A DNA stretch of 37,078 nucleotides from Bacteroidales bacterium (GTDB lineage: Bacteria; Bacteroidota; Bacteroidia; Bacteroidales; FEN-979), in the NCBI GenBank assembly GCA_017882335.1, contig JADGPR010000026.1:1-37078 (forward strand), in the 5' to 3' direction. Below, in pieces: positions 1 through 37,078 of this stretch (the stretch's first letter is position 1; each line of letters starts with the position of its first letter). A model generated the notes under the pieces. That model was not told the origin of the DNA, did no database searches, and saw only the letters and a list, made by a program, of their open reading frames with translations. The position numbers and the translations under genes are program-made.

Positions 1-2
1 AT

Positions 3-71
3 GATATAGGTAAATGGCAATTCTTTGAATTTATAAATCATAGCAGAGACTTTGATATAACAGAAAACTAA
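3..71 (+). CDS. 3' end of an unidentified gene cut by the window edge
   Basis: Twenty-two sense codons followed by TAA form a protein-like C-terminus that begins DIGKWQFFEF and ends DITEN. The stop lies 12 nt before the next start codon, and the composition matches the AT-rich gene that follows, so it is probably the upstream member of the same transcription unit. Too little is present to name a family. Confidence 0.45.
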   Translation, partial: DIGKWQFFEFINHSRDFDITEN

Positions 72-83
72 AATATATAAAAT

Positions 84-1001
84 ATGGATTTTATTACTAT
101 TGATTTTGAAACAGCAACAGCAGACAGAAACAGCCCTTGCGAAATTGGTTTGACATTCGTTCAGGACAGCAAAGTTGTGGAAACTAAATCTTGGTTGATT
201 AAACCAATGCAATATCCCCACTTTGACCCTTTCAACATTTATATTCACGGCATACGACCAGAAGATGTTGCGGACAAACCTGAATTCAACCAACTTTGGA
301 AAGCGGAAATTAAATCTTTTTTAGAAAATCAGTTTGTTATTGCACACAACGCAGGTTTTGACTTTGGTGTTTTGCGCAAGACACTTGAAGCATACAACAT
401 TCCTTTTCCGACTTTGCAGTATTCGTGCAGTTACCTCTTTTCTAAAAAGGTTTGGACAGGACTTCTTTCATACGACTTAAAATCTCTTTGCCATAAAAAC
501 AATATTTCCTTTAAACATCATCGTGCTGGTGATGATTCTTTAGCATGTGCGGAACTTTCATTGAAAGCATTTGAGTTAGCAGGTGTAAATTCGATTGACG
601 ACTTTCCCGAAAAATTAAGAACAAGCATCGGACAACTTTATGACGGTGGTTACAGACCATCAGAAACGAAACGACTTTACCAACCGAAAGACCTTTCAAA
701 AATTATTGGTGACCCAGCAAAACATAAACCCGATAGCCTTTTTTATGGTAGCAACGTTGTTTTTACAGGGACACTTTCTTCAATGGTGAGAGCAGAGGCA
801 CAACAACTCATTGCAGACATTGGAGGTATCAATTCTAACACAGTAACAAAAGACACAGATTTTTTAATAGTAGGGCAACAGGACTTTAGATTTGTAGGCG
901 AAGACGGAATGAGTAACAAGCAAGAAAAGGCACAACACCTGTTAGAGAAAGGTGCGAAAATAGAAGTTATTTCCGAATCAGATTTTTTGTGTAACATCTA
1001 A
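84..1001 (+). CDS. DEDDh 3'-5' exonuclease with C-terminal BRCT domain
   Basis: A 305-residue protein with two domains. Residues about 1-170 are an RNase T/DnaQ-type exonuclease: motif I is FITIDFETA (catalytic D and E), motif II contains HNAGFDFGVL, and motif III is HRAGDDSLACAEL, with the H and D of the DEDDh class. Residues about 225-305 are a BRCT domain (NVVFTGTLSSM then TDFLIVG), the fold used by DNA ligase and RFC1-like proteins to bind DNA ends or phosphopeptides. The combination resembles stand-alone DNA polymerase III epsilon-like proteins used in repair rather than the replicative proofreading subunit, since no polymerase partner is nearby. The next gene starts 11 nt downstream and is probably cotranscribed. 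Base composition is more AT-rich than the core genes after 1.8 kb, which hints at an accessory island. Confidence 0.85.
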   Translation: MDFITIDFETATADRNSPCEIGLTFVQDSKVVETKSWLIKPMQYPHFDPFNIYIHGIRPEDVADKPEFNQLWKAEIKSFLENQFVIAHNAGFDFGVLRKTLEAYNIPFPTLQYSCSYLFSKKVWTGLLSYDLKSLCHKNNISFKHHRAGDDSLACAELSLKAFELAGVNSIDDFPEKLRTSIGQLYDGGYRPSETKRLYQPKDLSKIIGDPAKHKPDSLFYGSNVVFTGTLSSMVRAEAQQLIADIGGINSNTVTKDTDFLIVGQQDFRFVGEDGMSNKQEKAQHLLEKGAKIEVISESDFLCNI

Positions 1002-1012
1002 CAAGGAAAGCA

Positions 1013-1444
1013 ATGGACAAAAGAATTGATTCTTCAGCAGAGAAACTTGCCTTAATGTTTTCGGACGAATCGGATATTCCAACCCGTTTCAAAACAAGGA
1101 AAGAAAAAAAAGCAAAAAGCAATCTGAACTCTATGATAGAGTGGCGTTTTAAAGAAAACACTAACTCTTGGAAAACTTTAATTGATGTAATTCTTTCTAA
1201 AGTTGAGAAAGAACAAGCGTGGCGTTTCATTACTCTTACTCCTAAAATTGAAGCAGGAGTGAAAAGGGTAACACTTTGTCAAGACTTCATTGACTTCACA
1301 AATTTTTTTATTTTACGAAGAGATTTAGAAAATTGCAGCATTGACGAAACTGGACAACTTGCAATGTTATACACAACGTTTCAAAGAAAGATCGAGTATA
1401 AACTTGAACGACACACTTCGAAGACAGAGAATAACGGCAGATAA
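1013..1444 (+). CDS. hypothetical protein, 143 aa, partner of the exonuclease gene
   Basis: I do not recognise this family. The 143-residue product is highly charged, with a lysine-rich stretch near residues 25-40 (KTRKEKKAKS) and predicted helical segments after it. No signal peptide, membrane segment or cysteine motif is visible. It starts 11 nt after the exonuclease-BRCT gene and shares its AT-rich codon use, so the two probably form one operon. A joint role in nucleic-acid metabolism or defence is only a guess from position. Nothing coding follows it on this strand before the yidC gene, which runs the other way. Confidence 0.6.
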   Translation: MDKRIDSSAEKLALMFSDESDIPTRFKTRKEKKAKSNLNSMIEWRFKENTNSWKTLIDVILSKVEKEQAWRFITLTPKIEAGVKRVTLCQDFIDFTNFFILRRDLENCSIDETGQLAMLYTTFQRKIEYKLERHTSKTENNGR

Positions 1445-1518
1445 CATTAAATGTATCAAAATTTTCGAATGACCTTTTAGATACGAAGTACGAATTACTT
1501 TTTGAATTACATTGTGTT

Positions 1519-1557
1519 TTCTCTGCGACCTTTGCTTGAAACTTAGCGGCCTTTGCG
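1519..1557. repeat. degenerate octad repeat (CGCWAAGR type)
   Basis: Read on the minus strand, this stretch carries CGCAAAGG, CGCTAAG and CGCAGAGA words in near 8-nt steps. It is the same family as the larger hairpin at 6663-6740. It lies in the 356-nt gap between the small unknown gene and yidC, which holds only repeats. Confidence 0.5.
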
Positions 1558-1680
1558 GTTAAAATGAATTCGTAAGACTTTTTGTCGCAGATTTTCGCAG
1601 ATGAAATAATCGCCACTATACCAACCAATCCCTAATTGTTAATCCCTGAAGAATTTTTGCTTCGTAAATCGAACTTAGTT

Positions 1681-1709
1681 GTGGACACGCGTTACAAACG
1701 CGCGCCAGC
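1681..1709. repeat. 29-nt GC-rich palindromic dispersed repeat, copy 1
   Basis: The core ACGCGTTACAAACGCGC is a short stem with a 3-nt loop. The whole 29 nt recur as the reverse complement at 32390-32418 with two mismatches. It lies in otherwise AT-rich intergenic DNA. Confidence 0.75.
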
Positions 1710-1729
1710 AAAGGGAAAAAGACAAATCG

Positions 1730-1749
1730 CCTGCCTGCCGGTAGGCAGG
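1730..1749. repeat. perfect-length inverted repeat, CCTGCC...GGCAGG
   Basis: A 20-nt self-complementary sequence (CCTGCCTGCC / GGTAGGCAGG, one wobble position) with no loop. It sits between the 29-nt palindrome and the heptad array at the 3' end of yidC. It could fold as a hairpin at the end of the yidC message, but no T-run follows on the minus strand. Confidence 0.6.
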
Positions 1750-1750
1750 T

Positions 1751-1806
1751 AAATCGTAAATCGAAAAATTCATTCGTACTTCGTAAATCGTAATTCGTAA
1801 TTACTT
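1751..1806. repeat. heptad tandem array abutting the yidC stop codon
   Basis: Eight units of exactly 7 nt: AAATCGT, AAATCGA, AAAATTC, ATTCGTA, CTTCGTA, AATCGTA, ATTCGTA, ATTACTT. The minus-strand yidC stop (1801-1803) lies inside the last unit. Sequence drifts between units but the period does not. Confidence 0.75.
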
Positions 1807-3744
1807 CTTAACTGGGTAGCCCCTCTTTTTCGCCATATCCTCCAGGCGTTTCTGGAATCCCGATCTTTTAACAGGTTTCTTCTTGTTGGCTTCGATCTGT
1901 GCATGCAGTTTCTTTTCATCGATGGTAGAACGGATGATGTAAATTTGGGCAAACGTCAGAAGGTTGGCAAGCAGGTAATAGTAGCTTAACCCGGAAGAAT
2001 AATCATTGAACCAGAAGAGGAACATCACCGGCATGAGGTACATCATGGTCTTCATACCCGGCATCTGGGTCTGGGAAGATCCCATCATCTGGTCGTTGAT
2101 ACGAGTATAGATCACACTGGAGATGGTCATCAGTAAGGCAAAGAGGCTGATATGATCCCCATACCATGGTATCGTAAACCCACCCGGGAAGGTATAGATG
2201 GAATCGTAAGACGAAAGGTCTTTGGCCCAGAGGAAAGCCTGCTGGCGAAGCTCGATGGAGCTTGGGAAGAACCGGAACATGGCGATCAGGATGGGCATCT
2301 GCAGCAGCATTGGGATACAGCCGGCCATCGGGTTTACGCCTGCACGCTTGTAAAGTTCCATCGTGGCCTGCTGCTTCTTCATGGCATCTTCTTTCTTCGG
2401 GAACTTCTTGGTGAGTTCATCGATGTCGGGTTTCAGTGCCCGCATCTTGGCCGAAGATTTATAGGTTTTGAATGCGATCGGGAAAAGAAGGATCTTTAAA
2501 AGAATGGTAAGGATGAGGATGATGATTCCATAGTTCCATCCGAAATTTCCAAAGAAGTTAAAGACCGGGATCACGGCCCAGATATTGATCCATGCCATCG
2601 GAGCGAAACTCCAGCCCAGCGGGATCTGCCGCTCAAGCCCGAGACCATAAGATTTCAATTCGTAAAACTTGAGTGGACCAAAATACATCGAGATGGGAAT
2701 GGATTTGGTTTCGGCAGGAGAAAATGGAATTCCTGCTTCCGCCGACATCGACCGCATATAACGGCCATTTCGAGCCAAAGTTGAGGTTTTTACCCTCGGA
2801 TCGGTGAAGAAATTATCGGCAATAAGGGCGTAAGAAAAGAACTGCTGCTTGAAGGCGATCCATTTGACCCTTTCGTTTTTCAGATCTTTCGTATCGTCTT
2901 TGGTTTCGGTGAGGTAATCCACCTTATCCTCAAAAAACTTGTAATATACCGTGGAATTCATCCGCTCCATCTTGAGGCTTTTTTCCTGGCGTTTGAGGTT
3001 ATCCTCCCAGTTCAGCACCAGGAACTTGGTACCCGGGTCAAACACATCCGCCATACCTGAAAAATTCAGACGAAATCCCATCATGTACTCATTCCCTTTG
3101 AGGGTATAAACAAACTCGATATATTTCGAAGGATTCAGGACGGTGTCGGATGCATCTACATAAAGGCGCATCGCAAACTGCAGTGAATCTTTCCCGGTAA
3201 CGGTGAGGTCAGTTGCTTTATTTTTACCTGCAGAAACAGGTTTAAAATACAATTTGTCGGTATAGATATCCCGGTTGTTTACAAAAAAATGAAATCCGAA
3301 GCGAAGGGAGTCATCATCCATGAGAATCAATGGTTGGCCGTCCCAGGCCTTATATTTTTTCAGTTCTACATATTCTATTTTCCCTCCTTTTGAAGAGATC
3401 CTGAGTTTCAGCACATCGTTCTCAAGGGTATAGCTTTCCTTTTTCCCTGAAGCCGAGCCTGCAAATACGCCCATCTGTTCCTTCAGGTCATCGCGGACAG
3501 CTTTAATGCTATCGGAGGGATTTCCGGAGAGGACTTTCTGTTTCTTTTCTGCCTGTGTAATGGCTTGTTGGCGTGCCTGCGCGGCAATCGCTGCATCCCG
3601 CTGCTGTTTCTGCACATAAGCAATGGAGTCGTATTTCCGTTTTTGGGCCTCCGTCTCTTTTTTGGAGGGGGTCATCAGGTAACTGTATGCGATGAAGATC
3701 CCGAAAATCAAGAGGAGACCGATGATCGTGTTCTTATTATTCAT
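1801..3744 (-). CDS. yidC: membrane protein insertase YidC
   Basis: YidC inserts and folds inner-membrane proteins alone or with SecYEG. The 647-residue product has an N-terminal anchor (about residues 8-25), a long periplasmic domain to about residue 370, and the conserved insertase core after it. The core includes the WNYGIIILILTILLKILLFP segment, the cytoplasmic hairpin with KMRALKPDI and the NPMAGCIPMLLQMPILIAMF segment. The C-terminal tail is strongly basic, as expected for ribosome contact. The length and N-terminal domain fit the Gram-negative form. It follows pyrG by 113 nt on the same strand, a plausible pyrG-yidC operon. The start chosen is the only ATG that gives the full anchor. 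The stop codon lies in a heptad repeat. Confidence 0.96.
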   Translation of the reverse strand: MNNKNTIIGLLLIFGIFIAYSYLMTPSKKETEAQKRKYDSIAYVQKQQRDAAIAAQARQQAITQAEKKQKVLSGNPSDSIKAVRDDLKEQMGVFAGSASGKKESYTLENDVLKLRISSKGGKIEYVELKKYKAWDGQPLILMDDDSLRFGFHFFVNNRDIYTDKLYFKPVSAGKNKATDLTVTGKDSLQFAMRLYVDASDTVLNPSKYIEFVYTLKGNEYMMGFRLNFSGMADVFDPGTKFLVLNWEDNLKRQEKSLKMERMNSTVYYKFFEDKVDYLTETKDDTKDLKNERVKWIAFKQQFFSYALIADNFFTDPRVKTSTLARNGRYMRSMSAEAGIPFSPAETKSIPISMYFGPLKFYELKSYGLGLERQIPLGWSFAPMAWINIWAVIPVFNFFGNFGWNYGIIILILTILLKILLFPIAFKTYKSSAKMRALKPDIDELTKKFPKKEDAMKKQQATMELYKRAGVNPMAGCIPMLLQMPILIAMFRFFPSSIELRQQAFLWAKDLSSYDSIYTFPGGFTIPWYGDHISLFALLMTISSVIYTRINDQMMGSSQTQMPGMKTMMYLMPVMFLFWFNDYSSGLSYYYLLANLLTFAQIYIIRSTIDEKKLHAQIEANKKKPVKRSGFQKRLEDMAKKRGYPVKK

Positions 3745-3857
3745 GAATCGTGAATGGTTTTGTCAATTGTAAAAATCCGGTCTTTACAGGACAGGGTTTT
3801 GGAGCGCAAAGATACTGGAAAAGATAATACGAAAAGACATCTGCGGAATCCAAAGCA

Positions 3858-5495
3858 TCAGGCCGGTTTTCTTTTGCTTTTTTTCTGTCGTATACCATAA
3901 TCGATGGCCGCTTTAACAAATGCCTTGAACACCGGGTGCGGATTGGCTACGGTGCTTTTGAATTCAGGATGGAACTGAACCCCGATGAACCAGGGATGCC
4001 CTTTTAACTCAACGATCTCTACAAGGTTGTCCTTTTCATTTATCCCTACGGGTATCAGCCCGGCTTTCTGGTACTGCTCAATGTAGGCATTGTTGAATTC
4101 ATATCTGTGCCGATGGCGTTCGGAAATATTCTCGGTCTTGTAGATATCCAGTATTTTCGATCCTTTTTTAAGCTTGCAGGGATAGGCTCCCAAGCGCATG
4201 GTTCCTCCCAGCCCGGAGATCTTTTTCTGCATCTCCATCATGTCGATGACAGGGTATTTAGTGGTTCTGTCAAATTCAGTGGAATTGGCACCTTCCAGCC
4301 CAAGCACATGTCTTCCGAATTCCACCACGGCGCATTGCATGCCAAGACAGATGCCCAGGAACGGGATCTCATTTTCCCTTGCATAACGGATGGCGGTGAT
4401 CTTTCCTTCGATCCCGCGATGGCCGAATCCCGGGGCAACCAGGATCCCGTTTAATCCTTCCAATTTCTCTTTAACATTTGATTCGGTAATCGTTTCCGAG
4501 TGGATCAACCGTACATGGATCCTGCACTGGTTCGTAGCGCCAGCATGAATGAAAGATTCATTGATGGATTTGTAGGCATCTTTTAACTCCACGTATTTAC
4601 CTACAAGCCCGATCGTAACTTCCTTATTCGGATTCTTTAATTTGAAAAGGAATTTCTCCCAGTCTGCAAGATCCGGTTCCTGAGTACATTTCACTTTCAC
4701 TTTTTTCAGGATCTCAACATCCAGGTTTTCCGCGTGCATCAGCAAGGGTACATCATAGATCGATTCGGCATCGATGCATTCGATGACAGAGGTTGGCGCC
4801 ACGTTGCAGAACAGCGCGATTTTCTTTTTCAAATTTTCGGAAAGGTGTTTCTCTGTCCGGCATACGATGATATCCGGCTGAACTCCCGACTCAAGCAAGG
4901 TTTTTACCGAATGTTGTGTCGGTTTGGTCTTCAACTCGCCTGCTGCAGCCAGGTAAGGAACCAGGGTAAGATGAACCACCACGCAGTTTTTGCCTAACTC
5001 CCAGCGCATCTGACGAACGGCTTCAATGTACGGCAACGATTCAATGTCGCCCACCGTGCCGCCTATCTCCGTGATCACGAAATCGTAATTGCCTTTGTTT
5101 GCCAAGAGCATGATCCGGTATTTGATCTCATCGGTGATGTGCGGGATCACTTGGACAGTTTCACCGAGGTATTCACCTTGCCGTTCTTTGGTGATAACCG
5201 ACTGGTAAATGATCCCGGTAGTGATGTTGTTGGCCTGTGAAGTGGGTACATTCGAAAACCGTTCGTAATGGCCAAGGTCGAGATCGGTCTCGGCGCCGTC
5301 TTCCGTCACAAAACATTCACCATGTTCATACGGGTTCAGGGTTCCGGGATCGATGTTGATGTAGGGGTCAAGTTTTTGGGTCGTGACGGAGAACCCTCTT
5401 GCTTTCAGCAATTTGGCAATAGAGGCGGAAATAATTCCTTTACCGAGTGAGGATGTGACCCCGCCGGTCACGAAAATGTATTTTGTCTTGGCCAT
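3858..5495 (-). CDS. pyrG: CTP synthase
   Basis: CTP synthase aminates UTP to CTP using ATP and glutamine. The 545-residue protein is full length. The N-terminal synthetase domain begins with [17 protein letters not shown] (P-loop-like) and contains the [18 protein letters not shown] region. The C-terminal class I glutamine amidotransferase domain has the nucleophile motif GICLGMQ and the GVQFHPEF motif supplying His and Glu. It is followed by yidC on the same strand. Divergent gapA begins 135 nt upstream, so both promoters lie in that gap. Confidence 0.97.
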
Positions 5496-5627
5496 CAGGA
5501 GGTTTGATTATTTGTCATAGAAAACGCAAAATTAAGGCTTTAATTTAGGATAAGAAAGTATTTGAGGATAATCTGTAATTTTGCAGCAGTATTTTGGAAA
5601 AGACAAATCTAATCTTTAAATATATAA

Positions 5628-6635
<1,008 letters not shown>

Positions 6636-6662
6636 TATTTGAGGACTTTTTAGAAAGAAAAA

Positions 6663-6740
6663 TTTACCGCCAAGACGCTAAGGCGCTAAAAAAAACGCAA
6701 AGTTTTAGCGTTCTTAGCGTTTTCGCGTCTTCGCGGTAAA
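6663..6740. repeat. octad-repeat hairpin between gapA and the response-regulator gene
   Basis: The left arm reads TTTACCGCCAAGACGCTAAG and continues in 8-nt words (CGCCAAGA, CGCTAAGG, CGCTAAAA). The right arm is its approximate reverse complement, ending CGTCTTCGCGGTAAA. The centre is a run of A plus CGCAAAG. The imperfect stem of roughly 30 bp could end gapA transcription. A relative occurs at 1519-1557. Confidence 0.75.
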
Positions 6741-6761
6741 AGAAAACCGGTTTTTCTATTC

Positions 6762-6806
6762 TTAATGATTTCTTAATGCAAAATTCACAATTCCTCCTTA
6801 CTTTTG
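6762..6806 (+). promoter_or_regulatory. candidate Pho box and promoter of the phoB-like gene
   Basis: Three hexamers lie exactly 11 bp apart: TTAATG (6762), TTAATG (6773) and TTCACA (6784). They are followed by a -7 box TACTTTTG at 6799-6806, 17 nt before the ATG at 6824. The second hexamer ends 20 nt before the -7 box, the same gap as at the porin promoter. The arrangement suggests autoregulation by the encoded response regulator. Confidence 0.5.
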
Positions 6807-6823
6807 GGAAAGATTGAAATTTC

Positions 6824-7507
6824 ATGGAAAAATCAGAATATAAGATCCTTCTGGTTGACGACGAACCCGATATCCTCGAATTTGTAGGATATAACATCCG
6901 GAAAGAAGGATACACCCTCTTCACATGTTCCAACGGGAAAGATGCGATCCGGACTGCAAAAAAGATCATCCCTCATTTAATAATATTGGACATTATGATG
7001 CCGGGTATCGATGGCATTGAAACCTGCGTTGAGATGCGCAAGATCGAATCGTTAAAATCCACGCTGATTGCCTTTCTTACGGCCCGGAGCGAAGATTTTT
7101 CCCAGATCGCAGGACTGGATGCCGGTGGCGATGATTACATCCCGAAACCGATCAAACCGCGCGTGCTCATGAGCCGGGTCAATGCTTTGCTAAGAAGGTC
7201 GCCGGAAACTCCCGAATTTGAATCGCGAACTATTCTCGGGGATATCATCATCGACCGGGAAAAATACATCATCGTGAAAAAAGGGAAAGAGATCAACCTT
7301 CCACGGAAAGAATTCGAACTGCTCGAGTTGCTGACCTCCAAGCCGGATAAGGTATTCACACGGGAACAAATCTTTGAAGAAGTGTGGGGCAATGATGTCA
7401 TCGTTGGCGACCGCACCATTGACGTCCACATTCGCCGGATCAGAGAAAAACTGGAATCCGATAACATCAAAACGGTTAAAGGCGTGGGGTATAAATATGA
7501 ATCCTGA
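6824..7507 (+). CDS. phoB: OmpR/PhoB-family response regulator of the phosphate regulon
   Basis: The 227-residue protein has a receiver domain (about 5-120) with the acidic pair in VDDEPD (D12, D13), phospho-acceptor D56 in LIILDIMMPG, T86 and K108 in DYIPKPIKP. A winged-helix DNA-binding domain (about 130-227) ends in DRTIDVHIRRIREKLE...VKGVGYKYES, typical of OmpR/PhoB. It should bind DNA as a dimer on direct repeats. The next gene, a histidine kinase, overlaps its 3' end by 11 nt. Position beside pst-phoU and the upstream repeat array support a PhoB/PhoP role. The pair could be named phoP/phoR; the symbol is by function, not by proven orthology. Confidence 0.88.
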   Translation: MEKSEYKILLVDDEPDILEFVGYNIRKEGYTLFTCSNGKDAIRTAKKIIPHLIILDIMMPGIDGIETCVEMRKIESLKSTLIAFLTARSEDFSQIAGLDAGGDDYIPKPIKPRVLMSRVNALLRRSPETPEFESRTILGDIIIDREKYIIVKKGKEINLPRKEFELLELLTSKPDKVFTREQIFEEVWGNDVIVGDRTIDVHIRRIREKLESDNIKTVKGVGYKYES

Positions 7508-8567
7508 CCGAAATATCAGTCCAAATACCTGGATGCTGATCAACTCGGCGGCTATCGTCATTGTCCTTTCTTTTCTCTACATCAGCTCATCGCTCATCCT
7601 GAACGAAAGCATCCTCTGGATCCCATTGCTGATCGCCGATTCCGGAGTATTCCTCCTTTCCTTTTTTATCTACCGCTACATCCTCGAAAAATTCATCTAC
7701 GGCAAAATAAAACTGATCTATAAGACGATCCACACGCTGAAATCAAAGATCTCCTTTAAAGAATTGGAGCTTACCCTCGACAAAGATATCATCAGCAAAG
7801 TCAATGAAGAAGTGACCGAATGGGCACAGGACCGCAGGCAGGAGATTGAGGAACTGAAAAAACTGGAAGCCTACCGCAGGGAATTTCTCGGGAATGTTTC
7901 CCATGAGTTGAAAACGCCGCTTTTCAACATCCAGGGCTATATACTTACCTTGCTTGACGGGGGTCTTGATGATCCTACTATCAACAAGGAATACCTTCAA
8001 CGTTCCGGAAAGAATATCGAACGAATGATCAGCATTGTGGAAGACCTTGAAGTGATTTCCCGTTTTGAAACCGGGGAACTGAAACTCGACATACTCAATT
8101 TTGATATCGTTGCACTTGCCACCGATGTCATCGAACTGCTGGAAGTAAAAGCAAAAAAGAAAAATATCCGCCTGAACATTACCAGAGAATTTGAAAAACC
8201 GTTGTTTGTAAGGGCCGATAAAGAGCGCATCAGGCAAGTGCTGATCAATCTCCTGGATAACAGCATCAAATATGGAACGGATAGCGGGAAAACAAAGGTC
8301 GGCTTTTTTGATATGGATGAGAACATCCTGATCGAAGTTACTGATAATGGACTCGGCGTCGATTCAAAAGATATCCCAAGGCTATTTGAACGGTTTTTCA
8401 GGGTCGACAAGAGCCGGTCGCGCGAACAGGGAGGTTCAGGGCTGGGACTGGCCATTGTAAAACACATCATCGAAGCCCATCACCAAACTATCAATGTCAG
8501 AAGCACGATCGGCGTTGGAACCACCTTTGCTTTTACTCTTCAGAAGGCAGATTCTTTTCAATCGTAG
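7497..8567 (+). CDS. phoR: PhoR-like sensor histidine kinase with minimal sensor region
   Basis: From the ATG at 7497, which overlaps the response-regulator gene by 11 nt, the protein has 356 residues. An upstream in-frame ATG exists but would translate 41 residues of shadow sequence inside phoB. Two membrane segments (about 13-33 and 41-60) are joined by a loop of only some seven residues, so there is no periplasmic sensor domain. A coiled linker leads to the H box GNVSHELKTPLFN with H136. The ATPase domain has the N box RQVLINLLDNSIKYG, DNGLGV and GGSGLGLAI. PhoR kinases that take their signal from PstSCAB-PhoU also lack an extracellular sensor. No clear PAS domain is visible. The last 35 nt overlap the convergent phoU gene. 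Confidence 0.88.
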   Translation: MNPDRNISPNTWMLINSAAIVIVLSFLYISSSLILNESILWIPLLIADSGVFLLSFFIYRYILEKFIYGKIKLIYKTIHTLKSKISFKELELTLDKDIISKVNEEVTEWAQDRRQEIEELKKLEAYRREFLGNVSHELKTPLFNIQGYILTLLDGGLDDPTINKEYLQRSGKNIERMISIVEDLEVISRFETGELKLDILNFDIVALATDVIELLEVKAKKKNIRLNITREFEKPLFVRADKERIRQVLINLLDNSIKYGTDSGKTKVGFFDMDENILIEVTDNGLGVDSKDIPRLFERFFRVDKSRSREQGGSGLGLAIVKHIIEAHHQTINVRSTIGVGTTFAFTLQKADSFQS

Positions 8568-9285
8568 TGTCCTCATTCTCTTCAGTCGTAGTATCCTGAT
8601 TCTTTTTAGTCGCAGTACCCTGATCCCAGAATCCTTTTGAGTGTTTCACCAGTCTTCCTTCCACGAGGAAAAAAATTGATTCTGCAATATTCAGGGAATA
8701 ATCTGCAATACGTTCGATCTGTGAGAGAATGATCATCAGGTTCGTCGCGACGACCACAACATCGGTTTTATTTGTCATCTGAACGATGATCTGTTCAGAG
8801 ATCAGCTGTATCTTGCTTTTGATGATTTCTGAATCGTCAAAAATATCCTTGATGAACACGATATTTCTTGAATTCAGTATTGTGATCACATCCCTGACAA
8901 TGGCATCTGTTGATTCGGCAAGTTCATCGATCTTTAATTCCTGTACGATATCCTTGTAATCACTAAGTCCTTCAACCCTCTTGGCAATGTCTACAGCATG
9001 GTCACCCATGCGTTCAAGGTCGTTGTTCATCCGCAGGGATGCCATGATTAATCGCAGGTCGGTCGCCACAGGCTGCGTCAGCGCAAAGATCCGCTGGCAG
9101 AGCTTGTCAATCTTTACATCCAGCTCATCCACAGCATTGTCGGCTTCAATGATCTCTTCCGCTGCTTCAACATCGCAATTGACCAGGGCAACCATCGTTT
9201 GATGTACCTGGGAGGCAACAAGGTTCCCCATTTTCAGGATTCTTTTTTTTAATTTTTCGAGTTCAAGATCAAAATGTCGTTCCAT
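8533..9285 (-). CDS. phoU: phosphate signalling protein PhoU with repeat-encoded tail
   Basis: PhoU couples Pst transport activity to PhoR and damps the Pho response when phosphate is plentiful. The 250-residue protein has the two three-helix PhoU repeats; the E/DxxxD metal-binding signatures are visible around MNNDLERMGDHAVDIAKR and LSQIERIADYSLNIAES. The last 27 residues are an extra acidic, threonine-rich tail made of three 8-residue units (TATKKNQD, TTTEENED, TTIEKNLP). This tail is encoded by three 24-nt DNA repeats that also contain the 3' end of the convergent kinase gene. It is last in the porin-pst series, 105 nt after pstB, with a heptad array in the gap. Confidence 0.93.
   Translation of the reverse strand: MERHFDLELEKLKKRILKMGNLVASQVHQTMVALVNCDVEAAEEIIEADNAVDELDVKIDKLCQRIFALTQPVATDLRLIMASLRMNNDLERMGDHAVDIAKRVEGLSDYKDIVQELKIDELAESTDAIVRDVITILNSRNIVFIKDIFDDSEIIKSKIQLISEQIIVQMTNKTDVVVVATNLMIILSQIERIADYSLNIAESIFFLVEGRLVKHSKGFWDQGTATKKNQDTTTEENEDTTIEKNLPSEE
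8545..8616. repeat. three 24-nt direct repeats shared by the 3' ends of phoU and phoR
   Basis: Units at 8545-8568, 8569-8592 and 8593-8616 read on the plus strand like TTCTTTTCAATCGTAGTGTC, with a few changes each. They encode the 8-residue repeats at the PhoU C-terminus. The first unit contains the last codons and the stop of the kinase gene on the other strand. Confidence 0.8.
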
Positions 9286-9320
9286 GTTTTTTATTATAAA
9301 AATTGATGTTCTTTCAAATT

Positions 9321-9390
9321 GAGGTCAGAGATCGGAGGTCCGAAATCTGATTTCTGATTTCTGTTTTCTGACTTCTGACTTCCGGCTTCA
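9321..9390. repeat. ten-unit heptad array between pstB and phoU
   Basis: Ten consecutive 7-nt units: GAGGTCA, GAGATCG, GAGGTCC, GAAATCT, GATTTCT, GATTTCT, GTTTTCT, GACTTCT, GACTTCC, GGCTTCA. The array ends at 9390; the pstB stop codon occupies 9391-9393. It separates pstB from phoU within one probable operon. Confidence 0.85.
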
Positions 9391-10149
9391 TCATCCAAAC
9401 CTCCCGGTTATGTAATCCTCTGTCTGTTTCTTTTCCGGTACGGTAAATATTTTTTTTGTTTTCCCGAATTCAATCAGCTCGCCGAGGTAAAAGAATCCTG
9501 TATTGTCACTAACGCGGGCAGCCTGTTGCATATTATGGGTTACAATGATGATGGTATAGTTTACCTTCAGTTTGAAGATCAGCTCTTCGATTTTCGAGGT
9601 GGAAATCGGATCGAGTGCGCTGGCCGGCTCATCCATCAGGATAATCTCCGGATCAACAGCGAGTGTTCGTGCAATGCAAAGGCGTTGCTGCTGGCCTCCT
9701 GATAATCCCAGCGCTGAATCGTGCAGCCTGTCTTTAACCTCTTCCCAGATTGCTGCACGTTGCAATGAACCCTCCACGATTTCTTTTAATTTCTTTTTGT
9801 CATGAATCCCGTTTATCTTGGGTCCATAAGCTACATTTTCAAAGATGGATTTTGCAAATGGATTTGATTTTTGGAATACCATCCCAACTTTCTTCCGGAG
9901 GTTTACGGCATCCACATTTTTATCGTAAATGTTGAAACCATCAACCAGCACTTCCCCGGTGATCCTCACACTCGGGATCAGGTCATTCATGCGGTTTAGG
10001 GTTCTCAGGAAGGTCGATTTCCCGCAGCCGGACGGACCGATCAACGCGGTCACTTGTTTCTCTGGAATATCCATCGAGATGGAGTTGAGCGCCATCTTAC
10101 TTCCATAGTAAAGCGAAAGGTTTCTCGTTTTTATTTTTGTTTCTTTCAT
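9391..10149 (-). CDS. pstB: phosphate ABC transporter ATP-binding protein PstB
   Basis: The ATPase of the high-affinity PstSCAB phosphate importer. The 252-residue protein is normal length and shows Walker [10 protein letters not shown], the ABC signature [16 protein letters not shown], Walker [14 protein letters not shown] and the H-loop [14 protein letters not shown]. The PstB-specific N-terminus ([16 protein letters not shown]) is present. It starts 27 nt after the pstA stop, in the same operon. It also signals phosphate sufficiency to PhoR through PhoU. A heptad array follows directly after its stop codon. Confidence 0.97.
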
Positions 10150-10176
10150 CGTATTCTTAGTGCCTGTTCATAGTTC

Positions 10177-11073
10177 TTAATGAGATCTTCTCAGCTTTGA
10201 CCGTATTAGAACGGCCACAAAGTTCAGGGTGAAGGTCAGCAGGAGCAATACCAGTGTAGTGGCAAATTGTATCGGCAAGGTTTGATCGACATTAACCGAT
10301 TGGGTTGACATGATGTAGATATGATAGCCGAGCGACATGAACTGGTCGCTGAGGGAATGCGGCAATGTTGCAAGGTAATAGGCAGCTCCTGTAAAAAGGA
10401 TCGGTGCCACCTCGCCTGCTCCCCTCGAAATCGCAAGGATTGTACCGGTAAGTATACCGGATCTTGCTCCCGGGAGAACCACCTTCCGGATTGTCTGCCA
10501 TTTCGTTGCGCCAAGCGCCAGGCTGGCATCCCGCAAATCCCGCGGAACTGCGCGTATCGATTCTTCAACAGAAACAATCACAACCGGTAATGTGAGAAGT
10601 GCCATCGTAAGGCTGGCCCACAGGATGTTGGGTTGCGCCCAGATCAACTGTCCGCCGAAAAATACCTTATCCATCCCTCCTCCTACAAATTTTATAAAGA
10701 ATCCAAGCCCGAAAAGTCCAAAAATGATTGAGGGTACCATCGAAAGAGTTCTTACGGCAAACTGAACGGTTTTTGCCATCCAGGAAGATTCTCTTGCATA
10801 TTCGGTAAGGTAGAGCGCGGTTATGGCCCCGAATGGAACCGCCGCAACCGACATGATGATCACCATTAGGGCCGTGCCATATAATGCAGGAAAGATGCCT
10901 CCTTTTGTCATTCCATCCTTTGGGAATGTTGTCAGGAATTTCCAGGATATCGTGTCCTTTCCCCCGATAACAATGACTACAAGCATAATGACAATAACAG
11001 CAATGATCAGGACGACCGACAATCCGGTGGCCCCCATCATAATTCCACCCGTTAATTTCTGAACTTTTTTCAT
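10177..11073 (-). CDS. pstA: phosphate ABC transporter permease PstA
   Basis: One of the two permease subunits of PstSCAB. The 298-residue protein has a first membrane segment around 12-36 and about six in all. The cytoplasmic EAA-type loop that contacts PstB is RDASLALGATKWQTIRKVVLPGA. The start codon overlaps the pstC stop by 4 nt, so translation is probably coupled. The length matches the family. Confidence 0.95.
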   Translation of the reverse strand: MKKVQKLTGGIMMGATGLSVVLIIAVIVIMLVVIVIGGKDTISWKFLTTFPKDGMTKGGIFPALYGTALMVIIMSVAAVPFGAITALYLTEYARESSWMAKTVQFAVRTLSMVPSIIFGLFGLGFFIKFVGGGMDKVFFGGQLIWAQPNILWASLTMALLTLPVVIVSVEESIRAVPRDLRDASLALGATKWQTIRKVVLPGARSGILTGTILAISRGAGEVAPILFTGAAYYLATLPHSLSDQFMSLGYHIYIMSTQSVNVDQTLPIQFATTLVLLLLTFTLNFVAVLIRSKLRRSH

Positions 11074-12305
11074 ACTTTTCCCTGTAACCGGGTCATTAAT
11101 TTTCCTTTCACGTAAAATTCAGCAGTCGCATTCAGGGCAAAGGTAAAAACGAACAACAGAGTGCCAATCAGGAACAAAACGCTGTAATGGGTATCGCCGA
11201 ATACGACTTCTGCCATTTCCGCGCCAATCGTGGCCGACAATGTCCTGACCGAATCGAAAGGATTCATGGATATCAATGCTGCATTGCCTGTCGCCATTAA
11301 TACGATCATCGTTTCCCCGAATATTCGTCCGATACCGAGCAATACGGCGGCAAAGATACCGGGAGCTGCTGCCGGCAAGGTGACAAAAAAAGCGGTCTGC
11401 CATTTCGAAGCTCCCAGCGCCAGGCTGGCTTCCTTATAAGTTGAAGGAACGGCTGTCATAACATCTTCAGTCACCGTAAAGATGATCGGGATGGCAGCCA
11501 GCGCCATGGCGACTCCGCCAACAAAGGCATTGAGCCTGGTTTCATATCCAAACAGGTTCTGGAAGAATGTTGCCATGATAATCAGTGCAAAGAAACCGAT
11601 GACCACAGATGGGAAACCGGCAAGTATTTCGATAGCAGGTTTAATGATTTCCCGCATCCACCGTGGTGCAAATGCAGCCGAAAACAGTGCGGCAAGTATG
11701 GCCAGGGGTGCAGCGAAAAGGATCGCGATGATTGTTATTTTAAATGTGCCGACAACCAACGGCAGCAATCCATACCTGGGATTGTCGGATACCGGCATCC
11801 ATACCTTTCCTGCCAAGCCTTTAACGGTTACCCGGCCTTCTGCTTCGGAACTGGTTTCTCTATAGGAAGAAATACCGGCCTCACCTGAAACCACGGTATT
11901 TTTTGTTGTGTCGCTGGTTGCTACATATACTTCCTGCTTTGTTACCCCATTCTCAGGTTCGGTCCCGGAGTAAACCTCCTGTTGATTAACATTCCTATTA
12001 TCTGTGGCAGTTCCGTAGGTTTCTTGCTTGGCAGCAGTTACCTCTGTCTTTGTTTCTGCCTTCCCTGAAAATATAGGGATGGTTTCGCGGAAGACAAACA
12101 GGAAGATCAGGATGATAATGGCGATGGAGAGGAAAGCAACACCGGTAATGATCTTCTCGGCAAAAAATTCCGATGGCCTCATCTGTTTCTTCAGGCTATC
12201 GTTGCTGAAAACAAACCGGGCCGGTTGTTGTTCGGAAATGCCATCTACTTTGACCGGCTGACCGCTATTTTCTTCCAATGGTTGGGTAGTTTCTTCTGTA
12301 TTCAT
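11070..12305 (-). CDS. pstC: phosphate ABC transporter permease PstC with long periplasmic insertion
   Basis: The partner permease to PstA. At 411 residues it is longer than most PstC proteins (about 300). The extra length is a polar N-terminus (1-50) before the first membrane segment (53-73) and a low-complexity periplasmic stretch (about 80-165). That stretch contains three loose repeats around QETYGTATDNRN, QEVYSGTEPENG and QEVYVATSDTTK. The transport core follows, from WMPVSDNPRYGLLPLVVGT, with the EAA loop EASLALGASKWQTAFFVTLP. The gene starts 65 nt after pstS; the gap holds a strong hairpin. Confidence 0.94.
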   Translation of the reverse strand: MNTEETTQPLEENSGQPVKVDGISEQQPARFVFSNDSLKKQMRPSEFFAEKIITGVAFLSIAIIILIFLFVFRETIPIFSGKAETKTEVTAAKQETYGTATDNRNVNQQEVYSGTEPENGVTKQEVYVATSDTTKNTVVSGEAGISSYRETSSEAEGRVTVKGLAGKVWMPVSDNPRYGLLPLVVGTFKITIIAILFAAPLAILAALFSAAFAPRWMREIIKPAIEILAGFPSVVIGFFALIIMATFFQNLFGYETRLNAFVGGVAMALAAIPIIFTVTEDVMTAVPSTYKEASLALGASKWQTAFFVTLPAAAPGIFAAVLLGIGRIFGETMIVLMATGNAALISMNPFDSVRTLSATIGAEMAEVVFGDTHYSVLFLIGTLLFVFTFALNATAEFYVKGKLMTRLQGKV

Positions 12306-12329
12306 TCTCTCGTCTTATAAAAATCCAAA

Positions 12330-12350
12330 AGCAGCGCATTAAGCGCTGCT
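12330..12350 (-). promoter_or_regulatory. intercistronic hairpin between pstS and pstC
   Basis: AGCAGCGC and GCGCTGCT form a perfect 8-bp stem around the loop ATTAA. No T-run follows on the minus strand, so it is more likely a stabiliser of the pstS mRNA 3' end or an attenuator than a full terminator. It would explain higher output of the binding protein than of the permeases. Confidence 0.65.
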
Positions 12351-12370
12351 CCGGAACCATTTACTAACCG

Positions 12371-13210
12371 CTACCTAACCGGGAAATATCCCTGGTCGAC
12401 CACAAGCTTTTGGCCTTCTGGTCCAAGGATCCAGTCAATGTAGTTTTTCATTTCCCCGGTCGGCCTGTTCCTGAGATACATATACAGGTACCTGCTGATG
12501 GGGTAAGTTCCATTCTTTATTGTTTCAGCACTGGGTGTATAGGCGGGTGTTTTATCATCCTTTTTCACCAGGCATTGCTTCACACCTTTTGAATAAGCTG
12601 CTCCGCCGTAACCAATACCATATTTATCATTTTTAACGGCATTCACCACTGCAGCAGTTCCGGGGAGCGTCTGGCAACTGGCTGCATAATCGCCTTTTAC
12701 CACATTCTCCTGGAAGAAAACATAGGTTCCTGAACTGTTCTCACGACCATAAAGCTTGATGGCTTCATCCGGACCACCGACTTCTTTCCAGTTCTTGATT
12801 TTTCCTGAATAAATCCCGCTCAGTTGTTTAATGCTGAGTTCTTTTACCGGGTTCGACTCGTTCAGGTAAACCGTGATACCGTCTTTGGCACAGCGGATCT
12901 CAACACCAAGCGAACCGTAACGTTCCTTCAGTTTATCGATCTCGCTCTGTTTCATCGGGCGGCTGGCATTGCAGATATCTGTTGCGCCATTGATCAGGGC
13001 TGAGATACCGGTTCCCGATCCACCACCGGTTACCTGGAGGGTAACTTCAGAATGTGATTTCATATAGACTTCTGCCCATTTCTGTGCAAGGATCACCATG
13101 GTATCGGATCCTTTTATGGTTATTTTTTTTGGTGCCGGCATGAAGGCGAAAGTGATGACTGCAAGGAGGATAACACCGGCAATCGTTTTTTTTATGTTTG
13201 ATCTTTTCAT
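12371..13210 (-). CDS. pstS: periplasmic phosphate-binding protein PstS
   Basis: Captures phosphate in the periplasm for PstCAB. The 279-residue precursor has an N-terminal signal peptide (basic MKRSNIKK then a hydrophobic run to about residue 26). There is no convincing lipobox cysteine, so it is probably soluble. Phosphate-contacting segments are visible: IKGSDTM, TGGGSGTGI and ASRPMK, the last with the conserved Ser-Arg. It is a compact member of the PBP-like family (PstS/SphX type). It starts 46 nt after the porin gene and no clear separate promoter is seen, so it is likely transcribed from the Pho-box promoter ahead of the porin. Confidence 0.94.
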   Translation of the reverse strand: MKRSNIKKTIAGVILLAVITFAFMPAPKKITIKGSDTMVILAQKWAEVYMKSHSEVTLQVTGGGSGTGISALINGATDICNASRPMKQSEIDKLKERYGSLGVEIRCAKDGITVYLNESNPVKELSIKQLSGIYSGKIKNWKEVGGPDEAIKLYGRENSSGTYVFFQENVVKGDYAASCQTLPGTAAVVNAVKNDKYGIGYGGAAYSKGVKQCLVKKDDKTPAYTPSAETIKNGTYPISRYLYMYLRNRPTGEMKNYIDWILGPEGQKLVVDQGYFPVR

Positions 13211-13255
13211 AAGTTTGATTATTATCTTTTAAAAATTAATACTTAACAACGAATT

Positions 13256-14776
13256 TTAGAATTTTGCCTGGAATCTCAGGGTAAGAACGTTTTGTTTGAT
13301 CAGGTTACTGTAATCATACTTGCTCGAGATTCCTCCGGGGGCTGTATAGCTACCCGACAGGACCTTACCTGCCGTTCCTGCTTTCTCATTCATAGGGATA
13401 TCATAAGCCAGGGAGATCTTGATATTATCATCGAAATAATAGCTCCATGCAAGAGTGATCTGACTGTAAGCGAGATCAGCAGTACCGCTGGTCAGGGAGT
13501 TGTTTACGACGGTATTGCTTACGTTTTTATTCACCAGTACATTCCCGGCTGAGCCGATTGTATTTTTTACAGTTATTGTCTTAGTAGAGCTGGCTTTGTA
13601 AGCAGATACTCCCAGGTCGTTACCACCCAGTTTTGTATTCGGATCAAATTTATCATAACGAATGGTGAACTGGTTCCGTTTGCCTATATTCTTAACCAGG
13701 TAAACATAGAAACCGCTGAAATTTCTGCGGATGTTCGGAGCAATGCTCGTGGTTTTGGAAACGGTATAGGTCTGCGTTACAGTATCTTTGGCTGCATTGA
13801 TGCTTTGTGTAAAGACTGGAGATGATGTGACAGTACTGTTGAAACCGGGGAATGCGTTTACCCCCATGATGTATTCGCCTTTCAAAACAAGGCCACCAAG
13901 CACATCTATAAAAAGCTGAGCTTCCACGCCAGCCCAGTTACGGCTCAGTGCAGAACCAATACCTACGGCTTTATCCTTGGTATAATCCGATTTCAGAAGG
14001 GTATCGGTCGTTGCTCTCACTTTACCATAATATCCATGGGCACCGACGGTAAGTCCACCCCAACGGCCCAGTTTGAAAGCATAAGTAAGACGACCCATCA
14101 GGTCTTTGTAATTGTCGAAATCTTTGTTATCAGCAGCGTTCTGGTTGGCACCTGTGGCATCCGGGATTACCTGGCCATCATTACCGTTGAATAATGCCAA
14201 CTGAAACTTTAAAGGAATGGAAGGTGGTGTGACTTCCAGTTTGGCGCCAATTGCATATTCGCCCGGGTAGAGGGTGGTGATTATCCTTGAACGTTCCAGC
14301 GCTTCCAGGTCACTTGAAGAATATTCGACTTCATAGTTCAACCGGTTGAATTTACCCACCCATAAAGAGAAGGTCTTTAACCAGGGCTCGTTAATTCTTG
14401 CATATGCTTCTTTAATTACAAAATTACTTGGCTGGAAATCGGGCTGTAAAACCAATGCAACCCCCTTGGCGGGTTCATACTGAAGTTTGAACCTTGCCCT
14501 GCGGATCGTCACATAGTTACTTGGAAAAACGTTCGCGGCTTCAAAATGCTGCCATTGAGCCTGGATATAACCTGACAATTTAATTTTTGTCAGTTTGTCA
14601 AGGCTTCCTTCAGCAGTTGCAAGCCTTTCTTCAACACCGGAGATCTTGTCCCGGAGCGTTGTAACCTGAGGCGCCAATGTATCAGTAGCACTTTGGGCCT
14701 TTGCAGATTGGGACGGTGCCAGGAAAACCAGGAGACCCAAAGATAAAATTGAGAGAGAGATTTTTTTCATGTTCAT
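13256..14776 (-). CDS. OprO/OprP-type phosphate-selective porin
   Basis: An outer-membrane beta-barrel expected to admit phosphate. The ATG at 14776 (MNMKKISLSILSLG) is preferred over one 33 nt upstream, because it places the signal peptide at the N-terminus; this gives 506 residues. After the signal peptide come a short coiled segment (TTLRDKISGVEERLATAEGSL), which may bind the peptidoglycan layer, and a series of amphipathic strands ending in aromatic VLTLRFQAKF, typical of the last porin strand. Phrases such as GYIQAQWQHF and RRARFKLQYEPAKG fit the Porin_O_P family. It heads the pst operon and is preceded by a candidate Pho box. Substrate preference is inferred from family and context. Confidence 0.88.
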   Translation of the reverse strand: MNMKKISLSILSLGLLVFLAPSQSAKAQSATDTLAPQVTTLRDKISGVEERLATAEGSLDKLTKIKLSGYIQAQWQHFEAANVFPSNYVTIRRARFKLQYEPAKGVALVLQPDFQPSNFVIKEAYARINEPWLKTFSLWVGKFNRLNYEVEYSSSDLEALERSRIITTLYPGEYAIGAKLEVTPPSIPLKFQLALFNGNDGQVIPDATGANQNAADNKDFDNYKDLMGRLTYAFKLGRWGGLTVGAHGYYGKVRATTDTLLKSDYTKDKAVGIGSALSRNWAGVEAQLFIDVLGGLVLKGEYIMGVNAFPGFNSTVTSSPVFTQSINAAKDTVTQTYTVSKTTSIAPNIRRNFSGFYVYLVKNIGKRNQFTIRYDKFDPNTKLGGNDLGVSAYKASSTKTITVKNTIGSAGNVLVNKNVSNTVVNNSLTSGTADLAYSQITLAWSYYFDDNIKISLAYDIPMNEKAGTAGKVLSGSYTAPGGISSKYDYSNLIKQNVLTLRFQAKF

Positions 14777-14797
14777 AAGAGATTTATATTTTATGCA

Positions 14798-14865
14798 GCA
14801 AAAGTACACCAGGTAATAAAGGCCGGTGTTAACGGTGTATTACCATTGTGTTAATTAATTGTGAA
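14798..14865 (-). promoter_or_regulatory. candidate Pho box and promoter of the porin-pst operon
   Basis: On the minus strand four hexamers occur at 11-bp steps: TTCACA (14860-14865), TTAACA (14849-14854), GTAATA (14838-14843) and TTAACA (14827-14832). A -7 box TACTTTTG (14799-14806) follows 20 nt later, 22 nt ahead of the start codon. No TTTG -33 box is seen in the usual place, as expected for an activator-dependent promoter. Confidence 0.55.
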
Positions 14866-14875
14866 GGAGGAACTG

Positions 14876-14903
14876 GGATGCTGGATGCTGGATGCTGGAT
14901 GTG
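14876..14903. repeat. GGATGCT heptad array
   Basis: Three GGATGCT units and one GGATGTG unit, in the gap between the GPP34 gene and the porin Pho box. The same unit recurs at 33820-33875 and 34512-34567. Confidence 0.85.
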
Positions 14904-14931
14904 TCGGTGTGAGTGAATTTAACCCACCGAC
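14903..14931 (-). terminator. possible hairpin terminator after the GPP34 gene
   Basis: GTCGGTG (14903-14909) pairs with CACCGAC (14925-14931) around a 15-nt loop, just downstream of the minus-strand GPP34 stop. No T-run follows, so termination is uncertain. Confidence 0.35.
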
Positions 14932-14950
14932 TTAACACTTAAAACTTAAA
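14930..14950. repeat. ACTTAAA heptad array containing the GPP34 stop codon
   Basis: ACTTAAC, ACTTAAA, ACTTAAA in perfect 7-nt steps. The minus-strand stop of the GPP34 gene (14946-14948) lies inside the last unit. Confidence 0.75.
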
Positions 14951-15632
14951 TGTGCATATTGACATTCGATGATAAAATCGACAGGCGAATGGCCTCCTGT
15001 ATTTCTTTGATCTTCCGGGATGTTTCTGTTAACGGTTCTTTGAATTCTGTGATCTCCTTGACCTTTAAACGAACTTTCAGAAAATGTTCCTGTAGTAGAA
15101 AATTCTTGTCAATCATCTTGCAGGTCCTCATAATGGCCAGTAACATCAGGTCTTTCCCCGTCAATTCCTGCCCGCCTGTGAGTTTCGAATACAACTCTGC
15201 GAGTACCTGCTTTTTGATTTCTAAATTCACCAATGGATATTTATCCTGATATATAATCCAGAGGAACCGGTATTCCTCTCGTTTCAGGATGTTTTTCTTG
15301 ATAAGATTCTTCACCAACACTTTCCATTTCAATCCACTCTTATAGACAATCCGCTGGATCGATTTTTTAATGGTAAGATCCTTTTTCGATTTTCGAAGCA
15401 CTTCCAACGCCGAATCCATCACTTTATCCCCGGTTTCCTTTGTGCCGGTCACACGGACCTGGATACCCATGATTTCGATTTCCCCGGATTGTTCCAGTTC
15501 AAATAAAACAGCCCCGGCAAGTCCGAATTTGATCCGCTGTTCGGAATTCCCGAACCATCCCTTATCATTCAGCGCCAGAAGAACGATCGTTTCAAGGAAG
15601 GAAAGGGTGTCATTTTTTTCTTCTTTTTCCAT
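14946..15632 (-). CDS. GPP34 (GOLPH3/VPS74-like) family protein
   Basis: The 228-residue protein matches the GPP34 layout. It begins with TLSFLETIVLLALNDKGWFG, then the diagnostic KFGLAGAVLFELEQSGEIEI with a short beta segment (IQVRVTG), helices containing LKWKVLVKNLIKKNILKREEYRF, YPLVNLEIKKQVLAELYSKL, and a C-terminal helix after GKDLMLLAIMRTC. In eukaryotes this family binds phosphatidylinositol 4-phosphate and sorts Golgi glycosyltransferases. The bacterial role is not established as far as I know. No membrane segment or signal peptide is present, so it should be cytoplasmic or peripheral. It starts 48 nt after the Pit transporter gene and is probably cotranscribed from its Pho-box-like promoter. 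Confidence 0.8.
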   Translation of the reverse strand: MEKEEKNDTLSFLETIVLLALNDKGWFGNSEQRIKFGLAGAVLFELEQSGEIEIMGIQVRVTGTKETGDKVMDSALEVLRKSKKDLTIKKSIQRIVYKSGLKWKVLVKNLIKKNILKREEYRFLWIIYQDKYPLVNLEIKKQVLAELYSKLTGGQELTGKDLMLLAIMRTCKMIDKNFLLQEHFLKVRLKVKEITEFKEPLTETSRKIKEIQEAIRLSILSSNVNMHI

Positions 15633-15680
15633 TTTTCAGTTCGGGGAATAAAGTTAACTCATTTTATCAGGAAAAGCATA

Positions 15681-17093
15681 TTACAGCACCAGCCGGAACA
15701 GTAAAAAAAGTCCGCCGGAAAGTACGATTGTGACCGGTAGCGTGAACAGCCATGCTGCAAGAATATTTTTTATGGTATTCATCTGGAGGTTCTGTCTCCC
15801 TTCTCCTGCAACCATCGCTCCTGCCACACCGGAAGAAAGTACATGTGTAGTGCTCACCGGCAGCCCGAATGCGGTAGAAACCCCGATCGTACTGGCAGCG
15901 ATGATCTCCGCACTTGCTCCTTGAGCATAAGTAAGATGCGTTTTCCCGATCTTTTCACCGATTGTAACCACAATTCTTTTCCATCCGATCATGGTGCCAA
16001 ATCCAAGGGAAAGCGATACTAATAGAATAACCCAGCGGGGTGCATATTCAGTATGCGTTTTGATTTTTTTAACGTTCGATTTCAGGATCGACATATCAAC
16101 AGGCGTCAGATATGCTTTTGATTTGCTGTCGGCATTTTTCAGGATGCCATCAACTTTTTTACCAATCAGAATAATGGATTTCCGGATCTTGAAATTTTCC
16201 ATTTTATCCATCTTGTCAAATGAAACGACGCCTTGTAAACCCTTAACAATGGATGAGATGTTCGCCTGTACAACCCGGTAATCTTTCCGTTCCGGTTCAC
16301 GCAGTGCAGTCGTATCCATTTTTTTCAGGGTCCATTCGATCTTTTTGACATCCATACGAAGATCTGTCGGGTGCTTGTGCCTGTCAAGTGCAAAAAAGGC
16401 AGGAGCAAAAGCTATAAGGATCAGCATGATCAAACCTACCCCCTTCTGTCCGTCGTTGGATCCATGTGCGTAGCTCACGCTGGTACAGGTGAGCACGAGA
16501 ATGCTGCGGATATAAAGAGGAGGTGGTTTTTTTCCCTGAGGCTCTTTAAAAATGTCTTTATTTTTTATTATCTTCCTTAAAAGAAGCATGAATAATAATG
16601 CAATACCGAATCCAAAAACAGGAGAGATCAGCAGGGAAAGCCCTACCTCAATGACCTTCGTCCAGTTGAGTGCAATGGCATGACTACCGGGAAGCAGCAT
16701 GAACGCGAGACCCACCCCGAAAATGGAGCCGATAAGGGTATGCGAACTAGAACAGGGAATGCCGAAATACCATGTGGACAGATTCCAGATGATCGCGGTC
16801 AGAATCAGGGAAAGAACCATTGCAATGTTGTGGGAAAGGTTCTGATCAACAATGACCTCTGTAGGAAGAAGGTTGATGATGCCTATGGCAACTGCGATCC
16901 CGCCCACATTGACCCCGATAAAATTCCAGATCCCCGACCAAATGACGGCCATTGTAGGTTTCAGGGAATGGGTGTAAATGACCGTTGCTACCGCATTTGC
17001 GGTATCATGAAATCCATTGATAAATTCAAATGCAACAGCGGCAAGGAGGCATAGAAGAAGAAAAATAGTATTGGCGGTATCAAGTCCAAACAT
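15681..17093 (-). CDS. pit: Pit-family inorganic phosphate transporter
   Basis: A secondary, low-affinity phosphate importer. The 470-residue protein carries the paired Pit signatures: NGFHDTANAVATVIY (26-40) in the N-terminal half and GVSTAFGLPVSTTHVLSSG in the C-terminal half. YAHGSNDGQKGVG (208-220) begins the second half. Between about 235 and 352 is a polar helical insertion, likely cytoplasmic and PhoU-like in character. It lies next to the Pst block but has its own promoter, with candidate Pho-box repeats. The GPP34 gene follows by 48 nt. Confidence 0.93.
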   Translation of the reverse strand: MFGLDTANTIFLLLCLLAAVAFEFINGFHDTANAVATVIYTHSLKPTMAVIWSGIWNFIGVNVGGIAVAIGIINLLPTEVIVDQNLSHNIAMVLSLILTAIIWNLSTWYFGIPCSSSHTLIGSIFGVGLAFMLLPGSHAIALNWTKVIEVGLSLLISPVFGFGIALLFMLLLRKIIKNKDIFKEPQGKKPPPLYIRSILVLTCTSVSYAHGSNDGQKGVGLIMLILIAFAPAFFALDRHKHPTDLRMDVKKIEWTLKKMDTTALREPERKDYRVVQANISSIVKGLQGVVSFDKMDKMENFKIRKSIILIGKKVDGILKNADSKSKAYLTPVDMSILKSNVKKIKTHTEYAPRWVILLVSLSLGFGTMIGWKRIVVTIGEKIGKTHLTYAQGASAEIIAASTIGVSTAFGLPVSTTHVLSSGVAGAMVAGEGRQNLQMNTIKNILAAWLFTLPVTIVLSGGLFLLFRLVL

Positions 17094-17113
17094 AGGTTAG
17101 TAAATTGGTGAGG

Positions 17114-17179
17114 CAAAAATAGAAAGTTTGTTTATTGGTTGAGTAAATCAATAGTACACCAATATTAATTTTCTGTTAA
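17114..17179 (-). promoter_or_regulatory. candidate Pho box and promoter of pit-GPP34
   Basis: On the minus strand hexamers at 11-bp steps read TTAACA (17174-17179), TTAATA (17163-17168), GTACTA (17152-17157) and the weaker TTACTC (17141-17146). A -7 box TATTTTTG (17114-17121) follows the last by 19 nt and lies 20 nt ahead of the pit start. The first two hexamers match the TTAAYR word seen at the phoB and porin promoters. Confidence 0.45.
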
Positions 17180-17467
17180 CTTTTTCAGATTGAGATGGAG
17201 ATTGAGAATATTAAAGACAAATATATTTTATTCTCCCGGAATAATCAGTAGTTTTTTTCAGATTATTACATTTTTCTGAACTGAAGTGACCTGTGAATTA
17301 ATAGTTGATAAGGTAAGATAATAAGAAACTGGAATCAGGGATGGGAATCCGCTTTTGAATATTGGTTGTCATGAGGTCAATATTTGGCAATAAATGTACA
17401 AATTACCTATCTCATACGCAATTTACCGGATCAACATGTAACAAAATGCATGATCGGTTTTTTATTC

Positions 17468-17493
17468 GGTCCCTATGGGACCATTATCTTTTT
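17468..17493 (+). terminator. hairpin with T-run in the pit-secDF gap
   Basis: GGTCCC (17468-17473) and GGGACC (17477-17482) form a 6-bp stem with loop TAT, followed by ATTATC and a run of T. It has the form of an intrinsic terminator, but no gene on the plus strand ends here. It may belong to the repeat element that follows at 17500. The stretch 17180-17467 is AT-rich and I see no gene or motif in it. Confidence 0.45.
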
Positions 17494-17499
17494 TTTACG

Positions 17500-17582
17500 T
17501 TAGGGATTGAAGTGGAAAGCCCGGAGCGAGGAACGAGCGAGGACTTGGAACGGAAAGCCCGACCCGAAGGGGAACGCCCTAA
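17500..17582. repeat. 83-nt GC-rich element with pairing ends; possible structured RNA or mobile repeat
   Basis: Ends TTAGGG (17500-17505) and CCCTAA (17577-17582) are complementary. Inside, GGAAAGCCCG occurs twice (17513-17522 and 17552-17561), GAGCGAGGAACGAGCGAGGA is an internal direct repeat, and CCCGAAGGGG can form a small hairpin. It stands out as GC-rich in AT-rich DNA. I recall similar sequences between genes in other Bacteroidota, but cannot name a family. A short open frame across it is not a credible gene. Confidence 0.55.
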
Positions 17583-17586
17583 TTAA

Positions 17587-17694
17587 AATGCAGGAATTCA
17601 GAATTCAGAATGCAGGAATTAATACCTTTTTCGCATTACGTGTTACGCGTCACCCGTCAGGATACTTTCAATCCAGTATCGAGCATCCAATGTG
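17587..17694. repeat. long mixed heptad array upstream of secDF
   Basis: Two in-phase blocks. Block one (17587-17628): AATGCAG (overlapping the next unit by one base), GAATTCA, GAATTCA, GAATGCA, GGAATTA, ATACCTT. Block two (17632-17694): CGCATTA, CGTGTTA, CGCGTCA, CCCGTCA, GGATACT, TTCAATC, CAGTATC, GAGCATC, CAATGTG. A shift of about three bases separates the blocks. Confidence 0.7.
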
Positions 17695-17721
17695 TATTTT
17701 CCCGAATAATGCTATTCTTAG

Positions 17722-17752
17722 TTGTTTTCTTCACAAGAAAATTCTATTTTTG
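17722..17752 (+). promoter_or_regulatory. secDF promoter
   Basis: A -33 TTG (17722-17724) and -7 TATTTTTG (17745-17752) are separated by 20 nt, the usual Bacteroidota spacing. The start codon of secDF lies 60 nt downstream. Confidence 0.5.
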
Positions 17753-17811
17753 CAGGCTCTAAAAAAGAAGATTTTACGAAAAAGATCTATTTTATTTAAA
17801 ATCAGAGTCTC

Positions 17812-20800
17812 ATGCAGAATAAAGGTACTGTCCAGTTTTTCGCGATCATTTTTGGATTGGTTTGTTTATTTCAGCTTTCCTTTTCATTTATCAGCTACCA
17901 TTACCAGAATAAGGCCGACAATTATTCAACGGCACCGGTGGTAAGGGAAATGGCGATGAAACTTGCAAAGGGTAATTCATTAAAGCAGGAATTCCTGTAT
18001 GATTCCATTGTAAAATCAAGGCTCGAGTATTTCAACGATTCCATGGCCAACATACCGGTGTTTAATATTCTGCTCAAGAAGTACACCCTGAAAGATGTTC
18101 GTGAAAGGGAAATCAACCTGGGACTCGACTTAAAAGGCGGTATGAACGTGACCATGGATGTCTCGGTTCCCGATATCATCCGTGCTTTATCCGGATACAG
18201 CCAGAACCCGATCTTTGTAAAATCCCTGGCCAAGGCAATGGAGAAGGAAAAAACCAGTACTGCAGATTTCGTCGACTTATTTGCACAGGCCTTCAAGGAA
18301 ACGGATCCGAATGCCAAGCTCGCATCGATCTTCAACACCGTCGAATTAAAAGACAAGATCAACTACAATTCCACTAACGATGAGGTGATCAAGATCATCC
18401 GCGACGAAACCAATGCCGCCATCGACCGCACCTTTCAAATCCTCCGTACCCGTATTGACCGTTTCGGGGTTACGCAGCCTAACATCCAGAAACTGCAGAC
18501 GGCCGGCCGTATTCTGATCGAACTTCCCGGGATCAAGGAGCCGGACCGCGTTCGCAAACTATTGCAGGGAACCGCCCAGCTCGAATTCTGGGAAACCTAC
18601 CAGTGGCCTGATCTTGCTGCCTCCTTCAATGATGCTGACAAAAAACTTGTTGCTATCCTCAGCACCGGTGGTGACACCACGAAAGCCGACAGCCTGAAGA
18701 AAGATACAACAAACCTTGCTACAGTTGCAGGGAAACTGCCCCAACTGGCTGAAAAGAAAGAATCCGGTAAAAAAGAAACTGCAAAAAAAGGAAAAGAAGT
18801 AAAGAAAGAGATAGCTGCAAAGAAAGAAGTTGCCAAAACCGATACCACGAAGAAAGAAAATGCCCTCCTGAAACAGCTTGGGAAAGACACCGCCTCCAAA
18901 GCCATCGATTCCAAACGTACCAAATCGATCGAGGAATCGGCCAAGAAAAACCCATTGTTCACTTACCTGAACCCTCCCATCTATCCGACAAAGGATGGAA
19001 AGTACGAACAGGGACAGACTGCCAGGGTTGGAAGTTCTCTGATCAAGGACACCTCCCGGGTGAACTACATGCTGCGGCTTGTGAAAAATGCATTCCCCAG
19101 GGACGTGAAATTTGCATGGATCATTAAACCCAATGCTGAAAGGAAAGAAATACTTGACCTGGTTGCATTGAAAATAACTTCCCGCGATGGCACGCCAGCC
19201 ATGGGAGGAGATGTTATCACCAACGCACGCCAGGATTACGACCAGAACGGACAGGTTGAAGTCTCGATGTCGATGAACGGCGAAGGTGCCCGGGTCTGGA
19301 AAAGGTTGACCGGCGATAACATTGGCAAACAGATTGCGATTGTTCTCGACGGATATGTTTATTCCTATCCGAATGTAAAAGGCGAAATCCCCAATGGATC
19401 TTCTTCCATCAGCGGGGGTAGCATGACCGTTGAAGAAGCACAAGACCTGGCCAACATCCTGAAAGCCGGTAAACTCCCGGCCCCGGCAAGGATTGTGGCA
19501 GAAGAAGAAGTGGGCCCCTCACTCGGAAGGGAATCCATAAATGCTGGTCTTATCTCCTTTATCATCGCATTCATCGGCGTACTGTTGTACATGTCACTTT
19601 ATTATAACGGAGCAGGACATGTTGCCGACATCGCACTTTTTGCGAACGTATTTTTCCTCTTCGGCGTTCTGGCTTCCATTGGTGCTGTTCTGACCCTCCC
19701 CGGTATCGCCGGAGTTGTGTTAACGCTCGCCATGGCAGTCGACTCCAACGTGATCATCTATGAACGAATGCGGGAAGAAATCCGAGCGGGAAAAGGACTC
19801 CGTCTCGTGGTCAAGGATGGTTTCCACCATGCACTGTCCGCTATTATAGACGGCCACGTTACCACGATCCTTACAGGTATTGTCCTTTACATTTTCGGAT
19901 CGGGTCCCGTCCAGGGATTTGCAACAACCCTCGTTATCGGTTTGTTACTCTCATTATTCTCTTCCATCTTCATTGCACGCCTCTGTTTTGAATTTATGCT
20001 CGACCGGAACATGGATATCACGGTAGGGAACAAATATACAATCAATGCATTCCAAAATACCCATATCGATTTTATCGGCCTCAGGAAAAAGATGTACATC
20101 CTTTCATTATGCGTCATTATTCCAGGGGTCATCAGTATCTTCGTCCGCGGGTTGGATCCCGGACTGGATTTTACGGGTGGAAGAAGCTATGTTGTTCGTT
20201 TCGACCAGAATGTTTCTACCAACAAGTTACGTGAATCCCTCGGTAAGATACTCGGAGAAGCCCCTGAAGTGAAGACCTTTGGACCAAGGAACCAGGTGAA
20301 GATCACGACCAAATTCATGATCAACGAAAAGACAGAGAAAGCCGATTCGATCGTGAATGCAAGAATTTTTGAAGGGGTAAAGGGATCTTATGTAAAACAG
20401 ATTACTTTAGCTGAATACAAGTCGAACGATCCCAAGAAGATCATCGGTGAGTTGAGCCACCAGCGGGTTGACCCGACCATCTCCTATGCCTTGATCTGGC
20501 AGGCGGTGTTTGCCGTATTCTTCGCTCTGGTCATCATCTTTATATACATCGCCATCAGGTTCAAGAACTGGCAATATGGCCTTGGAGGTGTAGCCTCACT
20601 TTTCCATGATACCCTCATCATTATTACTGCATTTACCCTGTTCCATGGCATCCTGCCTTTCGGGATGGAAATCGACCAGTCGTTTATCGCTGCTCTTCTC
20701 ACCATTATCGGTTATTCCATCATGGACACTGTTATCATCTTCGACAGGATCCGTGAATATACTCACCTCTACCCCAAGAGAGATCTTGCAAACAATATCA

Positions 20801-21042
20801 ACGCAGCCATTAACAGTACATTGGGTAGAACCATCAACACTTCTGGTATCACTTTCGTTACCTTGATCGTGATCTTCATCTTCGGCGGTGAAGTATTGAG
20901 AGGATTTATGTTCGCATTAATGATCGGCGTTGTTTCGGGAACCTATTCTTCCGTATTTAATGCCACGCCGATTGCCTACGACGTGATCATGTGGAAAAAA
21001 AGAAGGAAAGAAAAAAAAGAACTGACTTCTAAAGGCAAGTAG
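17812..21042 (+). CDS. secDF: fused protein translocase subunit SecDF
   Basis: SecDF uses the proton gradient to pull exported proteins through SecYEG. The 1076-residue protein joins SecD (about 1-745) and SecF (about 760-1076). It has an N-terminal membrane helix (8-28), the SecD motif INLGLDLKGGMNVTMDV near 101-117, the ANILKAGKLPAPARIVAEEEVGPSLG junction before the SecD membrane bundle, and the SecF counterpart GLDPGLDFTGGRSYVVRF. A striking insertion (about 285-380) in the periplasmic domain is rich in Lys, with short KKE/KKET repeats. The ATG at 17812 is the best start; an overlapping upstream frame is out of phase. A bidirectional terminator follows. Confidence 0.96.
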   Translation: MQNKGTVQFFAIIFGLVCLFQLSFSFISYHYQNKADNYSTAPVVREMAMKLAKGNSLKQEFLYDSIVKSRLEYFNDSMANIPVFNILLKKYTLKDVREREINLGLDLKGGMNVTMDVSVPDIIRALSGYSQNPIFVKSLAKAMEKEKTSTADFVDLFAQAFKETDPNAKLASIFNTVELKDKINYNSTNDEVIKIIRDETNAAIDRTFQILRTRIDRFGVTQPNIQKLQTAGRILIELPGIKEPDRVRKLLQGTAQLEFWETYQWPDLAASFNDADKKLVAILSTGGDTTKADSLKKDTTNLATVAGKLPQLAEKKESGKKETAKKGKEVKKEIAAKKEVAKTDTTKKENALLKQLGKDTASKAIDSKRTKSIEESAKKNPLFTYLNPPIYPTKDGKYEQGQTARVGSSLIKDTSRVNYMLRLVKNAFPRDVKFAWIIKPNAERKEILDLVALKITSRDGTPAMGGDVITNARQDYDQNGQVEVSMSMNGEGARVWKRLTGDNIGKQIAIVLDGYVYSYPNVKGEIPNGSSSISGGSMTVEEAQDLANILKAGKLPAPARIVAEEEVGPSLGRESINAGLISFIIAFIGVLLYMSLYYNGAGHVADIALFANVFFLFGVLASIGAVLTLPGIAGVVLTLAMAVDSNVIIYERMREEIRAGKGLRLVVKDGFHHALSAIIDGHVTTILTGIVLYIFGSGPVQGFATTLVIGLLLSLFSSIFIARLCFEFMLDRNMDITVGNKYTINAFQNTHIDFIGLRKKMYILSLCVIIPGVISIFVRGLDPGLDFTGGRSYVVRFDQNVSTNKLRESLGKILGEAPEVKTFGPRNQVKITTKFMINEKTEKADSIVNARIFEGVKGSYVKQITLAEYKSNDPKKIIGELSHQRVDPTISYALIWQAVFAVFFALVIIFIYIAIRFKNWQYGLGGVASLFHDTLIIITAFTLFHGILPFGMEIDQSFIAALLTIIGYSIMDTVIIFDRIREYTHLYPKRDLANNINAAINSTLGRTINTSGITFVTLIVIFIFGGEVLRGFMFALMIGVVSGTYSSVFNATPIAYDVIMWKKRRKEKKELTSKGK

Positions 21043-21070
21043 ATATTGGCCTTAATTTCTTGAGGAAGAA

Positions 21071-21101
21071 AAAGCTGTCTCAGATGTGAGGCAGTTTTTC
21101 T
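21071..21101. terminator. bidirectional terminator between secDF and the prolyl oligopeptidase gene
   Basis: CTGTCTCA and TGAGGCAG (one G-U pair) form an 8-bp stem around GATG, flanked by A-run on the left and T-run on the right. It can serve both converging genes. Confidence 0.8.
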
Positions 21102-21143
21102 TTTACTCTTTTGAAGTATTGCCCGGCATGTAAATCTTCTGGG

Positions 21144-23285
21144 CTAATAAACCGAAGCAGGATCCACATTCAGACTCTTGAACAGGAACATACACTTTAA
21201 TGCTTCCGTTTCCATATCCTGCTTTAGTAAGTCGGAACCATAATGTCCACCCTTTTTAATGACCTTTAAAAGATACGGATTTGATTTATCTCCTAATTCC
21301 TGCAGCGTGGCCACAAACTTATAGGAATGAAGAGGAGGCACCCTGTCATCATTATCCGCAGTAATCACCAGGGTCGCAGGATAGTTTGCTCCCTTTTTAA
21401 GGTTATGAAGAGGTGAATAACTTAAAAGATTTGGAAAATCTTTGGCATTTGAACTGATCCCGAATTCGCTTTCATTGGTTGAGCCAATTGAAAATTTATC
21501 ATATCGAAGCATATCAAACACACCCATTTTAGCTATGGCGGCCCGGAATAATTCCGGATGCTGGGTCATTGCAACCCCGACGAGCAAGCCACCATTCGAT
21601 CCCCCCTCAATCGCAAGCTTATCGTGCGAAGTATAACTGCTGTCAATCAGGTATTGTGCAGCTGAAATAAAATCATTGAAACTATTGGTTTTCTTAAGCC
21701 TCCTGCCTTCCTCATACCAGGTACTGCCTTTCTCTCCTCCTCCCCTGATACCCGGGACTGCAAAAATACCTCCATTCTCAATCCATATAATTGTACTGGG
21801 TCTGAAAAAGGGAGTCAGGTTCACACCGAATCCGCCGTAACCATATAACAACACCGGATTGTTCCCTTTTAATTTCAGCCCTTTCCGGTATGTCAGAAAC
21901 ATAGAGATTTCCGTATTGTCGAATGATCTGTACCTGACATATTTTGTTTCAAAAAGGGTCTGGTCAAATGCGATGAAAGTATTGGTCACCAGTTCTGTCT
22001 TCATGGTTTGCAGATCCAGCCTGTGTGCTACAGAAGGGAAATAAAATGAGTTCACAAAATAATAGGTTTCCTTATCACCCGGCCGGGCTTCAAATCCCCT
22101 GACTGAATTCCCTACAGGAAACCGGATTTGTTTGATCATCTTACCTTCCATGTTGTAAATGCAGGTCATAAACTGACCATTCAGTGAGTACAGGCAGATA
22201 ATCTTTTCATCTGTATAACTCACATGTTCCAGAATATTTTTAAACTGATGGATAATTTCTTTGTAATGATTTATTCCTTCAGAAGGATTATACAAAAGGA
22301 TTCTACCTGTCGGAGCGTCCAGGTCAGTTTGGACAAGAAACGAACTTCCAATGTTGTTGATGACATTAAATTCCATCTTGGGGGAGTGCGAAACCCGGAT
22401 AAAAGGTTTTAACCGGATCGAAGGGAAGGAATCCAGACTGGCATACAAGACTGCCTTCTGCAGTGTGTCGTCATTCCGGACACCGCTATCGACGATAAGA
22501 AATTTTTCGTCAGACGTAACAGAATATGAAAACCATTTGTCGTGAAAACCAGGCGGCGGATTATAAACCAGCATATCACGCTTTGCATCGTCACCCAGCT
22601 TATGGTAAAACAATTTGGGATTCTTGTTTGCCGCAGTAATCCTGACATTATCGGAAACAGAATCATATTTTATATAAAAAAAGCCGTTATCCTTCCAGGA
22701 GAGATCAAAAAATTTCACATTTTCAATGACATCCTTCATCAGCTTTTTCCCGTCCAACTCCATAACTCTTATGTCACTCCAGTCGGCCCCTGATGCGGAA
22801 AGCGAGAAAGCCAGATACCTGTTGTCGCCCGACACGGCAAAATCCCTGACGGTAAGCAAATCCGTTTTCTTTTCTTTGAAATTTTCAGGATCAACAATCG
22901 CAGTAGGGATGCCGTTAAAGGATTTCTGATAAAACAGCACAGGAGGCTTCTCCTCATCGTAGATTGAATAATGAAAATAGTACTGCCCTTGTTTCTTCAG
23001 TCCTTTGGAAGCTGCCCATCGGTATTGCATCAACTTCTCATAGATCCCGTTTTCAAGCAATCGTTTCCCCGACTCGTACTGGTTGGTAATATCTTCTTCT
23101 TGGCCGATCCAGTCAAGGGTTTTCGGGGAGTTGATCTCTTCCAGCCAACGGTAAGGATCAGGTATCTTTGTACCAAAGTAAGTATCCACGGTGTCTGATT
23201 TCCACGGTTTCGGGTAATTAAAACCGGTTTGGCCATGCAGGAATAGCGAAATGGCAAATAATAAAAGGATAGGAGCTTTCTTCAT
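21144..23285 (-). CDS. secreted prolyl oligopeptidase (S9A family)
   Basis: A serine peptidase that cleaves short peptides after proline. The ATG at 23285 is chosen because it starts a clean signal peptide (MKKAPILLLFAISLFLHGQ); an upstream in-frame ATG would add 12 non-signal residues. This gives 713 residues, normal for S9A. The N-terminal region (YPKPWKSDTVDTYFGTKIPDPYRWLE) is typical, followed by a beta-propeller and the alpha/beta hydrolase domain. The catalytic triad is visible: Ser in GGSNGGLLVG (about residue 563), Asp in TADNDDRVPP and His in KKGGHYGSD (about 681). It was probably exported to the periplasm; no sorting domain for type IX secretion is seen. It stands alone. Confidence 0.94.
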   Translation of the reverse strand: MKKAPILLLFAISLFLHGQTGFNYPKPWKSDTVDTYFGTKIPDPYRWLEEINSPKTLDWIGQEEDITNQYESGKRLLENGIYEKLMQYRWAASKGLKKQGQYYFHYSIYDEEKPPVLFYQKSFNGIPTAIVDPENFKEKKTDLLTVRDFAVSGDNRYLAFSLSASGADWSDIRVMELDGKKLMKDVIENVKFFDLSWKDNGFFYIKYDSVSDNVRITAANKNPKLFYHKLGDDAKRDMLVYNPPPGFHDKWFSYSVTSDEKFLIVDSGVRNDDTLQKAVLYASLDSFPSIRLKPFIRVSHSPKMEFNVINNIGSSFLVQTDLDAPTGRILLYNPSEGINHYKEIIHQFKNILEHVSYTDEKIICLYSLNGQFMTCIYNMEGKMIKQIRFPVGNSVRGFEARPGDKETYYFVNSFYFPSVAHRLDLQTMKTELVTNTFIAFDQTLFETKYVRYRSFDNTEISMFLTYRKGLKLKGNNPVLLYGYGGFGVNLTPFFRPSTIIWIENGGIFAVPGIRGGGEKGSTWYEEGRRLKKTNSFNDFISAAQYLIDSSYTSHDKLAIEGGSNGGLLVGVAMTQHPELFRAAIAKMGVFDMLRYDKFSIGSTNESEFGISSNAKDFPNLLSYSPLHNLKKGANYPATLVITADNDDRVPPLHSYKFVATLQELGDKSNPYLLKVIKKGGHYGSDLLKQDMETEALKCMFLFKSLNVDPASVY

Positions 23286-23491
23286 GATGGTTTCTTTAAA
23301 TCCATACATCCGTTCAATCATTATGTAAATGTATGGATTAAAAGAATTTCATCGACACCTCTTTAAGAAATTTTTCTTCGAGCACGCGGGTGACGCGGGT
23401 TTGAATGAGATTGTCCACAATGCTCAATGAATTGCTATGACTAAGATGCGTTGAATAAATATCTTTGTAAAAATAATTTTGCATTTATCAA

Positions 23492-23523
23492 TTGAATTCA
23501 GCTAATAAAAAAAAGTATATTTG
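23492..23523 (+). promoter_or_regulatory. rex promoter
   Basis: -33 TTG (23492-23494) and -7 TATATTTG (23516-23523), 21 nt apart, 45 nt ahead of the rex start. I see no convincing Rex operator palindrome (TTGTGA...TCACAA) here. The remaining upstream DNA (23322-23490) shows a CACGCGGGT/GACGCGGGT doublet and nothing else. Confidence 0.55.
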
Positions 23524-23567
23524 TATGATCGTCCCGCATAGATAAAATCAAAGGAAAATAAAAAGCT

Positions 23568-24209
23568 ATGATCGCAAAAAATCTACCTCATAAGACCGTT
23601 GAACGGTTGAGTCAATACAGAAGGTCGCTGTTGCTGATCTTATCAAATGAAAAAACCCATGTATTCTCGCATGAGATCGCCCAGATGCTTCACATAACAC
23701 CGGTACAAGTGAGGCGTGACTTAATGCTGATCGGTTATTCCGGGAACCTCCGGAAGGGATATGATATTAAAGAACTGATCGAGATGATCGGGAATATCAT
23801 TGATACCGAAAAAGGACAAAAAGTAGCAGTGATCGGCCTTGGGAACCTGGGTAAAGCTTTTATCAGTTATTTTAAAGGAAAACGTACCAAGTTGACCATG
23901 GTGGCGGCATTCGACATCAACCCGGATAAAATTGACCGGATCTATGACGGTGTGCCCTGTTACCATATCGACAGGATCTCGGAAATCATGAAGAAAGAAA
24001 ATATCAATATAGGGATCATCACTGTACCTGCCGATCAAGCCCCTGGTATTGCAGAAAGGCTTGTCCTTGCAGGCGCCAAAGGAATCCTGAACTATTCCCC
24101 GAAACCGTTGAATGTTTCTCCATACGTCTACCTTGAAGAATATGACATGATCACCTCGCTTGAGAAGGTGGCATTTTTTGCCAAGAAGAACGACGAACGA
24201 TCTAAATAG
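23568..24209 (+). CDS. rex: redox-sensing transcriptional repressor Rex
   Basis: Rex reads the NADH/NAD ratio and represses respiration and fermentation genes when NADH is low. The 213-residue protein has an N-terminal winged helix (about 1-75; FSHEIAQMLHITPVQVRRDLMLIG is the recognition region) and a Rossmann domain with the motif VAVIGLGNLG (90-95 for GLGNLG). Full family length. It is first in a run rex-ribF-trmD with short gaps (10 and 3 nt). Confidence 0.95.
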   Translation: MIAKNLPHKTVERLSQYRRSLLLILSNEKTHVFSHEIAQMLHITPVQVRRDLMLIGYSGNLRKGYDIKELIEMIGNIIDTEKGQKVAVIGLGNLGKAFISYFKGKRTKLTMVAAFDINPDKIDRIYDGVPCYHIDRISEIMKKENINIGIITVPADQAPGIAERLVLAGAKGILNYSPKPLNVSPYVYLEEYDMITSLEKVAFFAKKNDERSK

Positions 24210-24219
24210 AAGAAAAGAA

Positions 24220-25149
24220 TTGAAAATATTCAGGAATTTTGACGAGGCTGATTCCATTCACAATGCCGTCGTCACCACGGGATCATTTGACGGGGTCAAT
24301 ATTGCGCACAAAGTACTTCTTCAGCGTTTAAAAAAACTTGCCGACGAAACCGGGGGGGAAACGGTTCTGATTACCTTCCAACCTCACCCGCGAAAAGTGT
24401 TGTATCCCGATACAGCCGGGAAAGATCTGTACCTGATCAATTCACAGCGGGAGAAGATTGAACTGCTGCGGAAAGCCGGACTGGACAACCTGATCATCGT
24501 AGATTTCACACTCGAATTTTCCAAAATCACCTCTGTCGATTTCGTGAAGAATATCCTGCTGAACAAGATTCATGCGCGCAAGATCGTTATCGGATTCAAT
24601 CACCATTTCGGCCATAACCGGGAAGGAGACTACGAAGCCCTCAGGCAACTTGGAATGGAATATGGCTTTGATGTGGAAGAGATACCGGAACAGGATATCC
24701 AAAATGAAACGGTCAGTTCTACAAAGATCCGGAAAGCTTTGCTGGAAGGGAATATTCAGAAAGCCAATGCATACCTTGGCCATCACTATATTATCATGGG
24801 ACTGATCCAGGAAGTCAATCCTAAGCTTCGTGCAATCGGGTTTCCCAGCTTCAGCATTAAGATCGAAGAAGAAAGCAAATTACTTCCTCCAAATGGGGTT
24901 TATGCCGTCAGTGTGACAGATGAAATTAATACCTACCGCGGGATGTGTTTTATCAAGAAACGCGGACAATCATCCATCGAAGCCGTGGTGGATTTCCACT
25001 TGTTTGATGCGCCGGATGTGCTCTCCGGTTCGAGTGCAACAGTTTATTTCCACAAATTCATCCGTCAAGAAAAACCCTTTAATTCACCTGAGGAAATGCA
25101 GAAGCAATTGCAAATCGACCGGGCACAGGTGGATGAACTGATATTCTGA
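24220..25149 (+). CDS. ribF: RibF-like riboflavin kinase/FAD synthetase with divergent motifs
   Basis: RibF phosphorylates riboflavin to FMN and adenylylates it to FAD. I place the start at TTG 24220, ten nt after rex. It gives 309 residues beginning MKIFRNFDEADS; the ATG at 24160 would translate 20 residues of rex in another frame. The nucleotidyltransferase domain (1-185) keeps HHFGHNREGD and SSTKIRKALLEG, but the usual FDGVHxGH is FDGVNIAH. In the kinase domain (about 190-305) the usual GFPTAN motif is GFPSFS, and the catalytic-Glu region reads VVDFHLFDAPD. It is therefore divergent. The fold assignment is firm; activity of each domain, especially the kinase, is open. Followed by trmD after 3 nt. 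Confidence 0.8.
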   Translation: MKIFRNFDEADSIHNAVVTTGSFDGVNIAHKVLLQRLKKLADETGGETVLITFQPHPRKVLYPDTAGKDLYLINSQREKIELLRKAGLDNLIIVDFTLEFSKITSVDFVKNILLNKIHARKIVIGFNHHFGHNREGDYEALRQLGMEYGFDVEEIPEQDIQNETVSSTKIRKALLEGNIQKANAYLGHHYIIMGLIQEVNPKLRAIGFPSFSIKIEEESKLLPPNGVYAVSVTDEINTYRGMCFIKKRGQSSIEAVVDFHLFDAPDVLSGSSATVYFHKFIRQEKPFNSPEEMQKQLQIDRAQVDELIF

Positions 25150-25152
25150 ACC

Positions 25153-25839
25153 ATGCAGATCGACATCCTTACATTATTCCCCGACTTGTTCGAAGGTCCG
25201 TTCAGCCAATCCATCCTGAAACGCGCGAAAGATAAAGGCGTGGTCACGATCTGTCTTCACAACATCCGTGATTATTCAAAGGGTAAGCATAGAACCGTTG
25301 ATGATTATCCTTTCGGAGGTGGAGCCGGTATGGTGATGATGATCGAGCCTGTTGCACGTTGCATTGAAAGCCTGAAGGAGAAAACAAATTATGATGAGGT
25401 GATCTATATGAGCCCGGACGGCGAACTGCTCACACAGAAAGTAGCAAACAGACTTTCAGTCCTGAAAAATATCATCCTTCTCTGCGGCCATTACAAAGGT
25501 ATCGATGAACGTATACGGGAACATCTCATAACCCGTGAAATCTCGATCGGAAATTATGTCCTCTCGGGAGGAGAACTTGCAGCTGCAGTCCTTACAGATG
25601 CCGTGGTGAGGTTAATGCCCGGCGTCCTGAATGATGAGACCTCGGCATTGTCCGATTCTTTCCAGGACGATCTCATTTCGCCTCCCGTTTATACACGGCC
25701 TTCCGATTTCCGGGGATGGAAGGTTCCCGATGTTTTGCTTTCCGGGAATGACAAAGAGATTGCAAAGTGGAAACATGAACGATCCGTTGAGCGCACCCGC
25801 CAACGCAGGCCCGATCTGCTGGATGACGCCGGGTTCTGA
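25153..25839 (+). CDS. trmD: tRNA (guanine37-N1)-methyltransferase TrmD
   Basis: Methylates G37 of tRNAs reading CNN codons and prevents frameshifting. The 228-residue protein shows the trefoil-knot SAM site ([13 protein letters not shown] and [15 protein letters not shown]), with N where many homologues have D in SIGDYVLSGGE. The catalytic Asp lies in [10 protein letters not shown], followed by PPVYTRP. It ends at an RRPDLL motif typical of the family. It is the third gene of rex-ribF-trmD. In many bacteria trmD is next to rplS; here rplS is 2.1 kb away, separated by a minus-strand T9SS protein and remnants. Confidence 0.96.
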
Positions 25840-25885
25840 GGAAAACCACAGAAGTTCACCCGTGATAGATTTGAAGTTCTTTCAA

Positions 25886-27502
25886 CTACTTCCGCACAAT
25901 AAAAGTTGCTTTGGCTACTATCTCCTTCATGAATAATAACCTGGCAACGTACATCCCATTCTGCCATGAGCTAACATCAATTTCGACCTTCTCTGTTTTC
26001 TTAGGCATTTCTTTCGAAAATATAAGTTTCCCGAACAGATCGTATATCTCAAGGTTTGAATTGTTCCATTGATGATAAATGGTACTGATCTGCATTGTCC
26101 CGGAGGAAGACTGTTTTAATAAGAATTGCGGAAGATCAATTGTGATTTTGTCTTTCGTTGGATTCGGGTAAATAACAAGATTGAATCTTTCCGGGGTTTT
26201 AATGGGATCGTAAACATTTGTTATGACAGCACAATCACCCAAAGAAACGGTATCTGAAACAATTGAATGAGGGCAGAGGCTATCATAAATCCGGGGTTGA
26301 GTGTTAATTGGAGCATATTCCAAGTTTGAAGTGAATTTATAGAGATAAATTTTTGAAGAGGTGCTATCCGGATCGAATTCACCAGATGTAAGGTAATTTT
26401 GATCGAAAGTAAAGAGAGATGATGCTAGTTGATAATTTATATTTAGGGAGATAATTCTTGTTTTCGTAATATTACCCAAGGTGTCGGTTTTAAATATACC
26501 GTTGTTCAGTATATTATTTTCATCAAACCATCCAGCCGATATGAATAATGAATCATTATTTTTAAGGTTAAGTGTGTTTGATTTGCCCAGAATTGAATTT
26601 GGTAATAGGTCCTTGTAGAAAACTTCCTCTCCTGTTGGACTTACTTTTAAAAAGCAGGGTGAATCCCCATACGGTGATGAGTTTCGAAAATGCCTTGCAG
26701 CCGTGTAATAGAATCCGGTTTCATTGACCTGGGGACAGGTTGCCAAATCACCTCTAAACCCATTTGTATGTCCGAAAGGAAGAGTCCATAATACGTTTGC
26801 ATTGGAATCGGTCATGATGATCAGAGGACGTAAATAATAAACATGTCCGGGCGAACCATCGTAAGCGTCACCTGTAACAAGAAAATTATTATCCTGAAGA
26901 ACCAGGAGGTCTCTTCCTTCTGAATTCTGAATGTAGGAATCGGATTGGTTTATCAACTGTTCCCATAAAATATTTCCATCGATATCCAATTTAAAAAGCC
27001 ATATTCTTTTCGTTTTCCAATCCTGGAAATACGATACCAGTGATATATACCCTCCTGGGATTTTCTTTATTTTAACTCCATAATCATCATTTCCGGGGGT
27101 TGAAATAATTTTACACCACTCCTTTTCACCACATGCATTGAATTTTATAAAAATTACATCATAATTTACCGGATCAAGCTTCGTGGTAACCCCGATTACA
27201 ATTATGCCTCCATCAGAAGTTTTATCAAACCCGCTAAATGCAACCTGGTATGATTCAGAGAAGATAGTTTTAGTCCAAAGTTGATTACCGTTAATATCCG
27301 TCTTAATAAGCGATGCATACATTTGAGGAACACCCGTCCCGGGATCAACCTGAACAGATAATATATACCCTTTATCATAGGATTCAATCAGACCCCAACT
27401 CCAGTAATTTGTATTTCCTCCATATATCTTCGGCCAGTCCTGCGAATAAGAATACATGGACGGAAATAATATTAAAAGCATGAAAATTCTGAAAATTTTC
27501 AT
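25886..27502 (-). CDS. secreted T9SS-sorted protein with beta-propeller-like repeats
   Basis: The 538-residue protein starts with a signal peptide (MKIFRIFMLLILFPSMYSYSQ) and ends with a type A type IX sorting domain (about 455-538): YPNPTKDKITIDLP, then NLEIYDLFGKLIFS, then VSSWQNGMYVARLLF and a basic end FIVRK. The middle contains recurring phrases such as KTDINGNQLWTK, KLDIDGNILWEQ and MTDSNANVLWTL about every 50-100 residues. These match bacterial propeller-like secreted proteins of unknown function. It would be exported by Sec, moved across the outer membrane by T9SS and anchored or released at the surface. Function of the body is unknown. AT-rich and isolated between trmD and rplS. Confidence 0.85.
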   Translation of the reverse strand: MKIFRIFMLLILFPSMYSYSQDWPKIYGGNTNYWSWGLIESYDKGYILSVQVDPGTGVPQMYASLIKTDINGNQLWTKTIFSESYQVAFSGFDKTSDGGIIVIGVTTKLDPVNYDVIFIKFNACGEKEWCKIISTPGNDDYGVKIKKIPGGYISLVSYFQDWKTKRIWLFKLDIDGNILWEQLINQSDSYIQNSEGRDLLVLQDNNFLVTGDAYDGSPGHVYYLRPLIIMTDSNANVLWTLPFGHTNGFRGDLATCPQVNETGFYYTAARHFRNSSPYGDSPCFLKVSPTGEEVFYKDLLPNSILGKSNTLNLKNNDSLFISAGWFDENNILNNGIFKTDTLGNITKTRIISLNINYQLASSLFTFDQNYLTSGEFDPDSTSSKIYLYKFTSNLEYAPINTQPRIYDSLCPHSIVSDTVSLGDCAVITNVYDPIKTPERFNLVIYPNPTKDKITIDLPQFLLKQSSSGTMQISTIYHQWNNSNLEIYDLFGKLIFSKEMPKKTEKVEIDVSSWQNGMYVARLLFMKEIVAKATFIVRK

Positions 27503-27533
27503 TTAAGATTATTAATTGAAATAAAATTACCGT

Positions 27534-27674
27534 TTATTTTACAATTATTATTTTTTTTGTTTGAATTCTTTTGCCATCAACCCTCAACTCTACCAAATAC
27601 GTTCCGTTCTCAATTCCCCTAGTGCTAATAATCTTTTGATCCATTATTTTATCAAGTTTTACAGTATAGGTACC
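27534..27674 (-). pseudogene. remnant of a T9SS C-terminal sorting domain
   Basis: Forty-six in-frame codons with no start read GTYTVKLDK ... GIENGTYLVELRVDGKRI ... TKKIIIVK and a stop, the classic end of a type A sorting domain. A stop codon (TGA) lies two codons upstream of the GGT, so no intact gene precedes it. It lies 31 nt beyond the start of the intact T9SS gene. Confidence 0.65.
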
Positions 27675-27705
27675 CTTTCAATATCGTTCTAATTTTATTG
27701 TTACA

Positions 27706-27765
27706 TTATATACGATTTACAATTAATTTATGGTCATTTAATTGAACTTCAATAAATGAAGTTCC
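27706..27765 (-). pseudogene. second, more decayed sorting-domain remnant
   Basis: Twenty codons between stops encode GTSFIEVQLNDHKLIVNRI, which resembles the last strand pair of a type IX sorting domain. It is upstream of the first remnant on the same strand in another frame. Together they suggest the wreck of one T9SS cargo gene. The rest of 27766-27890 shows no coding signal. Confidence 0.4.
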
Positions 27766-27890
27766 TCACATCAGAGCCTATTGTCATATGTTGTTTACTA
27801 TTTTTCAATTTAAGATAAGCGGCGGGGGTGAATAACACCAAAATAGATTGTTTTTCACCTTTTTCTGAAGAAATTTTTTCAGGACACGTG

Positions 27891-27919
27891 TTTGCGAATG
27901 AAGAAATTTACTATATTTG
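27891..27919 (+). promoter_or_regulatory. rplS promoter
   Basis: -33 TTTG (27891-27894) and -7 TATATTTG (27912-27919) are 17 nt apart and match the Bacteroidota consensus. The rplS start lies 42 nt downstream. Confidence 0.6.
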
Positions 27920-27961
27920 CACTCTTTTTAGTGAGAACCCCATACAATAATTGTTGAAGTT

Positions 27962-28318
27962 ATGAATCGCGCAGAAACCATAAAGTTTGTAGAAGAATCA
28001 TTTATCCCGAAGAAAGAATTACCTGTTTTCAAAGCCGGTGATACCATCACGGTACAATATAAGATCAAGGAAGGAAACAAGGAACGTATCCAGAACTTCC
28101 AGGGAGTTGTATTGCAGCGTTCTGGAAAAGGAGTAAATGAAACTTTTACGGTACGAAAAATATCGGGGAATATTGGTGTTGAAAGGATTTTTCCTATGTC
28201 ATCTCCCTTTATTGAAAAGATTGATGTGAATAAGAAAGGCGTCGTAAGAAGAGCCAGAATATTTTACCTCCGCGGTTTACGTGGAAAGAAAGCCCGTATC
28301 CGGGAAGAAAGAGTTTAA
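27962..28318 (+). CDS. rplS: 50S ribosomal protein L19
   Basis: L19 sits at the interface of the 30S and 50S subunits. The 118-residue protein carries [30 protein letters not shown], then [29 protein letters not shown], and ends [23 protein letters not shown], all standard. It has its own promoter and terminator, so it is monocistronic here. Confidence 0.98.
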
Positions 28319-28346
28319 TAAAAAACCCGCCGCTGGCGGGTTTTTT
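28319..28346. terminator. strong terminator after rplS, usable in both directions
   Basis: CCCGCC-GCT-GGCGGG stem-loop flanked by A6 and T6. It lies between rplS and the converging small gene. Confidence 0.93.
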
Positions 28347-28347
28347 A

Positions 28348-28560
28348 TTAGTTCATCACCAGGTTCACAAAACCTGTTCCCCTTGTCTTAAAAACAGCTA
28401 ATGCGCCGGAATAATTCAGTAGGTTCCTGATAATCTGTTCGCTGGGGGAAACACCGTTTCTTTCCATTTTTTTTCTTAATTGATGTCTCCGGGTTCTCGC
28501 TCCGGATTTGTTTTTGGAAGATAACGATGGGCGTGAATAGAGAGTTAAGGTTTTCTTCAT
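28348..28560 (-). CDS. small basic protein of unknown function
   Basis: Seventy residues from the ATG at 28560 (MKKTLTLYSRPSLSSKNKSG); an ATG two codons upstream is also possible. The N-terminal half is very basic (ARTRRHQLRKKMERNG). The C-terminal half looks like a small ordered segment (EQIIRNLLNYSGALAVFKTRGTGFVNLVMN). Small Bacteroidota proteins of this shape are known to me only as hypotheticals. It converges with rplS over a shared terminator. Confidence 0.5.
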   Translation of the reverse strand: MKKTLTLYSRPSLSSKNKSGARTRRHQLRKKMERNGVSPSEQIIRNLLNYSGALAVFKTRGTGFVNLVMN

Positions 28561-28628
28561 AGGCAAAATAGCAGATTTATGTTATTTCAATACTTTAATA
28601 ACGGACAAAAAACCGCCATATTTTACCG

Positions 28629-28730
28629 GTGAAAAAAAATATTTTAAAAAAGGGGAAACCTCCCAGCGTCGAAGTGAAAAAGGGCTACCTGATTGTCCAG
28701 GAAAGTGTTAACAAAGCAAGTACGGGTTAA
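28629..28730 (+). CDS. possible 33-residue small protein
   Basis: A GTG-initiated frame encodes VKKNILKKGKPPSVEV followed by KKGYLIVQESVNKASTG. The composition is protein-like, but no ribosome-binding site or promoter is clear, and the gap (28567-28746) shows nothing else. I do not recognise it. Confidence 0.2.
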   Translation: MKKNILKKGKPPSVEVKKGYLIVQESVNKASTG

Positions 28731-28746
28731 AGCGAAGGTGAATCTT

Positions 28747-29331
28747 TTACACCGTAAGGATGATGTTTTTTTCGTCTACCAGTTTCCTTAAGTTGATCAG
28801 TGCATACCGCATGCGGCCGAGTGCCGTATTGATACTTACGTTCGTAACTTCTGCAATGTCCTTGAAACTCATATCGCCATAATGCCGCATAACCAGGACT
28901 TCGCGTTGTTCTTTTGGGAGGTAGTCGATGAGTTTTTTCACATCCTTGTGGATCTGTTCGGTAATGATCCTTTCTTCGATCGATTCGACAGGAATACGAA
29001 CCTTATCGAAAATGTCAAAATCATCACGGTTCTCGATCGTGGGAATCCGTTTTGATTTCCGGAAATGGTCGATGATGAGGTTGTGTGCGATCCGCATCGC
29101 CCACTGGATGAATTTTCCTTCTTCCTTATAAGAACCGGAACGGATGGTATTGATTACTTTGATGAATGTATCCTGAAAAAGATCTTCTGCAAGTTCTTTT
29201 TCTTTTACAATCATAAGGATATATGCAAAGATGCGGTTCTTATGACGACGGATCAATATCTCAAGGCTGGATTGGTCTCCGGCTGAGTATCTACCAATCA
29301 GTTCCTGGTCGGTGACTGCTTGGGCGTTCAT
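28747..29331 (-). CDS. ECF-type RNA polymerase sigma factor
   Basis: The start is set at the ATG at 29331 because AGGAGG lies just upstream of it, rare in this genome; an in-frame ATG 21 nt earlier has no such site. This gives 194 residues. Sigma region 2 includes AEDLFQDTFIKVINTI and GKFIQWAMRIAHNLIIDHFRKSKR. Region 4 is YLPKEQREVLVMRHYGDMSFKDIAEVTNVSINTALGRMRYAL. No anti-sigma gene is adjacent, so its signal is unknown. Confidence 0.92.
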   Translation of the reverse strand: MNAQAVTDQELIGRYSAGDQSSLEILIRRHKNRIFAYILMIVKEKELAEDLFQDTFIKVINTIRSGSYKEEGKFIQWAMRIAHNLIIDHFRKSKRIPTIENRDDFDIFDKVRIPVESIEERIITEQIHKDVKKLIDYLPKEQREVLVMRHYGDMSFKDIAEVTNVSINTALGRMRYALINLRKLVDEKNIILTV

Positions 29332-29518
29332 GGGGCCTCCTTTTTTAGTCAAAAAAGGGTAGATATTTTCTCGATAGCCGGTCTCCTATGATTTTAATTA
29401 CGAAATTACGATATTTCGTAAGGATTTTTACAAATGTACATCGCAAAAGTAAACAAAAAAAAATTAAAAGCAAATATTCTGCCTAATTTTGCAAACTTTC
29501 TTTGCATGACTAACTAAG

Positions 29519-32347
29519 ATGACCAAAAACGTTGATTTACTCGACCCGAAGGATTTTATCATTATTAAAGGCGCAAGGGTCAATAATCTCAAGAACATTC
29601 AGCTTGCAATTCCCCGGAATAAATTTGTTGTCATAACTGGTCTGTCTGGGTCCGGGAAATCCTCACTTGCTTTCGATACCTTGTTTGCCGATGGCCAGCG
29701 CCGGTATGTTGAAAGCCTTTCCGCCTATGCGCGCCAGTTTCTCGGGCGGATGAGCAAACCTGATGTGGATTACATCAAAGGGATCTCTCCTGCCATTGCC
29801 ATCGAACAAAAGGTCAATACTTCGAACCCCCGGTCCACAGTCGGAACCTCTACAGAAATATATGAATACCTCAAACTGCTTTTTGCCCGCATCGGAAAGA
29901 CCTATTCTCCCGTTTCCGGGAAGGTTGTAAAGCGTGACACCGTTACCGATGTAGTCGATCATATCCTGGCATTGCCGGATGAATCCAGGATCAGTATCTT
30001 CTCTCCCATCCCGCTTTCCGATCACAATGGTGACCTGTTAGCGAAATGCAAGATCCTGCTTCAGCAGGGTTTTACAAGGATCATGGTGAACAATGAGATC
30101 TACCGGATCGATGAAATCGATCCCAAAATAAAATGTATCGGGGAAGAGATGTTCCTGCTGGTGGACCGTTTCCAGGTACAAAAAGCTGACAATGACCTGG
30201 CCGGCAGGATCGCCGATTCCATTCAAACGGCTTATTACGAGAGCCACGGCTATTGCATGGTGGAGATTGCAGCTGAAAAACCCGTGCGTAAATCTTTTTC
30301 GAACCGCTTTGAAGCTGATGGCATCGACTTCGAGGAACCTTCTGCCAATCTTTTCACCTTCAACAATCCTTTCGGCGCATGTAAAACCTGTGAAGGATTT
30401 GGTACCGTGATCGGAGTTGATGAAGACCGGGTGATCCCCAATAGGAATTTATCCATTTATGATGAAGCCATTGCCTGCTGGCGGGGAGAAAAGATGAGCG
30501 AGTGGAAGAATGAACTCGTTATGAATGCCTATAAATTCGATTTCCCTATCCATAAACCGGTTTATGAGTTGACTCCTGCACAACGGGATCTGCTGTGGAC
30601 CGGAAACAAATATTTTCATGGTCTGAAGGATTTTTTCGAGTTCGTGGAGAGCCAGAATTACAAGGTGCAATACCGAGTAATGATGTCGCGCTACCGCGGA
30701 AAAACGCTTTGTCCCGAATGCAAAGGAACACGGTTGCGGAAGGATGCCGGTTATGTGAAGATCGGGGGAAAATCGATCAATGAACTTGTACTGGTGCCGA
30801 TCGGCGATCTGAAGGACTTTTTCTACAAGCTGAAACTATCGGAGTTTGAAAAGAATGTTTCCAGGCGGTTGCTGAAAGAGATCAACAAACGGCTGGAAGT
30901 TTTAACGGATGTGGGACTTGGTTATCTCACGCTAAACCGACTTTCCTCCACCCTTTCTGGTGGTGAATCCCAACGCATCAATCTTTCCACGGCACTTGGC
31001 AGCAACCTTACCGGATCGATGTATATCCTCGACGAGCCCAGCATCGGTCTTCACCCGCGCGATACGCAACGGCTCATCAAAGTTCTGCTGGGCCTGAGGG
31101 ATCTTGGAAATACCGTCATTGTCGTTGAACATGATGAAGAGATTATCCGCGCTGCCGACCAGGTCATTGATATCGGTCCATTGGCAGGACATTACGGTGG
31201 AGAAATCATGTTCCAGGGAACCTTTAAAGAAATTCTGAAAGACAAGGAAAGCCTGACAGCTAAATACCTCGATCACAGGTTGAATATTCCTTTGCCCGCC
31301 CGTCGCAGGAAATGGAAAGAATTCATTGAAATCAAAGGCGCCCGTGAGAATAACCTGAAAAATTTTGATGTCAGGATCCCGTTGAATATATTTACCGCCA
31401 TTACCGGAGTGAGCGGGTCGGGAAAAACTTCCCTGGTTAAGAAGATCCTTTTTCCTTCCCTGAAAAAGATGTTCGATGGGTATGCCGAAAGGACAGGAAA
31501 ATTCGATCAACTGGCAGGAGATTACAACCGTATCGGATCCGTTGAACTGGTCGACCAAAACCCCATCGGAAGGTCATCAAGGTCAAATCCTGCCACATAT
31601 ATCAAAGCATTTGATGAGATCCGGAACCTTTTTGCCGACCAGCAACTCTCACGGGTCAGGGGATATAAACCCGGGTACTTTTCATTCAATATCCAGGGTG
31701 GGCGATGCGAGGAATGTGAAGGAGAAGGCGTTGTAAAAATTGAAATGCAGTTCATGGCCGATCTTTACCTGACCTGCGAAAGTTGCAAGGGAAAAAGGTA
31801 CAAGGAAGAAGTTCTCGATGTGAAATATCATGAGAAGACCATCGTCGATATCCTGCAGCTGACCATCGATGAAGCCATGGGTTTTTTCAGCAATGGAGAC
31901 AAACCTTCATCACATGAAAAAAGAATCCTGGCAAGGCTGAAACCCTTACAGGATGTGGGCCTTGGATACCTTCGTATGGGACAATCGTCGAGTACGCTCA
32001 GCGGCGGAGAGGCTCAACGCATCAAGCTGGCATTCTTTCTTACAAAAGGAACCAATGAGAAACCCACCCTCTTTATTTTTGATGAACCTACCACGGGTCT
32101 GCATTTCCACGATATTCACAAGCTGTTGATCGCCTTTGAATCACTCATCAGTAACGGCCATACTGTTCTCGTTATTGAACATAACCTCGAGGTCATCAAA
32201 TCTGCTGATTGGGTGATCGATCTGGGGAAAGAAGGAGGAGAAGAAGGCGGAAATGTTGTTTTCACAGGAACCCCGGAACAACTTGCTGATTTCAGTGGAT
32301 CCTATACAGGAGGATATCTGAAGGAGAAATTGATAATTGATAATTGA
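29519..32347 (+). CDS. uvrA: excinuclease ABC subunit A
   Basis: UvrA finds DNA lesions with UvrB in nucleotide excision repair. The 942-residue protein has two ABC modules: Walker [15 protein letters not shown] and [14 protein letters not shown], with signatures [16 protein letters not shown] and [15 protein letters not shown]. Zinc-binding cysteine pairs occur in [24 protein letters not shown] and CESCKGKR. A -7 box TAATTTTG (29484-29491) precedes the ATG. The last five residues (LIIDN) and the stop codon are encoded by a TTGATAA heptad array, so the natural C-terminus has been overrun by the repeat. Confidence 0.97.
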
Positions 32348-32371
32348 TAATTGATAATTGACAATGGATAA
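32330..32371. repeat. TTGATAA heptad array over the end of uvrA
   Basis: Six units: four TTGATAA, then TTGACAA and TGGATAA. The first units are translated as the last uvrA codons; the stop (32345-32347) lies inside the array. A second block is at 32427-32454. Confidence 0.9.
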
Positions 32372-32389
32372 TATCAAGCACTAACCTTG

Positions 32390-32418
32390 GCTGGCGCGCG
32401 TTTCTAACGCGTGCCCAC
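32390..32418. repeat. 29-nt GC-rich palindromic dispersed repeat, copy 2
   Basis: Reverse complement of the element at 1681-1709 with two mismatches. It is a stem GCGCGTT / AACGCGT-like hairpin lying between two heptad blocks. Confidence 0.75.
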
Positions 32419-32426
32419 AATATAAA

Positions 32427-32454
32427 TTGATAATTGAAAATTGACAATTGATAA
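32427..32454. repeat. heptad array ahead of the aldehyde dehydrogenase
   Basis: TTGATAA, TTGAAAA, TTGACAA, TTGATAA. The last base is the A of the start codon ATG at 32454. Confidence 0.85.
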
Positions 32455-33812
32455 TGAAAAGTATTAATCCATCAACAAACCAGGTAATCCGTGAATACCC
32501 CGAACATTCTTCATCCGAAGTTAAAACGATCATCGAAGATGTTCATACAGAATGGCTGACCTGGAAAGAAACCTCCTTTGAACACCGTTCGGGGTTGTTC
32601 AGGAGTGCTGCCCGCATTCTGCGTGAAAGAAAAGATACCTATTCCCGACTGATGACAGAAGAGATGGGCAAGATCATCCGGGAATCGAAGGCCGAGATTG
32701 AGAAATGTGCCAATGCCTGCGACTATTATGCAGATCATGCGGCTGATCTGTTGGAAGACCAGGTCATTTCTTCAGATGCATCGCGCAGCTTTGTGATGTT
32801 TCAACCGCTCGGTGTTATCCTTGCAGTGATGCCATGGAACTTCCCTTTCTGGCAGGTATTCAGGTTCGCGGCTCCCACGCTGATGGCAGGAAATGCTGCT
32901 GTTTTAAAACATGCTTCCAATGTTCCGGGATGTGCGCTCGCCATTGAAGAAATATTTCATGATGCCGGGTTTCCGAAAAATCTTTTCCGGACCCTGATGA
33001 TCCCATCAAAGGAAGTGAAAGCTGTAATTGCTGATCCGCGTATTGCCGCTGCAACACTCACCGGGAGTGAATCAGCCGGAAGTGAGGTGGCGGCGCTTGC
33101 CGGACACCACATCAAGAAAACCGTTCTCGAACTGGGAGGGTCGGATGCATTCATCATCCTGGAAGATGCGGATATGGAGAAAGCCGTTAAAACAGCCATC
33201 ACCGCCCGTATGATCAACCAGGGACAGAGTTGCATTGCCGCCAAACGGTTCATTGTCGTGGAGAGCCGCACAGCTGAATTTGAAGTCCGGTTGAAGCAAA
33301 CTTTGGAATCGCTGAGGATGGGTGATCCTATGGATTCACAGACTGACGTCGGGCCACTGGCGCGCAAAGACATAGCTGATGAAATCGACCAACAGGTTCA
33401 GCGGTCGGTGGCTGCGGGTGCACGGCTTGTCACAGGCGGGAAGTCAGCTGACCGACAAGGCTTTTATTACCCTCCTACCCTTCTTGCAGATGTAAAAAAA
33501 GGAATGGCTGTTTACAAGGAAGAAACGTTTGGTCCGGTTGTTTCGATAATTTCAGTGAAAGATGAAGAAGAAGCCATTACGGTCGCAAATGATTCGGAGT
33601 TCGGGCTTGGTGGCAGTGTCTGGACCGAAAACCGGGAACGCGGAGAAGCAGTTGCCCGCAGGATTGAGACAGGCGCTGTATTCGTCAACGGACTGGTGAA
33701 ATCCGATCCCCGGCTACCATTCGGCGGAATTAAAAAATCCGGTTATGGCCGTGAGCTGGGAGAATTCGGGATCAGGGAGTTTGTGAATGTGAAAACGATC
33801 TGGATCGGATAG
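32454..33812 (+). CDS. NAD(P)-dependent aldehyde dehydrogenase, succinate-semialdehyde type
   Basis: Oxidises an aldehyde, most likely succinate semialdehyde to succinate, by resemblance to E. coli Sad. From the ATG at 32454 it has 452 residues. It shows LGVILAVMPWNFPFWQ, cofactor-binding TGSESAGSEVA, the general-base Glu in VLELGGSDAFIIL and the catalytic Cys in NQGQSCIAAKRF. The substrate is not proven. A TTG codon two codons upstream could also start it but sits in repeats. Heptad arrays flank both ends of this gene, so it is unlikely to be cotranscribed in a tight operon. Confidence 0.88.
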   Translation: MKSINPSTNQVIREYPEHSSSEVKTIIEDVHTEWLTWKETSFEHRSGLFRSAARILRERKDTYSRLMTEEMGKIIRESKAEIEKCANACDYYADHAADLLEDQVISSDASRSFVMFQPLGVILAVMPWNFPFWQVFRFAAPTLMAGNAAVLKHASNVPGCALAIEEIFHDAGFPKNLFRTLMIPSKEVKAVIADPRIAAATLTGSESAGSEVAALAGHHIKKTVLELGGSDAFIILEDADMEKAVKTAITARMINQGQSCIAAKRFIVVESRTAEFEVRLKQTLESLRMGDPMDSQTDVGPLARKDIADEIDQQVQRSVAAGARLVTGGKSADRQGFYYPPTLLADVKKGMAVYKEETFGPVVSIISVKDEEEAITVANDSEFGLGGSVWTENRERGEAVARRIETGAVFVNGLVKSDPRLPFGGIKKSGYGRELGEFGIREFVNVKTIWIG

Positions 33813-33819
33813 AATTTCT

Positions 33820-33875
33820 GGATGCTGGAAGCTGGATGCTGGATGCTGGATGCTGGATGCTGGATGCTGGATGCT
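33820..33875. repeat. GGATGCT heptad array, eight units
   Basis: Eight 7-nt units of GGATGCT (the second is GGAAGCT), starting 8 nt after the aldehyde dehydrogenase stop. An in-frame ATG inside it would add a CWMLDAG repeat to the next protein, an artefact. Confidence 0.95.
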
Positions 33876-33911
33876 GGATCAAAAAATTACAGAGTAAGAA
33901 AAACAACCTAT

Positions 33912-34517
33912 ATGACCATAATTGATAAGACCGGGATTCTTCCAAAACTTGCCACAATGGAAAAGGTGGTGATCGAACTTGGCTGCGGGTCAGCCAAAAA
34001 GGTAAAAGATGCCATCGGAATCGATCAGATTGATCACGACACTGTAGATATTGTTTGCAACCTGGAGGATGGGTTGCCATTTTTACCCGACAATAGCGTG
34101 GATGTCATCTATTCTTTTCATTTACTTGAACACCTGCCCGATTTAGGCTTTTTTATGGCTGAAATTTTCAGGGTACTAAAACCGGGTGGAAAAAAAATCG
34201 GCACGGTGCCTCATTTCTCCAATCCTTATTATTACAGTGATTATACGCACAAGGCCCCATTCGGGCTTTATTCCTTCTGCTATTTTGCACATGAGACTCC
34301 TTACCGGAGAAAAGTCCTTCATTATCAAAAGGAAATTAACATAAAAATCAACAGTCAGAAAATCATCTTTTATTCGCCCTTCAAATTCATCAACCTCTTC
34401 CGCAAATTTTACGGGATCATTTTTAATGCGACTATTTTCATGCAGGAATTCTATGAAGGAAGTATGAGTACCATTCTCCCCGCCCATGAATTATCATTTG
34501 AGTTGGAAAAAGAATGA
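33912..34517 (+). CDS. SAM-dependent methyltransferase, class I
   Basis: From the ATG at 33912 the protein has 201 residues. An earlier ATG lies inside the tandem repeat and is rejected. Motif I is VVIELGCGSAKK, the acidic post-I region GIDQIDHDTVDIVCNLEDG, then SVDVIYSFHLLEHLPD and EIFRVLKPGGKKIG, the Methyltransf_11 pattern. The substrate is unknown; the C-terminal part (after residue 100) is aromatic and basic. The stop codon lies inside a heptad array. Confidence 0.85.
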   Translation: MTIIDKTGILPKLATMEKVVIELGCGSAKKVKDAIGIDQIDHDTVDIVCNLEDGLPFLPDNSVDVIYSFHLLEHLPDLGFFMAEIFRVLKPGGKKIGTVPHFSNPYYYSDYTHKAPFGLYSFCYFAHETPYRRKVLHYQKEINIKINSQKIIFYSPFKFINLFRKFYGIIFNATIFMQEFYEGSMSTILPAHELSFELEKE

Positions 34518-34567
34518 AGAATGCAGGGATTCGGGATACTGGATACTGGATGCTGGATGCTGGATGA
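34512..34567. repeat. heptad array over the methyltransferase stop codon
   Basis: GAATGAA, GAATGCA, GGGATTC, GGGATAC, TGGATAC, TGGATGC, TGGATGC, TGGATGA. The stop TGA (34515-34517) lies in the first unit. Units grade into the GGATGCT type. Confidence 0.85.
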
Positions 34568-34637
34568 AAGAAACAAGCAGTTGAACTTTTTCTTTTATGT
34601 TAATCAGGAACTTCTTACTTTTGCACCCTCAAAAAAC

Positions 34638-34711
34638 GGCGTGGTAGCTCAGATGGTTAGAGCGTCGGATTCATAACCCGGAGGTCGGGGGTTCAATTCC
34701 CCCCCACGCTA
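34638..34711 (+). tRNA. tRNA-Met (CAT), probably elongator
   Basis: Acceptor GGCGTGG pairs with CCACGCT (a G-U first pair), the D arm is GCTC/GAGC, the anticodon loop is TTCATAA with CAT at 34672-34674, and the T arm is GGGGG-TTCAATT-CCCCC. The discriminator is A and no CCA is encoded. The anticodon stem has an A-C mismatch next to the loop. A -7 box TACTTTTG (34616-34623) lies 14 nt upstream. The lack of the G-C-rich initiator stem argues against tRNA-fMet; tRNA-Ile2 (CAU) is less likely. Confidence 0.92.
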
Positions 34712-34722
34712 CAGAAAAAAAA

Positions 34723-34755
34723 CCTGTCCAGAATACCCGGGCGGGATTTTTTTTT
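34723..34755 (+). terminator. tRNA terminator
   Basis: CCTGTCC (34723-34729) pairs with GGGCGGG (34739-34745) using G-U pairs, followed by A and nine T. The remaining gap to 34987 is AT-rich without visible features. Confidence 0.7.
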
Positions 34756-34987
34756 GCCGATGGATACGGTAATTCATTGCCGAAGTAAATCACATAGAAA
34801 CGGAAGCTGCCCTGGTGAAAATGATGATGTCATTATTTCTTATTATCTTCGGTTTTTGATTGATACCCGCAATATTGCAGGTACAAGAGAGTTAGTGCCA
34901 ATTGTTGATCTGAAAAACTGACAATTAACTACTTTTGATTTACTTTATAATTGCAAAAACTTTTTAGAAATTTAGCTTCCAAAAACC

Positions 34988-35935
34988 ATGGCACGAAAAC
35001 AAAACTCTTTTTATCATAATAAAGCAATAACCAGAATTCGTCCAAACCTATTTTTCATTTCTTGCATTCCAATGTTGCTATTATTGTTTTTTACGCATTG
35101 CAAAAAAAGTAACAGTGTTCAGGAAAAGGAACCGGTTCGAATCAAAACCGTTTACTATTATTGGACAGGACAATCAACCAGTAAAGTTGTGGATTCAAAT
35201 ACTTATGTTAATAATCGCCTTAGTGAAACATATACTTATGAGGATCATGGAACATTACATTCCGATCCAAGTAGTAAAATAACCTATACCTATAGTGGAA
35301 ATGAGATAATTGTCAGCCTTTATTATCTTTCTGTTCAAGGGGCTGTTCTAAGAAACAGGAGAACCTATGTCATTAATAATGGCCAGATCATTTCAATGCT
35401 TTACGAACCGGTAAGCAATGCTGGTTCAGAAGCTAAAGTGAAAGTGGTATATGAATATAATGGAAATCATCTGATACGTGAAACACATTCCGTTTCTTAT
35501 TTCAATGATACTTGGGAAAGTGAGAATAAAAAGGAATTTTACTATGAGAATAACTTGGTTGATAGCATTATAGAATACAGCCCTATAGGGATTAACAATT
35601 GGAAGACAACGGGAAAACAGGAATTTGAATACTTAGGTGAGAAAATTGACAGATTAGTTCATTTTAGCTATTCTTCGAACATTTATATCCAGGATAAATT
35701 GACTCAGTATATCTATAGTGGTGAGAAAGTCATTTCCATCGGGTCCGACAACTCCCTGGAAGCTTTTCAATATGACGAATATGGAAATCTAAAATCCCAT
35801 GATGATGACAATCCTTATTTTCCGAGGAAAACATTTCAATATGAAGCAGGAACAGGTAATTATGCTTTAATAAAATATATAGGGGATCCGCTTTCAAAAT
35901 TCGAACAGTATCCGTGTTCGGTTTGCATTCCCTGA
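34988..35935 (+). CDS. putative lipoprotein with YD-like repeats
   Basis: The 315-residue protein has an N-terminal hydrophobic segment ending FFTHC, with Cys38 followed by KKS, as in many Bacteroidota lipoproteins, though the residues before the Cys are a weak lipobox. The body repeats short Tyr-rich strands (TYTYEDHG, TYTYSGNE, VVYEYNGN, FEYLGEK, YIYSGEK, QYDEYGN), the pattern of RHS/YD-like surface proteins. No function can be given. AT-rich, and isolated after a tRNA, so it may be acquired. Confidence 0.6.
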   Translation: MARKQNSFYHNKAITRIRPNLFFISCIPMLLLLFFTHCKKSNSVQEKEPVRIKTVYYYWTGQSTSKVVDSNTYVNNRLSETYTYEDHGTLHSDPSSKITYTYSGNEIIVSLYYLSVQGAVLRNRRTYVINNGQIISMLYEPVSNAGSEAKVKVVYEYNGNHLIRETHSVSYFNDTWESENKKEFYYENNLVDSIIEYSPIGINNWKTTGKQEFEYLGEKIDRLVHFSYSSNIYIQDKLTQYIYSGEKVISIGSDNSLEAFQYDEYGNLKSHDDDNPYFPRKTFQYEAGTGNYALIKYIGDPLSKFEQYPCSVCIP

Positions 35936-35987
35936 CGCAACAATAAACTTCTGCAAGAAAAAATAGAGGTTTTGCAATAAAACAACT

Positions 35988-36124
35988 GGCACTAACGAGC
36001 TTGCAACAGCAAAGCGGGGAAATGAAGGAAGCAAGCTGCTGCCGGATCAACAAAGGAAAGAACAAAAAGAAAACTCTAGAACAAATCAAACCCGCTCAGC
36101 TATTGCAAGCAGAGCATTAGCAGC
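35988..36124. repeat. imperfect inverted repeat in the intergenic gap
   Basis: Arms of about 33 nt (35988-36020 and 36091-36124) match as reverse complements over CTAA, TTGCAA, AGC and AGCGGG blocks. The spacer is about 70 nt. It could be a decayed mobile element or hairpin. The gap 35936-36237 holds no other clear feature. Confidence 0.35.
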
Positions 36125-36249
36125 AACCCGGTTTGGCACATTATTCAATTTGGAAAGAGAGTTTTATATATTTAGTTAATAATTCTGACTTTAGCGCTTA
36201 GGCTGCCAAAGTAAAATTTACTAAACATAACAAATATATGATTTATCAA

Positions 36250-37078
36250 ATGAAACTAACTATTTTTTTGCTTATCGTAATTTCAGCATTTGTTTTACCA
36301 GTTGCTTCTTATGGACAAGGTTCGGCTCTGATTTCCGGCAAAACAATTGAAAAAAAAATGCTCAAAGGCGAAAATCATCGATACACAATCTCTCTTCGAA
36401 AAGGAGAATATGCAGAATGTGTGGTGATACAAAAAGGTGTTGATTTGGCAATAGATGTAATTGATCCTTCAGGGGGGAAAATGAGAACATTAGATTCTCC
36501 GAACGGCACAGAAGGACCAGAACCGATTTCTATAGAAGCAGTGCAAACGGGGAAATATGAACTGCACATCTATCCTTTGGTAGAAGGCCAAACCGGAATG
36601 GACGATTCAATAAAAACAAAATGGGCAGAAGAAAATCAGGGAGATTATGTTATTACAGATTTTATAAAGTTCTCTCCAAGCGAATACAAACAAAAATTAG
36701 CGAAAATACAAGAAGATAAAAATGTGTTCCAGCAATGGATTAACAACAATGTCCACGAATTAAAGACTGTGGATGCAGGAAATGGATTTGAAGATCTGGA
36801 GCCTTTTAAATCTCTGTTAAAAGATGTTCGTGTGGTGGGTTTGGGCGAAGCTACACATGGCACGAGTGAATTTTTCAGAATGAAACATCGTATGCTGGAA
36901 TTTCTGGTAAAAGAAATGGACTTTACTTCATTTTATATTGAAGCAAGTATGACACGTTGCCGTTACATTAATGATTATGTATTATATGGAATAGGCGATA
37001 TTGATACTGCCGAAGGAATTTTAATAGGCACCGCGAACCAAAGTATAAGCAATTCTAAGGGCATACAGAGCGCGGTTT
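36250..37078 (+). CDS. erythromycin-esterase-family protein, 3' end missing
   Basis: The gene runs off the window. From ATG 36250 (or 36238, four codons earlier) it encodes a signal peptide MKLTIFLLIVISAFVLPVASYGQ, then a beta-rich region of about 125 residues, and from about residue 200 the family signature VVGLGEATHGTSEFFRMKHRMLEFLV, with the conserved Glu and His, followed by FYIEASMTRC. Chromosomal members of this family in Bacteroidota are mostly of unknown substrate. It should not be read as macrolide resistance without tests. Confidence 0.8.
   Translation, partial: MKLTIFLLIVISAFVLPVASYGQGSALISGKTIEKKMLKGENHRYTISLRKGEYAECVVIQKGVDLAIDVIDPSGGKMRTLDSPNGTEGPEPISIEAVQTGKYELHIYPLVEGQTGMDDSIKTKWAEENQGDYVITDFIKFSPSEYKQKLAKIQEDKNVFQQWINNNVHELKTVDAGNGFEDLEPFKSLLKDVRVVGLGEATHGTSEFFRMKHRMLEFLVKEMDFTSFYIEASMTRCRYINDYVLYGIGDIDTAEGILIGTANQSISNSKGIQSAV

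Follow-up and report, generated by a model that had tools for sequence, protein, structure and literature searches.

A probable Pho box of 11-bp direct repeats ahead of the porin-pst operon in a Bacteroidales genome

What controls the porin-pstSCAB-phoU operon of a Bacteroidales bacterium, and do the direct repeats ahead of it form a Pho box? We addressed this question in a stretch of 37,078 nt (contig JADGPR010000026.1 of assembly GCA_017882335.1), hereafter called the window. On its minus strand the DNA preceding the operon reads TTCACA-N5-TTAACA-N5-GTAATA-N5-TTAACA-N20-TACTTTTG, with steps of exactly 11 bp between successive units. A first, sequence-only reading had described four hexamers at exact 11-bp steps ending 20 nt before a -7 box; when coordinates and letters were read again, all were as claimed. 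The array has several traits of a Pho box, in that it consists of 11-nt direct repeats, is found at phosphate-gene promoters and keeps a fixed distance in relatives. Judged by its sequence, spacing, conservation, register and gene context, and by the near-identity of PhoB's recognition helix to its E. coli counterpart, it is very probably a four-unit Pho box that serves as operator of porin-pstSCAB-phoU; phosphorylated PhoB would bind it and activate the operon in low phosphate. The first reading knew of no Pho box defined for Bacteroidota. None was found in the open-access literature either, with two caveats from the accessible parts of the papers concerned: PhoB of B. fragilis shifts a 512-bp pstC promoter fragment in gels, the text leaving the site within that fragment undefined (PMC3547664), and putative Pho boxes have been predicted for plcP clusters of marine bacteria (PMC4796936).

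The features of the locus are compiled in Table 1. We take the product of the first gene of the operon as a porin because a relative sharing this promoter, L185 (same contig as L063), has a Porin_O_P match (PF07396, E 2e-6). Orthologs of this gene occupy the same place in relatives, with 47-79% identity within the family. According to Pfam scans, a gene for a GPP34 protein and then pit lie upstream of the porin gene. The start of phoR was set at the in-frame ATG at 7497, which overlaps the end of phoB. The latter gene adjoins the pst operon throughout the genus, and in the window it is located about 8 kb from the array.

Table 1. Coordinates of the promoter elements and genes in the window
Feature	Position	Strand	Remarks
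Pho box unit 1, TTCACA (candidate)	14860..14865	-	starts 59 nt before -7 box; mean 1.90 bits; TTAAC in nearly all 34 aligned family sites
Pho box unit 2, TTAACA (candidate)	14849..14854	-	mean 1.82 bits, 34 aligned sites
Pho box unit 3, GTAATA (candidate)	14838..14843	-	variant unit; GTAAY in most relatives; mean 1.69 bits
Pho box unit 4, TTAACA (candidate)	14827..14832	-	first base 26 nt from -7 box; mean 1.79 bits
-7 box TACTTTTG of porin-pst promoter	14799..14806	-	TAnnTTTG 59 nt from unit 1 in 34/37 examined relatives
Outer-membrane porin, first gene of operon	13256..14770	-	504 residues; itself without Pfam match
pstS, phosphate-binding protein	12371..13210	-	PBP_like_2, E 4.5e-45
pstC, pstA, pstB	9391..12305	-	BPD_transp_1 twice and ABC_tran
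phoU	8533..9285	-	PhoU domain, E 3.5e-34
phoB, OmpR/PhoB-type response regulator	6824..7507	+	Response_reg PF00072 and Trans_reg_C PF00486; likely ligand of the box
phoR, histidine kinase	7497..8567	+	HisKA and HATPase_c in open frame 7374-8567
pit, PHO4-type phosphate transporter	15681..17093	-	PHO4, E 5.9e-87
phoB promoter	6762..6806	+	TTAATG 6762-6767, TTAATG 6773-6778, exactly 20 nt, TACTTTTG 6799-6806
Weak candidate pit box	17114..17179	-	TTAACA 17179-17174, TTAATA 17168-17163, GTACTA 17157-17152, TTACTC 17146-17141, 19 nt, TATTTTTG

When scored against four TTMACA units, the porin-pst array reaches 22/24 and the runner-up in the 37-kb window 17; in 20 dinucleotide-shuffled versions of this sequence the best four-unit score is 16-18. 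The word TTMACA was picked after reading this very site, and therefore conservation is better evidence than the score alone. The post hoc choice of the word, together with the single unit pairs that arise in shuffles, would favor the view that the repeats merely reflect chance or the composition of A+T-rich promoter DNA; the invariant spacing among relatives and the pattern controls, both described below, argue against it.

PstS served as the query against 120 relatives, and 40 pst loci were retrieved, in 37 of which the porin start could be placed (L067, L069 and L070, where it could not, are outside the count). The best four-unit array lies exactly 59 nt before TAnnTTTG in 34/37 of these porin/pst loci, with scores of 19-22 of 24. 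This figure comprises 33/33 loci from the family to which the window belongs and 1/4 from other families of the order, the array at that distance being absent from the other-family porin loci L065, L066 and L068. When 34 sites were aligned (the window and 33 loci; L048 was dropped, its fourth unit failing the strict pattern), the information content per position was 1.7-1.9 bits in the units, 1.7 in the -7 box, 1.7 in the first spacer and 0.20 in the 45 nt upstream; the DNA outside the array and promoter has diverged among these relatives. By the terms of the sequence-only reading, its proposal would fall if relatives did not conserve the 11-bp repeats; they are conserved in these 34 loci. Apart from isolated exceptions, e.g. 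upstream of pstS at L070, window-like arrays with comparable scores were not seen before pstS, pstC, pstB or phoU in the relatives. The spacer between units 1 and 2 (window 14849-14865) is as conserved as the units themselves (1.71 bits), the other spacers being less so; it is AATTAT in relatives and AATTAA-like in the window, and may offer an additional contact.

The geometry was compared with altered patterns in 43 genomes. KTAAY-N6-KTAAY-N21-TANNTTTG gave 66 exact matches, which include porin-pst promoters sharing ancestry, versus 6 for the reversed pattern. A 10-bp step instead of 11 yielded no excess (6 matches versus 10 reversed). When the spacing to the -7 box was shortened by one nt we counted 14 matches versus 7 reversed, and with a spacing of 15 nt 7 versus 12. 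Both the 11-bp step and the 26-nt distance are thus specific, each against its altered patterns (6-14 matches). On the strength of conservation, shuffles and pattern controls, we reject an origin by chance or composition, to which we assign next to no probability. As a by-product, the step control turned up a 10-bp-step element, TTAACTTTCTTTAAC...GAAAGAAAT, which has a CTTTC/GAAAG inverted repeat and stands before a -7 box in four genomes of one genus (G007:C74, G014:C11, G017:C25 and G026:C389).

According to the sequence-only reading, the same word, period and distance recur at two other phosphate promoters of the window. This holds for phoB, the promoter of which contains an exact two-unit match at 20 nt. 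A further TTCACA is located in register at 6784-6789, 15 nt from the -7 box, so that the promoter has two strong units and one weaker proximal unit, not four. The claim fails for pit, where the spacing is 19 nt and the four-unit score of 17 is the level reached by shuffles; pit was rejected as an equal third site for these two reasons. A two-unit version with the full 20 nt is present ahead of one of two pit copies in G003, and was not seen ahead of pit in G004. Among 30 phoB upstream regions a 16/16 two-unit match occurs in six, five of which represent all five genomes of the genus; in the regions read from outside the genus the full two-unit pattern is mostly absent. G024, which belongs to another genus, has a unit pair in the 15-nt register ending just upstream of phoB. 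Within the window's own genome, the four-unit pattern retrieves only the porin-pst site when at most three mismatches are allowed. The two-unit pattern with one mismatch gives five matches versus five controls, which is chance level, and therefore no wider regulon is visible in this genome. Exact two-unit matches in the 3.13-Mb assembly are only two, the phoB promoter and the porin-pst promoter.

The phoB product of the window combines a receiver and a winged-helix domain with a PhoB-like recognition helix. It shares 33% identity with E. coli PhoB over 226 aligned positions, and its recognition helix DRTIDVHIRRIREKLE aligns with, and closely resembles, DRTVDVHIRRLRKALE of the E. coli protein. 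Conceivably, a different OmpR/PhoB-type regulator could occupy the array and control pst, with PhoB acting elsewhere. Four Trans_reg_C proteins were detected in the genome, some genomes have similar CTTAATC-like 11-bp arrays before genes for superoxide dismutase and ECF sigma factors, and the OmpR/PhoB-type regulators with known sites all bind direct repeats according to the accessible part of PMC4832192. However, the confinement of the exact two-unit matches to the phoB and porin-pst promoters and the location of phoB beside the pst operon in the genus speak for PhoB itself, as does the gel shift with the B. fragilis pstC promoter, which involves the same phylum and the same regulator-target pair (accessible text of PMC3547664). 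We consider another regulator unlikely.

A comparison with known Pho systems reveals both shared and divergent traits. The Pho box of E. coli pstS (MG1655), CTGTCATAAAA CTGTCATATTC CTTACATATAA CTGTCAC, likewise consists of four exact 11-bp units before pst, the third being the most divergent, and this layout is the same in the window. The unit word, however, is TTAAYA in the window's group and CTGTCAT in E. coli, and the core promoter is unlike that of E. coli pstS: its -7 box is of the Bacteroidota type, TAnnTTTG, and lies a constant 26 nt from the proximal unit, as against 15 nt in other parts of the class. The PhoP box of Bacillus subtilis is composed of TTHACA repeats at roughly 11-bp spacing; the sequence-only reading likened the TTAACA/TTCACA word to it, and word and spacing would agree, whereas phylum and promoter type differ. 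In Streptomyces and Mycobacterium, the direct repeats for PhoP are 7-bp motifs with a 4-bp spacer that are bound by head-to-tail dimers, and M. tuberculosis PhoP binds more tightly to arrays of three and four motifs (both from the available portion of PMC4832192). The S. coelicolor PhoP word, given as GTTCACC in the accessible text of PMC4415409, differs from that of the window.

With regard to the core promoter, TACTTTTG matches the sigma-ABfr -7 consensus as quoted in the available part of PMC7366714. A conserved TTTG (-33 element) is absent from the 34 aligned sites, both between array and -7 box and within the units, and the spacer before the -7 box has a mean of 0.43 bits. The same source, as far as its accessible text goes, states for F. 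johnsoniae that not every primary-sigma promoter has a -33 element (PMC7366714). Unit 4 would lie where such an element is expected to stand. It is reasonable to propose that in phosphate scarcity PhoR would phosphorylate PhoB, molecules of which would bind consecutive TTAAYA units, 11 bp apart, in head-to-tail order and on the same helical face. Of these units, the proximal one would then replace the -33 element and hold sigma/RNA polymerase on TAnnTTTG; in this mechanism the distance to the -7 box would be invariant because the proximal unit holds the polymerase there. The shorter array at the phoB promoter would allow autoregulation.

The proximity of unit 4 to the core promoter would also suit a PhoB that acts on the array as a repressor, or a box that mainly serves autoregulatory feedback and not activation. 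We regard this as very improbable, as deletion of phoB in B. fragilis almost abolishes pstC expression in low phosphate (accessible part of PMC3547664), and as a spacer without a conserved -33 element fits an activator-dependent promoter. Activation is compatible with three observations: the array keeps one distance to the -7 box, no -33 element is conserved, and pstC expression is lost in the B. fragilis mutant. What we infer, then, is that PhoB binds the array, that it activates and does not repress, that its effect depends on phosphate and that the -33 element is replaced.

We also read 29 pst loci belonging to other families of the class. A good unit pair lies upstream in 20 of them, and nine have none. 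Fifteen distances from unit to NANNTTTG were obtained; eight measure 15 nt, one 26 and one 37, i.e. 10/15 fall into the same 11-bp register (15, 26 or 37 nt; p about 8e-8). The 26-nt form is thus not general outside the family, and the arrays of the class mostly end 15 nt before the -7 box. A three-unit pattern was run against 395 phylum genomes and gave 41 matches in 32 of them, its reversed control 0. A PhoB ortholog was detected at E <= 1e-60 in 214/395 of these genomes, several box-bearing genomes falling outside the cut-off. A clean co-occurrence of box and PhoB was not obtained across the 395 genomes, and this comparison is uninformative, as a single E-value threshold fails to tell PhoB apart from other regulators of the OmpR type when families are compared. 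A four-unit scan of named genomes returned at least 119 stretches; among 80 matches listed, 72 belong to Bacteroidota or to Chlorobiota/Ignavibacteria relatives, seven to other phyla, and one is unlabelled.

Which genes follow such sites? At least 118 distinct four-unit sites were obtained in named genomes, 11 of which had no ORF in the next 300 nt; the scan covered 107 proteins. Among the matches listed, the phosphate families downstream (n=107) are Porin_O_P (11), Na/Pi cotransporter (8), PBP_like_2 of the PstS type (4) and PHO4 (3). As a neighbor control, 107 of 116 candidate neighbor ORFs from the same loci were scanned and the top 25 families tabulated; here PHO4 is found 4 times, CarboxypepD 5 times, and Porin_O_P, Na_Pi_cotrans and PBP_like_2 at most twice each. 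When the four phosphate-transport families are pooled, they account for 26/107 downstream genes (among the matches listed) versus 4 to at most 10 of 107 neighbors (p 0.003). PHO4 alone is not enriched, with 3/107 downstream, among the matches listed, versus 4/107 neighbors. In rumen and gut Bacteroidales (L157, L164, L170, L176, L203, L214, L221 and L262) the box stands before Na/Pi cotransporters, not pst.

Other families are also found downstream, again among the matches listed (n=107), namely the CarboxypepD/TonB-receptor type (26), Fe/Mn superoxide dismutases (6), ECF sigma factors (6) and metallophosphoesterases (4). For the TonB-receptor-type genes, the superoxide dismutases and the ECF sigma factors, relevance to phosphate is unproven. 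A recognizable pho homolog occurs within the 8-kb locus in 4/26 TonB-receptor-type loci, picked by eye among the matches listed; in F. johnsoniae, the accessible part of PMC8115612 lists an induced TonB receptor in the phoBR operon. Metallophosphoesterase genes with PF12850/PF00149 follow boxed promoters at L083, L084, L110, L154 and L243. They belong to the same Pfam family as PlcP of F. johnsoniae, which is induced on phosphate depletion (available text of PMC8115612). This family likeness and the phosphate induction indicate that lipid remodelling may form part of the regulon. CTTAATC-like four-unit 11-bp arrays stand before Fe/Mn superoxide dismutase and ECF sigma genes at L188, L189, L231, L241, L259, L192, L206, L252 and others. 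Possibly, they represent another OmpR-type regulon with the same geometry; to judge by these superoxide dismutase and sigma-factor sites, the relaxed pattern may pick up a second regulon as well.

One may extend the proposal to a rule for all Bacteroidota, by which PhoB-type activators would bind 11-bp TTAAYA arrays in fixed register to TAnnTTTG (at 26 nt in the family of the window and at 15 nt in many others) and replace the -33 element; for this rule we see the chances as evenly balanced. If it were true, Pho regulons would be predictable throughout the phylum, and they would include outer-membrane porins and TonB-type receptors as well as Na/Pi cotransporters and phosphatases of lipid remodelling. 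Phosphate uptake is under PhoB control, and so is abscess survival in B. fragilis. The strict register would turn the prediction of Pho regulons into a pattern search in abundant gut and environmental bacteria. Moreover, it would provide a clean system for studying how an activator works at sigma promoters of the -7/-33 rather than the -10/-35 type.
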